Part shown: piece after piece, positions 1 to 64,000 of the stretch
Layout of the letters: each line of letters begins with the position of its first letter
How positions within the stretch are numbered: the stretch's first letter is position 1
Assembly (NCBI RefSeq): GCF_016907715.1
Contig: NZ_JAFBCM010000001.1
Location: 868,001 to 932,000, forward strand
Length of the DNA stretch: 64,000 nucleotides
From: Tenggerimyces flavus
GTDB lineage: Bacteria > Actinomycetota > Actinomycetes > Propionibacteriales > Actinopolymorphaceae
Direction: 5' to 3'
Program-made: the position numbers and the translations under genes
Notes under the pieces: generated by a model
The model's input: the letters and a program-made list of their open reading frames with translations, nothing else
What the model was told of the DNA's origin: nothing
The model's database searches: none

Positions 1-327
1 CGAGGCGTTGAAAACGTCGCCGGCCTCGGTCCAGTGCACCAGGTCGGTGGACTTACCGATCTTGTACGACGAACCGCGGGTGCCCTGCTCGTCGTGCGGA
101 CCGCCGGTGGCGTAGCCGTACCAGACCCCGTCCTTGCCGCGGATGACGGCCGGGTCGGGGAAGTCGATGGTGTACCCCTGGACGACGGGGTTGGAGTACG
201 TTGCCGCGGCCTCTGCCTTCTGGTTCGGTGCTGCTGCCGTCGGCGTAGCGACGAGGGACACCGCGGCGAGTCCGCCGCAGAGCGCGGCGATCCCCACGAG
301 CGTCAACGGACGCCGTCGTACGGGCAT
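1..327 (-). CDS. GH43-type secreted glycosidase, N-terminal part (runs off the window)
   Basis: Only the first 109 codons are present; the gene continues past base 1. The N terminus is a typical Sec signal (MPVRRRPLTL, then a hydrophobic stretch to about residue 33). It is followed by a segment with YTIDFPDPAVI and KDGVWYGYATG, which resembles the first blade of five-bladed beta-propeller glycosidases of family GH43 (arabinanase, arabinofuranosidase or xylosidase). Asp55 or Asp58 would be the general base. The ATG is preceded by GGAGG on the minus strand. The gene is divergent from the GH5 cellulase, and the intergenic region holds a ROK-type operator. Substrate cannot be assigned from this fragment; F5/8-type or lectin domains could follow outside the window. 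Confidence 0.7.
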   Translation of the reverse strand, partial: MPVRRRPLTLVGIAALCGGLAAVSLVATPTAAAPNQKAEAAATYSNPVVQGYTIDFPDPAVIRGKDGVWYGYATGGPHDEQGTRGSSYKIGKSTDLVHWTEAGDVFNAS

Positions 328-456
328 GTGCGACCTCCGGGATGAGCGGTGCATCGATGTCCCGTGTCTAACCGCAATGCTCAACGTTGTAAAGACCGCG
401 TCACACGACGCGCCTGACCGGTGCCGGACTGACAGGCGGCCGCCTTCAGGTAATGA

Positions 457-474
457 ATAGTCAGTCTGTCTAAC
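457..474. promoter_or_regulatory. Predicted ROK-repressor operator (site A) between the GH43 and GH5 genes
   Basis: The sequence ATAGTCAGTCTGTCTAAC fits the inverted repeat TTAG-N9-CTAA seen at three more places in this window. It lies just upstream of a good sigma70-like promoter for the cellulase: TTGACT at 482-487, an 18-bp spacer, TATTGT at 506-511. A degenerate half-site (GTGTCTAAC, 364-372) lies about 40 bp before the GH43 start. Confidence 0.6.
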
Positions 475-593
475 AATTGCATTGACTTGGCCGTCGAACA
501 GCACCTATTGTCCGTTTCAACTCCCGGGCCCGGGATGCACCTCTTGGCGCCAACGGCCGGATGCTGTCACCGTGTAAGCAAGGGAGGACCCCC

Positions 594-2045
594 GTGTCTC
601 GAATGCTGTCTCGATCACGACGTGCGCCGGTCTGGCTGATGGCCGGACTGGCGCTGGCGTTGGTTCCGATCGGCGCTGCTGATGCCCGCCCACCCTCGAC
701 GCCCGACGCGGAGGTGGCCGCCGCCAGGTACGAGGCGGAGAGCGCGACGATCTCGCAAGGACTGGTCGAGTCCAACCACGCCGGTTTCAGCGGCACCGGG
801 TTCGTGAACTACGACAACGTGACCGGTAGCTCCGTCCAGTTCCAGGTGACCGCCGCGCAGGCGGGTGCCGCGATCCTCACGTTCGGGTTCGCCAACGGGA
901 CGCCCACCAACCGACCCATGAACATCATCGTGAACGGCACGACCGTCGCCGGCGCCAAGCCGTTCCAGGGAACGGGCGCGTGGACCAATTGGCAGCAGAC
1001 CGCCGTCAATGCCAACTTGACGGCGGGCACGAACACCGTCCGCGCCGTGGCGACGACCGCGAACGGAGGCCCGAACGTCGACTACCTCGAGCTTGGCTCA
1101 CCCGGCCAGCCCGGCGCGACGCCGGTCGCCGCGAACGGTCAGCTGCGCGTGTGCGGCACCCAGCTGTGCAACCAGAACGGCACGCCGATCCAGCTGCGCG
1201 GCATGAGCACGCACGGCCTGCAGTGGTACCGGCAGTGCGTGAACGACTCGTCGCTCGACGCGCTGGCGAACGACTGGCAGGCGGACATCGTGCGGCTGTC
1301 GATGTATATCCAGGAGGGTGGGTACGACACCAACCCGCGGATGTTCACCGATCTCATGCACCAGCTGATCGACCAGGTGTCGGCGCGCGGCATGTACGTG
1401 ATCGTCGACTGGCACATGCTCGACCCGGGCGACCCGCACGCGAACCTGGAGAAGGCGAAGACGTTCTTCACCGAGATCGCCCAGCGACACAAGGACAAGC
1501 CGAACGTCCTGTACGAGGTGGCGAACGAGCCGAGCGGCGTGAGCTGGTCGCGGATCAAGAGCTACCACGAGCAGATCGTCCCCGTGATCCGCGCTCAGGA
1601 TCCCGACGCGGTCGTTCTGCTGGGCACGCGCGCATGGTCCTCGCTCGGCGTCTCCGACGGCGGGAACGAGCAGGAGGTCATCGACTCGCCGGTGAACGCG
1701 TCGAACGTGATGTACACGTTCCACTTCTACGCGGCGTCGCATGGCTCGGAGTACCGGACCGCGCTGTCGCGGGCGGCGGACCGGATCCCGATGTTCGTCA
1801 CGGAGTTCGGCACGCAGGAGTACACCGGTGACGGGCCGGACGACTTCAACTCCTCGCAGCAGTACCTCGACCTGCTGGCGCAGAAGAAGATCAGCTGGAC
1901 GAACTGGAACTACTCCGACGACGAGCGCACGGGTGCGGCGTTCACCCAGGGCACCTGCCCGAACGGTCCGTACGCGGGCACCAGCCGGCTGAAGGAGGCC
2001 GGTAGCTGGGTGCGCGACCGGATCCGTACGGCGGACAGCTGGTAG
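594..2045 (+). CDS. Secreted GH5 endoglucanase with N-terminal CBM35-like module
   Basis: Hydrolyses beta-1,4-glucan (cellulose) outside the cell. I chose the GTG at 594 because AGGGAGGA sits six bases upstream; an in-frame ATG at 561 has no such site. Domains: Sec signal (about 1-36), a carbohydrate-binding module of CBM35/CBM6 type (YEAESATISQG through PNVDYLEL, about 44-165), then a GH5 (beta/alpha)8 barrel. The acid/base is Glu312 in the NEP motif (VLYEVANEPSG) and the nucleophile is Glu404 (FVTEFG). The module is almost the same as two modules in the next gene. Regulation: a ROK-type operator lies about 120 bp upstream. GH5 also covers mannanases, but the NEP and TEFG context is most like cellulases. 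Confidence 0.88.
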   Translation: MSRMLSRSRRAPVWLMAGLALALVPIGAADARPPSTPDAEVAAARYEAESATISQGLVESNHAGFSGTGFVNYDNVTGSSVQFQVTAAQAGAAILTFGFANGTPTNRPMNIIVNGTTVAGAKPFQGTGAWTNWQQTAVNANLTAGTNTVRAVATTANGGPNVDYLELGSPGQPGATPVAANGQLRVCGTQLCNQNGTPIQLRGMSTHGLQWYRQCVNDSSLDALANDWQADIVRLSMYIQEGGYDTNPRMFTDLMHQLIDQVSARGMYVIVDWHMLDPGDPHANLEKAKTFFTEIAQRHKDKPNVLYEVANEPSGVSWSRIKSYHEQIVPVIRAQDPDAVVLLGTRAWSSLGVSDGGNEQEVIDSPVNASNVMYTFHFYAASHGSEYRTALSRAADRIPMFVTEFGTQEYTGDGPDDFNSSQQYLDLLAQKKISWTNWNYSDDERTGAAFTQGTCPNGPYAGTSRLKEAGSWVRDRIRTADSW

Positions 2046-2116
2046 GAGCCGCTCCCCAGCGGTTGACTCTTCCGTTCGAGACGACTCATGGCTATCGTGA
2101 AGGGCGGCTGGCAATA

Positions 2117-2135
2117 GTTAGTCAGTCTGTCTAAT
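2117..2135. promoter_or_regulatory. Predicted ROK-repressor operator (site B)
   Basis: The inverted repeat TTAG-TCAGTCTGT-CTAA lies 50 bp upstream of the PQQ dehydrogenase ATG, within the 140-bp gap after the cellulase gene. Its 9-bp spacer is identical to that of site A, which suggests a common regulator. Confidence 0.65.
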
Positions 2136-2184
2136 CGTTGTTCGCACGTGCTCGTCGCCGCAATGACTTCACGAGGGAGTGGCC

Positions 2185-4647
2185 ATGAGTCGTCATCGAA
2201 CGTGGCGCCGGCAAGCGCTTGCCCAGCTCGCTGCCGGCCTACTGATCGCAGGAGTGGTGGTCGCCACCGGCGCCGAGCCGGCGGTGGCGGCCCCCACCAG
2301 GTACGAGGCGGAGAACGCCTCGATCGCGCAGGGCGTGGTCGAGTCCAACCACGCGGGCTTCAGCGGTACCGGGTTCGTCAACTACGACAACGCGGTGGGC
2401 AGCTCGGTGCTGTTCAGCGTCGACGCGGCCAGCGCCGGGAGTGCGGCGTTGACGATCCGGTACGCGAACGGGACGGCCGTGAACCGGCCGATGGACGTCG
2501 TCGTCAACGGCACGGTCGTCGCCGACGAGCGCGCGTTCAACGGCACGGGTACGTGGACGACCTGGCAGCAGACAGTGGTCAACGCGAACCTGGTCGCCGG
2601 CACGAACACGATCCGCGCCGTGGCCACGACCGCGAACGGCGGGCCGAACCTCGACTACGTCGACGTCGAGTTCACACCCGCGGCGACGGACTACCAGGCG
2701 GAGACCGCGACGATCACCCAAGGCGTCGTCGAGTCCAACCACGCGGGCTTCACCGGCACGGGGTTCGTCAACTACGACAACGTGGTCGGCAGCGCCGTCC
2801 AGTTCACCGTGACCGCGGCGGCAGCGGGCGCGACCGGCCTGAGATTCCGGTACGCGAACGGGACGACCGTGAACCGGCCGATGGACGTCATCGTTAACGG
2901 CGCCGTCGTGGCCGACGACCGCGCGTTCGAGGGCACCGGCGCCTGGACGACGTGGCAGGAGCTCGTCGTCAACGCCAGCTTGACAGCTGGCACCAACACC
3001 GTACGGACGGTCTCGTCCACGGTGAACGGCGGACCGAACCTCGACCGCCTGCAGGTCGTACCGCCGGCCGACGCCGAGCAGCCCACGACGCCGGGACAGC
3101 CGGTGTGCAGCGACCTCAGCTTCGACTCGCTGACGCTGACGTGGCCGGAGTCGACGGACAACGTCGGCGTGGTGGCGTACGACATCTACCACCAGGGCCA
3201 ACGGATCGCCGAGGCGCCGGAGCCGCCGGGTTCGCCGTACCGGCTGACGGGGCTGCGTCCGAACGCGCGGTACGAGTTGTCGGTGTTCGCGCGCGACGCG
3301 GCCGGGAACGTGTCCGACACCAGCCCCGAGGCCGTGTGCACGACGACCGCGGACCCGGGTGACCCGACACCGCCGTCCGCACCCGGGCAGCCGTCAGCGT
3401 CGAACGTCGGCCAGACCTCGGCGACGCTGAGCTGGGGCGCGTCGACCGACAGCCGCGGCGTGACGTCGTACGACCTCCGCAACGACGCGAACAACGCGGT
3501 GATCGACTCGGTGGCGGGTACGCCGCCGGCGACGACGAAGGCCCTGACCACGTTGGCCTGCGACACCGCGTACGTCCTGCACGTGGTGGCGAAGGACGCC
3601 GCGGGGAACACGTCGGCGAAGAGTCCGACGGTGAGCTTCCGGACGGGAGCCTGCGCGGGCGGCAACAACCCGGGCACGCCGTCGCAGGTGTCGACTGGCT
3701 GGTCGATCCCGTGGGACATCGCGTGGTCGCCGGACGGGACGTTCGGGTTAGTGACCGAGCGGGACAGCTTCCGGGTGTTCAGAATCAACAAGAACGGCAG
3801 CGGGAAGACGCAGGTCGGCACGGTCCCGAACTCGGCGACGACCGATGGGGAGGGTGGACTGATGGGCGTCGCGTTCTCACCGACGTGGAGCGGGACGAGC
3901 GACCAGGAGGTGTTCTTCATGCACACCTCGAGCGACAACAACCGGATCGCGAAGATGTCGTTCAACGGCACGACACTGTCCTCGTACTCCGTTGTGCTGA
4001 ACGGGATTCGCAAGAACCGCTACCACAACGGCGGGCGGATCCGGTTCGGTCCGGACGGGTTCCTGTACGTGTCGACCGGCGACGCACAGCAGAGCAACCT
4101 GGCGCAGGACCGGAACTCGCTGAACGGCAAGATCCTGCGGATCACCAAGTCGGGCGCGGCCGCGCCGGGCAACCCGTTCGGGACGACGATCTACTCCTAC
4201 GGCCACCGCAACCCGCAAGGCCTGGCCTGGGACGCCGCCGGGCGGCTGTGGTCGTCGGAGCTGGGGAACTCGTCGGTCGACGAGCTCAACCTGATCGAGC
4301 CGGGGAAGAACTACGGCTGGCCCACGTGTGAGGGCAACTGCAGCGTGGCCGGGATGACGAACCCGAAGCGCACCTGGACGACGGCCGAGGCCTCGCCCTC
4401 GGGTCTGGCGTACGCGAACGGTGCCCTCTTCATGGCAGCGCTGCGTGGCCAACGGATGTGGCGGATCGTCCTGAACGGCACCTCGGTCGGCTCGGTGACC
4501 TCGCACTGGAACGGCACGTACGGCCGCCTCCGTGCGGTGGCGAAGGTGCCGGGCGAGAATGCGATCTGGTTCGGCACGACGAACGCCGACAACAACGGCG
4601 GCCAACCCGACGGCTCGGACCGCTTCCTTCGCTCCAACCTGAGCTAG
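2185..4647 (+). CDS. Secreted PQQ-type sugar dehydrogenase with two CBM35-like modules and two fibronectin III domains
   Basis: Predicted to oxidise sugars or oligosaccharides outside the cell with pyrroloquinoline quinone. The ATG at 2185 follows GAGGGAG; a GTG two codons earlier is less well placed. Order: Sec signal (1-36), two tandem CBM35-like modules (about 39-163 and 169-292), two fibronectin III domains (about 300-388 and 395-485), and a six-bladed glucose/sorbosone dehydrogenase propeller. The propeller contains SIPWDIAWSPDG, EGGLMGVAFSP, YSYGHRNPQGLAW and WPTCEGNC, as in soluble aldose sugar dehydrogenases and AA12 pyranose dehydrogenases. Such enzymes can feed electrons to cellulose-active oxygenases, so the pairing with a cellulase is sensible (inference). 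PQQ dependence is inferred from the family. Confidence 0.85.
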   Translation: MSRHRTWRRQALAQLAAGLLIAGVVVATGAEPAVAAPTRYEAENASIAQGVVESNHAGFSGTGFVNYDNAVGSSVLFSVDAASAGSAALTIRYANGTAVNRPMDVVVNGTVVADERAFNGTGTWTTWQQTVVNANLVAGTNTIRAVATTANGGPNLDYVDVEFTPAATDYQAETATITQGVVESNHAGFTGTGFVNYDNVVGSAVQFTVTAAAAGATGLRFRYANGTTVNRPMDVIVNGAVVADDRAFEGTGAWTTWQELVVNASLTAGTNTVRTVSSTVNGGPNLDRLQVVPPADAEQPTTPGQPVCSDLSFDSLTLTWPESTDNVGVVAYDIYHQGQRIAEAPEPPGSPYRLTGLRPNARYELSVFARDAAGNVSDTSPEAVCTTTADPGDPTPPSAPGQPSASNVGQTSATLSWGASTDSRGVTSYDLRNDANNAVIDSVAGTPPATTKALTTLACDTAYVLHVVAKDAAGNTSAKSPTVSFRTGACAGGNNPGTPSQVSTGWSIPWDIAWSPDGTFGLVTERDSFRVFRINKNGSGKTQVGTVPNSATTDGEGGLMGVAFSPTWSGTSDQEVFFMHTSSDNNRIAKMSFNGTTLSSYSVVLNGIRKNRYHNGGRIRFGPDGFLYVSTGDAQQSNLAQDRNSLNGKILRITKSGAAAPGNPFGTTIYSYGHRNPQGLAWDAAGRLWSSELGNSSVDELNLIEPGKNYGWPTCEGNCSVAGMTNPKRTWTTAEASPSGLAYANGALFMAALRGQRMWRIVLNGTSVGSVTSHWNGTYGRLRAVAKVPGENAIWFGTTNADNNGGQPDGSDRFLRSNLS

Positions 4648-4656
4648 AACCCGGAG

Positions 4657-4687
4657 GGGTGGCCGCGCCCGCGGGCAGCGGCCACCC
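4657..4687 (+). terminator. Rho-independent-type terminator after the PQQ dehydrogenase gene
   Basis: A perfect 10-bp GC-rich stem (GGGTGGCCGC / GCGGCCACCC, loop of 11) starts 10 bases after the stop codon. There is no long T-run, which is normal in this GC-rich group. Confidence 0.75.
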
Positions 4688-4752
4688 TTGTCGGATCCCT
4701 ACAACGGACCGGGTTTTCGTCCCCAGGTGCCGATCTCGGGACGTTCTCCACA
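4688..4752 (+). repeat. Diverged copy of the 3' end of the 37-38 kb transposase gene
   Basis: About 60 bp here match 38573-38633 at roughly 75% by my own alignment. Shared blocks are CTACAAC, GACCGGGTTT, GTCCCCAG and TCCACAG. At the other locus this spans the transposase stop codon and what follows, so it may be the end of a related, otherwise lost element. The rest of 4753-5020 shows no gene that I can support. Confidence 0.45.
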
Positions 4753-5022
4753 GATCCTCGGCGGGCTCCCCGTTCGGCCTGGCTCGGAGGCGATGCTGGG
4801 GTCAGTCGCATTTTCAGCGGCAGGCCTTGGGTCGCTCCAGCCAGCCGCCGGCTCGGCCCTGCCCGGAAGGCAGTCTGGTCGCCCGATGCGAGCCCGGTGG
4901 GTACAGGTGGGGGACAGGCCTCTCGCCCGGCGGAGCGACTGTTGGGGACAGCCCGCCCCTGGCGGGCGGCGGGCCGGCGATTGTACGGCTGAGTCTAGGG
5001 GGAGCGGAGGGTTAGCGCGAGC

Positions 5023-5136
5023 GTCAAGGTCAGGTTGACAGGGTGACGATGAGCAAGGGAGAGCGTCAAGATGGAATTGACGGACGCGCCGTAGGTGGCC
5101 GGCGAGAGGGAGGTGAGGCGTCAAGGGGGAGTTGAC
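5023..5136. repeat. Three GTCAA-N7-TTGAC inverted repeats downstream of pobA
   Basis: Identical arms GTCAA/TTGAC with a 7-bp spacer occur at 5023-5039, 5065-5081 and 5120-5136. In copies two and three the arms extend to CGTCAA/TTGACG. The last ends 5 bp from the pobA stop. The arms are those of a dimeric DNA-binding protein site, but no divergent gene starts here, so weak hairpins acting on the pobA mRNA end are the alternative. Confidence 0.5.
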
Positions 5137-5141
5137 GGTGG

Positions 5142-6302
5142 CTAGGGGAGGCCGACGTAGTTCTCGCTGAGGCTGCGGGCGTAGGACTCGGAGGTGGTGA
5201 GGTAGCGGAGCTGGGAGAGCTGGAGCTTCTCCTCGTACGGATCGTGGTCCGGGAACTTGTGCAGCATCGAGGTCATCCACCAGGAGAAGTGCTGGGCTCG
5301 CCAGACGCGCCACAGACAGTCCGACGAGTACGAGTCGAGCAGGGCGCGGGAGCCGGTGGTGTACCAGGAGGCGAGGGCAGTTCCGAGGAGGCGGACGTCG
5401 GCCAGCGCGAGGTTCATGCCTTTCGCTCCGGTCGGCGGCACGATGTGGACCGCATCACCAGCGAGGAAGAGGCGCTTCCACTGCAGGGGTTCGGTGACGA
5501 GGCTGCGCATCGCGGTGATGCCCTTGTCGAGCACGACACCCTCGGCCAACTCCCAACCAGGCATGGCGAGGCGCTGTTGGAGCTCGTCCCAGACGCGGGA
5601 GTCCGACCACTCCGACAGCGGCTCGTCCGGCGCCACTTGGAGGTAGAGGCGCGAGATCGAAGGCGACCGCATGCTCACCAGGGCGAAGCCGCGCGGCGAG
5701 TGGCAGTAGATCAGCTCTTCGGTCGACGGCGGCGCTTCGGCGAGGATTCCCAACCAGGCAAAGGGATACGTCCGTTCGTACGTCGTCAGCACGCCGTCCG
5801 GTACGAACGACCGCGACACTCCGTGGAAGCCGTCGCACCCCGCCACGAAGTCGCACTCGAGCAATGCCTCCCGCCCGTTCTCCACGAAGGCGACCCGTGG
5901 TGAAGCAGCCAGGCCGGACAGCCGAACGTCCGACACCGAGAAGCGCACGTCGCCTCCATCAGCGAGCCGCGCGGCGATCGCGTCCTTCACCACCTCCTGC
6001 TGCCCGTACACCGTGATCGAACGCCCCGTCAGCGCCGTCACCGGCACCCGATGCCGCGCGCCGGCGAACTGCAGGTTGATCCCCTCGTGCGGCATCCCCT
6101 CGCGATCGAGCCGCGCCCCGAGTCCGCACGCACGCAGCAGGTCCACCGAGCCCTGCTCCAGTACGCCTGCCCGCACGCGGCTCTCCACGTACGCGCGATC
6201 CCGAACCTCCAACACCACCGAGGAAATCCCCGCCAGGTGCAGCAGCTGAGACAACACCAAGCCCGCCGGCCCCGCGCCGATGATCGCCACCTGGGTGCGC
6301 AT
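5142..6302 (-). CDS. pobA: 4-hydroxybenzoate 3-monooxygenase (p-hydroxybenzoate hydroxylase)
   Basis: FAD- and NAD(P)H-dependent hydroxylase converting 4-hydroxybenzoate to protocatechuate in the cytosol. The 386-residue length is usual for PobA (about 390). Visible: the FAD Rossmann motif (VAIIGAGPAGLVLS, 5-18), the ESRVRAGVLEQGS segment, the FVAGCDGFHGVSR region carrying the DG motif, and the GDAVHIVPPTGAKGMNLALADV flavin-binding block. The ATG at 6302 is preceded by GAGGT; a GTG one codon earlier leaves no spacer. It is the last gene of the leftward aromatic operon, 7 nt after the MFS gene. Its product is the substrate of PcaGH encoded by the divergent operon. The NADPH/NADH preference cannot be read from sequence. 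Confidence 0.93.
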   Translation of the reverse strand: MRTQVAIIGAGPAGLVLSQLLHLAGISSVVLEVRDRAYVESRVRAGVLEQGSVDLLRACGLGARLDREGMPHEGINLQFAGARHRVPVTALTGRSITVYGQQEVVKDAIAARLADGGDVRFSVSDVRLSGLAASPRVAFVENGREALLECDFVAGCDGFHGVSRSFVPDGVLTTYERTYPFAWLGILAEAPPSTEELIYCHSPRGFALVSMRSPSISRLYLQVAPDEPLSEWSDSRVWDELQQRLAMPGWELAEGVVLDKGITAMRSLVTEPLQWKRLFLAGDAVHIVPPTGAKGMNLALADVRLLGTALASWYTTGSRALLDSYSSDCLWRVWRAQHFSWWMTSMLHKFPDHDPYEEKLQLSQLRYLTTSESYARSLSENYVGLP

Positions 6303-6309
6303 CACGACC

Positions 6310-7482
6310 TCATCCCACGGTGCTGTTGCGTCCAGCGCCCAGCGCGCACACCGACATCACGACGATCACCCCGACTAGCACGAGCAACGGCGCGGTCCAG
6401 CCGGACGTCGAGTCGCGCAGCGCGCCCATCGCGAACGGTCCCGTCGCCCCCAGCACGTACCCGATCGTCTGCACCGTCCCCGACAGCCCGCGCGCCACAT
6501 CCGGGGTACGGGAGCGCAGCACGATCAGCGCGAATACGAACGAGATCGACGCACCCTGCGCGAGCCCGGCGAAGAAGGTCCAGACCAGGTAGAGCGATGG
6601 CGCGAGCAGCAGGCCGACGACACCGACCGCCCAGCCCAGGCAGATCAGCAGGCCGGGGTAGACCTGCGACTTGGCCCGCGCGGCGAGCGTCGGCATCACG
6701 AACGCCGACGCGATGCCGAGCAGGTTGAACAGGGACAGCGCGAAGCCCGCGGCGCCGAGCGAGATCTCCGCATCGTGCAGCAGGGCCGGAAGCCAGGCGA
6801 GAACGGCGAAGTACAACAGCGACTGGCAGCCCATGAAGATCGCGAGCGCCCACATCACCGGGTTGCCGAGCACCGTCCGCGCGCGGAACGTCTGCTCCGG
6901 TGGGCGATGCGCCTGCCGCGACAGCGGCACCCATACGAGCGCGGCGAGCAACGCGGGAACGGCCCACACCGCCAGTGCCCCACGCCAGCCCCAACCCGCC
7001 GACAGTGCAAGGGGTGCGCTGATCGCGGAGGCCGCAGCGGCACCGGCGATGAGTACTCCCGTGTACATGCCTGTCACCGGGCCGGATCGGTCCGCGAAGT
7101 GCTGCTTGATCACGCTCGGGACGAGCACGTTCCCCACGGTGATCGCCGCGCCGATGACGATCGTTCCGGCGAAGACCCACGGGACGGACGGTACGAACCG
7201 GATCGCGCTGCCGAGCACCAGCGCGAGCATGCCGATGACCAGCGCCCGTTCGCTCCCCAGCCGCCGGCCGAGGCCCGCGGCGGCGGCCGACAACAGGCTG
7301 AAGCAGAGAACAGGCAAGGAGGTTAACAATCCCGCCGCGCCACGGGACAGCCCGAGATCCGCCTGGAGCGACGGCAACAGTGGCGACACAGCAGCGATCG
7401 CGGCCCGCAGGTTGACCGCGACCAGCGCGACCCCGAGCAGCGTCACCCAGACCGGCAGTCGCACCGGCGCCGTCTTCTCCAC
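6310..7482 (-). CDS. MFS transporter, CynX/NimT family
   Basis: A 390-residue inner-membrane carrier with 12 predicted helices. The first helix contains NLRAAIAAVSPLLP, a hallmark of the CynX/NimT branch of the major facilitator superfamily (cyanate and 2-nitroimidazole transporters and many uncharacterised members). It starts with GTG; the ribosome site is weak. It lies between the benzaldehyde dehydrogenase and pobA in one run of co-directional genes, so uptake or export of an aromatic acid such as 4-hydroxybenzoate or benzoylformate is likely (inference from context). The usual aromatic-acid carriers belong to the AAHS branch, so the substrate is uncertain. Confidence 0.75.
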   Translation of the reverse strand: MEKTAPVRLPVWVTLLGVALVAVNLRAAIAAVSPLLPSLQADLGLSRGAAGLLTSLPVLCFSLLSAAAAGLGRRLGSERALVIGMLALVLGSAIRFVPSVPWVFAGTIVIGAAITVGNVLVPSVIKQHFADRSGPVTGMYTGVLIAGAAAASAISAPLALSAGWGWRGALAVWAVPALLAALVWVPLSRQAHRPPEQTFRARTVLGNPVMWALAIFMGCQSLLYFAVLAWLPALLHDAEISLGAAGFALSLFNLLGIASAFVMPTLAARAKSQVYPGLLICLGWAVGVVGLLLAPSLYLVWTFFAGLAQGASISFVFALIVLRSRTPDVARGLSGTVQTIGYVLGATGPFAMGALRDSTSGWTAPLLVLVGVIVVMSVCALGAGRNSTVG

Positions 7483-7511
7483 CCGTCGATTCGATCACGA
7501 ACCGGGCCAGG

Positions 7512-8972
7512 TCAGAACGGGTAGGGCGCGATCGAGCCCTGCATCGTGAACCACTGCGTGTGGGTGAACGCGTCGAGGTTGCGGGTGAGACTGCCGAAGC
7601 GAGCGCCGGTTCCGGACGCTCCGACCCCGCCGAACGGGGCGACGGCCTCGTCGTCGACGGTCTGGTCGTTGATGTGCACGATGCCGGATGGGATCCGTTC
7701 CGCCAACGCCATCGCCGCGGACACGTCGGCGCTCAGCACGCCGAGCGACAGGCCGTACTCGGTGTCCCGCGCCAAGGCGACGGCCTCGTCCACCGAGCCG
7801 AACGTCGTCACCGGCGCGACCGGACCGAACACCTCGTTGGCCCACGCCGGCGTCGCCGGAGTCACCGAGGCGAGCACGGTCGGCCGATAGAACAGGTCCT
7901 CGAACGTTCCACCCGCCGCGAGCCGCGCGCCCGCCGAGACGCTCGACGTCACCAGCGAGTGCACCTTGTCGCGCTGCCCCGTGTCGATCAACGGACCCAG
8001 CGCCACCTGCGACGTCGCCGGATCGCCCATAGGCAAGTGATCTGCCTTTTCGGCCAGCCGCTCGACGTACTCCTCCGCGACGTCGCAATGGACAAGGTGT
8101 CTGCCTGTTGTCATGCAGATCTGTCCCTGATGCAGGAACGAGCCGAACGCCCCGGCCGACGCGGCCAGCCCGAGATCGGCGTCGGGGAGCACGATCAGCG
8201 CGGAGTTGCCGCCGAGCTCGAGGTGGACGCGCTTGAGGTGCCGCCCGGCGGTCTCACCCACCCGCCGGCCCGCGGCGGTCGAGCCGGTGAAGCTGAGCAC
8301 CGGCACGGACGGGTGGGCGACGAGCGCCTCACCCAGGTCGGGTCCACCGGGCAGCACGTGTAGCAGACCCTCCGGGAGCCCGGCCTCCTCGAAGATGCGC
8401 GCCAACAGCAGACCACCGGACACGGCGGTGCGCGGGTCGGGCTTCAGGACGACCGCGTTCCCGACGGCGAGCGCCGGCGCGACCGAACGGATCGAAAGGA
8501 TCAACGGGTAGTTGAACGGGGCGATCACGCCCACCACGCCGACGGGGATCCGGCGCGCGAGGCTCAGCCGCGGCCGCGCGGTCGCCAACACCTCGCCGGT
8601 CGGAGTCGACGCGAGCGCCGCGGCCTCGTAGCACTCCTGCGAAGCGACGTGCAGCTCCACGTCGGCCTTCGGCGGGATCGACCCGGCCTCCCGAACGAGC
8701 CACCCGCGGACCTCGTCGGCGTGATCCGACCACAGCGCACCCGCCCGACGCAGCACGGAGGCACGTTCCTCGAAGGAGGTCGCCGCCCACGCCGGCTGTG
8801 CGGCGACCGCTCGTGCGACCGCGCGGTCGAGGTCGTCGGTGTTCGCGAGGCCGACCCGGCCGAGCTCCGCACCGGTCGCGGGCTCGAGGTCGGCGACCTC
8901 ACCCCCGGCGGACTTGACCCATCCGTCGCTATAGATCCGACCTGTCCAGGTAGCGGCGTCGAGCAGGGTCAT
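7512..8972 (-). CDS. Benzaldehyde dehydrogenase (NAD-type aldehyde dehydrogenase)
   Basis: A 486-residue aldehyde dehydrogenase expected to oxidise benzaldehyde or 4-hydroxybenzaldehyde to the acid. The family signatures are complete: NAD-binding segment PFNYPLILSIRSVAPALAVGNAVVLKP, FTGSTAAGRRV, catalytic base Glu in HLELGGNSAL, catalytic Cys in GQICMTTGRH, and the C-terminal PFGGVGASGTGARFG. The overall pattern resembles the XylC and benzaldehyde dehydrogenase group. The ATG has GGAGG nine bases upstream and lies 12 nt after benzoylformate decarboxylase, the enzyme that would produce its aldehyde. With PobA downstream, the 4-hydroxy aldehyde is the most economical substrate (inference). Confidence 0.85.
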   Translation of the reverse strand: MTLLDAATWTGRIYSDGWVKSAGGEVADLEPATGAELGRVGLANTDDLDRAVARAVAAQPAWAATSFEERASVLRRAGALWSDHADEVRGWLVREAGSIPPKADVELHVASQECYEAAALASTPTGEVLATARPRLSLARRIPVGVVGVIAPFNYPLILSIRSVAPALAVGNAVVLKPDPRTAVSGGLLLARIFEEAGLPEGLLHVLPGGPDLGEALVAHPSVPVLSFTGSTAAGRRVGETAGRHLKRVHLELGGNSALIVLPDADLGLAASAGAFGSFLHQGQICMTTGRHLVHCDVAEEYVERLAEKADHLPMGDPATSQVALGPLIDTGQRDKVHSLVTSSVSAGARLAAGGTFEDLFYRPTVLASVTPATPAWANEVFGPVAPVTTFGSVDEAVALARDTEYGLSLGVLSADVSAAMALAERIPSGIVHINDQTVDDEAVAPFGGVGASGTGARFGSLTRNLDAFTHTQWFTMQGSIAPYPF

Positions 8973-8984
8973 GGCGGGCCTCCG

Positions 8985-10571
8985 TCAGGGTTCGAAGTGC
9001 TCCTCAGGTGTCACACGGACATCGAGAACGAGGGGTTCACGGCGGTCCGCGAGTCCAGGCAGAACCTCGTCGAACGTCGCGCGCAGGGTGGTTTCGTCGG
9101 TGATGAGGCGGGCGGGACAGCCCAGCGCTTCGGCCATCGCGCGGAGGTCGACGTCGAAGCCCGGCCAGGCCGGCTTGCCGCCTTGTCTCGCCGCGAGCAG
9201 GTCCATCACCGCGTAGCCGCCGTTGGACAGGACGAGGTAGAGGACGCCGCAGCCGTACTTGGCCGCACTCCAGAGCGCCTGGATGCCGTACATCGACGAG
9301 CCGTCGCCGACGACGGCGACAACCGGCCGGGTGGGGTCGCCGAGGCGCAGTCCGGCCGCGGCGGGCAGCGCGAAGCCGAGCCCACCCATCGCGGCGCTCA
9401 CGAAGCCACGGGGTGCGCGAGCGGGGACGTACTGGTGGAGCAGCGGCCGGGTGGAGGGCGTTTCCTCCACCAGGACGGCATCTTCGGGCAGCTGTTCGGC
9501 GAGCGCGGCGAACACGTGGCGGGCGGAGAACGGCCCCTCGGGCACCGGCGGAATCGTCCGAGAGGTATGCCTGCTGGTCTCGCGTCGCGACACCAGCTCG
9601 ACCAGTCGACCGCAGACCAAGGAGGGATCCGCGACCACCCCGAGAGTGGCGCTACTGCGGTGAACCGCCGCCGCCTCATCGGCGACAACGACCACGATCG
9701 CGCCGGATCGCACCAGCGGTCCAGGCTCGAACGGATATTGACGGAATGCCCCAGTCCCGATGACCAACACGACGTCGTACGGGGCGAGGGTCTCGCGGAG
9801 ACGCACTCTGCCTGCCGGCAGCTGACCAGCGAAGAGAGGATGGTCCTGCGGGAACCCCGCCCGTGCACCGAACGCCTCTTGCCACACAGGGCAGCCGAGG
9901 CGTTCGACAAGTTCGGTGAGAGCCGTCCAGGTCGCCGGAGTGTCCGCACCGGCCCCGGCGACGATCGCCGGCGAACGAGAGTCGGCCAGCAGGCTGGCGA
10001 TCTCCGCGACGCTCGCGTGATCGATCGCGGGAGGTCGACGAACCTCGAGGGGCGCGGCCAGGCCGAGGTCATCGGCGACCGGATCGTCCCAGTCGTCTCG
10101 CGGCACGATGACTATCGCGGGTCCGCGGCCATAGGCCGCCTCATGGCAAGCACGACGGATGGCCGAGGGCACATCCTGCGGAAGGGCGGGTTCCGACGTC
10201 CAGACGGGATAGGGTCCTGCCAAAGCCGTGAGGTGACCGGTCAAGAAGGGTTCCAGCGCGAGATGGCGGCGGTCCTGCTGGCCGACGACCACGACGAGCG
10301 GCGCCCGGTTGACGCGAGCGGTCGCGAGCGCGCCAACGGCGTTGCCCAGGCCCGCGGTGGTGTGCAGCAGAACGAACGCAGGCCGTTCGGTCGCGATCGC
10401 GAAACCTGTCGCCATCCCCACGACCGACCCCTCATGCAGCGCGAGCCGGAACCGAAAGTCCGACGGCAGGTCGACGAGGAACGGCACCTCGGTCGATCCC
10501 GGGTTGCTGAAGATGTCGACCATGCCGCAGGCACGCAGCACGTCGAACGTCGCCTCGCGGACCGTCGTCAC
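8985..10571 (-). CDS. mdlC: Benzoylformate decarboxylase, thiamine diphosphate-dependent
   Basis: Decarboxylates (4-hydroxy)phenylglyoxylate to (4-hydroxy)benzaldehyde. At 528 residues it matches the family length. Aligned by eye to the Pseudomonas enzyme, it keeps the active-site serine loop (NPGSTEVPF), the ThDP-activating glutamate (ALHEGSVVGMA) and the catalytic histidine (LLHTTAG). The cofactor Mg-binding motif is GDGSSMYGIQALWSAAKYG ending in LSNGGY. It starts at a GTG that overlaps the stop of the ABC ATPase (GTGA), so translation is probably coupled. No mandelate racemase or mandelate dehydrogenase is present, so the pathway here begins at the oxoacid. Other ThDP decarboxylases (indolepyruvate, acetolactate) are less likely given the S-E-H set. 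Confidence 0.9.
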   Translation of the reverse strand: MTTVREATFDVLRACGMVDIFSNPGSTEVPFLVDLPSDFRFRLALHEGSVVGMATGFAIATERPAFVLLHTTAGLGNAVGALATARVNRAPLVVVVGQQDRRHLALEPFLTGHLTALAGPYPVWTSEPALPQDVPSAIRRACHEAAYGRGPAIVIVPRDDWDDPVADDLGLAAPLEVRRPPAIDHASVAEIASLLADSRSPAIVAGAGADTPATWTALTELVERLGCPVWQEAFGARAGFPQDHPLFAGQLPAGRVRLRETLAPYDVVLVIGTGAFRQYPFEPGPLVRSGAIVVVVADEAAAVHRSSATLGVVADPSLVCGRLVELVSRRETSRHTSRTIPPVPEGPFSARHVFAALAEQLPEDAVLVEETPSTRPLLHQYVPARAPRGFVSAAMGGLGFALPAAAGLRLGDPTRPVVAVVGDGSSMYGIQALWSAAKYGCGVLYLVLSNGGYAVMDLLAARQGGKPAWPGFDVDLRAMAEALGCPARLITDETTLRATFDEVLPGLADRREPLVLDVRVTPEEHFEP

Positions 10572-11368
10572 CGTGCACCTTTCGCCCGCTGGACAAGGCC
10601 GAAGATGTGCCCACGCAGCCGCGCGAACTCCGGTGACGACCGGGTCGACAGTTGGTCGCGCGGGTCAGGCAAGTCCACCTTGACGTCATCCATCACGACA
10701 GTCGGCGACGCCGACAGAACGAGCACGCGACCGCCGAGGTAGACGGCCTCGTCGATGTCGTGCGTGACGAACACGATCGTGACGCGCAGCCGCCGCCAGA
10801 GCTCGCGAACGAGGTCCTCGAGCTCCGCGCGGGTCTGCGCGTCGACGGCCGCGAACGGTTCGTCCATCAGCATGATCCGCGGCTCGTACGCGACGGCCCG
10901 CGCGATCGCCACGCGCTGCTGCATGCCGCCGGACAGCTGCCACGGATACGCCGATCGCGCCTCGTCCAGATCGACCGCGTGCAAGGCCTCGTCGACGAGC
11001 TCGGCCCGTCGCCCCTTCGGCACCTTCTTCTCTCGCAGCGGCAGCTCGACGTTCTCCCGCACGGTGAGCCAGGGGAACAGGCTGCGCCCGTACTCCTGGA
11101 ACACGACGGCCATCCCGGCCGGCGGTTCGGTGACGCGGCGGCCGTCGACGATGATCTCGCCGCTGGTCGCAGGTAGGAGTCCGGCGATGCACTTGAGCAG
11201 CGTGGTCTTGCCCGCACCGGAGGGGCCGACGATGCAGACGAGCTCGCCGGGCGCGACGCCGAACGTCAGGTCGCGGACGGCCTCGACCGAGCGGCCGTGC
11301 CCGTCGTAGACCTTGTGCAGTCCGCGGACATCGAGAGCGTGGGTGGACCCGAGCATGAGGTCCATCAT
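10568..11368 (-). CDS. ABC transporter ATP-binding protein of an aromatic-acid-type importer (SsuB/TauB family)
   Basis: Energises uptake through the two permeases just upstream. About 266 residues. Walker A is GPSGAGKTT, the Q-loop is VFQEYGRSLFPWLTVREN, the signature is LSGGMQQRVAIARA, Walker B is RIMLMDEPFAAVDAQTR and the switch histidine is THDIDEAV. This Q-loop form is typical of nitrate/sulfonate/taurine-type importers. I took the ATG at 11368, whose ATGA overlaps the stop of the second permease; a longer upstream frame is a shadow of that permease. Its own stop overlaps the mdlC start, which ties transport and catabolism into one transcript. Confidence 0.9.
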   Translation of the reverse strand: MMDLMLGSTHALDVRGLHKVYDGHGRSVEAVRDLTFGVAPGELVCIVGPSGAGKTTLLKCIAGLLPATSGEIIVDGRRVTEPPAGMAVVFQEYGRSLFPWLTVRENVELPLREKKVPKGRRAELVDEALHAVDLDEARSAYPWQLSGGMQQRVAIARAVAYEPRIMLMDEPFAAVDAQTRAELEDLVRELWRRLRVTIVFVTHDIDEAVYLGGRVLVLSASPTVVMDDVKVDLPDPRDQLSTRSSPEFARLRGHIFGLVQRAKGAR

Positions 11369-12150
11369 GCGCTCCCACGCTGGGATGCGCGCAGGCCGTA
11401 GTACCAGCGCAGCACGCGCCACTCGACCAGGCGAACGAGCAACGCCAGGACCAGACCGAGCGCGCCGAGCAGGAGGATGCCGGTCCACATCTCAGTGACG
11501 TTGAACGTGCGCTGGAACTGGATGATCGTGAAGCCCAGACCGTTGCTCGCGGCGAACATCTCGCTGATCACCATCAGGATGATGCCGATCGACAGGGCCT
11601 GCCGCACACCGGTCATGATCTGCGGGCTCGCCGAGCGAATCACCAGCTGGTAAAGGCGAGTTCGCCCGACGATGCGGTAGCAGCGGCATGTCTCGGTGAG
11701 GACCTCGTCGACAGCACGTACACCCTCGACGGTGTTCAGCAGGATCGGCCAGAGGCAGCCGGAGACGACCACGAACACCTTCATCGTGTCACCGATCCCG
11801 GCGAGCAGGATCAACACCGGTACGAGCACCGGCGGCGGGATCGCCCGGAGGAACTCCAACGCTGGTTCGCAAAACGCGCGTACGGACCGGATCGAGCCAA
11901 TGAGGACGCCGAGACCGACACCGAGAACGAGGGCGATGGTGAAGCCGGCCAACAACCGGAGCAGGCTCGGTACGACGTCGGTCCCGAAGCGGCCGGTGAA
12001 CCACACGTCATCGAAGGTCTTGAGGATCTTGGACAACGGTGGCGCGTAGTACGACGTGCTCCCTTCCGACAGGAACCACCACAGGGCAAGCAGAATGGCC
12101 GGCAGCGCGACGATCATCGCCACGCGCCAGGCGATCCTCGCGACCGTCAT
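11365..12150 (-). CDS. ABC importer permease 2 (SsuC/TauC type)
   Basis: A 261-residue integral membrane protein with six predicted helices and the BPD_transp_1 fold. The EAA-loop region is present (TCRCYRIVGRTRLYQLVIRSASPQIMTGVRQ). The segment LEFLRAIPPPVLVPVLILLAGIGDTMKVF is diagnostic for the nitrate/sulfonate/taurine permease group. The ATG overlaps the stop of the first permease (ATGA), and the stop overlaps the ATPase start. Forms a heterodimer with the gene upstream. Confidence 0.88.
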   Translation of the reverse strand: MTVARIAWRVAMIVALPAILLALWWFLSEGSTSYYAPPLSKILKTFDDVWFTGRFGTDVVPSLLRLLAGFTIALVLGVGLGVLIGSIRSVRAFCEPALEFLRAIPPPVLVPVLILLAGIGDTMKVFVVVSGCLWPILLNTVEGVRAVDEVLTETCRCYRIVGRTRLYQLVIRSASPQIMTGVRQALSIGIILMVISEMFAASNGLGFTIIQFQRTFNVTEMWTGILLLGALGLVLALLVRLVEWRVLRWYYGLRASQRGSA

Positions 12151-12923
12151 GCCATCACCTCGCGGCGCACCGACTGGTGCCACCGAAGCGCCCATCGCTC
12201 GAGACGGCGGAAGAGTACGTCCACACCGACGCCGAGCCCGCCGGTGACGAGCACGAGCGCGTACATGCTGGCGATCGCGCCGCCGGACTGGGCCACGCCG
12301 ATCTGGTTGCCGAGCCCGGGGGCGCCGATGATCAGCTCGGCGGTGATTGCGAGGATCAACGCGACCGAGGCGGCGAGCCGCAGGCCGGTCATGACGTACG
12401 GCAAGGCAGAGGGCCAGACCACGTACCGGACCTCGGACCACCGACCGAGCCGGAACGAGCGCGCGGTCTCCCGCGCGACCGGATCGACATCGTGCACGCC
12501 GTACAACGTCTGGACGAGTACCTGCCAGAACGACGCGTAGACGACGAGCATCAGGACCGAGCCGAGATTCGTGTCGAACATCAACACAGCAAGGGGAATC
12601 AGCGCCACGGACGGGATCGGGCGCAGGAACTCGATCGTCGAGGCGGTGAGCTCCCGCAGCACCGGCACGATGCCGATGCCAACGCCAATGACAACGCCCA
12701 GCACCACCGCGATGCCCAGCCCGAGGAACCACCCCTTCAGCGTGTCGAGAAGGGCGAGCCAGAACTCGGCGGTCAGCAGCTGCTGGAAGAGCGCGACGAC
12801 CATGTCGCTGAACGGTGGCAGGAACTCCGGCGACACGATTCCGATCCGAGGCACCAGCTCGAGCAGCAACAAGAACGTGCCGAAGCCCGCGATACCGAGC
12901 ACCGTGTGAGGCCGCAAGGTCAC
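12147..12923 (-). CDS. ABC importer permease 1 (SsuC/TauC type)
   Basis: A 258-residue paralogue of the next permease with the same layout: six helices, the conserved segment IEFLRPIPSVALIPLAVLMFDTNLGS and an EAA-like loop (ETARSFRLGRWSEVRYVVWPSALPYVMTGLR). It starts with GTG overlapping the stop of the binding-protein gene (GTGA). Two different permease genes instead of one homodimeric permease is less common in sulfonate systems and is often seen in importers for larger organic anions (inference). Confidence 0.88.
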   Translation of the reverse strand: MTLRPHTVLGIAGFGTFLLLLELVPRIGIVSPEFLPPFSDMVVALFQQLLTAEFWLALLDTLKGWFLGLGIAVVLGVVIGVGIGIVPVLRELTASTIEFLRPIPSVALIPLAVLMFDTNLGSVLMLVVYASFWQVLVQTLYGVHDVDPVARETARSFRLGRWSEVRYVVWPSALPYVMTGLRLAASVALILAITAELIIGAPGLGNQIGVAQSGGAIASMYALVLVTGGLGVGVDVLFRRLERWALRWHQSVRREVMA

Positions 12924-13870
12924 GGCAACACACTCGACACGTCGAACTTCTCCTTGATCAGACCGTCCTCGAGCATGAGATCCGCGATCGTCTGTACGGA
13001 CTCCTTGTTGACCTCCTGCGGCCAGGCCGGCAGCGTCATCTGTGCGGCGACGTCCGCCTCGATCTTCGTGTAGTCCGACAGCACGGCACGCGCCTCGTCC
13101 GGATTGTCCTGCGCGTACTGCAATGACTTCTCGATCGCCGTCGTGAACCGCTTCGCGAGGTCGGCGTTCTCCTGCAGCACCTTCTCGGTGGTGAAGTAGA
13201 CCGCGACGGTCAGGTCCGGCGCGGCGTCGACGAAGTTGGACGCGATCACCTTGGCGCCCTGGTTCTTCGCGACGGTGAAGAACGGCTCGACGATCCAGGC
13301 CGCGTCGACGCGCTTGTTGGCGATCGCCGCCGGCATGTCCGGGAACGGCAACTCAGTGAACCGGATGTCGACCGGCTCCGCGCCGGCCTTGCGGACGGAC
13401 GCACGGATCGTGGTGTCGCCGATGTTCTTCTGGTTGTTGACCGCGACACTCTTGCCGGGCAGCTGGGCGGCGCTCGTGATCGGACTGTCCTTGGGGACGA
13501 CGATGCCGCCGAAGTCCTTGCCCTCCATGCCAGTCGAGGAGTTGCCCTCGGCGACAGCCTTCAACGGGATGTTCTGCGAGCGCGCGACGATCAGCGAGAC
13601 GACGTTGCCGAACGCGAAGGTGAACTCACCGCTGACCACACCCGGCACCGCGGCCGCGCCGCCGGTCGTGTTGACGACTTCGACCTCGAGGTTCTGCTCC
13701 TTGAAGAAGCCCTTCTTCACCCCGAGGTGCAGCGGGGCCACGTCGACGATCGGGATCGCGCCCACCTTGATCTTCTGCACGCCACCGTCGCTCGTGGTCG
13801 CGGGCTCAGACCCGGCGCAGGCCGTGCTGGTCAGCAAGATGGCGGCCGCTGCGAGAACGAGTCGACGCAT
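12920..13870 (-). CDS. Lipoprotein substrate-binding protein of the ABC importer (NMT1/SsuA-like)
   Basis: A 316-residue lipoprotein anchored outside the membrane that delivers substrate to the permeases. The signal peptide ends in the lipobox LLTSTAC, so Cys about 18 is lipidated. The body is of the NMT1/THI5-like fold (KIKVGAIPIVDVAPLHLGVKKGFFKEQNLEVEVV...). I chose the ATG at 13870 because AGGAGA precedes it; an ATG nine codons upstream has no site. It is the first gene of the leftward operon with the aromatic enzymes, so an aromatic acid such as (4-hydroxy)mandelate, benzoylformate or 4-hydroxybenzoate is the likely ligand (inference); the fold also binds nitrate, sulfonates and pyrimidines. 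Confidence 0.88.
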   Translation of the reverse strand: MRRLVLAAAAILLTSTACAGSEPATTSDGGVQKIKVGAIPIVDVAPLHLGVKKGFFKEQNLEVEVVNTTGGAAAVPGVVSGEFTFAFGNVVSLIVARSQNIPLKAVAEGNSSTGMEGKDFGGIVVPKDSPITSAAQLPGKSVAVNNQKNIGDTTIRASVRKAGAEPVDIRFTELPFPDMPAAIANKRVDAAWIVEPFFTVAKNQGAKVIASNFVDAAPDLTVAVYFTTEKVLQENADLAKRFTTAIEKSLQYAQDNPDEARAVLSDYTKIEADVAAQMTLPAWPQEVNKESVQTIADLMLEDGLIKEKFDVSSVLP

Positions 13871-13905
13871 GGGGGTCTCCTTCGACCAGGCGTGCACCGC
13901 GATGT

Positions 13906-13939
13906 GTTCGCATATCGAACGAGCGTTCTCACAGAGAAC
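13906..13939. promoter_or_regulatory. Compound IclR-type operator, copy 1 (before the ABC/mdlC/pobA operon)
   Basis: Two 15-bp palindromes, GTTCG-CATAT-CGAAC (13906-13920) and GTTCT-CACAG-AGAAC (13925-13939), are separated by GAGC. The first resembles the published 10+ bp palindrome bound by PcaU, PobR and PcaR of the IclR family. It lies 36 bp upstream of the binding-protein start. The rightward operon ends with an IclR gene, the obvious candidate regulator. Confidence 0.7.
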
Positions 13940-13995
13940 ATAGTCGCGACCTCGAGGGCAGTCAACGCGTTGACGGAGCCGGAGTGCGGCCGTAT

Positions 13996-14029
13996 GTTCG
14001 TGATGAGAACGAGCGTCCGGGATGCGAAC
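13996..14029. promoter_or_regulatory. Compound IclR-type operator, copy 2 (before the pca operon)
   Basis: It has the same architecture as copy 1: GTTCG-TGATG-AGAAC (13996-14010), GAGC, then GTCCG-GGATG-CGAAC (14015-14029, one arm mismatch). Copy 2 starts exactly 90 bp after copy 1 and ends 32 bp before pcaI. The repeated 19-bp phasing would place two dimers on roughly the same face of the DNA. Confidence 0.68.
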
Positions 14030-14061
14030 GTACGTCAGGAAGCGCGGCGAGAGGCAGGTCC

Positions 14062-14862
14062 ATGGCCAAGGTCGTCTCTTTGGCTGACGGCATCGCCGAA
14101 CTCGTACGCGACGGAGATCTCGTTGCTCTGGAGGGCTTCACCCACCTCATCCCGTTCGCCGCCGCGCACGAGATCATCAGGCAGGGAAGGCGAAACCTCA
14201 CGCTCGCCCGGATGACACCGGACCTCATCTACGACCAGCTGATCGGCATGGGCTGCGCCAGCAAGCTGATCTTCAGCTGGGGCGGCAACCCGGGCGTCGG
14301 TTCGCTGCACCGGTTCCGCGACGCCGTTCAGAACGGCTGGCCCACCGCGCTCGAGATCGAGGAGCACAGCCACGCCGGCATGGCGAACAGGTACGTCGCG
14401 GGCGCGTCCGGCCTGCCGTTCGCGGTGCTGCGCGGCTACACCGGCACGGACCTGGCGAAGCACACCGAGACGGTCAGGCAGATTACCTGTCCATTCACCG
14501 GCGAGCAGCTGACCGCCGTCCCCGCCCTCCAGCCGGACGTGACGATCGTGCACGCGCAGCGCGCGGACCACGACGGCAACGTGCAGCTGTGGGGCATCAC
14601 CGGAGTGCAGAAGGAAGCCGTGCTGGCCGCGAAGCGGTCGCTGATCACCGTCGAGGAGCTCATCGACGAGCTCGAGCCCGTCCCCAACCAGGTGATCCTG
14701 CCGGGCTGGGCGATCACGGCCGTGTCCCTGGTGCCGGGTGGAGCGCATCCCTCGTACACGATGGGGTACTCGACCCGCGACAACGACTACTACCAGCGGT
14801 GGGACGCCATCAGCCGGGAGCGCGAGACGTTCACCGGCTGGATGCGGGAGAACGTGCTGTGA
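14062..14862 (+). CDS. pcaI: 3-oxoadipate CoA-transferase subunit A
   Basis: With PcaJ it moves CoA from succinyl-CoA to 3-oxoadipate, the penultimate step of the beta-ketoadipate pathway. The 266-residue length and the pattern (VVSLADGIAELVRDGDLVALEGFTHLIPFAAAHEI, then ITCPFTGEQLTAVPALQPDVTIVHAQRADHDGNVQLWG) match family I CoA-transferase alpha subunits of the PcaI/CatI type. I chose the ATG at 14062, which follows GAGAGG; upstream codons in this frame run through the operator region. First gene of the rightward operon; its stop overlaps the pcaJ start. Confidence 0.92.
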   Translation: MAKVVSLADGIAELVRDGDLVALEGFTHLIPFAAAHEIIRQGRRNLTLARMTPDLIYDQLIGMGCASKLIFSWGGNPGVGSLHRFRDAVQNGWPTALEIEEHSHAGMANRYVAGASGLPFAVLRGYTGTDLAKHTETVRQITCPFTGEQLTAVPALQPDVTIVHAQRADHDGNVQLWGITGVQKEAVLAAKRSLITVEELIDELEPVPNQVILPGWAITAVSLVPGGAHPSYTMGYSTRDNDYYQRWDAISRERETFTGWMRENVL

Positions 14863-15623
14863 CCGACTACTCCACCGACGAGATGATGACCGTCGCCGCC
14901 GCTCGACGGCTGCGCGACGGCGCCGTCTGCTTCGTCGGCGTCGGCCTGCCCAGCACCGCCGCCAACCTCGCCCGCCGGACCCACGCGCCCACGCTCGTGC
15001 TCGTGTACGAGTCCGGCTGCCTCGGCGCGAAGCCGGACCGGCTTCCGCTCTCGATCGGCGACGGCGTGCTCGCCGAGCATGCCGACGCGGTGATCAGCGT
15101 GCCGGAGGTCTTCAACTACTGGCTGCAGCCCGGACGGGTCGACGTCGGGTTCCTCGGCGCCGCGCAGCTCGACCGGTACGCGAACATCAACACGACCGTG
15201 ATCGGCGGCTCGTACGACAGTCCGAAGGTCCGACTCCCCGGCGCCGGCGGCGCACCGGAGATCGCGGCGTCGTGCCGCGAGGTCGTGGTCGTACTCCGGC
15301 AGAGCCCGCGCTCGTTCGTCGACCGCGTCGACTTCGTCACGTCGGTGGGGTTCGGCGACGGCCCCGGCTACCGCGAACGCCTCGGTCTGCGCGGCGCCGG
15401 ACCGCGGACCGTGATCACCGACCTCGGCGTCCTCGAGCCCAGAGACACGACCTGCGAGCTCACCCTGACCCAGGTGCATCCGGGCGTGACGGTCGACGAC
15501 GTCCGCGCGGCCACCGGCTGGGAGCTCTCGGTCGCGCCGAACGTGACGACCACCGAACCCCCGACCGAGCACGAGCTCGCGACGTTGCGCGCGCTCGAGG
15601 CGACGCTGAACGGAGCCCCATGA
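14859..15623 (+). CDS. pcaJ: 3-oxoadipate CoA-transferase subunit B
   Basis: A 254-residue beta subunit partner of PcaI. The active-site glutamate that forms the CoA thioester is expected at Glu51 in VYESGCLG, the PcaJ/CatJ form of the family motif. The conserved VGFLGAAQLDRYANINTTVIG block follows. It starts at a GTG overlapping the pcaI stop (GTGA), so equal translation of both subunits is likely. Confidence 0.92.
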   Translation: MTDYSTDEMMTVAAARRLRDGAVCFVGVGLPSTAANLARRTHAPTLVLVYESGCLGAKPDRLPLSIGDGVLAEHADAVISVPEVFNYWLQPGRVDVGFLGAAQLDRYANINTTVIGGSYDSPKVRLPGAGGAPEIAASCREVVVVLRQSPRSFVDRVDFVTSVGFGDGPGYRERLGLRGAGPRTVITDLGVLEPRDTTCELTLTQVHPGVTVDDVRAATGWELSVAPNVTTTEPPTEHELATLRALEATLNGAP

Positions 15624-16801
15624 CCAACGACGTCTACATCCTCGACGCCGTCCGTACGCCGATAGGGCGGCACGGCGGCGCGCTGGCGGGCGTCCGTCCC
15701 GACGACCTCGCAGCCCACGTCGTCGGTGAGGTCGTCCGGCGCAGCCCCGACCTGGATCCGGCCAGGATCGAGGACGTGCTGCTGGGCGACGCGAACGCGG
15801 CGGGCGAGGACAACCGTGACGTCGCGCGAATGGCGATCCTCCTTGCTGGCTTGCCGACTTCGATCCCCGGCGCGACGGTCAACCGGCTCTGCGGCTCGGG
15901 GATGGAGGCCGCGATCGAAGCGGCGCGGGCGGTCGCCCTCGGCGACGCCTCACTGATGGTCGCGGGCGGCGTGGAGTCGATGACACGCGCGCCGTGGGTG
16001 CTGCCGAAGCCGGATCGCGCGTACCCACGCGGGAACGAGACCATGTACTCCACCACGCTCGGCTGGCGGATGGTCAACCCGAAGATGCCCGAGGAGTGGA
16101 CGGTCTCGCTCGGCGAGGGCGCGGAGATCCTGGCGGACAAGTACGCCATCACCCGCGAGCAGCAGGACAAGTTCGCGCTGCGCAGCCATCAGCATGCGGC
16201 TGCTGCGTGGGAGGCCGGCGCGTTCGCCGACGAGGTCTCGCCCCTGCCCGATGTCCCGCTCTACCAGGACGAGAGCATCCGTGCCGACACGTCGCTCGAG
16301 GCGTTGGCGAGGCTCCGCCCGGCGTTCCGACCAGACGGAACGGTGACCGCGGGCAACGCGTCGCCGTTGAACGACGGCGCCGCGGCGTTGCTCATCGGCG
16401 ACGAGGCGGGCGCCGCCGCTGCTGGGCGCGAGCCGCTCGCGCGGATCGTGTCGCGGGGTGTGGCCGGCGTCGACCCGCAGCTGTTCGGGATCGGGCCGGT
16501 GGCCGCCGCCGAGCAGGCGCTGCGGCGGGCTGGCATCGGGTGGGGCGACCTGGACGTGGTGGAGCTGAACGAGGCGTTCGCCGCGCAATCCCTTGCCTGC
16601 TTGGCGGAATGGCGCGACCTCGACCCGGGGATCGTCAACCCGCAGGGTGGCGCGATCGCGATCGGGCACCCACTCGGGTGCAGCGGCGCGCGCATCCTCG
16701 GTTCGCTCGCGTGGCAGCTGCATCGACGCGGCGGCGGCCGTGGCCTCGCCGCGCTCTGTATCGGCGTGGGGCAGGGCCTCGCAGTGGTCCTGGAGGCCTG
16801 A
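15620..16801 (+). CDS. pcaF: 3-oxoadipyl-CoA thiolase
   Basis: Cleaves 3-oxoadipyl-CoA with CoA to succinyl-CoA and acetyl-CoA, the last step of the pathway. The 393-residue thiolase has Cys91 in NRLCGSGMEA as acyl acceptor, His in NEAFAAQ...GHPLGCSGAR, and the C-terminal Cys in LCIGVGQG. The segment GNETMYSTTLGWRMVNPKMPEEWTVSLGEGAE is typical of PcaF/PaaJ rather than acetoacetyl-CoA thiolases. ATGA overlap with pcaJ. Confidence 0.92.
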   Translation: MTNDVYILDAVRTPIGRHGGALAGVRPDDLAAHVVGEVVRRSPDLDPARIEDVLLGDANAAGEDNRDVARMAILLAGLPTSIPGATVNRLCGSGMEAAIEAARAVALGDASLMVAGGVESMTRAPWVLPKPDRAYPRGNETMYSTTLGWRMVNPKMPEEWTVSLGEGAEILADKYAITREQQDKFALRSHQHAAAAWEAGAFADEVSPLPDVPLYQDESIRADTSLEALARLRPAFRPDGTVTAGNASPLNDGAAALLIGDEAGAAAAGREPLARIVSRGVAGVDPQLFGIGPVAAAEQALRRAGIGWGDLDVVELNEAFAAQSLACLAEWRDLDPGIVNPQGGAIAIGHPLGCSGARILGSLAWQLHRRGGGRGLAALCIGVGQGLAVVLEA

Positions 16802-17520
16802 TGGCAGGGCTCATTCTCCCGCACTACAAGGCGGATCCGCCCGACGCGCACCCGCCGCTCGACTCTCCCGGCTACCGCTCGACCTCGCTGCGGCACCCGA
16901 AGCAACCGCTGGTCGCGCTGCCGCAACGGTTGACCGAGATCACCGGACCGTTGCTCGGCGACGGTCGCATCGGCGAGCCGGACCACGACCTCACCCGGCA
17001 GTGCGCGGCCGAGCCGATCGGTCAGCGGATCATCGTGCACGGACGCGTCGTCGACAGTACCGGCCGGCCCGTTCCGTCCACCCTGCTGGAGATCTGGCAG
17101 GCGAACGCGAGCGGCCGCTATCACCACGCGATCGACACCTGGCCCGCTCCCGTCGACCCCAACTTCACCGGCGTCGGCCGCACGCTGACCGACGCGGAAG
17201 GCCGGTACGAGTTCGTCACGATCAAGCCCGGCGCCTACCCGTGGCGCAACCACGACAACGCCTGGCGGCCCGCGCACATCCACTTCTCCCTGTTTGGGCG
17301 GGCGTTCACGCAGCGGCTGATCACGCAGATGTACTTTCCGGACGACCCGTTGTTCTCCCAGGACCCGATCTTCAACTCGGTCAGGGATCCGAAGGCTCGG
17401 CAGCGGATGGTCTCGTCGTACGACCACGCGCGCACCTCGCCGGAGTGGGCGCTCGCGTTCCGCTTCGACCTCGTGCTGCGTGGCGCGACGCCGTTCGAGG
17501 AGGACGACGACGATGACTGA
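16801..17520 (+). CDS. pcaH: Protocatechuate 3,4-dioxygenase beta subunit
   Basis: The iron-carrying subunit of the intradiol dioxygenase that opens the protocatechuate ring to 3-carboxy-cis,cis-muconate. All four Fe(III) ligands can be placed: Tyr107 (SGRYHH), Tyr146 (PGAYPW), His159 and His161 (RPAHIHF). Their spacing (39, 13 and 2) is the same as in the Pseudomonas enzyme. 239 residues, usual length. The ATG shares one base with the pcaF stop (TGATG). The C terminus ends in a run of Glu and Asp (EEDDDDD), probably part of the subunit surface. Confidence 0.95.
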   Translation: MAGLILPHYKADPPDAHPPLDSPGYRSTSLRHPKQPLVALPQRLTEITGPLLGDGRIGEPDHDLTRQCAAEPIGQRIIVHGRVVDSTGRPVPSTLLEIWQANASGRYHHAIDTWPAPVDPNFTGVGRTLTDAEGRYEFVTIKPGAYPWRNHDNAWRPAHIHFSLFGRAFTQRLITQMYFPDDPLFSQDPIFNSVRDPKARQRMVSSYDHARTSPEWALAFRFDLVLRGATPFEEDDDDD

Positions 17521-18082
17521 GCTCGGGGTCACGCCGTCCCAGACCGTCGGGCCGTTCCTGCATCTGGGCTTGGAGTGGGCGGACGGGCCGTACGTCGTTC
17601 CGCCCTCGACGGCAGGCGCCTTGCGCATCGGCGGGTTCGTGTTCGACGGGCGTGGCGAACCCGTTCCGGACGCGATGGTGGAGACGTGGCAGGCCGATCC
17701 GGACGGGCGGTTCGACCATCCGGACGATCCGCGTGGGGCGGCGAAGTCGTCGGTATCTGGCTTCCGCGGGTTCGGGCGGTCGGCGACGGATCGTCTTGGC
17801 CGGTGGTGGATTCTCACTGTCAAGCCAGGCTTGCTTCCGGCGCCCGAGGGAGCTGTGGAGGCGCCGCACCTCGACATCTCGGTGTTCGGGCGTGGGATGC
17901 TGAACCGCGTGGTGACCCGGCTGTACTTCCCGGACGAGCTTGCTGCCAACGCGGCCGATCCGGTGCTGGCGTCCGTCGAGGAAGGGCGCCGTTCATCGCT
18001 CGTCGCGGCGGAGGGCGAGGACGGGCTCCGGTTCGACATCTGGTTGCAGGGTGAGCATGAGACCGTCTTCTTCGCCGTTTAG
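17513..18082 (+). CDS. pcaG: Protocatechuate 3,4-dioxygenase alpha subunit
   Basis: A 189-residue intradiol-fold subunit that pairs with PcaH and shapes the active site without binding iron. Seen: TPSQTVGPFLHLGL at the N terminus, RIGGFVFDGRGEPVPDAMVETWQADPDGRF and APHLDISVFGRGMLNRVVTRLYFPDE. In the latter the HIH ligand pair of the beta subunit is replaced by HLD, as expected. Start at an ATG that overlaps pcaH by 8 nt; a frame beginning at 17480 is an extension inside pcaH. Confidence 0.94.
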   Translation: MTELGVTPSQTVGPFLHLGLEWADGPYVVPPSTAGALRIGGFVFDGRGEPVPDAMVETWQADPDGRFDHPDDPRGAAKSSVSGFRGFGRSATDRLGRWWILTVKPGLLPAPEGAVEAPHLDISVFGRGMLNRVVTRLYFPDELAANAADPVLASVEEGRRSSLVAAEGEDGLRFDIWLQGEHETVFFAV

Positions 18083-19292
18083 TCGCGCGCTCTTCGAGGC
18101 GATGCTCGACGTCGAGCGAGCGCTGACCACGGCCAACGCGGTGATGGGACTCGTCCCGACGTCCGCCGCCGCGCGGATCAACGCGGTCTGTGAGGTCGAA
18201 CGGTACGACGTCGACGCGATCTGGCAGCAGGCCGAGTCCTCGGGCAATCCGGTCGTTCCCCTGGTCGAGGCCATCAGCGCGGAAGCCGGACCGTGGGTGC
18301 ACTTCGGCGCGACGAGTCAGGACGTCCTCGACACGGCGATGATGCTGACCGTCAAGCGAGCCGTGACGGCGATGCCCTTGGCCGGCGTGCTCGACGCCTG
18401 TGCTGGGCTCGTTCGGGAGCATCGGTCGACGGTGATGGCCGCGCGGACGCTGGGGCAGCAGGCGGTGCCGACCACGTTCGGGCTGCTGGCGGCCACCTGG
18501 CTGAACGGCCTGGTCGGCCGGTTGGACATCGTGGGGGTCCTGCAGTTCGGCGGTGCGGCGGGGACGCTGGCCGCTTCCGACCGGCGCGGGCTCGCGGTTG
18601 CCGACCACCTCGGCAGACTGCTGGAGCTCGAGGTGCCGGCGCTCCCCTGGCACACCGACCGTGCTCCGATCCGGGCCGTGGCGAACGAGCTGGCCAGCAC
18701 GGTCGTCGCCTGCGGCAAGATCGCGCTGGACGTGACGTTGCTCGCGCAGACCGAGGTCGGCGAGGTCTCGGAGGGAACGGGCGGCAGCTCCTCGGCCATG
18801 CCGCACAAGCAGAACCCGATCGGCTCCGTCCTGATCGGCGCCGCCGCCCGCCGCGTCCCCGGGCTGCTCGGCCCGTTCTACGCACCGCACGAGCTCCACC
18901 GGGCGACCGGCGCCTGGCATGCGGAGTGGGAGCCGCTGCGCGAGCTCGTCGAGCTCACGCACGTGACGCTCGAACGCACCGAGCGACTGTTAGGAAACCT
19001 TCAGATCCATCCCGAACGCATGCTGGCCAACCTCGATCCACGCGTCATGGCCGAGAGCGTGGCGAGCCGCCTCGCGGCCCTGCTCGGTCGCACCGAGGCG
19101 CACAGGATCGTGGTGAGGGCGAGTGGGGGCGGCGACTTCCGCGCGTCGTTGGTCGCCGATCCGGACGTACGCGGGGTGCTTTCGGTCGAGGAGCTCGATC
19201 ACGCGCTGGACCCGACGAGCTGGCTGGGCAGCGCGGACGAGCTGATCGAGCGCGCGTTGGCGGCGTACGAGGAAGGAAGGCGTCATGGATGA
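18057..19292 (+). CDS. pcaB: 3-carboxy-cis,cis-muconate cycloisomerase
   Basis: Forms 4-carboxymuconolactone from 3-carboxymuconate. A 411-residue member of the fumarase/aspartase superfamily, with the signature GSSSAMPHKQNPIGS carrying the catalytic loop serine and WVHFGATSQDVLDTAMML near the N terminus. The predicted start (ATG 18057, AGGG upstream) overlaps pcaG by 26 nt. The N terminus is a few residues shorter than in some homologues, and GTG 18051 is possible. Confidence 0.92.
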   Translation: MRPSSSPFSRALFEAMLDVERALTTANAVMGLVPTSAAARINAVCEVERYDVDAIWQQAESSGNPVVPLVEAISAEAGPWVHFGATSQDVLDTAMMLTVKRAVTAMPLAGVLDACAGLVREHRSTVMAARTLGQQAVPTTFGLLAATWLNGLVGRLDIVGVLQFGGAAGTLAASDRRGLAVADHLGRLLELEVPALPWHTDRAPIRAVANELASTVVACGKIALDVTLLAQTEVGEVSEGTGGSSSAMPHKQNPIGSVLIGAAARRVPGLLGPFYAPHELHRATGAWHAEWEPLRELVELTHVTLERTERLLGNLQIHPERMLANLDPRVMAESVASRLAALLGRTEAHRIVVRASGGGDFRASLVADPDVRGVLSVEELDHALDPTSWLGSADELIERALAAYEEGRRHG

Positions 19293-19665
19293 GGCAGCGC
19301 GGTACGAGCACGGGATGACCATTCGCCGGGAGGTGCTCGGCGACGAGCACGTGGACCGGTCCATCGCGCGTGCGGACGCCGTGACGACGGACTTCCAGGA
19401 GCTCGTCACCCGCTACGCGTGGGGCGACATCTGGTCCAGGCCAGGGTTGTCGAGGCAGACCAGGAGCTGCATCACAGTGGCGATGCTGGCCGCGTTGCGC
19501 CACGACGACGAGCTCACGCTGCACCTCCGCGGCGCTGTGCGGAACGGGCTGTCGCGCGAGGAGATCGTCGAAGTGCTGCTGCAGGTCGCCGTCTACGCTG
19601 GGGTCCCGGCGGCGAACCGCGCGTTCGCCATCGCACAACGAGTGTTGGCAGAGGAGCTGGGATGA
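19285..19665 (+). CDS. pcaC: 4-carboxymuconolactone decarboxylase (stand-alone)
   Basis: Decarboxylates 4-carboxymuconolactone to 3-oxoadipate enol-lactone. 126 residues with the CMD fold: FQELVTRYAWGDIWSRPGLSRQTRSCITVAMLAAL and EEIVEVLLQVAVYAGVPAANRAF. In many actinomycetes this domain is fused behind the enol-lactone hydrolase (PcaL). Here it is a separate short protein and no hydrolase gene lies beside it. It overlaps pcaB by 8 nt and the regulator by 4 nt. Confidence 0.93.
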   Translation: MDEAARYEHGMTIRREVLGDEHVDRSIARADAVTTDFQELVTRYAWGDIWSRPGLSRQTRSCITVAMLAALRHDDELTLHLRGAVRNGLSREEIVEVLLQVAVYAGVPAANRAFAIAQRVLAEELG

Positions 19666-20432
19666 CGAGCGGGCGTGGCCCGGAGTTCGTGCAGTCGTTG
19701 GAACGCGGGCTCGCCGTGATCCGCGCGTTCGACGCGGACCATCCCGAGCTCACGCTGTCCGACGTCGCCCGAGCGACCGGCCTGACGCGCGCCGCGGCGC
19801 GGCGTTTCCTGCTGACGTTGGTGGAACTCGGCTACATGCGGACCGACGGCCGGCTGTTCGGGCTGCGTCCGCGCATCCTCGAGCTGGGCTACGCGTACCT
19901 GTCGTCGCTGTCGTTGCCGGAGCTCGCCCAACCCCACATGGAGGCGCTCGTCGCCGAGGTGCGCGAGTCGTGCTCGGTGTCGGTGCTCGACGGCACCGAG
20001 GTCGTGTACGTCGCGCGGGTGCCGACGAAGCGGATTATGGCCGTCGCGATCGCCGTGGGTACTCGTTTCCCCGCGCATGCCACCTCGATGGGTCGGGTGC
20101 TGTTGGCGCATCAGCCGGCGGAGTGGGTGGACTCGTACCTGTCGACGACTTCCCTTGTGGCATTGACACCTCGGACCATCACGGATCCGGAGCGGCTGCG
20201 GTCGGTGTTGTCGCGGGTCCGTTCGCAGGGCTTCGCGGTCGTCGACCAGGAACTCGAAGAGGGCTTGCGTTCGATGGCGGTGCCGATCCGCGACGCGAGC
20301 GGTGCGGTGGTCGCGGCCATGAACGTGTCGGCGCGCACGAGTCGCGGCTCGTCCGAGGCGATCCGCCGCGAGCTGCTTCCCCCTCTGCAGAAGGCCGCGC
20401 AGGCGATCGAGACCGATCTCAGCGGCGCCTAG
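19662..20432 (+). CDS. IclR-family regulator of the aromatic operons (PcaR/PobR-like)
   Basis: A 256-residue transcription factor with an N-terminal winged HTH (LTLSDVARATGLTRAAARRFLLTLVELGYM, about 30-60) and a C-terminal IclR effector domain (RVPTKRIMAVAIAVGTRFPAHATSMGRVLLAH ... SRGFAV-type QGFAVVDQELEEGLRSMAVPI). The high match to the PcaR/PcaU/PobR branch suggests binding of 3-oxoadipate, protocatechuate or 4-hydroxybenzoate. It is the last gene of the pca operon (ATGA overlap with pcaC) and so is autoregulated. The operators are most likely the two compound palindromes at 13.9-14.03 kb (inference). Activator or repressor action cannot be told from sequence. Confidence 0.88.
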   Translation: MTSGRGPEFVQSLERGLAVIRAFDADHPELTLSDVARATGLTRAAARRFLLTLVELGYMRTDGRLFGLRPRILELGYAYLSSLSLPELAQPHMEALVAEVRESCSVSVLDGTEVVYVARVPTKRIMAVAIAVGTRFPAHATSMGRVLLAHQPAEWVDSYLSTTSLVALTPRTITDPERLRSVLSRVRSQGFAVVDQELEEGLRSMAVPIRDASGAVVAAMNVSARTSRGSSEAIRRELLPPLQKAAQAIETDLSGA

Positions 20433-20506
20433 CCCGCCGTTCCGCCCGACGCGTTGGCGTACGGGCCGGATGGGGTGATCGTGCGCGCGCAGCTGATCGT
20501 GGTCGC

Positions 20507-21385
20507 TTACCAAACGGGCTTGGTGGGTTGACTCACGTCGTCGATGAGCCGGTGCAGACCGCCGAGGCATTCGTTCACCGAGTCGGGGAGGTGAATGGCC
20601 ATCCACAGCAGCCATTCGCAGGCGTTGAACGCGACGCAGTAGGCGAACGCCTCCTTGCCCGCGACCGCTTCGCCAGCGGTGCGGATCGTGTGGAAGATCT
20701 CCGGGTCCTTGCTGCCCTCGGCGTGGGCCTCGCGGTACAGGTAGGCGTGGTCGATCACGCGGCTACCGCCGCCGAGCGCCTCGATGTCGATGACGCCAGT
20801 GAGCTGCCCGTGGTGGAAGAGGACGTTGCAGCTGTTGAAGTCGCCATGGACGAGGTCGCCTTTTGGGAGCTCCACGCTCCCGAGTGCTGCGTGGAGCCGG
20901 TCGATCCTGTCGACGAGGTCCTTGGACGCGGGGGCTTTGCGGCGGAGCTCGCGTTTGGCGTGGTCGTACGTCTCGTGGACGTACTGGTTCCAGTCGCGCT
21001 CGGGCCAGGGGTCGAGTCCCTGGTGACTGGCGAGGAGTGTGACCAGCTGGCGTGCCTTGTCCGCGGTGAGCGGGTCGCCGGGCTCTCCTGGGAGGCGTTC
21101 CTGCAGGTGGTAGCGGGTTCCGTCGGCGAGCTTGCCGGTGCCGAGCCACGCGGGGGTGGGGTAGCCGTTGGCGCGCAGGTGCTTGACGGCTTGGTCGGCG
21201 CGGCGGAGGTGGTCGAGGGAGAATCCCGAACCCAGCTTGAGGATCGCGCTGTTGCCGTTCGGGTCGTACACGCGCCAGGCGCCCCGGGTCATGCCGCCGG
21301 CGGGCTGGTCGCCGAGCTCGTACTCGGTGTGCTGCTGATCGTTGATCTCGCGGAGTGCGCTTGTGGCGTTCTGGATAGTGGACAT
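20507..21385 (-). CDS. Aminoglycoside phosphotransferase (APH)-fold small-molecule kinase
   Basis: A 292-residue kinase-like protein. The catalytic loop is LVHGDFNSCNVLF (HGD-x4-N) and the metal-binding aspartate is in LTGVIDIEAL, where the usual D-W/F-E is I-E. An upstream lysine (SAILKLGSG) can bind ATP. Such proteins phosphorylate antibiotics, homoserine, choline or sugars; nothing here points to one substrate, and a real resistance role is not indicated. ATG start with GGAG upstream. Downstream it runs convergent with the IclR gene. Confidence 0.8.
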   Translation of the reverse strand: MSTIQNATSALREINDQQHTEYELGDQPAGGMTRGAWRVYDPNGNSAILKLGSGFSLDHLRRADQAVKHLRANGYPTPAWLGTGKLADGTRYHLQERLPGEPGDPLTADKARQLVTLLASHQGLDPWPERDWNQYVHETYDHAKRELRRKAPASKDLVDRIDRLHAALGSVELPKGDLVHGDFNSCNVLFHHGQLTGVIDIEALGGGSRVIDHAYLYREAHAEGSKDPEIFHTIRTAGEAVAGKEAFAYCVAFNACEWLLWMAIHLPDSVNECLGGLHRLIDDVSQPTKPVW

Positions 21386-21617
21386 GCCGATCTCCGGTGT
21401 TCGCTCGCGGGTTGGCCAGGTGCTTGCCGGAGATCACGCCACGCGACGACGGTAGCGAGGGACGGGCGTTGGAGGCTAGTGGTTTGTGCTCCCAGCGCAG
21501 GACGGTGACCATGCGGCCGTGTTCCTCGTACGTGTGGGGTTCTGGACTCGCGAGGTGGAAGCCGAGGCGCTTGACCACCGCGGTCATGGCACGGATCTGG
21601 TCAGGTAGCTCCCCCAT
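21386..21617 (-). pseudogene. Orphan reading frame ahead of the APH gene, possibly a decayed small gene
   Basis: An ATG at 21617 opens a frame beginning MGELPDQIRAMTAVVKRLGFHL and continuing ASPEPHTYEEHGRMVTVLRW. This has protein-like composition for about 50 residues, then runs without a stop into the APH gene in the wrong frame. It may be a small gene whose 3' end and stop were lost. I do not recognise it. The remaining 21618-21734 carries the promoter and operator of the lyase gene. Confidence 0.3.
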
Positions 21618-21695
21618 GCCAGTCGAGGATAGTGCCTCTCGTTCGGGAAAGCGCTTGCTTGACGTGCCCTGCTGCGGCAGGTCATGATCTGTCTA

Positions 21696-21713
21696 TTAGG
21701 AAGACTAACTGAC
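21696..21713. promoter_or_regulatory. Predicted ROK-repressor operator (site C)
   Basis: TTAGGAAGACTAACTGAC matches the ROK-gene operator (site D) at 14 of 18 positions and keeps TTAG and the 9-bp spacing. A possible -35 (TTGACG, 21659-21664) puts the site at about +1, a repressor position. It ends 21 bp before the lyase ATG. Confidence 0.5.
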
Positions 21714-21734
21714 TTATCATCGGAGGTGACCTGC

Positions 21735-22517
21735 ATGAGCACGAGCTTTCCGCGCCGCCGCACGGTCCTAGGCGCGGCCGTCGGAGGTGCCGCGGCAGTA
21801 GCATTCCCGTCCATGGCGAAGGCCGCGAGTTGGGCGTTGCGGTGGTCGCCCGATCCCGCGCAGACGGGGACCCGCGCGTTCGAGACGATCGAGGACGACC
21901 GGGCGGACTCCCATCCGGCCGGCCAGCCCCACATCTTCGTCGAGGGCAACACGTTCCGGTTCAACATGCACACCGTCGATCGCGACACGTCGACCGACCG
22001 GCAGCGGCAGGAGGTCACCGGTTGCCGCAACGGCAGCTCGTTCCTGCAATGGAACAACGGCGAGTCGTGGCGGGTGACGTACCAGATGTACGTCCCGAGC
22101 AGCCTCAAGGCGACGACCACGTTCACGCACATCATGCAGACGAAGCAGCCCGGAACGGGCACCGGCCCGATCACCGTCACGTCACTGCGCCGGGTCAGCG
22201 GGCGGCAGACGATCGAGCACAAGATCTTCGAGCCGAACATCCTCGTGGGCCGCACCGACCTCGAGCCGTTGCAGAACAAGTGGATCGACATCGAGTACGA
22301 GCTCAAGGTCGGCACCGGCACAGCGGGCTCGGTGCGCTGGGTGATCCGGAACGGTAGCAGTACGGTGCTCGATGTCACGAAGACCGGCGTCGACACGTTC
22401 CTCGCCGACCGGGTGCGCCCGAAGTGGGGTATCTACCGTTCGCTCGGCGACACGTCCGGCTCGCTGCAGAGCACCTATCTCCTCCTGCGCAACCTGAAGG
22501 CGTATGAGCTTGTCTAG
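21735..22517 (+). CDS. Tat-secreted polysaccharide lyase-like protein (PL20 / heparin lyase I fold)
   Basis: A 260-residue exported protein. The N terminus has a twin-arginine signal (FPRRRTVLGAAVGGAAA) with cleavage near residue 31. The mature part looks like the concanavalin-type jelly roll of polysaccharide lyases. It has EHKIFEPNILVGRTDLEPLQNKWIDIEYELKVG and the closing motif RPKWGIYRSLGDTSGS, which I associate with PF14099-type lyases such as glucuronan lyase. The ATG at 21735 follows GGAGG by eight bases; upstream ATG codons in this frame have no site. The operator and the convergent ROK gene (stop codons overlap by 4 nt) place it in the sugar regulon. The substrate is likely a uronic-acid polymer (inference). 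Confidence 0.72.
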   Translation: MSTSFPRRRTVLGAAVGGAAAVAFPSMAKAASWALRWSPDPAQTGTRAFETIEDDRADSHPAGQPHIFVEGNTFRFNMHTVDRDTSTDRQRQEVTGCRNGSSFLQWNNGESWRVTYQMYVPSSLKATTTFTHIMQTKQPGTGTGPITVTSLRRVSGRQTIEHKIFEPNILVGRTDLEPLQNKWIDIEYELKVGTGTAGSVRWVIRNGSSTVLDVTKTGVDTFLADRVRPKWGIYRSLGDTSGSLQSTYLLLRNLKAYELV

Positions 22518-23704
22518 CTGGTCGCCGCGGTGGGGACGGCGAGGCTGGACAGGACGCGTTCGCGGACGGCGCTGAGGCCGGAGCGGAGTCCGCCGAGCAG
22601 GACCGCGTCGTCGGTCAGGCCGGTGCACTCGATCTTGGTGCCGAGTGGCGTACGGGTCCGCAGCGCTTCGGCGACGGCGTCGCGGAGGCGGCTGCCGCCG
22701 GCTTGGCCGACCTCGCCGGCGAGCACGATCAGTGGCGGGTCGAGCAGGACCACCGCGGACACCAGGCCGACGGCGATCCGTTCGCCCAGCGCTTTGAGGA
22801 ACTCGTCGACGCCGGTGGCGACCGCCGCTGCGACGGCCTCGTGCGGGGTCGGCTCCGCCAGCCCGAACGAGCGCGCGAGGTCGAGGATCGCGATGCCGCC
22901 GACGAGGTCCTGGTAGTCGACCGCGTTCGTCCCGGTCGGGGGCACGGGCAGGTAGCCGATCTCGCCGGCACCGCCATGGGCGCCGCGGAGCAGGGTGCCG
23001 TCCAGGTCGGTCGCGAACCCGACACCCTCCGCGCCGAGCCAGAGCATCGCGAACGCGTCGACGTCCGTGGCGACGCCGTGCGCGCGCTCGGCGATCGCGG
23101 CGAGGTTGACGTCGTTGTCGAACGCGACGTCGGTCCGGAGACGCTCGCGGATCTGGGCGAGCAGGTGGGGCCGGGACAAGCCGGGCACGTCGACGTACTG
23201 GATGGTCTCGGTCGCCTCGTCCGGCGAGCCCGGGACGCCGACCACGATGTGCAGCAGCCTTCGGCGGGGTACGCGGCCCTTGCGGCACAGCTCGGCGACC
23301 GCGTCGGCGAGCGCTTCGGCGGGGTCGATGTCGGAGAACGCGACCGGCACCTCGATGCGCGCGCGGACGTCACCGGCGAGGTTGGCGACGGCGGCGGCCA
23401 GCGCGGGACGTTCGGCGGCCTCGCCGGTGTCGCGGATCGAGACCGCGGCGGTGTAGGCGACCTCGGGATTGGCCGAGTAGATCGCCGCGTTCGGCCCCGG
23501 CCCGCCGCCGCTCTCGTGGCCGATGACGATCGCGAGCCCGGCCTCCTCGAGCCGCCGCAGCACCTCGGACGCGGTCGGCTTGGACAGCCCGGTGAGCTCC
23601 CGCAGGTCGCCGCGGGTGAGCTGGCCGCGGTCGAACAGATGCGCCAGCACCGCGGTCTCGTTCATGCTGCGCAGCAAGCGAGAAGACCCCGCCAATCGGG
23701 TCAC
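22514..23704 (-). CDS. ROK-family transcriptional repressor with sugar-kinase-like domain
   Basis: A 396-residue XylR/NagC-type regulator. N-terminal winged HTH (LTRGDLRELTGLSKPTASEVLRRLEEAGLAI, about 29-60), then an ASKHA ROK domain with FDNDVNLAAIAERAHG, AMLWLGAEGVGFATDLDGTLLRGAHGGAGEIGYLPV (sugar-binding loop with ExGY) and a C-terminal VVLLDPPLIVLAGEVG. The zinc-binding CxCGxxGC motif is absent, as in several actinobacterial members. GTG start with GAGGAGG upstream. Its own promoter carries the most symmetric copy of the TTAG-N9-CTAA operator, so it probably represses itself and the cellulase, PQQ dehydrogenase and lyase genes until a sugar inducer is bound (inference). Confidence 0.88.
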   Translation of the reverse strand: MTRLAGSSRLLRSMNETAVLAHLFDRGQLTRGDLRELTGLSKPTASEVLRRLEEAGLAIVIGHESGGGPGPNAAIYSANPEVAYTAAVSIRDTGEAAERPALAAAVANLAGDVRARIEVPVAFSDIDPAEALADAVAELCRKGRVPRRRLLHIVVGVPGSPDEATETIQYVDVPGLSRPHLLAQIRERLRTDVAFDNDVNLAAIAERAHGVATDVDAFAMLWLGAEGVGFATDLDGTLLRGAHGGAGEIGYLPVPPTGTNAVDYQDLVGGIAILDLARSFGLAEPTPHEAVAAAVATGVDEFLKALGERIAVGLVSAVVLLDPPLIVLAGEVGQAGGSRLRDAVAEALRTRTPLGTKIECTGLTDDAVLLGGLRSGLSAVRERVLSSLAVPTAATS

Positions 23705-23724
23705 GGCCGGGCCTCCTCGGATCG

Positions 23725-23743
23725 GTTAGAAAGACTGTCTAAC
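23725..23743. promoter_or_regulatory. Predicted autoregulatory ROK operator (site D)
   Basis: GTTAG-AAAGACTGT-CTAAC is a perfect 5-bp-arm inverted repeat, 20 bp upstream of the ROK start codon. It defines the consensus used to recognise sites A-C. Confidence 0.68.
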
Positions 23744-23761
23744 GATACCCAGGTCAGCGCC

Positions 23762-23974
23762 TTAGCGTGCCGTTCTTGCACAGACCCAGGACTCGTCGTC
23801 GGTGAGGTACGCGTCGACCACCAGCCCGCCATCGGCGGGGACGGCCGACTGGATGAGGTCGGGTTCGCGGCCGGCTGGAAGCCGCAGGTACAGGTCGACC
23901 GGGCAGCCGTCGGGGGTGATGGCGCCGGGTCCGGTGCAGGCGTGGCCGTCGCGAAAGTTCGTGCTGCCCGTCAT
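23762..23974 (-). pseudogene. SAM-dependent methyltransferase remnant with a large internal deletion
   Basis: An intact 70-codon frame (ATG to TAG/TGA-type stop) whose first 49 residues (NFRDGHACTGPGAITPDGCPVDLYLRLP...SAVPADGG) match the N terminus of a common actinobacterial class I methyltransferase. Its last 20 (LVVDAYLTDDESWVCARTAR) match the C terminus of the same protein. The whole SAM-binding Rossmann core (normally about 150 residues, beginning with the VLELGxGxGR motif) is missing. The two ends are joined in frame, so this is a deletion derivative and cannot be an active methyltransferase. Assignment rests on my recall of the family. Confidence 0.6.
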
Positions 23975-24068
23975 GGCGAGCCATGATGCCTTGGTCGAGG
24001 TCGGTACGTCGGCGGGATGTTGGGCAAGATGGGACCCGTTCGACTTTCCGCGGGAGAGGACGGCCACG

Positions 24069-25445
24069 ATGGCGATCGCAACGATCAATCCGGCGACGGG
24101 TGAGACGCTCCAGGAGTTCGAGGCGCACTCGGCGGAGGAGATCGACCGGCGGATCGGGCTGGCCGCGGCGGCTGTCGAGGCGCTGCGGCGGACGACGTTC
24201 GCGGAACGGGCCGGCTGGATGCGGGTGGCGGCGGACCTGCTCGACGCGGACGCGGAAGAGCTGGCGCGGACGATGACCACCGAGATGGGCAAGACGCTCG
24301 CCGCCTCGAAGGCGGAGGTCGCGAAGTGCGCCAAGGGGATGCGCTTCTACGCGGACAACGCGGAGGCGTTCCTCGCCGACGAGCCACTCGACGACCCGGC
24401 CAAGGTCAACGCCTCGCGCGCGTACGTCGCGTACCAACCGCTCGGCGTCGTCCTCGCCGTGATGCCGTGGAACTTCCCGCTGTGGCAGGTCATCCGGTTC
24501 GCCGCACCCGCCCTGATGGCCGGCAACACCGGTCTGCTCAAGCACGCGTCGAACGTCCCGCAGACCGCGCTCTACCTCGACACGCTGTTCACCCGAGCCG
24601 GCTTCCCCGAAGGCGCGTTCGCGACGCTGCTCATCGGGAGCAGGGAGGTCGAACGCGTCCTCACCGACCAGCGCGTCGCAGCCGCCACGCTCACCGGCTC
24701 CGAAGGAGCGGGAGCAGCGGTCGCCGCGATCGCGGGACGCGAGCTGAAGAAGACCGTGCTCGAACTGGGCGGCTCCGACCCGTACGTCGTGATGCCCTCG
24801 GCCGACCTCGCCAAGGCCGCGAAGGTCGCCGTGACCGCGCGCGTGCAGAACAACGGCCAGAGCTGCATCGCCGCGAAGCGGTTCATCGTCCACACCGACT
24901 GCTACGACGAGTTCGCGGCGCTGTTCGTCGACGCGATGTCCGCGCTGAGGATGGGCGACCCGATGGCCGACGACACCCAGCTCGGCCCGATCGCCACCGA
25001 GGGCGGGCGCGAGGACGTCGAGGAGCTGGTCGCCGACGCGGTCGCGCACGGCGCGAAGGTGCTGTGCGGCGGCGAGCGCCCGGACCAGCCCGGCTGGTGG
25101 TACCCCGCGACCGTCGTCTCCGAGATCACGCAGGACGCGCGGATGTACTACGAGGAGGTCTTCGGACCGGTCGCGTCGCTGTTCCGTGTGCCGTCGATCG
25201 ACGAGGCGATCGCGGTGGCGAACGCGACGTCGTTCGGCCTGGGGTCGAACGCGTGGACCGAGGACGCCGACGAGAAGGAGCGGTTCGAGCGCGAACTGGC
25301 GGCCGGCGCGGTGTTCGTCAACGGGATGGTGACCTCGTACCCGGAGCTCCCGTTCGGCGGCATCAAGCGGTCGGGCTACGGCCGCGAGCTGGCGAAGGTC
25401 GGGATCCGCGAGTTCTGCAACGCCAAGACGGTCTGGGTCGCCTAG
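24069..25445 (+). CDS. NAD(P)-dependent succinate-semialdehyde dehydrogenase family protein
   Basis: A 458-residue aldehyde dehydrogenase, expected to oxidise succinate semialdehyde to succinate in GABA or related catabolism. Seen: GVVLAVMPWNFPLWQVIRFAAPALMAGNTGLLKHA, catalytic base Glu in LELGGSDPYVVM, catalytic Cys in NNGQSCIAAKRFIV, EEVFGPVASLF and ELPFGGIKRSGYGREL. The SAEEIDRRI opening and the short length are typical of the GabD/YneI (Sad) branch. ATG with GGAGAGGA upstream. No GABA transaminase is adjacent, so the physiological substrate is unproved. Confidence 0.82.
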   Translation: MAIATINPATGETLQEFEAHSAEEIDRRIGLAAAAVEALRRTTFAERAGWMRVAADLLDADAEELARTMTTEMGKTLAASKAEVAKCAKGMRFYADNAEAFLADEPLDDPAKVNASRAYVAYQPLGVVLAVMPWNFPLWQVIRFAAPALMAGNTGLLKHASNVPQTALYLDTLFTRAGFPEGAFATLLIGSREVERVLTDQRVAAATLTGSEGAGAAVAAIAGRELKKTVLELGGSDPYVVMPSADLAKAAKVAVTARVQNNGQSCIAAKRFIVHTDCYDEFAALFVDAMSALRMGDPMADDTQLGPIATEGGREDVEELVADAVAHGAKVLCGGERPDQPGWWYPATVVSEITQDARMYYEEVFGPVASLFRVPSIDEAIAVANATSFGLGSNAWTEDADEKERFERELAAGAVFVNGMVTSYPELPFGGIKRSGYGRELAKVGIREFCNAKTVWVA

Positions 25446-25550
25446 CCGGGTGCCGTGGTCTTTCCCCTCCGGCCGGTCGGTCTGTACTCGACCGACCACG
25501 TGGCCTTTCGGCCGGTGGGGAGAGGCCACGTTCAAGCACCCGGCTAGGCG
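25439..25550. terminator. Nested inverted repeat between convergent genes (bidirectional terminator or structured element)
   Basis: A perfect 15-bp outer stem pairs 25439-25453 with 25536-25550 (CGCCTAGCCGGGTGC and its complement). Inside are two further repeats, GGTCGGT/ACCGACC (25474-25497) and CGTGGCCT/AGGCCACG (25499-25530), giving a three-way-junction shape. It overlaps the stop codon of the dehydrogenase gene and ends 20 bp from the stop of the convergent kinase gene. Confidence 0.6.
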
Positions 25551-25570
25551 CGCGGAGCGCGACAATCAGC

Positions 25571-26206
25571 TCAGCCGATCAGATGAACGACGAGGTCCGC
25601 CCGGTGTCGGGCGGCCTCGATCAGCTCGGCGTTGCGCTGGTCGGTTCCCTTCGACCAGGCACGCGCCTGCTCCGGCGTCTTGCCGTACGCCTCGTGCCGC
25701 CGGATCAGCCGGTCGAGGCGGACGTCCTCCGGCAGGTCGAGGAACCACACCTCGTCGAGCAGCCCGCGTACCGGCGCCCAGCCCGCGGCGTCCTGGAGCA
25801 GGTAGTTGCCCTCGGTGATGACGAGCGGAACGTCGGCCTGCACCGGGATCGAGTTCGCGATCGGCTCCTCGATCTTGCGCCAGAACACCGGCGCGTACAC
25901 GCACTGCTCGGCCGGGTTGCGCAGCCGTCGCAGCAGCGCGACGTAGCCGGCGGCGTCGAACGTGTCGATCGCTCCCTTGCGATCGCGACGGCCGAGCCGC
26001 TCGAGCTCGGCGTTCGCCAGGTGGAACCCGTCCATCGGAACGAGCACCGCGTCGGCACCGAGAGAGTCGACGAGCACGGTGGACAGCGTCGACTTGCCCG
26101 CGCCGGGCGAACCGGTGATGCCCAGCATGCGACGCCGACCCGGCTGGATCAGGCCACGGGCCCGATCGACCAGATCGGCGACAGTGAACGAACGTGCGAC
26201 GCTCAT
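25571..26206 (-). CDS. P-loop nucleoside/nucleotide kinase family protein (uridine kinase/PanK-like)
   Basis: A 211-residue kinase. Walker A is GSPGAGKST (32-40); the acidic block VPMDGFHLANAELERLGRRDRKGAIDTFDAAGYV and APVFWRKIEEP are shared by the phosphoribulokinase/uridine kinase superfamily. VPLVITEGNYLL is the Walker B equivalent, and WFLDLPEDVRLDRLIRRHEAYGKTPEQA is the lid. Annotated homologues are called nucleoside/nucleotide kinase family or YggC-type, with uncertain substrates (pantothenate, uridine or a sugar). Start ATG 26206; divergent from the thioredoxin/NHL gene. Confidence 0.75.
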   Translation of the reverse strand: MSVARSFTVADLVDRARGLIQPGRRRMLGITGSPGAGKSTLSTVLVDSLGADAVLVPMDGFHLANAELERLGRRDRKGAIDTFDAAGYVALLRRLRNPAEQCVYAPVFWRKIEEPIANSIPVQADVPLVITEGNYLLQDAAGWAPVRGLLDEVWFLDLPEDVRLDRLIRRHEAYGKTPEQARAWSKGTDQRNAELIEAARHRADLVVHLIG

Positions 26207-26347
26207 GGGAGGACTATCGTCCGGCCTCCGACCTGGTCAACACAAGGGATCTTTCGGACATCGGTCCATTCTGGACAAACAGCCCCGCCCCAGCGGAGCA
26301 GGAGTTGCCCACTGCCACCATTTGGCACCGCGCTCTACCCTGGCGGA

Positions 26348-28159
26348 ATGCAGCCTCGTGCGCGGGTGAGAGCCCCTGAGCTCGTCGGTCGCGGCGGGTG
26401 GTTGAACACCGGCGGCGAGCAGTTGCGGTTGGCCGACTTTCGCGGACGCTTCGTCCTGCTGGACTTCTGGACGTTCTGCTGCATCAACTGCCTGCACGTC
26501 CTGGAGGAGCTCCGCGCGCTCGAGGTGAGGTACGAGGACGTGCTCGTGGTCGTCGGCGTGCACTCGCCGAAGTTCACCCACGAGGCCGACCCGGTCGCGC
26601 TCCGTGCCGCGATCGAGCGGTACGCCGTCCGGCATCCCGTGCTCGACGACCCGACGTTGACGACCTGGCAGGCGTACGCGGCGCGGGCATGGCCGACGCT
26701 GACGTTGATCGACCCGGAGGGGTACGTCGTCGCGCAGTTCTCCGGCGAGGGCCACACGCACGCGTTGGAGTCCCTGCTGGGCGAGCTCGTTCCGGCGCAC
26801 GACGCGCGCTCGACGCTGCACCGCGCGAGCTCCCCGTACGTCGCCCCGCCACCGCCCGACACCGCGCTTCGCTTTCCTGCCAAGGCGATCCGGCTCCCGA
26901 ACGGCGAGGTCGTCGTCGCGGACGCGGGCAACCACTCGTTGGCGATCCTCGGCGCCGACCTGACGACCGTCGTACGCCGGATCGGCAGCGGTGAGCGCGG
27001 GCTCCTCGACGGCACGGCCGCGGAGGCGGGCTTCCGCGAGCCGAACGGCCTGTGCCTGTTGCCGAAAGACGTCGCGCGGAAGGTCGGCTACGACCTCGTC
27101 GTCGCCGACACTGTCAACCACGCCTTGCGCGGCGTCCGGCTGCCGTCGGGCGACGTCCGTACGCTCGCCGGCTCCGGTCAGCAGTGGATGCCCGGCGACG
27201 AGGACACCACGCTGTCGAGCCCGTGGGACGTCGCCTGGTTCCAGGGCAAGGTGTGGATCGCGATGGCCGGCATCCACCAGCTGTGGACGTACGACCCGAT
27301 CAGCCGCGAGATCTCGCCGGTCGCGGGAACGCGCAACGAGGGGCTGGTCGACGGGCCGCTCGCGCAGGCCTGGTTCGCGCAGCCGTCCGGGCTGAGCGTG
27401 TCGCCGGACGGCTCGCGGCTGTGGATCGCGGACGCGGAGACATCGGCGCTGCGGTACGTCGAGGGCGACGAGGTGACGACCGCGGTCGGCACCGGGCTGT
27501 TCGACTTCGGCCTGCGCGACGGTCCGGCCGAGCAGGCGTTGTTGCAACACCCGTTGGGCGTTTGCGCGCTGCCGGACGGAACGGTCGCGGTGACCGACAC
27601 GTACAACGGCGCGCTGCGGCGGTACGACCCGGTGACGCGCGAGCTGAGCACGATCGCGCTCGGACTGAGCGAGCCGAGCGGTGCGTACGTCGCCGACGAC
27701 CAACTCGTCGTGGTCGAGTCCGCCGCGCACGCGCTGGCCCGGATCGCGCTGGACGCGCCGTCGGTGAAGGTGCCGGAGTTCGAGCACCAGACGAAGCGGC
27801 CGACGACCGAGCTCGCGGCGGGCGAGGTGGAGCTGGTCGTGGTGTTCGAGCCGCCGCCGGGCGAGAAGCTGGACGACAGCGAGGGCCCGGCGACGCGGCT
27901 GTTCGTCTCGGCGACGCCGCCGGCGCTGCTACGTGAGGGCGCCGGGAAGGGCACCGAGCTGACGCGCCGCCTCGTTCTCGATCCGCACGTCGGCGACGGC
28001 GTTCTGCATGTCGCGGCGAACGCGGCGTCGTGCGACATCGACGCGGAGCACCCGACCTGCCACATTCACCAACAGGACTGGGGCGTTCCGGTGCGGCTGT
28101 CCGCGAACGGCGACTCGACGCTGACGCTCGTCCTGTCGGGGGCGGTGGAGGCCGACTAG
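26348..28159 (+). CDS. Thioredoxin-domain NHL-repeat protein (NHLRC2-like)
   Basis: A 603-residue protein with an N-terminal thioredoxin-like domain (LRLADFRGRFVLLDFWTFCCINCLHVLEEL, about 20-165). It has the CCINC variant in place of CxxC-only thioredoxins, followed by an NHL beta-propeller with repeated blades such as VADAGNHSLAIL, VADTVNHALRGV, IADAETSALRYV and VTDTYNGALRRY. A C-terminal beta-rich domain has C-x9-C-x2-H. No signal peptide, so probably cytosolic. The same architecture as bacterial relatives of human NHLRC2; the function is unknown. The start is the first ATG of the reliable homology; the ribosome site is weak. Confidence 0.8.
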   Translation: MQPRARVRAPELVGRGGWLNTGGEQLRLADFRGRFVLLDFWTFCCINCLHVLEELRALEVRYEDVLVVVGVHSPKFTHEADPVALRAAIERYAVRHPVLDDPTLTTWQAYAARAWPTLTLIDPEGYVVAQFSGEGHTHALESLLGELVPAHDARSTLHRASSPYVAPPPPDTALRFPAKAIRLPNGEVVVADAGNHSLAILGADLTTVVRRIGSGERGLLDGTAAEAGFREPNGLCLLPKDVARKVGYDLVVADTVNHALRGVRLPSGDVRTLAGSGQQWMPGDEDTTLSSPWDVAWFQGKVWIAMAGIHQLWTYDPISREISPVAGTRNEGLVDGPLAQAWFAQPSGLSVSPDGSRLWIADAETSALRYVEGDEVTTAVGTGLFDFGLRDGPAEQALLQHPLGVCALPDGTVAVTDTYNGALRRYDPVTRELSTIALGLSEPSGAYVADDQLVVVESAAHALARIALDAPSVKVPEFEHQTKRPTTELAAGEVELVVVFEPPPGEKLDDSEGPATRLFVSATPPALLREGAGKGTELTRRLVLDPHVGDGVLHVAANAASCDIDAEHPTCHIHQQDWGVPVRLSANGDSTLTLVLSGAVEAD

Positions 28160-29184
28160 GTCTGCTGGCGCCGGAGCCGGTGCAGCTCGGCGCCGGTGAC
28201 GCCGAGCAGAACGAGGTCGACGAGCAGCCCGATCGCGGCGCTGAGCTGGCTGTACGCGAACTCGAAGACGTGCGTGACCAGCAGGTACGCGAGGATCGCG
28301 AGCTGGAGGCGGCGGAACGCGCGTTCGCGATCCCGGACCAGCCGGCGGGCGCCCAGGATCGTCAGCACGATGCCGAACGCGGCGCTGCCGATCAGCGCGA
28401 CCAACGCCAGCACGTGCCAGAAGCCGCTGCCCTCGCTCGACAGGGCGGAGAAGACGATCGCGCTGACCGCGTTGAGCAGCAGCACGATCACGATGACGCG
28501 ACCCGTCCACTTCCGTACGGCGAGCGCGTCGAACAGCCTCCTCGCCATGCTCCGGACCCGGTCCGCGACCGGCGGCACCTCGACGTCGTCGGCGGGGCAG
28601 GCGTCGACGAGGGCCTTGACCTCGCCGCCGACGTGCACGAGGTGGGATTCGTCCTGCTGCGCGGTCCTGACCAGCGCGTCCGCCTCGGCCCGTCGGTGCG
28701 GGGTGAAGCCGCCGGCGACGCCCTCGACAGCCTGGTCGACGGCGTTCGCGAGGTACTCGCGCGTGTCGGTGAAGAGCCTGGCGTGGAGCGCCTGGATGGC
28801 GAAGACGGTCCCGATGAAGATCACGTAGATGATCGCGAGCGACGGACGGAAGAAGTAGTCGTTGTCGGACGTGATGAACTTGCCGAGCTCGTCGATGAAC
28901 AGCCCGAACCCGATGCCGCCGACGAACGCCGCGATCGGGCGTACGACCGGGCCGATGTAGCTGAGCAGCAGGAACATCCCCACCAGCATCAGGATCCCGC
29001 CGAACAGCACGTGCGCGACGTGCAGCCCGCCACCGCCGATCTGCGGATAGCCGGTGAGCGCGAGGAACATCCGCGTGATCAGCACGGTCGAGACCGCGGC
29101 GACGACGAACAGCACGAGGTGCGTCGAGGCACGGACATTGCGGACGAACCCGAGCTGCAGGAGGCGCGAGGACCAGCGGTTCAT
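28156..29184 (-). CDS. Integral membrane protein of unknown function
   Basis: A 342-residue protein. The first half has about four helices (LVLFVVAAVSTVLITRMFLALTG, VLFGGILMLVGMFLLLSYIGP, IAAFVGGIGFGLFIDELGKFI, LAIIYVIFIGTVFAIQAL). A soluble helical stretch of about 70 residues follows, then three or four more helices. The motif FGLFIDELGKFITSDNDYFF is conserved in a family often annotated only as hypothetical membrane protein. I chose ATG 29184, before the first helix. Its stop overlaps that of the convergent NHL gene by 4 nt. I know of no function. Confidence 0.65.
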   Translation of the reverse strand: MNRWSSRLLQLGFVRNVRASTHLVLFVVAAVSTVLITRMFLALTGYPQIGGGGLHVAHVLFGGILMLVGMFLLLSYIGPVVRPIAAFVGGIGFGLFIDELGKFITSDNDYFFRPSLAIIYVIFIGTVFAIQALHARLFTDTREYLANAVDQAVEGVAGGFTPHRRAEADALVRTAQQDESHLVHVGGEVKALVDACPADDVEVPPVADRVRSMARRLFDALAVRKWTGRVIVIVLLLNAVSAIVFSALSSEGSGFWHVLALVALIGSAAFGIVLTILGARRLVRDRERAFRRLQLAILAYLLVTHVFEFAYSQLSAAIGLLVDLVLLGVTGAELHRLRRQQT

Positions 29185-29323
29185 CCGCCCGACCCTAGCG
29201 AGTCGACGAACTCCCCGAACCGGGTCAGGAGCGCGACGAGCCGGCTCGCACGCTTCGCCACCTGGCGGGAAACCTCCGTCGGTAGGTGGGCTCCGGTCAG
29301 GTCGGGCAGGTACAGTGCCCGGC

Positions 29324-29935
29324 GTGTCGAGGGCCAGGATGATCGTCGGATGCGTGCTCGCGCTCCTTGCCGTTGGCGGGTGCTCGAAGCAGGTGTCGTA
29401 CGAGCCGGCGACCCTCGACGACGTGCCCGCGGGCAGCGACGCGACGGCCACGGCCGCCCCTGCCACACCGACGGACAAGCCGCAGGCGGGCTCGAGCGCG
29501 AAGGCGGCCCCCTCCCCCAAGCCCGGGCAGCTGCCGATCGACTGCGCGATGCTCATGTTGAAGCCCCCGGCCGACTGGAACGGCTCCCAGGGCCGCGACG
29601 ACGTGTGGACCTACGACCTGGCGGGCGGCACGGTCGCCGTGTACGGCGAGTACGCCAAGGTCGAGGGCCCGGTCAAGGGCAGCGACCTGGTCGAGCTGGC
29701 GAAGGGACCGTTCGGCGAGGACGGGTTCACGCAGGTCAGAGGCGACGGCACGGTCGCGGGCAAGGGCCGGTCGGCCGCGACGGTCGAGTGGCGGCTCGCC
29801 AAGAGCGCTGCCGGCAGTACGCAGGTCGCGGTGGTCGTCTACGACCACGCGGGCGAGCCGGCGAACGAGAACACGGTCAAGGTGCTCGACAAGGCCGTCG
29901 GTCGAGCGACGCTCAGTGACATCGGCTCCTGCTGA
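29324..29935 (+). CDS. Small lipoprotein of unknown function
   Basis: A 203-residue exported protein. With the GTG at 29324 the N terminus is MSRARMIVGCVLALLAVGGC, a good lipoprotein signal with Cys20 as the lipid site. An ATG five codons later would remove the positive residues. TACAGT at 29311-29316 could be a -10 box for a nearly leaderless transcript. After a Pro/Ala/Ser linker comes a globular domain (LPIDCAMLMLKPPADWNGSQGRDDVWTYDL ... VEWRLAKSAAGSTQVAVVVYDH). No family recognised. It is divergent from the membrane protein and precedes the ABC-2 exporter. Confidence 0.65.
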   Translation: MSRARMIVGCVLALLAVGGCSKQVSYEPATLDDVPAGSDATATAAPATPTDKPQAGSSAKAAPSPKPGQLPIDCAMLMLKPPADWNGSQGRDDVWTYDLAGGTVAVYGEYAKVEGPVKGSDLVELAKGPFGEDGFTQVRGDGTVAGKGRSAATVEWRLAKSAAGSTQVAVVVYDHAGEPANENTVKVLDKAVGRATLSDIGSC

Positions 29936-29983
29936 GCGATAAGTCGCTCGCGTCCGCGGCACGACGTCAGGCACCCTTCAGAA

Positions 29984-30784
29984 GTGTCCAGTGCCCAAGC
30001 CCGAGTGCATGCCTTCGGCAAGACGGTCGGCATGTCGGCGGCGGCGGCGATCGGCGAGAGCCGGCTCATGCTGCTCGACGCCGGCCTGCGGATCGTCCGC
30101 GTGCTCGTTCTGCTGGCGATCTGGCAGACGCTCGTCCAGCCGGGCGAGGTGGTCAGCGGGTTCACGCTCGCCGGGCTGCTGACGTACACATTGATCGCCG
30201 AGATCTTCGCCCAACAGCTGCTCACGAAGTCCGAGCTCGACAGCTGGCTGTGGGAAGGCGTGATCGCGAGCCGGCTGCTGTACCCGATGACGCTCGTCGG
30301 CCAGCTGGTCGCGCAGCTCCTGGGCAGCTGGTTGTTCGGCTTCGTCGCGGTGTCGCTGCCGATTCTCGTCGTCGCGCCGCTCGTCGGCGTCGACATCTCG
30401 CCGGACAGCTGGCAGGCGGGGCTGTGGTTCGTTCCCAGCCTGGTGCTGTCGATCGCGATCGGCCTCGCGCTGGACGTGATCCTCGGCGCTATGACGGTCG
30501 CGTTGAACCTGTCGATCTGGCTCGTCGACACGCTCCGCGGCGCCCTGCTCGCGCTGCTGGCGGGCTCGGTGCTGCCGTTGGCGATTCTCCCGTGGGGGTT
30601 GGGGAACGTGTTCGGCTGGTTGCCGTTCGCCTCGATGGGCTCGGCGCCGCTGCGCATCTACACCGGGACGGGAGACCCGCTGCCGCTGATGGCGTTGCAG
30701 CTGGGTTGGGCTCTCGTTCTCTGGCTGCTCGCCGGCTATCTGTGGCGGGCGACCCGGGAACGTCTCGTCGGGTACGGGGGCTGA
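29984..30784 (+). CDS. ABC-2 type exporter permease subunit 1
   Basis: A 266-residue membrane protein of the ABC-2 family (six helices), first gene of a three-gene exporter. Seen: SRLMLLDAGLRIVRVLVLLAIWQTL, YTLIAEIFAQQLL and WLWEGVIASRLLYPMTLVGQLVAQLLGSW, as in two-permease ABC-2 systems of the YtrB/ABC2_membrane_6-like type. GTG start. It is followed 5 nt later by the second permease. Confidence 0.78.
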   Translation: MSSAQARVHAFGKTVGMSAAAAIGESRLMLLDAGLRIVRVLVLLAIWQTLVQPGEVVSGFTLAGLLTYTLIAEIFAQQLLTKSELDSWLWEGVIASRLLYPMTLVGQLVAQLLGSWLFGFVAVSLPILVVAPLVGVDISPDSWQAGLWFVPSLVLSIAIGLALDVILGAMTVALNLSIWLVDTLRGALLALLAGSVLPLAILPWGLGNVFGWLPFASMGSAPLRIYTGTGDPLPLMALQLGWALVLWLLAGYLWRATRERLVGYGG

Positions 30785-30789
30785 TCTCG

Positions 30790-31620
30790 GTGCGCCAACT
30801 GCTGCGGATGTGGAAGCTGTTCGCGGGCATGGACCTACTGTGGGTCCTGCGCGGGCCGCGCGACGCCGCGATGTACGTGCTCTCCGACGCCGTCCTGATC
30901 GTCGCGTCGATCTCGACGACGTTCCTGCTGGCCGTACGGTTCGACGGCATCGGGCACTGGGACCGCGCGCAGATCCTGTTCATGCTCGGGTACGCGATGT
31001 TCGTGAACTCCTTGCTGGACACGCTGTTCGGCTACAACGTCAAGATGATCAGCCGCCGGATCGGGCGCGGACAGCTCGACCACATGCTTGTGCAGCCGCA
31101 GCCGTTGTGGCGGATGTTCCTGACGGAAGGCTTCACGCCGTTCGGGCAACCGTTCGGGCTGATCATCTCGATCGCGATGCTGTCCTGGACGTCGTCGCTG
31201 CTGGATCGGCCGTTCTCCGTTGTATGGTTGGGCATTCTGCTGCTCAACCTGTTCGCGTCCGCGGCGATCGTGCTCGCGTTGCAGGTCGCGTGGGGCGCGA
31301 TCGCGTTCTGGGCACCGCGATCGGCGGAGGAGATCAACAGCGCGACGAACCGCGTCGTCGGCTCGCTCGGGCCGCTGCCGTTGGACGGCGTCAACCGCTT
31401 CTTGCTCGGCGGCTTGCTGACCGTCATCCCCGTGGGCTTCACGGCCTGGCTGCCCGCTCGTTCGATCGCCGACGTGTCGCCGCTCTTCCCTGGCGGGCTT
31501 GTCGCACCGCTCGCCGCTCCGCTGTTCGCGGCCGCGGCGTACTTCGTCTTCAGAAAGGGGCTGCAGCACTATGCCCGCGTCGGTTCGCAGCGCTACTCCA
31601 ACTTCGGACACCGTCGTTGA
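30790..31620 (+). CDS. ABC-2 type exporter permease subunit 2
   Basis: A 276-residue paralogue of the first permease (six helices; WVLRGPRDAAMYVLSDAVLIVASISTTFLLAVRF, RRIGRGQLDHMLVQPQPLWRMF, LGPLPLDGVNRFLLGGLLTVIPVGFTAWLPA). Start GTG 30790, with the G-rich tail of the preceding gene as ribosome site. It overlaps the ATPase gene by 50 nt. Substrate unknown; similar systems export lipids, peptides or drugs. Confidence 0.78.
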   Translation: MRQLLRMWKLFAGMDLLWVLRGPRDAAMYVLSDAVLIVASISTTFLLAVRFDGIGHWDRAQILFMLGYAMFVNSLLDTLFGYNVKMISRRIGRGQLDHMLVQPQPLWRMFLTEGFTPFGQPFGLIISIAMLSWTSSLLDRPFSVVWLGILLLNLFASAAIVLALQVAWGAIAFWAPRSAEEINSATNRVVGSLGPLPLDGVNRFLLGGLLTVIPVGFTAWLPARSIADVSPLFPGGLVAPLAAPLFAAAAYFVFRKGLQHYARVGSQRYSNFGHRR

Positions 31621-32593
31621 GATCAGCGGAGTCCTGAAGCGCTACCAGCAACGGCAGCGTTCGGAGAAGCTCCGCGACGCCCTGACCAACCTCGTGCGGC
31701 CGAAGATCTCGACGATCACAGCGTTGGACGGCATCGACCTGTCGGTGCGCCGTGGTGAGATCCTCGCGTACGCCGGCGCGAACGGGGCGGGCAAGAGCAC
31801 GACGATCAAGCTGCTCTCGGGGCTGCTCGCGCCCGACGCCGGGTCGGTGCGGGTGTTCGGCATGGACCCGGTGCGGCAGCGCGTGCCGTACGTGCGCCGG
31901 ATCGGCGTGGTGTTCGGGCAGCGGACCGACCTGTGGTGGGACCACCCGGTCGGGGCGACGTTCGAGTGGAAGCGGGTCGTGTGGGAGATCCCGCGCGAGC
32001 GGTTCGACCGGATGCTTGCGTACGTGAAGGAGCTGCTCGGGCTGGACGCGTTCTTCCAGACCTTGGCCCGAGAACTCTCGCTGGGCCAGCGGATGCGGGC
32101 TGACCTGGGCTTGGCGTTGATGCACGAGCCGGAGCTGTTGCTGCTGGACGAGCCGACGTTGGGGCTCGACGTGCTGGCGAAGCGGCGGATGTTGCAGAGC
32201 ATTCTCGATCTGAACGCGTCGCGTGCGATGACGGTGATCGTGACGAGTCACGACATGCCGGACCTCGAACAGTTGGCGTCGCGAGTCGTGATGCTGCACC
32301 GCGGCGCGATCGCGTTCGACGGCGCGTTCCCCGCGCTGCGCGCGACGTTGGGCGACCGGCGGCGGCTGGTGCTGACGACGGACGCTGCCGTCGCGGCCCC
32401 GACGCTGCCAGGCGCCGACCTGGTGTCGAGCACGGACGGGCAGCACGAGTACGCGTTCGACGCCGCGCAGGTGCCGATCGCCGGGCTGCTGGCCGAGGCG
32501 TCGTCGCTGGTGCCGGTGCTGGATGTGGAGACGCACCGGGACTCGATCGACGAGGTGGTGGCGGACCTGTACGAGTCGTGGCTGGCCCGTTAG
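31571..32593 (+). CDS. ABC-2 type exporter ATP-binding protein
   Basis: A 340-residue ATPase. It has a typical N-terminal extension before strand 1 (LRDALTNLVRPKISTITALDGIDLSV) found in this ABC-2 subgroup. Walker A is GANGAGKST, the signature is LSLGQRMRADLGLAL, Walker B is LLLLDEPTLGLD and the switch is TSHDMPDLE. A C-terminal regulatory region of about 100 residues follows. The ATG lies within the second permease gene, so the three genes form one unit. Its stop overlaps the convergent kinase by 3 nt. Confidence 0.85.
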   Translation: MPASVRSATPTSDTVVEISGVLKRYQQRQRSEKLRDALTNLVRPKISTITALDGIDLSVRRGEILAYAGANGAGKSTTIKLLSGLLAPDAGSVRVFGMDPVRQRVPYVRRIGVVFGQRTDLWWDHPVGATFEWKRVVWEIPRERFDRMLAYVKELLGLDAFFQTLARELSLGQRMRADLGLALMHEPELLLLDEPTLGLDVLAKRRMLQSILDLNASRAMTVIVTSHDMPDLEQLASRVVMLHRGAIAFDGAFPALRATLGDRRRLVLTTDAAVAAPTLPGADLVSSTDGQHEYAFDAAQVPIAGLLAEASSLVPVLDVETHRDSIDEVVADLYESWLAR

Positions 32594-33612
32594 CCGACGA
32601 TCTCGTCGGCGACCTCGTCAACGGTCTTCGCGGTGGTGTCGACGCGGTGGCCGAGGTCGTTCGGTCTGGTCTCGGCGGCGATGCGGCGGAGGACTTCCAG
32701 CGGTTGGCGGTTGAGCCTGTCGCCAGGCGCCGCCCAGCTCGGCTGGTCGTGCCGGCTGAGGATGCGGCGGGTCAGCTCGTCGCGGTCGGTGTACAGGGCG
32801 TGGACGCGGAGGCGGGTGGTGCCGAGCGCCTGGGCGTACGCCTGGAGGGCTGGCTCGTCGACCGGGCCGACGACGACCAGGGCGGTGGCGCCGATCTTCC
32901 GGTACGCGGTGGCGAGGACGGCGAGGTTGGCGGCCTTCGCGCGGTGGTCGTTCGGTGGGCAGAAGCCGAGCTGCTCGAGGTCGACGTACCCGGCGGTGGC
33001 GCCGGTCGCTAGCAGTCGTTCGTACACGCGCCAGCCGACGGTCGACTTGCCGACGCCGGTGGGGCCGCAGATCAGGTGAACGGCGACGTCGTTCGCCTCG
33101 GCGCTCGGAACGGGCGGATCCGCCAGCCCGCCGAGCGGGTGGGTCAGCCAGCCGGTGCGCTCGGCCACCCTGTCGGCGACCTCGGCAACGGTCAGCCCGG
33201 TCGTGTCGACGCGCAGGCCGATCCCCCGACGTTCCAGCGCCTCCAGCTCGGCCAGCGCGCCGGGCAGGTCGCCGTCGCCTCGGCCGAGCAGGCGGGTACG
33301 GACGTCGTCCGGGCTGGCGTGCAGGCGGCACAGCAACCCGACGTCCGGTGCGACCCGCCCGCGGGGATCCACGACGCCGGACACGACCAGGGCGGAGGCG
33401 CCGCGGAAGTTCTCGGCCACGGCTCGCAAGTTCTCGAGCTGGAGCCGGTGCCGGCCGGGGTCGTCGGCCGGCTCGGGGTAGCAGATGCCGAGCTGGTCGA
33501 GGTCGACGTACGCGCTACCCGGAAGCCGTCGGTGCAACGCGAAGCCGATGGTGCTCTTGCCCGTCCCCGGAGCTCCGCAGAGCCAGAGGACGGGCAGCGG
33601 CGTGCCGGTCAG
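32590..33612 (-). CDS. Double P-loop kinase-like protein, apparently started at CTG
   Basis: A 340-residue protein made of two homologous P-loop domains. Domain 1 has Walker [10 protein letters not shown] (13-21), then [12 protein letters not shown]. Domain 2 has GPTGVGKST (183-191), then [12 protein letters not shown]. Each ends with an [10 protein letters not shown] / [10 protein letters not shown] element. They are internal duplicates, most like shikimate or adenylyl-sulfate kinase-type NTPases; the substrate is unknown. No ATG, GTG or TTG precedes the first Walker A. The first such codon (TTG 33537) would delete it. The best start is CTG 33612, in a CTGA overlap with the stop of the aldo/keto reductase, implying coupled translation. 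A sequencing or real frameshift upstream is the alternative. Confidence 0.65.
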
Positions 33613-34472
33613 ATCGGGGCGTTCTCGAACGGGGACGAGTAGTTGTCCGCGCGGCTGAGGACGGCCTGGGCGTCCTCGCGGCTGAGGCGAGCCTTCTCGG
33701 CCTCGATCAGCAGGCGGAGCAGGCGTACCTCGCCCGGCGTCGCGATGCCCGTCACCTCCGGGTGGGAGAGGACGAAGCTCAGCGCCGCGGTGACGTGCTC
33801 TTGCTCGTCGAACGGCTCGTACCAGGTCGAGTACTGGTGCTCGTCGGTCACCCAGTTGCGCCGTGCGGCCGACTTGATGATCTTCAGGCCGACGTCCTGG
33901 CGCTGGGTCTCGGCGACGAGCTCCTCGAAGTCGGCCTTGTACTGCTCGTTCGTCGACAGCACGTAGTTGTACGGCGTGAGGACGGTGGCGAACGGGTAGC
34001 GGTTGAGCGCCTCGCGGTGGGTCGCGGGGGCCTCGTGGCCGTGGCCGGTGATGCCGACGAAGCGGACGAGCCCCTCCTCCTGCGCGCGCACCGCGGCCTC
34101 GAGCCCGCCGCCGGGGCGGGTGAGCTTGTCCAGCTCGGAGAGGTCGCCGACCGCGTGCAGCTGGATCAGGTCGACCTGGTCGGTTTGCAACCGTTCGAGC
34201 GACTTGTTGATCTGGGCCCAGGCGGGCTCGCTGTCGCGTTCGCCCGTCTTGGTGGCGAGGAAGATCTGGTCACGGATGCGCGGCATCCACGGGCCGAGGC
34301 GCAGCTCGGCGTCGCCGTAGCTCGCCGCGGTGTCGAAGTGGTTGATGCCGGCATCCAACGCCTCTTGGATGGACTGGTCAGCGACGTCCTGCGTCACGCT
34401 GCCGAGCGCGGCGGCGCCGTAGATGAGCACGGTGCTTTCGTGGCCGATCCGACCGAGTCTGCGCTTCTCCAT
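33609..34472 (-). CDS. Aldo/keto reductase
   Basis: A 287-residue NADPH-dependent oxidoreductase fold. The catalytic tetrad region is recognisable: [15 protein letters not shown] (Asp and Tyr), TKTGER (Lys) and [15 protein letters not shown] (His). [23 protein letters not shown] starts the barrel. ATG 34472 is used; a longer frame from 34589 reaches into the FO synthase promoter side. The substrate is not predictable. The double P-loop gene follows with a 4-nt overlap, so the two are co-translated. Confidence 0.8.
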
Positions 34473-34524
34473 GGCTCCCAACCTACTGCGGGAGTGGCCT
34501 ATGTCACAGTCGTGATCGCAGTCA

Positions 34525-37116
34525 TCAGCTCCCGATATGAATCGGCAGACCGCGCCGGACCGATGCCGCCACGCCGTCGCTCGCGGCACCGGCGGCGATG
34601 CGCTCGTCGTCGGGTCGACCGTACGTCGTCGTGCGCTGCACGAGCGGCCGCCCGGTCGGTGCCACGAGCTCGGCCAGGTCGCTGATCGTCTTGTAGGAAC
34701 CGTTTGCCGAGCCCGCCATCCGGCTGATCGTCTCCTCCATCAGCGTGCCGCCGATGTCGTTCACGCCGCCTTCGAGCACGGCGCTGCACAGGTCGGGGCC
34801 GAGTTTCACCCACGAGGCCTGGATGTTGTCGATCAGCCCGTGCAGCATCAGCCGCGAGACCGCGTGCACCGCGCGGTTGTCGCGCGGCGTCGGGCCGGGG
34901 CGTGCGAGCCCGGCGAGGTAGATCGGCGCGCTCTGGTGGACGAACGGGAGCAGGACGAACTCGGTGAAACCGGGCTGCCCGTTCTCCTCCAGCGACTTCT
35001 TCTGCAGGTCGGCGATGACGCGGAGATGGCCGACCCAGTGCTTCGGGGTGTCGACATGGCCGTACATCATCGTCGACGTCGTCGGGATGCCCAGCGAGTG
35101 CGCGGTCGAGATGACCTCGACCCAGCTCGCGGCGGGCAGCTTGCCCTTGGTCAGCACCCAGCGGACGTCGTCGTCGAGGATCTCCGCCGCGGTGCCGGGC
35201 ATCGAGTCGACGCCGGCTTCGCGAGCCTGGTCGAGCCATGCGCGGATCGGGAGGTTCGTACGCGAGGCGCCGTTGACGACCTCCATCGGCGAGAACGCGT
35301 GCAGGTGGATGTCGGGCTGGCGCTTCTTCACCTCGCGGGCGAGGTCGAAGTACGCGGTGCCCGGCAGGTCGGGGTGGATGCCGCCCTGCATACAGATCTC
35401 GGTCGCGCCGGCCTCCCACGCCTCGTCGACGCGGTCGCCGACCTGCTGCATGGACAGCGTATACGAGTCGGCATCCGTGCGTCGTTGCGCGAAAGCGCAG
35501 AACCGGCAGCCGGTATAACAGACGTTGGTGAAGTTGATGTTCCTCGTGACGACGAACGTGACGTCGTCGCCGGAGACCTCGCGGCGGACGTCGTTCGCCA
35601 AGCCGGCAAGGGCATCCAGCTCCTCACCATCGGCGAGCATGAGCGCGAGGGCCTGGTCGTCGGTGAGCCCGGTCGGGTCCTTCTCGGCCTGGCGCAAGGC
35701 GTCCTTGACGTCGGCGTCGAGGCGCTGCGGCGCCTTCTCGATGCGGGCGCCGACCTCGGCCCAGTCACCGTAGACGGCGTCGAAGTCCGAGCGGCGATCG
35801 TCGGTACGGCCGTCCGTGTCGACCTCTACGTGCAGGTCCGTTCGCCCTGCCGCGTTGAGGAAACCGCCGTCGGGCTCCTGCCACGGGCGGGGCTTGGCCA
35901 GGGCGTCGGGGTTGGCGAGGCCGGTCTTGGGGTCGGCGAGCGCGGCGATGTGGCCGGCGATGCGCGGGTCGATCCAGGGCTCACCTGTTCTCACGTACTC
36001 GGGGTAGATCGCGAGACGCTCGCGGAGCTGGAAGCCGGCCTTGTTGGTGAGGCGTTCGAGCTCCTCGACCCGCGGCCACGGGCGCTCGGGGTTGACGTGG
36101 TCGACGGTGACGGGTGACACGCCGCCCCAGTCGTCGATGCCGGCGCGCAGCATCAGGTCGTAGTCGCCATCGCCGATCAGGTTGGGCGGCGCCTGGATGC
36201 GGGCCTTCGGGCCGAGCACGAGCCGGAACGCGGCGATGGTGGCGGCGAGCTCCTGGACGTCGACGTCGGGGACCGCACGCATCTTGGTGTCGGGCTTGGC
36301 ACGGAAGTTCTGGACGATGACTTCCTGGATGCCGCCGTACTCGCGGGACACCTTGCGGATCGCGAAGATCGAGTCGGCGCGTTCCTCGTGGGTCTCGCCG
36401 ATGCCGATGAGGATGCCGGTGGTGAACGGGGTCGATGTCCGTCCGGCGTCCTCGAGCACGCGCATCCGTACGTCGGGGTCCTTGTCGGGCGAGCCGTAGT
36501 GGGGGCCGCCTCGTTCGGTGAACAGGCGCTTCGCGGTGGTCTCGAGCATCATGCCCATGGAGGCGGCGACGGGCTTGAGGCGCTGGAAGTCCTGCCAGGA
36601 CAGCACACCGGGGTTGAGGTGTGGAAGCAGCCCGGTCTCCTCGAGGACGAGGATCGCCATCGCGCGGACGTAGGAGAGCGTGTCGTCGTACCCGCGTTCG
36701 TCGAGCCACTCGCGCGCCTGGGTCCACCGGTCCTCGGGGCGGTCGCCGAGGGTGAACAGCGCCTCCTTGCAGCCGGCTTGGGCTGCCTTGCGTGCGATGT
36801 CGAGGACCTCGTCGGGGCTGAGGTACGGGGCTGGGAGTCTTCCTGGGACCGTGACGAACGTGCAGTAATGGCAGCGGTCGCGGCACAGCCTCGTCAGCGG
36901 GATGAACGCGTTCTTGCTGTACGTGATCACGCCCTGCTCGCCGAGCGCCTCGAGGCCGGCGTCTCTGACCCGACTGGCGTACGTGGCGAGGGTGTCGAGG
37001 TCGTCGTCGCGCGCGTGCAGCAGGACGGCAACCTCGTCGGCGTTCAACGTCTTGCCGTCACGGGCCCTCGCGAGCGCGCGGCGCATCGCGGACGGCGTGG
37101 GGCGTACTTGATCCAC
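34525..37116 (-). CDS. fbiC: Bifunctional FO synthase (CofG-CofH fusion), coenzyme F420 biosynthesis
   Basis: Makes 7,8-didemethyl-8-hydroxy-5-deazariboflavin (FO) from tyrosine and 5-amino-6-ribitylaminouracil. 863 residues, the actinobacterial fusion length. Two radical-SAM domains: the CofG part with CxxxCxxC at Cys78/82/85 (CRDRCHYC) and the CofH part with Cys533/537/540 (CYTGCRFC). Other landmarks are GHVDTPKHW and [20 protein letters not shown] 37116 is the best start: it keeps the conserved [13 protein letters not shown], with ATG 37086 as an alternative. The much longer frame reaching 38772 is only the complement of the transposase gene. Presence of FbiC shows that the organism makes F420. 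Confidence 0.95.
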
Positions 37117-37239
37117 GGTGTCGGACGCTACGACTCGGCTCGCCGAGACCGCCAATGACGGAGCGTGCCCTGGCTCCACACTCGCCCGATCGCCTTGCTG
37201 GCCTGGTGAAATCCTCGCCGATCCTGTATTACCTAAAGT

Positions 37240-38589
37240 ATGGCGTCGATCGTCGGGAAGCGCGTGAACGGGCAGACGTACTACTACCTCGCCCGCTCTG
37301 GACGGGTCGGTGGGCGGCCGCGGATCGTAGAGCAGGAGTACCTCGGCGACGCCGAGTCGGTGGCCGAGGCAGTGCGGTCCTCGGGCGACGTCTCGCGGGT
37401 GCGGCAACGGCCGTACGGCGACCTGGTCGCGGTGTTCGGCACCTTGCGGGCGCTCGACGTCGCCGGGGTCGTCGACTCGCTCGTCGGGCGGCAGCGCGCG
37501 GCGGTCTCGGTCGGGCAGTGCCTGGAGCTCGCCGTCGCGCACCGGCTGCTCGCCCGGACCGGCGAGTCCGTGGCGGCGTGGTGGGAGGAGGCGGCCGTAC
37601 GGCGGCACCTGCGGCTGCGTGCTGTCCCACCGGCGTCGCGGCTCGCTCGGGCGGTGGCGGCCCTTCCTCGCGCGGCGGTCGAGGCGGCGGTGGGCTCGCG
37701 GGCGCGGGACGTTCTGGGGTCGAGCGACGGACGGACGCTGTTCGTGCACGACCTGTGCGTCACCCTCGACGGCGCGGTGCCGGTCTCGGGGGTCGACGGG
37801 ACCGTCCTGCTGGAGTCGGGAGCCCTCGGGCATCCGACCCGCTCGTTCGTCGGTGCGCTGCCGATCACGGACTACCCGGAGCTGCTCGCCGTACGGCCTC
37901 GTCAGCGCTCGGTCGTGGACGCGACTCGCTTCCCCGGGGTGACCGCGTTCGACACGCGGGCGCTGGTGGCGGGCGTCGACAGGCGCGTGATCGTGGTGCA
38001 TTCGGCCAACGCGGCTGCCGCGCAGACAGCGACGCTCGAAGCCGAGCTGACCGTCGTCGCGCGGCGACTCGAGCGGCTGGCAGAGCTCCTGGAGTCCGGC
38101 ACTATCCGCGTCGGTCGGGAGAAGGCCGCGACCGACATCGCCCGGATCACCCGAGTGCGATGGGTGGATCGGGTCGTCAAGACAGCCTTGACGAGCGACT
38201 CGCTCACCTGGTCGGTCGACGAGGCAGCCCGCAGGCGGCTGACGGACGAGGTCTTCGGCAAGCAGCTGCTGATCACCGACCACGCCGACTGGTCGGTGGC
38301 GGACGTGCTGACCGCGTACCGGGCCAGGTTCCGCCTGGAGTCGACACTGCGAACGTTCGCCGAGCCCCGCGACGCTGTCGGCGTCCTGGCGGTGACCGTC
38401 GCCCACCTGATGCGGCACCGGGCCCACCAGGCCGGCCTGGACCTGTCCGTCCAGGAGCTGCTGTCGACGTTGGCGGGCATCACCGAGACCGAGCTCGTCT
38501 CCCCCTCGACCGGCGGCCGCCCGCGCGTACGGCGGATGCTGAACGAGCTGACCCCGTTCCAGCAGGTCTTGTTGGAGATCTACAACTGA
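37240..38589 (+). CDS. IS1634-like transposase, possibly lacking the second catalytic Asp segment
   Basis: A 449-residue protein resembling IS1634/IS4-group DDE transposases. Seen: the N-terminal [23 protein letters not shown], the first Asp region ([14 protein letters not shown]), [35 protein letters not shown] and the C-terminal Tyr-Arg-Glu block [17 protein letters not shown]. Between the first Asp and FVGALP there is little room for the usual second Asp segment (LVADRG-type), and I find none. It may therefore be inactive or domesticated. No clear terminal inverted repeats. It sits 123 bp upstream of and divergent from fbiC. Confidence 0.65.
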
Positions 38590-38633
38590 CCGGGTTTCTG
38601 TCCCCAGCCAGCGATTTCGGATCCTTGTCCACA
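38573..38633 (+). repeat. Transposase 3' end and flank, repeated at 4.69 kb
   Basis: About 60 bp spanning the transposase stop, with GACCGGGTTT, GTCCCCAG and TCCACAG, recur at 4693-4752 at about three-quarters identity. This is a candidate element end. The next 200 bp (38634-38840) hold no gene I can support. Confidence 0.4.
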
Positions 38634-38852
38634 GCGTGGCGGCAGTCTCTCGCGATCGGGGCGCTGACCAGCAAGGATCTTGGCATCGCAACTTGCGTAC
38701 CCGGTTGGATTGGTGGGGGCGGGATACCCCAACCCGGTGAGAGGCGGGAAACCCACCTCGGTGGGCCGTCACGGACCGTAGGTATCCGCTTCAGGGCCGC
38801 CCGGAGTTGTTGTCCGGGGACGGCGGGTTGGGCGCCGAAAGTGGAGGGGTCG

Positions 38853-38911
38853 TTTCGAATCAGGGCGTCCCTGTAGCCAACTATTCGATAGAGGGACGCC
38901 CTGATTCGAAA
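38853..38911. repeat. Perfect 20-bp inverted repeat with 19-nt loop
   Basis: Arms 38853-38872 (TTTCGAATCAGGGCGTCCCT) and 38892-38911 are exact complements. The loop holds a small CTAT-TCG-ATAG hairpin. It stands alone in the 448-bp gap between the transposase and paaN, 127 bp after the paaN stop. It could be the paaN terminator, a miniature element or a protein site. Nothing else is recognised in 38912-39037. Confidence 0.7.
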
Positions 38912-39037
38912 CATCGGGGGCACACAGGGGAGCTCAGCGAGCGCTGCGCGCGAGGTGGCGGGTCGAGTGAGTGCATGGCTGTGCCGAGCGGTGGGCCGTC
39001 GCGGATCGGGAGCGGGACAGCTCGTCCGTCGGGGCGG

Positions 39038-40714
39038 TTAGGACACGGGGCGGCGGGATTGGACCACGTGGAAGCGGCCAGCTACGAACGCTCCGTCGGT
39101 GAAGGACGCGTTGGCGGCGGGGTTGGCGCCGGTGCCGTGGTAGTCGCTGAACGCGGCAGCCTGGTTGAGGTACAGCGTGCCGGTCGGGTTCTCCGACAGC
39201 GCGACGCCCGCGTCCAACGCCGCCGAACGGACGGACGCCAGCACCTCGGGCGAGGTCGAGTACACGCCAGCCGTCATCGACCCGACCGACATGCCGACCT
39301 TCCGCACCAGCTCGGCCGACTCCAGCGAGGACGAGGTCCGGACCACGAACACGACCGGCCCGAAGACCTCCCGGCTGAACGCGTCGAGGTCCTCGCCCTC
39401 CAGGACAACCAATGCCGGCGTCCGGACGACCGCGTCGGGGAACTCCGGGTGCGCGATCGACCGCGACTCGAGCGCGACCTCGCCGTACTCCTGCACCAGC
39501 TCGACGCGGTTGATCACCGCCTCGTTCACCAGCGCGCCGAGCACCTCGGCCGCACGCGCGTCGTCACCCAACAGCGTGTCCAGCGCCGCCGCCAGGCTGG
39601 CGATGACGTCCTCGAACGACTTGTGCCCTTCGTCCGTGTCGATCCCGTCGCTAGGCACGTAGAGGTTCTGCGCCGAGGTGCACATCTGCCCCGAGTACAG
39701 CGAGATCGTGAACGCGAGGTTCGCGCACATCCCGGCGAACGACGAGGTCGAGTCGACGACGACCCCGTTCACGCCCGACTTCTCCGTGTACACCCGTGCC
39801 TGCCGCGCGTGCTCCTCCAGCCACAGGCCGAACTCCGTCGACCCCGTGTAGTCGACGATCCGCACCTCCGGCCGCGTCGCGAGGTCCTTCGCCAGGTCGT
39901 CGCCCGCGTGCTCGGCGGCCAGCGTCACCAACGCAGGGTCGTACCCCAGGGAGGCGAGCACCTCCTGACACACCTGCACCGTGATCGCCAGCGGCAGGAC
40001 GGCCTGCGGGTGCGGCTTCACGACCACCGCGTTGCCCGTGACCAGCGAGGCGAAGAGACCGGGGTAGCCGTTCCAGGTCGGGAACGTGCTGCAGCCCACG
40101 ACCAACGCGACGCCGCGCGGCACGACGGTGAACGTCTTCTCGACCCGCAGCGCGCCCTCCCGCGCGGGCTTCACCCAGGAGGCGACCGACGGGTGCCGCG
40201 TCATCTCGACGTACGCGTACGCGATCGCCTCGAGCGCGCGGTCGAGCGCGTGCGTCATGCCCTGGAACGCCATCACGAAGCCCTGCCCCGTCACCGCGCG
40301 GACGGCGTTCGCCAGCTCGAACACCCGCCGGTGCAGGCGGTCCAGAACGGTGAGGCAGACGTCCACGCGCACCTCAGCGCCCGCGTCGCGCCAGGCCGGG
40401 ATGCCTGCCTGCGCGGCGGAGAGCAACTCGTCGAGGTCGTCCTCGGTGACCTGGGGATAGCGGACGTTCAGCGCGAACCCGAACGGCGACACCTCGTCCT
40501 GGACGAGCGCTTCGGAGCCCGGCACGTGCAGGGGAAGGTCGGTGTCGAGCAGCGCCTCGTACGCGGCCTTGCCCTCCGCCGCGGCGTTGTCGCCGTAGTA
40601 CCGGGGGCTGGGCGACTCCGGGTACGCGGAGTAGTACGCCCGCGTGCGGATCGCCTCGAGCGCATGGTCCAGCAGGTACTGGTGCCGGGCGAGCGAATCG
40701 TCGGTGCTGCTCAT
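39038..40714 (-). CDS. paaN: Phenylacetate degradation protein PaaN (aldehyde dehydrogenase family)
   Basis: A 558-residue protein of the PaaN group, which in actinobacteria and some proteobacteria stands in the ring-opening stage of phenylacetyl-CoA catabolism. ALDH core: PRGVALVVGCSTFPTWNGYPGLFASLVTGNAVVVKPHP, VDYTGSTEFGLWLEE, TEKSGVNGVVVDS, catalytic Cys in YSGQMCTSAQNLYVP and EVFGPVVFVV. The long N-terminal region (RHQYLLDHALEAIRTRAYYSAYPESPSPRYYG) is diagnostic. No paaABCDE genes are in the window. A PaaH-type dehydrogenase lies 2.2 kb away on the other strand. ATG start. Confidence 0.85.
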   Translation of the reverse strand: MSSTDDSLARHQYLLDHALEAIRTRAYYSAYPESPSPRYYGDNAAAEGKAAYEALLDTDLPLHVPGSEALVQDEVSPFGFALNVRYPQVTEDDLDELLSAAQAGIPAWRDAGAEVRVDVCLTVLDRLHRRVFELANAVRAVTGQGFVMAFQGMTHALDRALEAIAYAYVEMTRHPSVASWVKPAREGALRVEKTFTVVPRGVALVVGCSTFPTWNGYPGLFASLVTGNAVVVKPHPQAVLPLAITVQVCQEVLASLGYDPALVTLAAEHAGDDLAKDLATRPEVRIVDYTGSTEFGLWLEEHARQARVYTEKSGVNGVVVDSTSSFAGMCANLAFTISLYSGQMCTSAQNLYVPSDGIDTDEGHKSFEDVIASLAAALDTLLGDDARAAEVLGALVNEAVINRVELVQEYGEVALESRSIAHPEFPDAVVRTPALVVLEGEDLDAFSREVFGPVVFVVRTSSSLESAELVRKVGMSVGSMTAGVYSTSPEVLASVRSAALDAGVALSENPTGTLYLNQAAAFSDYHGTGANPAANASFTDGAFVAGRFHVVQSRRPVS

Positions 40715-40889
40715 GCGCGGGGCGTCCTCCGGGCAGGTTCCAGGGCCGGGGGAATGCTACGCGGAGCCATTCGGCGCTCGACGACATGGAGTGACAATTC
40801 GCTTGTCCACAGGCCACGATTCCGCCCGTGCGCGAGAACGGCCCACCCCTGTACATTCCCCTCCATCTGATCCAACACGGGGAGGAACT

Positions 40890-41789
40890 GTGCTCAAACG
40901 CAAGCTCGCAGGTGTAGTCCTGGCGGTCGCCGGACTCCTGAGCGTCGGGCTTCCGGCCCAGGCTGCCACGACAGCGATCCCGACGGCTGACCAGGCGCAG
41001 GCGCCGAGCGCTGACAGCCCGGACGCCACTGCGATCAACTACCTCGTCCGCTACGCCACGGTCGGCAGCCGGCACCGGGTGACCACGTCGTCGCTCACCT
41101 ATCCGGGGGTGTTTCCCGAGCGCGGCGGCCTGTGGGGCCTGTACGCCAAGCAGGTCGCCAACACCAAGCCGCTGTTCGAGTGCCGCGCCGGGGCGTCGGA
41201 CCACTTCGTCTCGTTGACCAAGACCTGCGAAGGCCACAGCCGGTTGGCCACGTTGGGCTACATCTTCAAGGGCAAGCCCACCCAGGCGTCGGTCCTGCTC
41301 TACCGCTGCAGCGTGCGCAACAAGGCCGACCACTTCGTCTCCGTTCTCGCGAACTGCGAGGGGCAGAAGACCGAGGGACAGCTCGGGTACGCGCTGCGGC
41401 CCGTGAACTACATCGCGCTGAACAGGTTCAACAACGGTCCGGACCACTGGATCACGTCGTTCCCGATCACCGGGTCGTACAAGCGCGAGGGCAGCTGGTT
41501 CATCGCGCTCAACAAGGTGGCGAAGACCGTTCCGATCTACTCGTGCAAGTCCCACGGTGGCGGCAAGTACGACCACTTCCTGTCCCGCCACTCCAACTGC
41601 GAGGGCAAGACCAAGATCAAGCACGAGGGCTACCTCTACACGTACAAGGCCGGCAGCACGTTCGCCCCGCTGTATCGGTGCATTCTCCCGACCGGCGACC
41701 GCTTCGAGTCAGGGAAGTCGGACTGCGAGAAGGCCAAGGGCGTGAAGCGCGAGGGTCTGCTCGGCTGGGTCCGCTGGAAGATGTGGTAG
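40890..41789 (+). CDS. Secreted repeat protein (DUF5648-like), copy 1
   Basis: A 299-residue exported protein. GTG start after GGGGAGGA; Sec signal MLKRKLAGVVLAVAGLLSVGLPAQA. The mature part consists of about five units of 45-55 residues, each with an aromatic-Cys entry (PLFECR, LLYRCS, PIYSCK, PLYRCI), then a DHF or DHW motif, then C-E-G and a Gly-Tyr (LGYIF, EGYLYTY). This pattern resembles PF18885 (DUF5648), often attached to secreted enzymes. One cysteine pair per unit suggests disulfides. Stand-alone, function unknown. The next gene is a paralogue with the same promoter layout (TGTACATTCCCCTC about 35 bp upstream). Confidence 0.72.
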   Translation: MLKRKLAGVVLAVAGLLSVGLPAQAATTAIPTADQAQAPSADSPDATAINYLVRYATVGSRHRVTTSSLTYPGVFPERGGLWGLYAKQVANTKPLFECRAGASDHFVSLTKTCEGHSRLATLGYIFKGKPTQASVLLYRCSVRNKADHFVSVLANCEGQKTEGQLGYALRPVNYIALNRFNNGPDHWITSFPITGSYKREGSWFIALNKVAKTVPIYSCKSHGGGKYDHFLSRHSNCEGKTKIKHEGYLYTYKAGSTFAPLYRCILPTGDRFESGKSDCEKAKGVKREGLLGWVRWKMW

Positions 41790-41906
41790 CCACGGGCAGT
41801 CACATTTCGACGGTCCACAGGGCATGATGCCGCGCCAGCGCCGCGCCAGCGTTCGGTTGTAAATTCCCCTCGAATGGATCGAAACCATCACAGGGAGTGA
41901 CGAACT

Positions 41907-42791
41907 GTGCTCAAACGGAAGCTGGCCGGCGTCGCGCTGGCGGTAGCCGGGCTCATGAGCGTCGGGTTGCCGGCTGACGCGGCAACCACCGCCGTAGCCG
42001 ACCAGGCGCCGAGCGCGGACAGCCCGAACGCGACCGCTGTCAACTACCTCGTCCGGTACGTCTCCTACAAGGGCACGCACCGGGTGACGACCGCCAAGAT
42101 CACCTACCCCGGCATGTGGCCCGAGCGCGGCGGGCTGTGGGGCCTGTACGCCACGCAGGTCGCCAACACCCAGCCGCTCTACGAGTGCCGCAACAACGCC
42201 GCCGACTTCTTCGTCTCGCTCAAGTCCAACTGTGAGGGCAAGAGCCGGATCTCCACGCTCGGCTACACCTTCAAGTCGAAGCCCACGCAGGTCGCCGTGC
42301 AGCTCTACCGCTGCCTCGTCCCGGGCAAGGGTCACTTCGTCTCGGGCCAGCGGAACTGCGAGGGCCGGACGTATGAGGGGACGATCGGGTGGGCGCTCTA
42401 CCCGTCGAACTACGTCACGTTCTCCCGCTTCAACAACGGCCCCGACCACTGGGAGACCTCGTACGGGGTCTCCGCGGGCTACAAGCGTGAGTACACCTGG
42501 TACCTCCCGCACGTGAAGCTTGCCCGGACCGTTCCGCTGTACTCGTGCAAGTCCAACGGTGGCGGCAAGTACGACCACTTCCTGTCTCGCCAGTCCAACT
42601 GCGAGGGCAAGACCAAGGTGAAGGTCGAGGGCTACCTCTACACCTACAAGGCCGGCAGCACGTTCTCCCCGCTGTACCGGTGCATTCTCACCAACGGCGA
42701 CCGCTACGCGTCGACGAGCTCGGCCTGCGAGAAGGCGCCCGGCGCCAAGCGCGAGGGCCTGCTCGGCTACCTGCGCCACAAGATGTGGTGA
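41907..42791 (+). CDS. Secreted repeat protein (DUF5648-like), copy 2
   Basis: A 294-residue paralogue of the gene 117 bp upstream, nearly identical in the signal peptide (MLKRKLAGVALAVAGLMSVGLPADA) and collinear over its full length. It keeps all Cys, DHF/DHW and GY positions (PLYECR, QLYRCL, PLYSCK, PLYRCI). GTG start with AGGGAG. It has its own copy of the upstream promoter block (TGTAAATTCCCCTC), so the duplication included regulation. Differences lie mainly in surface loops (for example FVSLKSNCEGKS against FVSLTKTCEGHS). Confidence 0.72.
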   Translation: MLKRKLAGVALAVAGLMSVGLPADAATTAVADQAPSADSPNATAVNYLVRYVSYKGTHRVTTAKITYPGMWPERGGLWGLYATQVANTQPLYECRNNAADFFVSLKSNCEGKSRISTLGYTFKSKPTQVAVQLYRCLVPGKGHFVSGQRNCEGRTYEGTIGWALYPSNYVTFSRFNNGPDHWETSYGVSAGYKREYTWYLPHVKLARTVPLYSCKSNGGGKYDHFLSRQSNCEGKTKVKVEGYLYTYKAGSTFSPLYRCILTNGDRYASTSSACEKAPGAKREGLLGYLRHKMW

Positions 42792-42883
42792 CCAGCGCCA
42801 CCACCGTCTGACCTCGAGGACCTCCGAGCCGTCTGGCCCGGAGGTCCTCGCGTTCCCGGCAGGCGATCCGACAGGATGTGACC

Positions 42884-44449
42884 ATGCCCGGACACGCGCT
42901 CGCCCCCAGCGTTCCCATCGGCGTCGTCGGCGCCGGCACCATGGGCTCGGGGATCGCCCAGGTCGCCGCGGTCGCCGGGCACGAGGTGCGCCTGTACGAC
43001 GTGCTGCCCGGCGCCGCGGCCTCGGCCATCGAACGGATCCACGGACATGTCGACCGGATGGTTGCCAAGGACAGGTTGACAGCGCCCGACGGCGACGCTG
43101 CCAAGGCGCGGTTGCGTCCCGTTCAGGCACTCGCGGACCTCGCCGGCTGCGGCCTGGTGATCGAGGCGGCGTTGGAAGAACTGTCCGTCAAGCGCGAGCT
43201 GTTCACCGAGCTGGAGAAGGTGTGTGGAGACGACGCCGTGCTGGCGTCGAACACGTCCACGTTCTCGATCACCGCGATCGCGGCAGGCCTGCAACGGCCG
43301 GAACGCGTTGTGGGCATGCACTTCTTCAACCCCGCACCGCTGATGGCACTGGTCGAGGTCCCAGCGGGAGCGGCGACGTCGGAGGCCGTGGCCGAGCAGG
43401 TGTTCGACACCGCGACCGCCTGGGGCAAGACGCCCGTCCGGTGCACGTCGACTCCGGGCTTCGTGGTCAACCGCGTCGCGCGGCCCTTCTACGGCGAGGC
43501 GTTGCAGGTCCTCGAGGACGGCGCGGCCGACTGCGCGACGATCGACGCGGTGCTGCGCGAGTCCGGCGGGTTCCGGATGGGCTCGTTCGAGCTCGCCGAC
43601 CTTGTCGGCAACGACGTCAACCTGGCGGTCGGACGTTCGGTGTGGGAACAGACGTTCGGAGACCCGCGCTACGCACCGAGTACGCGCCAGCAAGCGCTGG
43701 TTGACGCCGGCTGGATGGGCCGCAAGTCGGGCCGCGGTTGGTACACCTACGACGACGAAAGCCCCGAGCCCGCGACCGAACAGCCGCGGCCGGCGCCCGA
43801 ACGCGTCGTCTATCACGGCGGATTCGCCACCTGCTATGGGTTGTTGGACCGCATCGTGGCGGGCGGCGTGAGCGTCGAGCGCTACCTCACCGGGGCGTCC
43901 GGGGCACGGAACGGATCGGACGACTTCGACCCGAGCGAGATCGCGTACGGCGTCGAGCTGCCCAGCGGCGGCCTCGTCATCGAGACCACCGGCGAACCGG
44001 TGAGCATGGACGGCGACGCGGTGTCGCTGGACTGGGTCGGCGACGCGGCGAACGCGACACGCGTGTGTCTGGCGCCGAGCGATGCCTGCGAGCCGAACAC
44101 GTTGGCCGAGGCGATCGGCCTGTTCCAGGCCGCGAGCCTGGCGGTCACCGTGATCGACGACGTGCCCGGCCTCGTCGTGGCACGTACGGTCTCGATGCTC
44201 GTCAACGAGGCGGTCGACCTGGTGGCCCGCGGCGAGGCAGCCGCGGCGGACGTGGACACCGCGATGCGGCTCGGCACCGGCTACCCGCGCGGACCGCTCG
44301 CGTGGGGCGACGAGGTCGGCGCCGGGCTCGTGGTCGACGTCCTCACCGAGCTGGCCCGCGCGTACCCGTCCGGCCGCTACCGCCCGAGCCCGATGCTGAT
44401 CAGGGCCGCCCGGGCCGGCCGCCCGCTGGTCTCCCTCGCGCGCCGGTAG
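42884..44449 (+). CDS. paaH: 3-hydroxyacyl-CoA dehydrogenase (PaaH-like)
   Basis: NAD-dependent oxidation of 3-hydroxyadipyl-CoA or another 3-hydroxyacyl-CoA. 521 residues: Rossmann domain (IGVVGAGTMGSGIAQVAAVAGHEV, 13-36), catalytic segment SNTSTFSITAIAAGLQRPERVVGMHFFNPAPLMALVEV with the active His-Phe-Phe-Asn, a first 3HCDH C domain (TPGFVVNRVARPFYGEAL), then a second 3HCDH-like C-terminal domain (DVPGLVVARTVSMLVNEAVDL). This double-domain length is typical of PaaH/PaaC proteins. ATG 42884 is best spaced from AGGA; GTG 42878 lies too close. Pairing with paaN nearby supports a phenylacetate role (inference). Confidence 0.85.
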   Translation: MPGHALAPSVPIGVVGAGTMGSGIAQVAAVAGHEVRLYDVLPGAAASAIERIHGHVDRMVAKDRLTAPDGDAAKARLRPVQALADLAGCGLVIEAALEELSVKRELFTELEKVCGDDAVLASNTSTFSITAIAAGLQRPERVVGMHFFNPAPLMALVEVPAGAATSEAVAEQVFDTATAWGKTPVRCTSTPGFVVNRVARPFYGEALQVLEDGAADCATIDAVLRESGGFRMGSFELADLVGNDVNLAVGRSVWEQTFGDPRYAPSTRQQALVDAGWMGRKSGRGWYTYDDESPEPATEQPRPAPERVVYHGGFATCYGLLDRIVAGGVSVERYLTGASGARNGSDDFDPSEIAYGVELPSGGLVIETTGEPVSMDGDAVSLDWVGDAANATRVCLAPSDACEPNTLAEAIGLFQAASLAVTVIDDVPGLVVARTVSMLVNEAVDLVARGEAAAADVDTAMRLGTGYPRGPLAWGDEVGAGLVVDVLTELARAYPSGRYRPSPMLIRAARAGRPLVSLARR

Positions 44450-44501
44450 ACCTAGCCTCGATCTTTCGTCCGGCGGTCGGTTCGACCGGTCCACCCGCCC
44501 T

Positions 44502-44537
44502 GGGGCCAATGATCATGTTTACATGATCATTGGCCCC
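44502..44537. repeat. Palindromic element, copy 1 (17-bp arms, 2-bp centre)
   Basis: Arms GGGGCCAATGATCATGT and its exact complement flank a TT centre. It is followed by the module CTTTACGTGGGGTG...GTAGAGCGGC (44537-44570). The inner 24 bp are identical, in opposite orientation, to the copy at 48641. A separate hairpin GGTGGCC-GGAATC-GGCCACC lies at 44604-44623. No gene is seen in 44450-44780. Confidence 0.75.
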
Positions 44538-44603
44538 TTTACGTGGGGTGGACGCCAGGTAGAGCGGCCACTGGCCGGGTAAGGCGGCAACGACACGCGG
44601 ACG

Positions 44604-44623
44604 GGTGGCCGGAATCGGCCACC
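44604..44623 (+). terminator. Short hairpin between paaH and the sigma factor gene
   Basis: A perfect 7-bp stem GGTGGCC/GGCCACC with a 6-nt loop (GGAATC). No T-run follows. Possible terminator for read-through from paaH, or part of the sigma factor leader. Confidence 0.4.
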
Positions 44624-44780
44624 TGGCAGTCCCGGTCAGCGGGACAAACAGCCCCGTTCGTCGCGTTCTCGCAGCTCAAGTGGTGATCAAAGCGCCCGGT
44701 GAGAGACCCTGGGTGACGAAGGACGAGCCGAAAGCGACGAGATACGCCCACATCCGGCGGATCAGGAGGAGCGGGACTGG

Positions 44781-45503
44781 ATGCCTCGACGCCCCTCAGA
44801 AAATAGTTCGGAACTCCCCGAGCCAACTGGACATAGACGAGTTGTGGATCAGCTCGGATCGCCGGGAGGCACCGATGGAGAGCTCTGGCGCAAGGCCGCC
44901 AAGGGCGATCCGTCTGCCTTCGGGTCGCTGTTCGAGCGGCACGCCGACGCCGTCTACAACCACTGTTTCCGCCGTACCGGATCGTGGTCAGCGGCCGAGG
45001 ATCTCGCCTCCGTCGTCTTCTTGGAAGCCTGGCGGCGCCGGCGCGATGTGTCGCTCAGTGGCGAATCGATCCTGCCCTGGCTGCTCGCGGTGGCGAACAA
45101 CGTCGTTCGCAACCGGGACCGCAGCCTGCGGCGACACCGCCGCCTGCTCGCGAAGCTCCCGCCTGCCGTGGTCGCACCGGACCCGGCCGACGAGGCAGTC
45201 TCGCGCGTCGACGACGAACGCGCCATGCGGCGTGTCCTTCAGGTTTTCTCCCGCCTGCTGCCCGATGAACAGGACGTGCTCGCGCTGTGCGTCTGGGCCG
45301 GACTCAGCTACACCGACGCCGCCGTGGCCCTCGGGGTCCCGGTCGGCACGGTGCGCTCCCGGCTCTCGCGTGCCCGAGAGCACCTCCGACGACTTGCCGG
45401 GCTCGAGGTGGGTGCGGGACGGACGGGGGGTCCCGCACCCACCCTGAGCCCGGCCGTCATCTGGTCGGCGCAGCCGCCGGGACGGATCGAGAACGGGGAC
45501 TAG
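44781..45503 (+). CDS. ECF-type RNA polymerase sigma factor
   Basis: A 240-residue sigma70-family protein. Region 2 is visible in GDPSAFGSLFERHADAVYNHCFRRTGSWSAAEDLASVVFLEAWRRR. Region 4 is LPDEQDVLALCVWAGLSYTDAAVALGVPVGTVRSRLSRAREHLRRL, with the helix-turn-helix near GLSYTDAAVALGVPVGTVRSRL. A tail of about 35 residues rich in Gly and Pro follows. ATG with GGAGGAG 11-12 bases upstream. Seven bases after its stop begins a membrane protein likely to be its partner. Confidence 0.88.
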   Translation: MPRRPSENSSELPEPTGHRRVVDQLGSPGGTDGELWRKAAKGDPSAFGSLFERHADAVYNHCFRRTGSWSAAEDLASVVFLEAWRRRRDVSLSGESILPWLLAVANNVVRNRDRSLRRHRRLLAKLPPAVVAPDPADEAVSRVDDERAMRRVLQVFSRLLPDEQDVLALCVWAGLSYTDAAVALGVPVGTVRSRLSRAREHLRRLAGLEVGAGRTGGPAPTLSPAVIWSAQPPGRIENGD

Positions 45504-45510
45504 CAAGAAG

Positions 45511-46080
45511 ATGAGTGACATCGACAGTCTCCCGCCTCCGCGCGGGATGGAGTGGGGCCGGCGACAAGCCGTCCGCGACCTCCTCGAGGAGGAGGTACGC
45601 AGGTCGCAGCGCCCCTGGTGGCGCCGGTCCCGGCGTACCGCCACGGTGAGCATCGGAGCAATGGCGCTCGTGCTCGCCGGCGGAGCGGCGTCGGCGTACG
45701 TCGCTTTCAAGGCACCGACCGACCTCGCGAGCGTGGTCTGCTTCTCCGCGGCGACGCCTCAGGCACTCGACGGCTTCGGCGGCAACCAGGTCGCTGTGGC
45801 CGAGCCGGAGCCGGCCGCCGGTGAGAAGGCCAAGGCCGCGGCTCCTGCCCACACCGACCGGATCGCCGGCAAGGACCCGATCGGCACCTGCTCCGCGCTG
45901 TGGCGGACGGGCAAGATCGTCGCCGGGGCGAACGGGGTCAACCAGGACACCCGGCGGGCCGACGACCCGGCCGCCGTTCCGAACCTGGTCGCCTGCACCC
46001 TCGAAGAGGGCGTCGCCGGGGTGTTTCCCGGAGACGCCAAGACCTGCGAACGGCTCGGCCTGCCGAGCGCGATCCGCTGA
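45511..46080 (+). CDS. Single-pass membrane protein in operon with the ECF sigma factor
   Basis: A 189-residue protein: an N-terminal cytosolic segment with an Arg-rich stretch (EEEVRRSQRPWWRRSRR), one transmembrane helix (ATVSIGAMALVLAGGAASAYVAF, about 44-66) and an outer domain with four cysteines. The position, 7 nt after an ECF sigma gene, and the topology suggest an anti-sigma or signalling partner, but no zinc-binding anti-sigma motif (HxxxCxxC) is present. I therefore leave the function open. Confidence 0.65.
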   Translation: MSDIDSLPPPRGMEWGRRQAVRDLLEEEVRRSQRPWWRRSRRTATVSIGAMALVLAGGAASAYVAFKAPTDLASVVCFSAATPQALDGFGGNQVAVAEPEPAAGEKAKAAAPAHTDRIAGKDPIGTCSALWRTGKIVAGANGVNQDTRRADDPAAVPNLVACTLEEGVAGVFPGDAKTCERLGLPSAIR

Positions 46081-46083
46081 GGG

Positions 46084-46656
46084 TTACCAGAACCTGAGTG
46101 ACGAGGCGCGGTTGTTCAGCGACGACAGCCCCGTGCAGGTGCCGTCACACACGTAGTGCGGGTCGCCCTGGTTGGTCTGGTCGTAGTGGTTGATCCAGCA
46201 GCCGCCGTTGCCCAGCGCCGAGGACGGCCGGTTGTTCCAGCCGTACGCGCTGAGGTTGTCGAAGTCGTACGTACTGCCGGCGCAGCCCGAACCGCCGTGG
46301 CCGACCATCGTGAGCGACGGGGTGCCGTAGTTGGTGCCGTCGTACTCGGTGCCGAGCACCCAGTCCGCCGGTACCGGTGCTTCCTCCGCGGCGGGGCCGA
46401 CCCCGGCCGCCGCGAGCTGCGCGTCGCTGACGGTCCTGGCGCCGGGCTGGAGCTTCACCCGACCCTTGGTCGCGTGCGAGATGGCCGCGGGGAAGGTGTC
46501 GAAGCACCGGTAGTCGGTGACCTTCGACGTGTTCGCCACCACCGTGGCGACGCAGTGGTCGCCAGTCGTCGCTACTGCCGCCGTCGGCGCCGCCCATCCG
46601 ATCAGGACGAGACTGGCACCCGCGACGAAGACGCGCGCGGTCCGAAGTCGACGCAC
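46084..46656 (-). CDS. Secreted small protein, peptidase-inhibitor I36/crystallin-like
   Basis: A 190-residue exported protein. I chose the GTG at 46656, seven bases after GGAGG; GTG 46662 touches the ribosome site. Signal peptide RTARVFVAGASLVLIGWAAPTAAVA. The C-terminal half (TMVGHGGSGCAGSTYDFDNLSAYGWNNRPSSALGNGGCWINHYDQTNQGDPHYVCDGTCTGLSSLNNRASSLRFW) resembles the beta/gamma-crystallin-like fold of actinomycete metalloproteinase inhibitors (I36) and similar Cys-rich secreted proteins. Inhibitor activity is only a guess. Its stop lies 3 nt from that of the convergent sigma-partner gene. Confidence 0.6.
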   Translation of the reverse strand: MRRLRTARVFVAGASLVLIGWAAPTAAVATTGDHCVATVVANTSKVTDYRCFDTFPAAISHATKGRVKLQPGARTVSDAQLAAAGVGPAAEEAPVPADWVLGTEYDGTNYGTPSLTMVGHGGSGCAGSTYDFDNLSAYGWNNRPSSALGNGGCWINHYDQTNQGDPHYVCDGTCTGLSSLNNRASSLRFW

Positions 46657-46829
46657 GGGCACACCTCCACGTTCTTGAGAATCAGCCCCCTACAGGCAGG
46701 CATGATGACACGTCATGGCCGTTAGTGCCGTCGGCGGTATGGGTGGTGAGACCCCCGGCCGACTCCCGGTCATCGACCGGCCGCCCGGTGTTCGAGGGGG
46801 TGTCACCGACCAGGCCTACACAAGGTGAC

Positions 46830-48389
46830 ATGCCGTTTCCCGCTCGCCGTTCCGTCCTACGGGCCGGTCTTGTGACTGGCGCCGCCGCCCTTCTTCCCTC
46901 CGTTGCCTCGCCGGCGATGGCCGGACCTGGCCTCGTCCGCTCCGGCCGACCCGAGCTCACCCACGGGATCGCGACCGGCGACCCCTCTTCGTCCGGCGCT
47001 GTGGTGTGGGCGCGTTCGTCCCGAACGGCCCGGATGATGGTGTCGTTGAGCCGTACGCCCGACTTCCGCCGATCGGTCACCGTGCGCGGGCCGGTCGTGA
47101 CCGGCGCGTCCGACTACACGGGTCAGGTCGACGTGCGGTTCCTGCTGTCCGGCTCGCGGGTCTACTACCGGGTGCGGCTGGAGGACCCGGATCGCCACGG
47201 CGTGCATGGTGCATCTCAGTCGGGCAGCTTCGTCACCGCGCCGTCGCGTCGGCAGGACATCCGCTTCCTGTGGTCCGGCGACATGGTCGGGCAGGGCTGG
47301 GGTCGCAATCCCGACCTGGACGAGATCCCGATCTTCGCGCGGATGCTCGCGCGGCGGCCCGACTTCTTCTTGAACTCCGGCGACACGATCTATGCCGATG
47401 GTCCGCTGCTGCCTTCGGTGACTCTGCCCGATGGCCGGGTGTGGCGGAACGTCGTGACCACGCCGAAGACGAAGGTCGCGGAGACGTTGTCGGAATACCG
47501 CGGTCAATGGGCTTACAACCTGCTCGATCCGGCCGTTCGGCGCTTTTATGCCTCCGTTCCGCAGATTGTTCAGTGGGATGACCATGAGGTGACGAACAAC
47601 TGGTATCCGGGCGAGGTGTTGGACGATCCGCGTTATACCGAGCAGCGGGTGGATGTTCTCGCCACTCGGGCGCGTCGGGCCTTCTTCGAGTGGATGCCTC
47701 TTCGGCGGCAGCGGCATGATTCGCTTGGTCGGGTTTATCGGAAGCTCTCGTACGGGCCTTTGCTCGACGTTTTCGTGCTGGATATGCGGACGTACAAGAA
47801 CGCGAACTCTGCGAATACGTCGAACGTTCCCGACGGCGGCGTGCTCGGCCTGGAGCAGCAGCGCTGGTTGATCTCGTCGCTGCTGAAGTCCAACGCTCGT
47901 TGGAAGATCGTGGCCGCCGACCTGCCGCTGGGCTTGGTGGTGCCGGATGGCGCCGCGGCCCAGGAGGGGCTGGCGCAAGGCGATCCAGGGGCGCCCTTGG
48001 GCCGCGAATTGCAGGTGGCCTCGGTGTTGTCGGCCTTGCGTCGGCACAACGTGCGGAACGTCGTCTGGCTGACGGCAGACGTGCATTACTCGGCTGCGCA
48101 TCACTATTCGCCGTCGCGTGCGACTTTCACCGACTTCCTGCCTTTCTGGGAGTTCGTGTCGGGCCCACTGAACGCCGGCGCTTTCGGTCCGAACGCGCTG
48201 GACGCGACTTTCGGACCAGAAGCCGTTTTCGTCCACGCTCCCCCGGCGCCGAACGCCTCACCACTGGAGGGATTCCAGCACTTCGGCGAGGTAGAGATCT
48301 CCGGCGAGACAGCGGACCTCACCGTTCACCTACGCGACCAGGACGGCACGGCCCTGTTCTCCAAGACGCTCAAACCCGAGCGGCGCTAG
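46830..48389 (+). CDS. phoD: Tat-secreted PhoD-type alkaline phosphatase / phosphodiesterase
   Basis: A 519-residue calcium/iron-type phosphatase of the PhoD family, releasing phosphate from mono- and diesters outside the cell. Twin-arginine signal PARRSVLRAGLVTGAAALL. An N-terminal Fn-like PhoD_N domain (LTHGIATGDPSSSGAVVWARSS) precedes the metallophosphatase core with WSGDMVGQGWG, FFLNSGDTIYADG, QWDDHEVTNNWYP, VFVLDMRTYKN and LTADVHYSAAHHYSP. ATG 46830 follows AAGGTGA. The gene lacks an obvious PHO box in the 170 bp upstream; an inverted repeat ATGAC-AC-GTCAT (46705-46716) is the only symmetric site seen there. Confidence 0.87.
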   Translation: MPFPARRSVLRAGLVTGAAALLPSVASPAMAGPGLVRSGRPELTHGIATGDPSSSGAVVWARSSRTARMMVSLSRTPDFRRSVTVRGPVVTGASDYTGQVDVRFLLSGSRVYYRVRLEDPDRHGVHGASQSGSFVTAPSRRQDIRFLWSGDMVGQGWGRNPDLDEIPIFARMLARRPDFFLNSGDTIYADGPLLPSVTLPDGRVWRNVVTTPKTKVAETLSEYRGQWAYNLLDPAVRRFYASVPQIVQWDDHEVTNNWYPGEVLDDPRYTEQRVDVLATRARRAFFEWMPLRRQRHDSLGRVYRKLSYGPLLDVFVLDMRTYKNANSANTSNVPDGGVLGLEQQRWLISSLLKSNARWKIVAADLPLGLVVPDGAAAQEGLAQGDPGAPLGRELQVASVLSALRRHNVRNVVWLTADVHYSAAHHYSPSRATFTDFLPFWEFVSGPLNAGAFGPNALDATFGPEAVFVHAPPAPNASPLEGFQHFGEVEISGETADLTVHLRDQDGTALFSKTLKPERR

Positions 48390-48393
48390 TAAT

Positions 48394-48516
48394 CCAGTGG
48401 CGGTCGGTGGTCCAGCCCAGGAACCGCCGGCCGCCCAGGCCGAGGGCAACGAGCGCGGCCAGGTTGTGGGTGGTGACGATCTGCGCCTGCTCGATGACGA
48501 TCCCGTTCGCGGCCAC
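48394..48516 (-). pseudogene. Short coding fragment without a complete gene
   Basis: On the minus strand a GTG opens VAANGIVIEQAQIVTTHNLAALVALGLGGRRFLGW and continues TTDRHW, a protein-like stretch that then runs into the antisense of phoD. It resembles the C-terminal end of proteins from mobile or plasmid regions, but I cannot name the family. It is probably a gene remnant. Confidence 0.3.
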
Positions 48517-48640
48517 TGACGAGCCGGCGTGCGGTGGGTGGCTAGGCCGTGTTGGGTGTGTCGGGGGTGCTGGCGGATGGGCGCCGATGCCGCCTTACCT
48601 GGCGAGTGGGTGCTTTACGCGGGGTGTATCCCACGTAGAG

Positions 48641-48674
48641 CGGCAAATGATCATGTAAACATGATCATTTGCCG
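48641..48674. repeat. Palindromic element, copy 2 (16-bp arms, 2-bp centre)
   Basis: Arms CGGCAAATGATCATGT and its complement flank an AA centre. The module CTTTACGCGGGGTGTATCCCACGTAGAGCGG lies to its left (48612-48642), whereas in copy 1 at 44502 the same module lies to the right. The rest of 48517-48767 shows no gene. Confidence 0.75.
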
Positions 48675-48767
48675 TCACGGGGGGCTACCGCAGAGCCATC
48701 CAGGAGCACCCCCGGCAACCATGTCGAGACGCCACTGCGTCGCTCCAGCCACTCTCGGCACAGGCGC

Positions 48768-49328
48768 TAGAAGGAGACGGCGGTGGGGGTGGACTTGGGG
48801 AGCGCTTCGTCGTACGCGGCGCGGATGTACTCCACCAAGGGCAGCGCGTAAGGGGCAAGCCAGCCTTGACGGTCCACCGCCAGGAGGCGGTGGAGGCAGT
48901 GGAAGCGGAGTGGGGTGCCGAGGAGGGGGCGGGTGACGAGTCCCGTGGGTTGGCTAGAAGGAGACGGCGGTCGGGGTGGACTTGGGGAGCGCTTCGTCGT
49001 ACGCGGCGCGGATGTACTCCACCAAGGGCAGCGCGTAAGGGGCAAGCCAGCCTTGACGGTCCACCGCCAGGAGGCGGTGGAGGCAGTGGAAGCGGAGTGG
49101 GGTGCCGAGGAGGGGGCGGGTGACGAGTCCCGTGGGTTGGCTAGAAGGAGACGGCGGTCGGGGTGGACTTGGGGAGCGCTTCGTCGTACGCGGCGCGGAT
49201 GTACTCCACCAAGGGCAGCGCGTAAGGGGCAAGCCAGCCTTGACGGTCCACTGCCAGGAGGCGGTGGAGGCAGTGGAAGCGGAGTGGGGTGCCGAGGAGG
49301 GGGCGGGTGACGAGTCCCGTGGGTTGGC
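48768..49328. repeat. Three extra tandem copies (187 bp each) of the lysR 3' end
   Basis: Copies begin at 48768, 48955 and 49142, exactly 187 bp apart. A fourth, slightly different, is the 3' end of the LysR gene itself. Each copy carries on the minus strand the tail RPLLGTPLRFHCLHRLLAVD...TPTAVSF and a stop codon. Copies 1-3 are nearly identical to each other and carry 9 extra bases (one FHCLHR for LHR change) against the gene copy. Open frames seen on the plus strand here are periodic artefacts. 187 is not a multiple of three, so the copies are not a fused protein repeat. Confidence 0.9.
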
Positions 49329-50260
49329 TAGAAGGAGACGGCGGTCGGGGTGGACTTGGGGAGCGCTTCGTCGTACGCGGCGCGGATGTACTCCACCAAG
49401 GGCAGGGCGTAAGGGGCAAGCCAGCCTTGACGGTCCACGGCCAGGAGGCGGTGGAGGCGGAGGGGGGTGCCGAGGAGGGGGCGGGTGACGACTCCGGGTG
49501 GGACGGGTTGGGAACGGGCGCAGAGGCGGACTGCTCGGCCGGAGCGGACGACGTCCAAGCCGGACAACGGATCGAGGCGGTGTGCCACTCGGGGGCTGAA
49601 GCCCGCGGTGAGGCAGGCCCCCACGAACCACTCGAGCTCGCCGTCGTCGGCTGGGGGTGACACGACCCAGTCCTCCTTGGCAAGCTCGCTGAGCGGCACC
49701 TCCGCGTACGACGCGGCCCGGTGCAGCGCGGGGAGCAGGACGTAGACCGGCTCGCTGAGGATCGGATGGCAGACCAGCCCCGCCTCGTAGCGGACCGGCC
49801 GACCGGAGAACTCCGTCAGCAGCGCGAGGTCCAGCCGGTCTGCCACGACCAGGTCGGCGAGACGGCGCGCGCTGGCGCCGTACTCCGACGTGACCTCGGC
49901 GTGCGGGACGAGCTCGGCGAGCCCGTCCAGGATGCCGGCGAGCATGAGGCCCGACTTCGAGCCCACCCGAATGCGGGGCGTGGTCGCCTGATCGCGGGTG
50001 GTGACGGACCGGGTGGGTTGGAGGTCGCGCACCGTGGACAATGCGGCGCGGGCTCGGGCGAGGACGTACTCGCCGAGGTTGGTGGGATGCATGCCACTTC
50101 GATCGCGGACGAACATCGGCCCGCCGAGCGTGCGCTCGATTCTTTGCACCTGTCGGGTGAGCGCGGGCTGGGTCATGCCGAGGGTCGCCGCCGCCCGGGT
50201 GGCGCTCCCCGTATCAGCCACTGCGCAGAGAATCCGCAGGTGCCGCAGCTCCAGCTCCAT
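49328..50260 (-). CDS. LysR-family transcriptional regulator
   Basis: A 310-residue LysR protein. N-terminal HTH: LRHLRILCAVADTGSATRAAATLGMTQPALTRQVQRIERTLGGPMFVRD, residues 5-53. The substrate-binding domain has IRVGSKSGLMLAGILDGLAELVPHAEV and LALLTEFSGRPVRYE. ATG start. No divergent target gene is adjacent, so its regulon is unknown. The last ~60 residues are encoded by the unit that is tandemly repeated downstream. Recombination between copies could exchange the C-terminal tail (RLHRLLAVD against RFHCLHRLLAVD), although the repeat length limits frame preservation. Confidence 0.85.
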   Translation of the reverse strand: MELELRHLRILCAVADTGSATRAAATLGMTQPALTRQVQRIERTLGGPMFVRDRSGMHPTNLGEYVLARARAALSTVRDLQPTRSVTTRDQATTPRIRVGSKSGLMLAGILDGLAELVPHAEVTSEYGASARRLADLVVADRLDLALLTEFSGRPVRYEAGLVCHPILSEPVYVLLPALHRAASYAEVPLSELAKEDWVVSPPADDGELEWFVGACLTAGFSPRVAHRLDPLSGLDVVRSGRAVRLCARSQPVPPGVVTRPLLGTPLRLHRLLAVDRQGWLAPYALPLVEYIRAAYDEALPKSTPTAVSF

Positions 50261-50365
50261 GAGCGAATCCTAAGTTTGCCGGCGAATTGCCGAAAGGCCC
50301 TGAAAACGTTGGAAATTGACACTCGGGAACAATGAGTGACCGAGTGCTTACATTACGGCGTGATC

Positions 50366-50406
50366 CCGGTCGGCGGAAAGACCCTGACCTCCTTTCCGCC
50401 GACCGG
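50366..50406 (-). terminator. Terminator after the zinc peptidase gene
   Basis: A perfect 15-bp stem (CCGGTCGGCGGAAAG and complement) with an 11-nt loop, 26 bases beyond the peptidase stop codon. A run of four T lies on the plus-strand side, so it could also stop plus-strand transcription. Confidence 0.75.
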
Positions 50407-50431
50407 TTTTGGCCGTTTATCGCATTTGCGG

Positions 50432-51460
50432 TTACGGCCGAATGAGGAACCTGTTGTTCGCGCTGTTCCAGTGCGTCGCCAGGTAGCTTCCGGCCGCGGG
50501 GTTCGTGCTGTAGTAGTCGTCGTGCCGACAGTCCAGTCGGTACTCATGCCCCTGGTCGGCGCAGATGTAACGCATCGGCGGGTAATCCGGCGAGTCGGAG
50601 TAGCACATCACGTCGTACTCATCGGTGCAGTGCCAACCGTTGCTGGTGTTCGGCGCTGAGAGTTGGACGCCGCCCAGGTTGTGGTTGAGCTCGTGCGCCG
50701 CGGTGTGGCCGCCCCAGCAGCCCGTGTCCGTACGTCCGTAGCTCGGCCCGTTGTTGTTGGCGTTCCCGGCCGCGCTTCGATCGTCGTTCATGATCCCGCC
50801 GATTCCGCAGTACACGTTAGAGTCGACGAACAACATGTACTTGCGATCGGTGCGGTTGTAGCCGAGGTTCGCGAGCTGGTTCGTGGTCGCACCGAACTCG
50901 TCGTCACCGTTCGGCTGGATGACGGCTTCGCGTACGTCGATCACACAGCTCGCGTCGTGGACGAAGCGGATGCGACGGTTTCCGCCTGTCTCCACAGCGC
51001 TTTGGTAGTAGATGTCGTCGGCCTCGTTCGCCCACGTACGGATCGAGTTCACGTACTGGCCGAAGCGGCTCGCGCGGTCGGACGCGCGAACGTACAACAC
51101 CTGAACGCGATACCCACTCGTTCCGTCGCCATCGCAGACCGCTTCGGTCTTGACGTCTTTCGCCTTCACCGGTTGGACACTGGTCTTCACCGAGGTACCG
51201 GCGGGCGCTGGATCGGGACCGTGCGAGCAGACGGTCCGGTTGTTCGCGAGCGTCGCGATGCGATAGCCAGGACCGCAGTTCTTGCTGTCCTTGACGAGTC
51301 CTGCGTAGACGAGCCCGCGGACGCTGTCGGAGTACGTACGTCCTGACGCCGTACGGTCTCCGCTGCCCTGGGATGGTGCCGCGAGAGCCGCCGTCGTGAT
51401 CGCAACCCCTGCGGCCACGACGGCAGTGAGGAGAACGAGCAACCGTTTGCGCACGTTCAT
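50432..51460 (-). CDS. Secreted zinc metallopeptidase (metzincin-like, HExxHxxGxxQ)
   Basis: A 342-residue exported protein. Signal peptide MNVRKRLLVLLTAVVAAGVAITTAALA. The zinc site is HTAAHELNHNLGGVQ: His256, Glu257 and His260 fit HExxH, Gly263 fits the metzincin glycine, but Gln266 replaces the usual third His or Asp. VMCYSD could supply the Met-turn. Many Cys pairs (NCGPGY, TVCSHG, DASCV, VYCGIGG, TGCWGG, WHCTDEYDVMCY) suggest an extracellular disulfide-rich protein. ATG with a GGGGG ribosome site. A third ligand may come from elsewhere, for example His or Asp in WHCTDEYD. Confidence 0.7.
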   Translation of the reverse strand: MNVRKRLLVLLTAVVAAGVAITTAALAAPSQGSGDRTASGRTYSDSVRGLVYAGLVKDSKNCGPGYRIATLANNRTVCSHGPDPAPAGTSVKTSVQPVKAKDVKTEAVCDGDGTSGYRVQVLYVRASDRASRFGQYVNSIRTWANEADDIYYQSAVETGGNRRIRFVHDASCVIDVREAVIQPNGDDEFGATTNQLANLGYNRTDRKYMLFVDSNVYCGIGGIMNDDRSAAGNANNNGPSYGRTDTGCWGGHTAAHELNHNLGGVQLSAPNTSNGWHCTDEYDVMCYSDSPDYPPMRYICADQGHEYRLDCRHDDYYSTNPAAGSYLATHWNSANNRFLIRP

Positions 51461-51622
51461 GCAAACCCCCTGTGAATGGGCGGACGGTGTGCTGCCGTGC
51501 CACTCTCACTGGGGACGATCACTCACGGGCAATGCCACCTGGTCATGCCACCGCAACCAAAACGGCAGCACGACGCTTGTCTTCAAGCTATGGCGTCGTG
51601 CTGCCGTTGGTTGGCGGCCGGT

Positions 51623-52948
51623 TCAGGCCAGCAGCAGGGCGTTCGACGGGTCGCTCATGATGCTCGCGACGTCGGCCAGGAAGCGGGATCCCTGCTCGCC
51701 GTCGACCAGACGATGGTCGAACGAGAGCGAAAGCGTGGTTACCCACCGCGGCACGACCTCGTCGTCCACGACCCACGGCTGCTTCTTGATCGCGCCGAAC
51801 GCGATGATGCCTGACTCACCAGGGTTGAGGATCGGCGTTCCGCCGTCGATGCCGAACACGCCGACGTTGGTGATCGTGAACGTCGTTCCAGCCATCTCCG
51901 CGGGCTGCGTCTTGCCCTCGCGGGCGGTCGCGGTGAGCTCGCCGAGGGCACGGGCGAGCTCGGACATCGACAACCGGTCGGCGTCCTTGATGTTCGGCAC
52001 GACGAGCCCGCGCGGAGTCGCCGCGGCGATGCCGAGATTGACGTACTGCTTGAAGATGATCTCCTGTGCGGCCTCGTCCCACACCGAGTTCAGCTCCTGC
52101 GTGCGGCGCAGCGCGATCAAGCACGCCTTCGCGAGGACGACCAATGGCGAGACCTTGAGGTCGCGGAAATCCCGGTGCTGCTTGAGTTTCGCGACCAACT
52201 CCATCGTCGCCGTGGCGTCGGTCGTGATCCACTCGGTAACGTGCGGGGCGGTGAACGCGCTCTGGGTGACAGCTTGCGCCGTCATCTTGCGGACGCCACG
52301 GATTGGGACGCGCGTCTCACGTTCGCCCGCGGCGATGGGGATCGGCGCTGCCACGACGGCGGCGGCCGCCGCGGGTGGCGCGACGTGCGACTGGACGTCC
52401 TCGCGGCTGATGGTGCCGTTCGGCCCGCTCGGCGTCACCACGCGCAGGTCGACGCCGAGATCCTTGGCGAGCTTGCGTACGGGCGGCTTCGCCAGCACGG
52501 GGCCGCTCGTCGCCACCGGCACGGCAGGCGCCGTGGGCGCGGCGGCGACTGGCGCCGGCGCGTCTGTGGTCCGGGCCCGGCGCTTCGCCGAGGTGGCGCG
52601 CGGGCCATACCCCACGAGGACCGCGTGCCGCTCCTGGTCCGCCTCGGTCTTGGGTGCGGGCGGTGTCGGGACGAACTCCTCCGGCGACTGCGGCGGTGGA
52701 ACGGACTCGTCCCCGACGCGGAAGATCGGCGTACCGACCGGAACGGTCTGGCCCTCCTCGACCAGCAGGTCGGTGACCGTACCTGCCCAGGGCGACGGCA
52801 GCTCGACGAGCGCCTTCGCGGTCTCGACCTCCACGATGATGTCGTTGACGGCCACCGTGTCGCCCGGCTTGACCTTCCAGGTGACGATCTCGGCTTCGAC
52901 GAGACCCTCGCCGACGTCCGGCAGCTTGAACTCGCGTACCTCACTCAC
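51623..52948 (-). CDS. bkdC: Branched-chain 2-oxoacid dehydrogenase E2 (dihydrolipoamide acyltransferase)
   Basis: Core of the 2-oxoacid dehydrogenase complex that turns branched 2-oxoacids into branched acyl-CoA (fatty acid primers and Val/Leu/Ile catabolism). 441 residues: lipoyl domain with Lys45 in VETAKALVEL, a Pro/Ala-rich linker, a peripheral subunit-binding domain (VLAKPPVRKLAKDLGVDLRVVTPSGPNGTISREDV), a second linker, and the catalytic domain ending in FDHRLVDGEQGS with His412 and Asp416. GTG start with AGGGAA upstream. It lies 15 nt after the E1 beta gene. E3 (lipoamide dehydrogenase) is not in the window. Confidence 0.92.
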   Translation of the reverse strand: MSEVREFKLPDVGEGLVEAEIVTWKVKPGDTVAVNDIIVEVETAKALVELPSPWAGTVTDLLVEEGQTVPVGTPIFRVGDESVPPPQSPEEFVPTPPAPKTEADQERHAVLVGYGPRATSAKRRARTTDAPAPVAAAPTAPAVPVATSGPVLAKPPVRKLAKDLGVDLRVVTPSGPNGTISREDVQSHVAPPAAAAAVVAAPIPIAAGERETRVPIRGVRKMTAQAVTQSAFTAPHVTEWITTDATATMELVAKLKQHRDFRDLKVSPLVVLAKACLIALRRTQELNSVWDEAAQEIIFKQYVNLGIAAATPRGLVVPNIKDADRLSMSELARALGELTATAREGKTQPAEMAGTTFTITNVGVFGIDGGTPILNPGESGIIAFGAIKKQPWVVDDEVVPRWVTTLSLSFDHRLVDGEQGSRFLADVASIMSDPSNALLLA

Positions 52949-52963
52949 TGAGCTGATTCCCTT

Positions 52964-53944
52964 CTAGAACGCGAGCGTCCGGTCGACGGCGTCGAGCACC
53001 CGGTCCAGGTCGGGCAGGTAGTCCTCCTCGAGCTTCGCGGCGGGGTACGGGGTGTCGAACCCGCCGACGCGCAGCACCGGAGCCTCCAACGAGAAGAAGC
53101 ACTGCTCGGTGATCCGCGCCGCGAGCTCCGCGCCCAGGCCGAGCGTCATCGGCGCCTCGTGCACGGTGATCGCGCGGCCGGTGCGGCGTACGGACTCGTA
53201 CACCGGCCCGAGGTCGAGCGGCGACAACGTCCGCAGGTCGATGACCTCCAGGCTGCGGCCCTCCTCCTCAGCGGCCGCGGCGGCCTCGAGGCAGGTCTTC
53301 ACCATCGGGCCGTAGCAGAGCAGCGTGACGTCGGTGCCCTCCCGTACGACGCGCGAGGCGTGCAACGGGAACGGCGCCTGCGTCGCGGACGTGTCGATCT
53401 CGGCCTTCTCGTAGTAGCGCCGCTTCGGCTCGAAGTAGATGACCGGGTCGTCGGACGCGATGGCCTGCTGCAGCATCCAGTACGCGTCTTCGGGGTTGGA
53501 GACGGCGACGACCTTCAGCCCCGCGGTGTGGGTGAAGTAACCCTCGGGCGACTCCGAGTGGTGCTCGACCGCGCCGATGCCACCGCCGAACGGGATGCGG
53601 ATGACGATCGGCATCTTCAGCCGGCCGCGGGAGCGGAAGTTCATCTTCGCTACCTGGCTGACGATCTGGTCGTACGCCGGGTAGACGAAGCCGTCGAACT
53701 GGATCTCGCAGACGGGCCGGTAGCCGCGCAGCGCGAGGCCGACCGCCGTACCGATGATCCCGGACTCCGCGAGCGGCGTGTCGATCACGCGGTCCTCGCC
53801 GAAGTCCTTCTGCAGCCCGTCGGTGACGCGGAAGACGCCGCCGAGCTTGCCGACGTCCTCGCCCATGACGAGCACCTTGGGGTCGTCCTCCATCGCGCGG
53901 CGAAGTGCGGCGTTGATGGCCTTGGACAAGACGAACTGTGGCAT
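52964..53944 (-). CDS. bkdB: Branched-chain 2-oxoacid dehydrogenase E1 beta
   Basis: A 326-residue beta subunit of the ThDP-dependent decarboxylase component. Seen: VLVMGEDVGKLGGVFRVTDGLQKDFGEDRVIDTPLAESGIIGTAVGLALRG and PFGGGIGAVEHHSESPEGYFTHTAGLKVVAVSNPEDAY, which with the alpha subunit form the active site, and the C-terminal transketolase domain (EVIDLRTLSPLDLG). EHHSESPE is the branched-chain rather than pyruvate type. ATG overlapping the E1 alpha stop by one codon position (ATGA). Gene letters for bkd subunits differ among authors. Confidence 0.92.
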   Translation of the reverse strand: MPQFVLSKAINAALRRAMEDDPKVLVMGEDVGKLGGVFRVTDGLQKDFGEDRVIDTPLAESGIIGTAVGLALRGYRPVCEIQFDGFVYPAYDQIVSQVAKMNFRSRGRLKMPIVIRIPFGGGIGAVEHHSESPEGYFTHTAGLKVVAVSNPEDAYWMLQQAIASDDPVIYFEPKRRYYEKAEIDTSATQAPFPLHASRVVREGTDVTLLCYGPMVKTCLEAAAAAEEEGRSLEVIDLRTLSPLDLGPVYESVRRTGRAITVHEAPMTLGLGAELAARITEQCFFSLEAPVLRVGGFDTPYPAAKLEEDYLPDLDRVLDAVDRTLAF

Positions 53945-55068
53945 CAGTGCACCTCCGCCTGCGCAGCGAACGACGCGTGGTACTTGACGAACCACTCCTT
54001 CTGCTCCACGAGCTCCGGAGTCTGCTCCTGGTAGACCAGATCGAAGATCTTCGCCGGATCGGGGTCGGGCATCGCGCGGGTGCTGCTGCGGAGATGCTCG
54101 GCCAGCGTGTCGGCGTCGGCCTCGACCTGCTCGAAGAACGCCTCGTCGGCGAGTCCGTTCCGCACGAGGTATGCCTTGACGCGGGCGAGCGGGTCCTTGA
54201 GCTTCCAGTGCTCGAGCTCGTCGGTGAGGCGGTATCTGGTCGGGTCGTCGTTGGTGGTGTGGGCGCCCATGCGGTAGGTGAACGCCTCGACCAGCACCGG
54301 GCCGCCGCCGTCGCGGGCCTGCTGGAGCGCGGCCTTGGTGACGGCGTACGTCGCGAGGACGTCGTTGCCGTCGACGCGTACGCCGGGGAAGCCGAAGCCG
54401 CTGGCGCGCCGGTAGAGGGGGATCCGCGACTGCTTCTCGATCGGCTCGGAGATCGCCCACTGGTTGTTCTGGATGAAGAACACGACCGGGGCGTTGAAGA
54501 CCGTGGAGAAGATGAACGCCTCGTTCACGTCACCCTGGCTGGTGGCGCCGTCGCCGAGATAGGCGACGACCGCGGTGTCGCGCTCGGCGTCGTTCGTCCC
54601 GACCAGGCCGTCGCGCTGGACGCCCATCGCGTAGCCGGTGGCGTGCAGGGTCTGGGCGCCGATGACGATCGTGTAGAGGTGGAAGCCGAACTCGGCGGGA
54701 TCCCAGTTGCCGTGGTCGACGCCGCGGAACAGGCCGATCAGCGCGAGCGGGTCGACGCCGCGACACCAAGCGACGCCGTGCTCACGGTACGTGGGGAACA
54801 CGTAGTCCTGCTTGCGGAGGGCTCGTCCCGAGCCGATCTGGGCGGCTTCCTGTCCGAGCAGCGAGGCCCAGATGCCGAGCTCGCCTTGGCGTTGCAGCAT
54901 GAACGCCTCGGTATCGATCCGGCGGGTCATCACGAGGTCGTGGTAGAAGCCCTTGATCGCGTCGTCGTCGAGATCGAACGCGTAATCGGGATGCTCGCGC
55001 CGCTCACCCTCGGGGGTGAGGAGCTGAACGAGCTCGGGCTCGTCGCTTCGCGCGTACGGTGCCGTCAA
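53944..55068 (-). CDS. bkdA: Branched-chain 2-oxoacid dehydrogenase E1 alpha
   Basis: A 374-residue alpha subunit carrying the ThDP/Mg motif GDGATSQGDVNEAFIFSTVFNAPVVFFIQNNQWAIS (G-D-G to N-N). YREHGVAWCRG and YRMGAHTTNDDPTRYR (phosphorylation-loop region) match branched-chain E1 alpha. It starts with TTG at 55068, well placed eight bases after AAGGAGG, which makes the rare start convincing. First gene of the operon E1alpha-E1beta-E2. Confidence 0.93.
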   Translation of the reverse strand: MTAPYARSDEPELVQLLTPEGERREHPDYAFDLDDDAIKGFYHDLVMTRRIDTEAFMLQRQGELGIWASLLGQEAAQIGSGRALRKQDYVFPTYREHGVAWCRGVDPLALIGLFRGVDHGNWDPAEFGFHLYTIVIGAQTLHATGYAMGVQRDGLVGTNDAERDTAVVAYLGDGATSQGDVNEAFIFSTVFNAPVVFFIQNNQWAISEPIEKQSRIPLYRRASGFGFPGVRVDGNDVLATYAVTKAALQQARDGGGPVLVEAFTYRMGAHTTNDDPTRYRLTDELEHWKLKDPLARVKAYLVRNGLADEAFFEQVEADADTLAEHLRSSTRAMPDPDPAKIFDLVYQEQTPELVEQKEWFVKYHASFAAQAEVH

Positions 55069-55463
55069 GGTGTGGCCCTCCTTCGTGCCGTCGGTGTCGC
55101 GGGATCACCGCGCACCCTTGGCGGGAAGCGTGTTGCGCGCCGCCGTGCTGCCGACCGCCTGTAGGCGTGACAGGGACGGAGCGTCTGGCCATAACGTACC
55201 CACGGCGTCCTGTCAGCGCACCTGGGACCGCCGACTCGTCCCTCCAGCATCGAGCATGTGCCGGAACCGACACCATGTCGAAGCCACACCGTTACCGAGC
55301 CGGTTTGTGGTGTTGGTTCCACACAATGTCGCACGCCCGACTTTCGGGTGTCCGACTAGTTCTTATGGTCGCAGCCCCGGCTCGCTCAGTTTCGCCGCAC
55401 GCCACCGTCTGTTCCGCGACGTCCGGTGGCCTTCTGGGGCTTCTTCGACGAGCCGGACTGCGA
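55069..55463. other. 395-bp region between the bkd and racemase operons
   Basis: No supported gene. Reading frames here give no family I know. It should hold the bkd promoter (minus strand); a loose inverted repeat TTGTG...CACAA lies at about 55304-55325. No Lrp/BkdR regulator gene is adjacent. Confidence 0.4.
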
Positions 55464-56693
55464 CTACCCGATCGCCTTGATGTCGATCAGGCCGTCGATC
55501 TCCTCTTCCGGGAAGCCCCAGTCGACCAGTGCTTCGCGGGTGTGTTGGCCGGGGTACGGGGCGGGGCCCTGGACGGCGCCGGGGGTGCGGGAGAGGCGAG
55601 GGGCGGGGGCGGGTTGGGGTGTGCCGGCGATGTCGACGAAGGACTTGCGGACCTTGTGGTGCGGGTGTTTCGGGGCTTCCTCGAGGCTCAGGACGGGCGT
55701 CACGCAGGCGTCGGTGTTGCGGAACGTCTTCGCCCAGTCGTCGCGGCTCTTGGTCGCGAAGATCTCCGCGAAGCGCGCCTTCGTCGCGGGCCAGTGGTCG
55801 CGGTCGTGCTGCGGCGGCAGGTCGTCCGCCCGGAGGCCGAGGCCGCGGAGGAGCTCGGCGTAGAACTGGGGCTCGACCGCCCCCACCGCGACGAAGCGGC
55901 CGTCGGAACAGGCGTACGTTCCGTAGAACGGGGCGCCGCCGTCGAAGATGTTCGTGCCGCGCGGGCCGGGCCAGCCACCCGACGACCGCAGGCCGCGGAC
56001 GAACGCCGCCAACAGGCCGGCGCCCTCGGTCATCGAGGCGTCGACGACCTGGCCGCGGCCCGACTGCGAGCGTTCGTGCAGGGCGGCGAGGATCCCCACC
56101 ACCAGCAGCATTCCGCCGCCGCCGAAGTCGGCGACGTAGTTGATCGGCGGTGCGGGCGGACCGTCAGCAGGGCCGATCGGGTCCAGCGCGCCGGCGATCG
56201 CGAGGTAGTCGATGTCGTGCCCTGCCGCCTGCGCGAGCGGCCCGTTCTGCCCGTATCCCGTCATCCGCCCGTAAATCAGCCGCGGGTTGGCGGCGAAGCA
56301 GTCGTTCGGCCCGATGCCCAGGCGTTCGGTCACGCCCGGCCGGAAGCCCTCGATCAGCACGTCGGCCCGCGCCGCCAGCCGGAGGACGACGTCGACGCCG
56401 TCGGGGTTCTTGAGGTCGACCGCGATCGAACGGCGACCCCGCCCCAGCGGGTCGGGAGGCGGCGAAGCGGGCGGCGTCGACGGGAGATGCGCCACGCGGT
56501 CCACCCGCAGCACCTCCGCGCCGAGGTCGGAGAGCATGGTCGCGGCGAACGGGCCGGGCGCGAGGCTCGCGAGCTCGACCACCCGCACGCCGGAGAGAGG
56601 GCCACTAGCTTTTCCGGGGTCCCCGCGAAATCGTGGCTTGTACTGATCACCGACGGGTGGGCTCGCACGGAACGATTTCGTGGGGTGGTTCAT
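55464..56693 (-). CDS. Alpha-methylacyl-CoA racemase (CaiB/BaiF family)
   Basis: A 409-residue type III CoA-transferase-fold protein. The racemase pair is present: His159 in QAAGHDIDYLAIAGAL and Asp189 in NYVADFGGGGM, spaced 30 residues as in mycobacterial methylacyl-CoA racemase, where these two residues do the proton exchange. GRGQVVDASMTEG is the position of the transferase Asp. The first ~30 residues before GPLSGVRVVELASLAPGPF are longer than usual. The ATG 56693 (ATGA overlap with the preceding gene) has no clear ribosome site, so the true start may be later. Role: epimerising 2-methyl-branched acyl-CoA for beta-oxidation, which fits the neighbouring branched-chain dehydrogenase. Confidence 0.85.
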   Translation of the reverse strand: MNHPTKSFRASPPVGDQYKPRFRGDPGKASGPLSGVRVVELASLAPGPFAATMLSDLGAEVLRVDRVAHLPSTPPASPPPDPLGRGRRSIAVDLKNPDGVDVVLRLAARADVLIEGFRPGVTERLGIGPNDCFAANPRLIYGRMTGYGQNGPLAQAAGHDIDYLAIAGALDPIGPADGPPAPPINYVADFGGGGMLLVVGILAALHERSQSGRGQVVDASMTEGAGLLAAFVRGLRSSGGWPGPRGTNIFDGGAPFYGTYACSDGRFVAVGAVEPQFYAELLRGLGLRADDLPPQHDRDHWPATKARFAEIFATKSRDDWAKTFRNTDACVTPVLSLEEAPKHPHHKVRKSFVDIAGTPQPAPAPRLSRTPGAVQGPAPYPGQHTREALVDWGFPEEEIDGLIDIKAIG

Positions 56694-57262
56694 CGGAGCA
56701 GTATCGCGACACCCGCGCAGGATGCGGCCCAGAGCACGCTGGTGAACGTGCCGATGATGAACCGTTCGGCCGCCCCAGGTGCGCGCAGCTCGTTGTACCG
56801 GCCGACGCCCTTGAGGCCGAGCACGAGCGCGATGCCCTCGGGCATGCCGACCAGGATGCAGGCGGCGATCGCGGCGCGTTCGAGCGCACCGATCCACAGG
56901 CCGCCGGCGAGGATCTCGCGCTGCGTCGGCGGCGAAGGCTCGGCCGGGTCGAGCGTCTCGGTCGGGCGGCTGACGCCGGATACGCCGGACTGCTCGGCGC
57001 CGCGGAGGACCGCGGTCGTCACCGGGCCACCACCGAGGACGGCGATCGCGATCGCCAGCGCGGAGCTGGCACCGACACCGACGGAGTTGAGCGGTTCGTC
57101 GCTCGCTCCGGCGAAGATCGCCGCGACCGCGAGGACAACGGCGGGAACGATCGCGACCAGCCACCAGGGCAGCGCGTCGATCCTGGCGCCGAGGTGGGGC
57201 AGCCAGCTGACCACGCACGCCGCGGTGAGGAGCGTGAGCAGGATGACGGTGAGCGCGATCAC
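56690..57262 (-). CDS. Polytopic membrane protein of the SatD-linked type
   Basis: A 190-residue protein with about five helices (VILLTLLTAACVVSWLP, WWLVAIVPAVVLAVAAIFAG, ALAIAIAVLGGGPVTTAVL, GALERAAIAACILVGMPEGIALVLGLKGVG, RFIIGTFTSVLWAASCAGVAILL). The end motif GRYNELRAPGAAERFIIGTFTSVLWA recurs in actinobacterial membrane proteins encoded beside SatD-like genes. GTG start overlapping the previous stop (GTGA). Function unknown. Confidence 0.65.
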   Translation of the reverse strand: MIALTVILLTLLTAACVVSWLPHLGARIDALPWWLVAIVPAVVLAVAAIFAGASDEPLNSVGVGASSALAIAIAVLGGGPVTTAVLRGAEQSGVSGVSRPTETLDPAEPSPPTQREILAGGLWIGALERAAIAACILVGMPEGIALVLGLKGVGRYNELRAPGAAERFIIGTFTSVLWAASCAGVAILLR

Positions 57263-57840
57263 GCGTCCGCCTCGGCGAGCAGTCGCTCGGCGAGCGGGCG
57301 GGCGCGGCGTTCCTCGTGCCAGAGCGCGGCGCGGAGCCGTTGGCTCACCGCCTGAGGAGTGATCCCCAGCCGCCGCGCGACGTCGCGTTGGGTCCGTTCG
57401 CCGTCCATCAGGTCGACCACCTCCCAGCCTTCGGGGCTGCGCCGCTGCACCACCGCGGCCAAGAGTCCCAGGAGTGCCTCCGCATCGCCAGCCTCCGCCC
57501 GCATCGGGCCGGTGACGGCGACCCCGCGCGGCGCCGACTTCGCGCGGTCGACGGCGTCGCGGGCGTGGTGGAACGCTGGCCCGTTCGCGGCTCGGACGCT
57601 GGCCGGGATCGGCTGCAGGACGGGACCGAGGCCGACGCCGATGTTCCAGCGGTCCTCCCGCGCGAGCTCGAGCACGAGCCGGACGACCTGGGCGTAGTCG
57701 TCGAGCAAGGCCTGGACCTCGTCGCCGGCGGTGCGTTCGAACGTACGGACCAGCCGCTCGTCGCCCAGGCTGGCGAGCACCTCGTCCACCCGGTCGCCCA
57801 CGCGGCGACTGGCTCTCTGGTCGACCGTCAGCACGATCAC
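57259..57840 (-). CDS. SatD-like protein with C-terminal helix-turn-helix
   Basis: About 193 residues. The N-terminal part (IVLTVDQRASRRVGDRVDEVLASL ... RTFERTAGDEVQALLDDYAQVVRLVLELAREDRWNIGVGLGPV) resembles the SatD family, whose fold is related to nucleotide cyclases. The C terminus is an HTH (RTQRDVARRLGITPQAVSQRLRAALWHEERRA), so it probably binds DNA. GTG 57840 is the most likely start; no good ribosome site. A 24-bp perfect palindrome lies 16 bp upstream and is a natural autoregulatory operator (inference). Heads the operon with the membrane protein and racemase. Confidence 0.6.
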   Translation of the reverse strand: MIVLTVDQRASRRVGDRVDEVLASLGDERLVRTFERTAGDEVQALLDDYAQVVRLVLELAREDRWNIGVGLGPVLQPIPASVRAANGPAFHHARDAVDRAKSAPRGVAVTGPMRAEAGDAEALLGLLAAVVQRRSPEGWEVVDLMDGERTQRDVARRLGITPQAVSQRLRAALWHEERRARPLAERLLAEADA

Positions 57841-57855
57841 GTACTCAACGATGGG

Positions 57856-57879
57856 GCCTTGATTCGTACGAATCAAGGC
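57856..57879. promoter_or_regulatory. 24-bp perfect palindrome upstream of the satD-like gene
   Basis: The half GCCTTGATTCGT is followed directly by its exact complement, giving 12-bp arms with no spacer. It lies 16 bp before the start codon of an HTH protein, in the intergenic gap to the next gene. A perfect operator is more likely than a terminator because there is no loop. Confidence 0.65.
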
Positions 57880-57919
57880 TTTGAACTTGCTGGGTGCCAA
57901 GCTTCCATGCCACGGCGAC

Positions 57920-58618
57920 CTAGGGAGCAGGGGCGTCCGCGGGTGGATGGGGGTGGCGGAAGCCGGGGTGGCCCTTCGGCAGCGCACGGATCAGCACCAC
58001 GCCCGAGACGGCGACGCAGGCGGCGACGAGCGGCCAGCTCATCGCGACGCGGGCCACGCCGAGCGCGACGACGGCGGCCTCGCTGTCGTACAGGTAGTCG
58101 TAGAGGTAGAGCGCGCCGAAGACGAGGACGCGCAGCGCGTACTGGGCGACCCAGACCCACGAGGCCATCGAGTACGCGCGCACCAGCGAACGGTCCTTGC
58201 GCCAGCGCGTCTTCTGCCCGAGCAGCGCGCCGACGATGACGCCGAGCAGCGGCCAGCGGAGCACGATGCTCACCGCCCAGGCCAGCGTGCTCGCGGCGTT
58301 CGCGGCCAACTGGACAAGGAAGAAGTCGGCCGCGCGCCCCGTACGTACGACGACGATCGACGCGACCGCCACCCCGAGCAGGCCCACCAGCACGGCCCGC
58401 GGCTTGTCTCCTCGAGAGACCCGATAGCCGGCCACGCCGAGCCCCACGACGACGGCAACGAGCGCGCCCCAGCCGACCGAGCGCGACGTCAGCAGCCACG
58501 TCACCACGAACGCGACCGGCGGCAGCGTCGCGTCGATGCCGGCCTTGCGACCTCCGAGCAACGCACCCAACGACTCCGACGAGGCGGAGCTCTGGGGTGA
58601 CCCCTCCCGCAGCTGCAC
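57920..58618 (-). CDS. DUF3159 membrane protein
   Basis: A 232-residue protein with about six helices. SLGALLGGRKAGIDATLPPVAFVVTWLLT at the N terminus, LGVIVGALLGQKTRWRKDRSLVRAYSMASWVWVAQYALRVLVFGALYL in the middle and a Pro/His-rich C-terminal tail match DUF3159, a family restricted to actinobacteria. In many genomes it sits in the OB-fold/Trk-type conserved neighbourhood, not seen here. GTG start. Function unknown. Confidence 0.75.
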   Translation of the reverse strand: MQLREGSPQSSASSESLGALLGGRKAGIDATLPPVAFVVTWLLTSRSVGWGALVAVVVGLGVAGYRVSRGDKPRAVLVGLLGVAVASIVVVRTGRAADFFLVQLAANAASTLAWAVSIVLRWPLLGVIVGALLGQKTRWRKDRSLVRAYSMASWVWVAQYALRVLVFGALYLYDYLYDSEAAVVALGVARVAMSWPLVAACVAVSGVVLIRALPKGHPGFRHPHPPADAPAP

Positions 58619-58750
58619 GGAACCAAGCCTGCCCTAACCAGGCAACCGAGACCCACAAGACCTACAGATCCGGGCGCCGACCTGCTACAAACGAGACAAG
58701 TCGTCTGATGTTCCAGCTCTCCCGGTCACCCAAGACGAGGGATGTGAGCC

Positions 58751-60151
58751 ATGGCCACCGACGTAGTTCGTCCCGCGGATCCGTACCACCTCACGGCCGA
58801 CGGCATCAAAGAGCCGCCCAAGGGCTGGCGACCCAGCCTCCGCTATCTCGGGCCGGGCCTGATCGTCAGCGCCTCGATCGTCGGCTCCGGCGAGCTCATC
58901 GCCACGACCGCGCTCGGCGCCGAGGCCGGGTTCGCGATCCTCTGGATGGTGATCGTCAGTACGACCGTGAAGGTCGCGGTGCAGATCGAGCTCGCCCGCT
59001 GGACGATCTCCACCGGCGAGCCCGCGCTGACGGGCTACAACCGCGTGCCGCCGAGGTTCGGCCGGATCGGCCTGGTGAACGTGCTGTGGATCCTGCTCGC
59101 GCTGTCCAAACTGCTCCAGCTCGGCGGCATCGTGGGCGGCGTCGCGGTCGCGTTCAGCATCCTGGTGCCGTTCGGCGGAGACCCGCTCGGCCGGCTGTCC
59201 CTCACGATTTGGACGGCGATCGTGGTGTTCGCCGCGATCGTGTCGCTGATCTCGAACCGCTACAAGCTGATCGAGCGCGGCGCGTTCTTCCTCGTCGTGG
59301 TGTTCTCGATCGTGACGGTCGCGATCGCGATCGGGCTGCCGTTCACGCCGTTCGCGTACGACGGCAGCGATCTGCTCGGCGGGCTCGCGTTCCAGATCCC
59401 GGTGGGCGCCCTCGGCGCGGCGGTCGCGATGTTCGGCATCACCGGGGTCGGAGCGGACGAGATCACGTTCTACACGTACTGGTGCGTGGAGAAGGGCTAC
59501 GCCCGGTGGGTCGGTCCCCGCGACGACAGCCCGGAGTGGGCGGCGCGGGCGAACGGCTGGATCAAGGTGATGTACAAGGACGCGTTCGTGTCCTGGGTCA
59601 TCTACACGTTCGCCACGCTGGCGTTCTTCATCATGGGCGCGGCGGTGCTCGAGCCGCGCAACCTGGTGCCGGTGGGCAACGAGATGTTGACGACGCTCTC
59701 GCGGATGTACACCGACACGCTCGGCGAGTGGGCGAACGTCGCGTTCCTCCTCGGCGCCATCGCTGTGCTCGGCTCGACGCTCTGGGCCGCCCTGCCCAGC
59801 TGGGCGCGGATGTACACGAACGTCCTCGCCACCCTCGGCGTCCTGGACTGGAAGGACCCGGCGGCCCGGCAGCGCTGGATCCGCGGGTTCATCATCGTGC
59901 TGCCACTGCTCTGGGGCACGGCGTACCTGCTGATCAGCTCGCCGGTCGTCATGGTGCAGATCGGCGGTGTCGCCACCGGCATCTTCCTGCTCGCGGTCGT
60001 CGTCGCGGTCTGGTACCTGCGGCAGAAGGAGGTCGACCCGCGGGTGTACGGCGGGCGGGCCTTCAACACCTTGCTGGTGGTGAGCAGCGCCGCGATCGGC
60101 CTGCTCGGGCTGTACACACTTCTCAGCGTCTTCGGCTTGTCCATCGGCTGA
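58751..60151 (+). CDS. Nramp-family transporter with altered metal-binding motif
   Basis: A 466-residue membrane protein of the NRAMP/MntH superfamily (11-12 helices). Helix 1 reads RYLGPGLIVSASIVGSGELIATTALGAEAG: the hallmark DPGN is replaced by GSGE. The helix-6 MPH motif is replaced around MFGITGVGADEITFYTYWC. Because the Asp and Asn that bind Mn or Fe are missing, the substrate may not be a divalent metal, or binding may use the Glu. ATG 58751 with a GGGATGTGAG leader. No neighbours suggest a substrate. Confidence 0.78.
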   Translation: MATDVVRPADPYHLTADGIKEPPKGWRPSLRYLGPGLIVSASIVGSGELIATTALGAEAGFAILWMVIVSTTVKVAVQIELARWTISTGEPALTGYNRVPPRFGRIGLVNVLWILLALSKLLQLGGIVGGVAVAFSILVPFGGDPLGRLSLTIWTAIVVFAAIVSLISNRYKLIERGAFFLVVVFSIVTVAIAIGLPFTPFAYDGSDLLGGLAFQIPVGALGAAVAMFGITGVGADEITFYTYWCVEKGYARWVGPRDDSPEWAARANGWIKVMYKDAFVSWVIYTFATLAFFIMGAAVLEPRNLVPVGNEMLTTLSRMYTDTLGEWANVAFLLGAIAVLGSTLWAALPSWARMYTNVLATLGVLDWKDPAARQRWIRGFIIVLPLLWGTAYLLISSPVVMVQIGGVATGIFLLAVVVAVWYLRQKEVDPRVYGGRAFNTLLVVSSAAIGLLGLYTLLSVFGLSIG

Positions 60152-60220
60152 GTTGGGCAACTTGTAGGCCCCCAGAAGCGGCGATTCCGGCGGCCGTACG
60201 CGCGGTCCTATCGTGCGGAC

Positions 60221-61309
60221 ATGACCGCCACGCCGCGTACGCCACGTACTCGCTCCGCGTTGGTCGGAGTGCCCACGTACAAGCCCGGCCGGCTGCCCAC
60301 GCCAGCCGCGGACAAGCCGACGTACAAGCTGTCCAGCAACGAGAATCCGTACGCCCCGCCGGAGGAGCTCGTCGAGGCGGTGCGCGGCGCGGCAGCCGGG
60401 ACGAACCGCTATCCCGACCTGGCCTGCCGGCGGCTGGTCACCGAGCTGAGCACGCGGTTCAACGTGCCGTTCGACAACTTCGCGGTCGGCACCGGCTCGG
60501 TCGCGCTGCTCTACCATCTGCTGCAGGCCACCTGCGAACGCGGCGACGAGGTCATCTACGCCTGGCGGTCGTTCGAGGCGTACCCGATAGCAGCTCAGGT
60601 CGCCGGCGCCACCCGCATCGAGGTCCCGCTCGCGCCCGGCGCGCGGCACGACCTGGACGCGATGGCGGACGCGATCACCGAGCACACGCGGGCGATCATC
60701 GTCTGCACGCCGAACAACCCGACCGGTCCGGTCATCGGCCACGCTGAGCTTTCCGCGTTCCTCGCGCGGGTGCCGTCCGACGTGCTCGTGGTGATCGACG
60801 AGGCGTACGTGCAGTTCATCCGCGACCGCGAGGCGGCCGACGGTCTGGCGTTGTATCGGGACCATCCGAACGTGTGCGTGCTGCGGACGTTCTCCAAGGC
60901 GTACTCGCTCGCGAACCTCCGTGTCGGCTTCGCGATCGCGCACGAGCCGGTCGCGGCCGCGATCCGCGCGTGCACGCCGCCGTTCGCCGTGTCGACCGTC
61001 GCCGAGGACGCCGCGCTCGCGGCGCTGGCGGCGGAGGAGACGCTGTTCGAACGGGTCGAGCTGCTGGTGAAGGAGCGGTCCCGGGTGCTCGACGCGCTGC
61101 GCGGGCAAGGCTGGGACGTACCGACGACCGAGGCGAACTTCGTCTGGCTGTCGCTGGGCGAGCGGACGGACGAGTTCGCGATGACCTGCGAGGCCGAAGG
61201 GATCGTCGTCCGCGCGTTCTCCGGCGACGGGTGCCGGGTGACGGTGGCCGAGCCGGAGCCGAACGACCTCTTCCTCGACGTCGCCGCCCGCTGGATGGCG
61301 AAGGGCTGA
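60221..61309 (+). CDS. Histidinol-phosphate / aromatic aminotransferase (PLP, class I/II)
   Basis: A 362-residue aminotransferase. Landmarks: [20 protein letters not shown] at the N terminus, the PLP Asn/Asp/Tyr set in [11 protein letters not shown] and [11 protein letters not shown], the Schiff-base Lys in [16 protein letters not shown], and the C-terminal Arg in GCRVTV. Its form fits both HisC and the actinobacterial Pat (aromatic-amino-acid) enzymes. As no his genes are adjacent, Pat is equally likely. ATG 60221. A strong terminator follows. Confidence 0.82.
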
Positions 61310-61314
61310 GACGA

Positions 61315-61356
61315 GAACGCCGCCGACGCCCCAGGTGGGAGGCGCCGGCGGCGTTC
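61315..61356. terminator. Bidirectional terminator between convergent aminotransferase and ABC genes
   Basis: A 16-bp stem with one mismatch (GAACGCCGCCG... paired with ...CGGCGGCGTTC), loop of 10, six bases after the aminotransferase stop and 13 bases from the ABC exporter stop. Confidence 0.85.
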
Positions 61357-61369
61357 TTCGTTGCTCGGG

Positions 61370-63232
61370 CTAGCTGAGACTGTCCAGCCAGGCCTGGTGC
61401 AGGTCGGCGAACCGGCCGTGCTGGCCGATCAGCTCGTCCGGCGGACCGTCCTCGATGATCCGGCCGTCCTGCATCACCAGCACCCGGTCGGCGATCTCCA
61501 CCGTCGAGAGCCGGTGGGCGATGATCAACGCCGTACGGTCGGCGAGGATCGTGCGCAGCGCCCGCTGGACCAGCCGTTCGGACGGCACGTCCAGCGACGA
61601 GGTCGCCTCGTCCAGGATCAGCACCGCCGGGTCGGCGAGGAACGCCCGGGCGAACGCGACCAGCTGCCGCTGACCGGCCGACAACCGCCCGCCTCGCTTG
61701 CCGACCTGGGTCTCGTACCCGTCCGGCAGCGCGGAGATGAACTCGTGCGCGCCGATCGCTCGGGCCGCCGAGATCACCTCACCCATCGAGGCGTCGGGAC
61801 GCCCGAAGCGGATGTTCTCCGCGACCGTTCCGGTGAACAGGAAGTTCTCCTGCGTCACCATCACGACGGCCTTCCGCAGCGTCAGCTCGTCCAGGTCACG
61901 CAGCGAGACGCCGTCCAGCGTCACCGCGCCCGAGGACGGGTCGTAGAACCGCGACAGCAGCTTCGCCAACGTGGTCTTGCCCGCACCGGTCGCGCCCACG
62001 AGCGCCACCGTCTGGCCGGCTGGCACCTTCAGGTCCAGGTGCGGCAGGATCGGCCGCCCCTCGACGTACCCGAACTCCACGCCGTCGAAGTGCACCTTGC
62101 CGCGCGGGTGAGCGAGCGCGACCGGCTCCTTCGGCTCGGCGACGACCGGCTCCTCCTCCAACACGCCGGACAGCTTCTCCAGCGCGGCCGAGGCCGACTG
62201 GAACGTGTTGTAGAACTGCGAGATCTCCTGCATCGGCTCGTAGAACTGCCGCAGGTAGAGCAGGAACGCCGCGAGCACGCCGACGGTCACCGCGTCCTGG
62301 AAGATCAGGTAGCCGCCGTACAGCAGGACGATGGCGATCGTCACGTTGCCGATGGCCTTGATCCCCGGCATGAAGAGCGCGACCAGCCGCATGCTCCACA
62401 TGTTCGCTTCGCGGTAGTCGGCGTTGACGTGCTCGAAGATCTCCTGGTTGCGCGGCTCGCGGCGGAACGCCTGCACCGCGCGCATGCCGCCCATCGACTC
62501 GACGAAGTGGATGATCACCAGCGCGACGGTCTCCCGCGTACGCCTGTATGCGACGTTCGACTGCCGCCGGAACCAGCGCGTGAGCAGCCACAGGATCGGT
62601 AGCGGCAGCAGCGCCACGACGCCGAGGTGGACGTCGAGGACGAGCAGCAGCACCGCCGTACCCACCAGGGTGAGCACCGCGGAGACCAGCCCGTCGAACC
62701 CGGACTGGAGTAGCTCGTAGATCGCGTCGATGTCGGAGGTCAGCCGCGAGATCACCCGTCCGGACGTGTACTTCTCGTGGAACGACAGCGACAGCTTCTG
62801 GAAGTGGTTGAACACCCGCCGTCGCAGCTCCAGGAGGATGTCCTGGCCGATCCGCCCGGACATCTGCAGGAAGATCTGCCGCGTGATCGCCTGCGCGATC
62901 GTCGCGAACAGCACGACGCCGACGACCGTGAGTAGGACCCGGATGCCCTCGCCCGCCGCGATCGGCGGGATGCCGCGGTCGATGCCGACCTTGATCAGGT
63001 ACGGGATCGCCAGCCGTGCGGCGTTCTCCATAACGACGACCGCGATGAGCAGCGCGATCGCCTTCTTGTGGGGGCGGATCAGGTCGCCGAGCAGCTTGCG
63101 CGACCGTTCCCGCAGCAGCAGTGAGGTCTGCTCGGTCAGGTCGTCCTGGTTCTCGGCGGAGACTCCGCGCCAGCTCTGTGGCTCTGGCTCCTTCTCGCCG
63201 TCCTGGGGAGTGGTGTCGACTTGCGCGGTCAT
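61370..63232 (-). CDS. ABC exporter half-transporter 2 (fused membrane and ATPase domains)
   Basis: A 620-residue type IV ABC exporter subunit: cytosolic N tail, six-helix membrane domain (about 50-345; [43 protein letters not shown]), then an ATPase. Walker [11 protein letters not shown]-loop [16 protein letters not shown], signature [14 protein letters not shown], Walker [14 protein letters not shown] and switch IAHRLSTVE. The signature has LSAGQ in place of LSGGQ. The preceding gene encodes the partner, as in heterodimeric multidrug or lipid exporters (BmrCD, TM287/288 type). ATGA overlap with that partner. Substrate unknown. Confidence 0.88.
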
Positions 63233-64000
63233 GAGAGCACCCCCTCGGCATCGAGATCGTCGGCATCCTGGGCGAGGAGCTCGCGGTAGGCGGGCACCTT
63301 CGCCAAGAGCTCCTGGTGGGTGCCGACGTGGGTGATCGTTCCGCGTTGCAGGAGCGCCACCTTGTCGGCGAGCAGAACGGTCGACGCGCGGTGCGCGACC
63401 ACGATGCCGGTCGCCTGCTCGAGCACCCGGCGGAGCGCCTCCTCGACGAGCGCCTCGGTCTCGACGTCGAGCGCCGAGAGCGTGTCGTCGAGGACCAGGA
63501 TCTTCGGCTCGGTCAGGACCGCGCGGGCCAGTGCGAGCCGCTGCCGTTGACCGCCGGACAGCGACATGCCCTGCTCGCCGATCCGCGTGTCCAGCTTCCA
63601 CGGCAGGTCGTAGACGAACATCGCCTGCGCGACCTGCAGTGCTTCCCGGATGTCCTCATCGGTGGCGTCCTGCCGCCCGAGCGTGAGGTTCTCCCGCACG
63701 CTCATGGAGAACAGCGTCGGCTCCTCGAATGCGGTCGCCACGACCGACCTCAGCGCGGGCAGCGTGAGGTCGCGTACGTCGTGCCCGTCGATCGTCACGC
63801 GGCCGGCGGTCACGTCGTACAGCCGAGGAACGAGCGCCGTCAACGTGGTCTTGCCCATCCCCGTCGCGCCTACGACCGCGACGGTCTCGCCTGGCTTGAC
63901 CTCGAGCCAGACGTCGTGCAGAACGTCGACATCGCTGTCGGGGAAGTGGAAGCCCACGCCCTCGAACCGCAGATTCCCACGCGGGTTGTCGATGGTCTCG
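63229..64000 (-). CDS. ABC exporter half-transporter 1, C-terminal part (runs off the window)
   Basis: 257 codons of the ATPase end of a fused ABC exporter; the membrane domain lies outside the window. Walker A is [10 protein letters not shown]-loop [15 protein letters not shown], signature [16 protein letters not shown] and Walker [14 protein letters not shown]. The residue after Walker B Asp is Asp, not the catalytic Glu, so this is probably the degenerate nucleotide site of a heterodimer, with the next gene (LDEATSS) carrying the consensus site. It reads through from base 64000 without a start; an internal GTG at 63957 is not the real one. Confidence 0.87.

Follow-up and report, generated by a model that had tools for sequence, protein, structure and literature searches.

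The analysed window, a stretch of 64,000 nucleotides of the Tenggerimyces flavus genome, carries two divergent operons: a minus-strand transporter/aromatic operon and a plus-strand pca operon (Table 1). The plus-strand operon has the gene order pcaI, J, F, H, G, B, C, pcaR, and the pca genes are presumably read as one transcript. Here, pcaH and pcaR score above their NCBIfam cut-offs, pcaF lies above the cut-off of a general thiolase model and below that of the pcaF model, and pcaI, J and B match their own models, all below cut-off; pcaG and pcaC were named from the reading of the open reading frames (ORFs) and from gene order. The minus-strand operon includes pobA (above a subfamily cut-off), a benzoylformate-decarboxylase-like enzyme that stays below cut-off and an aldehyde dehydrogenase that reaches none of the cut-offs of the 25 models shown, together with a permease, an ATPase and an MFS protein named from reading their ORFs.

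Within the pca operon, pcaB directly overlaps pcaC (window 19285-19292). The relative L064 has an ORF between these two genes (8234-9595) that by eye reads like a pcaD hydrolase. Searching the T. flavus genome itself with TIGR02427 (pcaD) gave no match above cut-off, the best reaching 154.3 versus 255.85 bits (C1:7680265).

Table 1 Genes, promoter elements and predicted operator modules of the divergent locus (window coordinates).
Feature	Position	Strand	Remark
SsuA-like ABC substrate-binding protein, first minus-strand operon gene	12920..13870	-	best NCBIfam match below cut-off
Module A, predicted operator	13906..13939	-	GTTCGCATATCGAAC-GAGC-GTTCTCACAGAGAAC; for the minus-strand transporter/aromatic operon
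Palindrome A1	13906..13920		GTTCGCATATCGAAC; 15 bp
Module A linker GAGC	13921..13924		reads GCTC when viewed from the minus-strand promoter
Palindrome A2	13925..13939		GTTCTCACAGAGAAC; outer half-site has GTT in common with the -10 hexamer
-10 hexamer TATGTT, minus-strand promoter	13937..13942	-	overlaps module A
-35 hexamer TTGACT, minus-strand promoter	13960..13965	-	promoter scan
Perfect 14-bp inverted repeat	13961..13974		GTCAACGCGTTGAC; five bases of each -35 hexamer; centre at the midpoint of A and B
-35 hexamer TTGACG, pca promoter	13970..13975	+	promoter scan
-10 hexamer TATGTT, pca promoter	13993..13998	+	overlaps module B
Module B, predicted operator	13996..14029	+	GTTCGTGATGAGAAC-GAGC-GTCCGGGATGCGAAC; for the pca operon
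Palindrome B1	13996..14010		GTTCGTGATGAGAAC; 15 bp
Module B linker GAGC	14011..14014		sequence
Palindrome B2	14015..14029		GTCCGGGATGCGAAC; 15 bp
pcaI-like CoA-transferase subunit A, first pca operon gene	14062..14862	+	below NCBIfam cut-off
pcaR, IclR family, last pca operon gene	19662..20432	+	TIGR02431, 351.6 bits, cut-off 284.75

Paired modules at two divergent promoters

The gap between the SsuA-like and the pcaI-like gene holds two 34-bp modules, A and B, whose starts are 90 bp apart. In both modules the palindrome centres are separated by 19 bp, which falls within the 18-22 bp of tandem IclR operators, and the coordinates place the palindromes at -40 and -59 for pcaI and at -43 and -62 for the binding-protein gene. 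All four are GTNCG-N5-CGNAC-like palindromes of the IclR group-1 type; the exact form GTTCG-N5-CGAAC occurs in the first only, the other three departing from it at one or two consensus positions. The sequence bears out the original prediction of a palindrome-GAGC-palindrome arrangement present twice at a distance of 90 bp, with both linkers reading GAGC on the plus strand. The same holds for its proposal of two dimer-sized, 15-bp palindromes of IclR type per module (5, 5, 4 and 4 of 5 arm pairs matched) and of one module per divergent promoter, A accompanying the minus-strand promoter and B the pca promoter.

Such an arrangement is rare by chance. Of 5000 dinucleotide shuffles of 13871-14061, 3 gave a motif-scored 19-bp module, compared with two observed, and the three self-palindrome pairs counted without the motif were likewise reached in 3/5000 shuffles of that region. 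Across the 8.5-Mb genome, GAACGAGCGTYCN7GAAC has two matches at zero mismatches, both in the window modules, and 30 at up to two mismatches (backward-read control: 2). The two-palindrome pattern with any linker, again at up to two mismatches, is found at five places, two being the window modules (backward-read control: 0). The other three are probably coding sequence, since the longest open stretches through them run over 369, 249 and 543 aa; a further near-match with a GAGC linker (C1:3259) also appears, by eye, to read like coding sequence.

With regard to their origin, the two modules match better as inverted copies (29/40 positions) than as same-strand copies (25/40), and a recent same-strand duplication was rejected on this ground. 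Outside the half-sites, 14/24 positions agree between A and B; when A or B was compared with other modules, 4/56 and 2/56 comparisons, respectively, reached this value. The modules may have arisen by inverted duplication.

A separate promoter scan identified TTGAC(T/G)-N17-TATGTT on both strands (9/12 match; 0.0 expected in 50 shuffles). Taking transcription to start 7 nt past the -10 hexamers, near 13930 (-) and 14005 (+), each module extends from about -9 to about +25 relative to the predicted start. Both modules begin within the -10 hexamer, which is overlapped by the outer half-site, and the two -35 hexamers, only 4 bp apart, lie within a perfect inverted repeat. Over the region 13906-14029, 42/62 positions are self-complementary, the highest value among 63876 centres in the window; much of this symmetry follows from the common half-sites and promoter boxes.

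Spacing, linkers and module distance in related loci

We further looked at the recurrence of the modules using the best 80 of 143 named loci encoding a PcaR relative (61-81% identity to the window PcaR). In a scan of 177 upstream regions taken from these loci and the window (81 sources), 58 modules with 19-bp spacing, including the window's two, were found in 48/81 sources; the gap of locus L117 contributes two overlapping rows to this number. When spacings from 8 to 45 were scanned, 58 pairs fell at 19 bp and at most 8 at any other distance. An anchor test, which leaves the partner unselected, gave the same picture: an anchor palindrome was present in 64/76 gaps, and the fraction of positions scoring at least 7 was 0.258 at +/-19, compared with no more than 0.039 at other offsets from 8 to 60. 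At the threshold of this test, 44/76 gaps lacked an anchor (12) or a partner (32), and many of the 32 partner-less gaps belong to Streptomyces, with partners scoring 3 to 6. At the level of the order, 74/293 genomes had a match; the 30 best were kept as loci, one being the window's own, and the 19-bp pair was found in 27 of the other 29. Many of the scanned loci are close relatives and thus do not count as independent.

Extending a 34-base scan to whole loci with their coding DNA returned 101 rows in 60/81 sources for the motif. Among four control palindromes, two gave few pairs (10 and 3 in all), the third gave 18, 6 and 1 pairs at 18, 19 and 20 bp, and the fourth (TGTCG core) gave 48, 11 and 11, respectively. 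Because control palindromes also pair over whole loci, we rely on the upstream-region counts and the anchor test. A 20-bp tandem repeat in Actinoplanes sandaracinus (L097, 2179-2273; unit CTTCGGACCTCGACCGGTCA) mimics tandem sites.

The promoter overlap recurs together with the spacing. With modules turned towards the nearer gene, 43/58 have a -35/-10 match of at least 8/12 near the outer end, against about 4.9 predicted by single-base shuffles, and in 30 of these 43 the -10 hexamer starts 3 or 4 bases before the module; the remaining 15/58 lack a good promoter match.

The linkers behave differently from the spacing. All are 4 bp long in the 58 modules, and they comprise 39 different sequences with 0.06-0.28 bits of information per column, compared with up to 2 bits in half-site columns, values that are inflated because modules were selected by half-site score. 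Linker length is thus conserved and linker identity is not. Direct recognition of GAGC, or a linker shape adapted to the tetramer, is hardly credible: the linker is identical on the plus strand in both window modules and GAGC also occurs in one relative (L071), but an identical pair arises by chance in about 0.8% of cases, and at least once in nine gaps in about 7%. Moreover, since the promoters are divergent and their frames opposite, calling the linkers the same depends on the strand; in the promoter frame, linker A reads GCTC and linker B GAGC. The significance ascribed to GAGC identity is therefore not upheld; in relatives, the 19-bp layout of the module recurs with varied linkers.

The original prediction also considered a tetramer bridging both promoters. 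Nine gaps contain two separate modules, at distances of 74, 80, 90, 101, 106, 116, 124, 152 and 220 bp, corresponding to 7.05 to 20.95 turns at 10.5 bp (window: 8.57 turns), and no conserved helical phase between the two modules, as looping would imply, was found across them. A PcaR tetramer that loops the 90 bp and couples the promoters, which could act in addition to separate repression at each module, would fit the symmetry of the window modules about one centre. In each of the nine other two-row gaps this symmetry is less pronounced (0.35-0.50 versus 0.68; the L117 rows overlap), and 38 of the 48 module-bearing sources have a single module in the regions scanned. With a variable distance and no constant phase, bridging finds no support and is very unlikely. 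The 90-bp separation is a by-product of two promoters of the same design standing back to back.

PcaR and the half-site base linked to residue 43

The IclR-family protein at the end of the pca operon belongs to the PcaR/PcaU/PobR subfamily, scoring well above the TIGR02431 cut-off (Table 1). Its proposed role as the protein binding these sites, a prediction in itself, gains from this match, from the recurrence of modules near its orthologues and from a covariation with residue 43 of the protein. For the latter analysis, the first half-site base was left free, and the 91 best-scoring rows from 81/110 sources were taken; tied rows and some that are probably due to chance are among them and were all kept in the counts. 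The first half-site base is G in 267/292 cases with Arg43 regulators and in 1/72 with Pro43 regulators; in the other 71/72, Pro43 regulators have T, C or A, and the 19-bp register is kept. Since all 18 Pro43 loci (among L040-L063) come from one genus, inferred to be Kribbella, the covariation may represent a single event. Locus L041 combines Arg43 with Ile49, a residue common to the Pro43 regulators, and retains G, which points to residue 43. Although confined to one genus on the Pro43 side, the tracking of the half-site base by residue 43 ties PcaR to the sites.

By the pattern R-x-A-x-R-R, residue 43 is equivalent to Arg56 of PobR and Arg47 of TtgV, which are described as important for DNA binding (PMC8222616). 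The same source correlates arginine at this position with operator columns 8/24; here, the covarying base is at columns 9/23 by our count, one column off.

Another IclR-family regulator of the genome, rather than the operon's own, could in principle bind the modules, and further IclR-like candidates exist (63 at first look, 9 scored, 1 passing 1e-50). However, the modules recur beside PcaR orthologues and the half-site base covaries with the PcaR recognition helix. In addition, no anchor was present in four gaps that separate pobA from a second, distant IclR regulator (34-36% identity to the window PcaR), the best score being 5 or 6 of 10. We consider such a regulator very unlikely.

Predicted repression and relation to known systems

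Overlap with the -10 or start region, which marks PcaR repressor operators, is seen in both modules at the predicted starts, and repression is therefore predicted. We consider it very probable that each module is a four-half-site PcaR operator through which PcaR represses both divergent operons. Two PcaR dimers, probably as a tetramer, would sit side by side on each module, their centres separated by 19 bp (about 1.8 turns). Since the half-site nearest the promoter merges with the -10 hexamer (TATGTTC) and the module reaches about +25, bound PcaR would stand in the way of RNA polymerase at the start. As long as a pathway inducer is absent, PcaR would repress both operons together and, since pcaR is the last gene of the pca operon, its own gene as well, with A and B acting in parallel, one per promoter. 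Binding, tetramer formation, repression and induction are all steps that we infer from this layout.

This layout is of a known type, because tandem IclR sites, PcaR repression and its dependence on the -10 position have been published. Tandem IclR sites 18-22 bp apart were predicted for 94 orthologous groups and read as tetramer sites (Suvorova and Gelfand 2021, PMC8222616). Group-1 operators described there likewise consist of GTNCG-N5-6-CGNAC tandem palindromes with centres mainly 19-21 bp apart, and compared with that description the window shows nothing different in kind: the double-site layout is known for the family, and the window is a good but ordinary example. What is added here in detail is a second module, an overlap with the -10 at divergent promoters and, across actinobacterial PcaR loci, a constant 19-bp spacing. 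For the pca regulator of Corynebacterium glutamicum, PcaR, which is called a repressor (PMC9582017), the palindromic operator GTTCGC-N3-GCGAAC has the same half-site (PMC8222616, from Brinkrolf 2006); unlike the window, it is listed there as one palindrome and not as a tandem module. The Acinetobacter PcaU/PobR sites also alternate their half-sites, and the inner boxes of module A, GAAC-N4-GTTC, correspond to the group-2 arrangement, but those sites are given with three boxes and the window modules have four (PMC8222616).

For Pseudomonas putida PcaR (structure 8EJU), a member of the same regulator family with the operator GTTCGATAATCGCAC, the outcome is reported to be set by position relative to the -10 (PMC12455658). 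In contrast to the window, that account has a single box bound by PcaR, and some promoters are activated. Pseudomonas PcaR proteins activate when the box is upstream, so PcaR could be an activator or dual regulator here too; we regard this as unlikely, as both modules run from the -10 past the predicted start, where repression is reported. In Pseudomonas stutzeri, PcaR changes from activator to repressor when the box overlaps the -10 or lies downstream (PMC12455658), and PcaR of Rhodococcus opacus, encoded in its own operon, is a repressor (PMC9582017), which likewise speaks against activation.

The predicted regulon thus has one repressor with two operators and would cover the transporter, the upper aromatic pathway (decarboxylase-like enzyme, aldehyde dehydrogenase and pobA) and the protocatechuate pathway. 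More tentatively, and with some doubt, the layout can be viewed as an actinobacterial composite promoter-operator, in which the -10 and first half-site form TAYGTTC and the second palindrome follows 19 bp on. As part of this reading, one polymerase would exclude the other at -35 hexamers standing so close, and the operons might fire in alternation; the induced transporter and pca operons would then share one polymerase-loading region. Searches of openly licensed papers listed no study of such a composite promoter-operator. The natural series of linkers, module distances and the residue-43 switch provides material on how IclR tetramers read tandem sites.

As minor observations on pcaR distribution, the closest PcaR among the best 80 of 143 named loci is from Plantactinospora (81%), and no match at 1e-50 was found in the 7 other genomes of the family searched, a pattern possibly reflecting acquisition of the cluster by horizontal transfer or its loss from relatives. 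Locus L085, titled Bacillus sp. AZ43 (UNVERIFIED_ORG), carries a PcaR/ABC-transporter locus of actinobacterial type and is possibly mislabelled.
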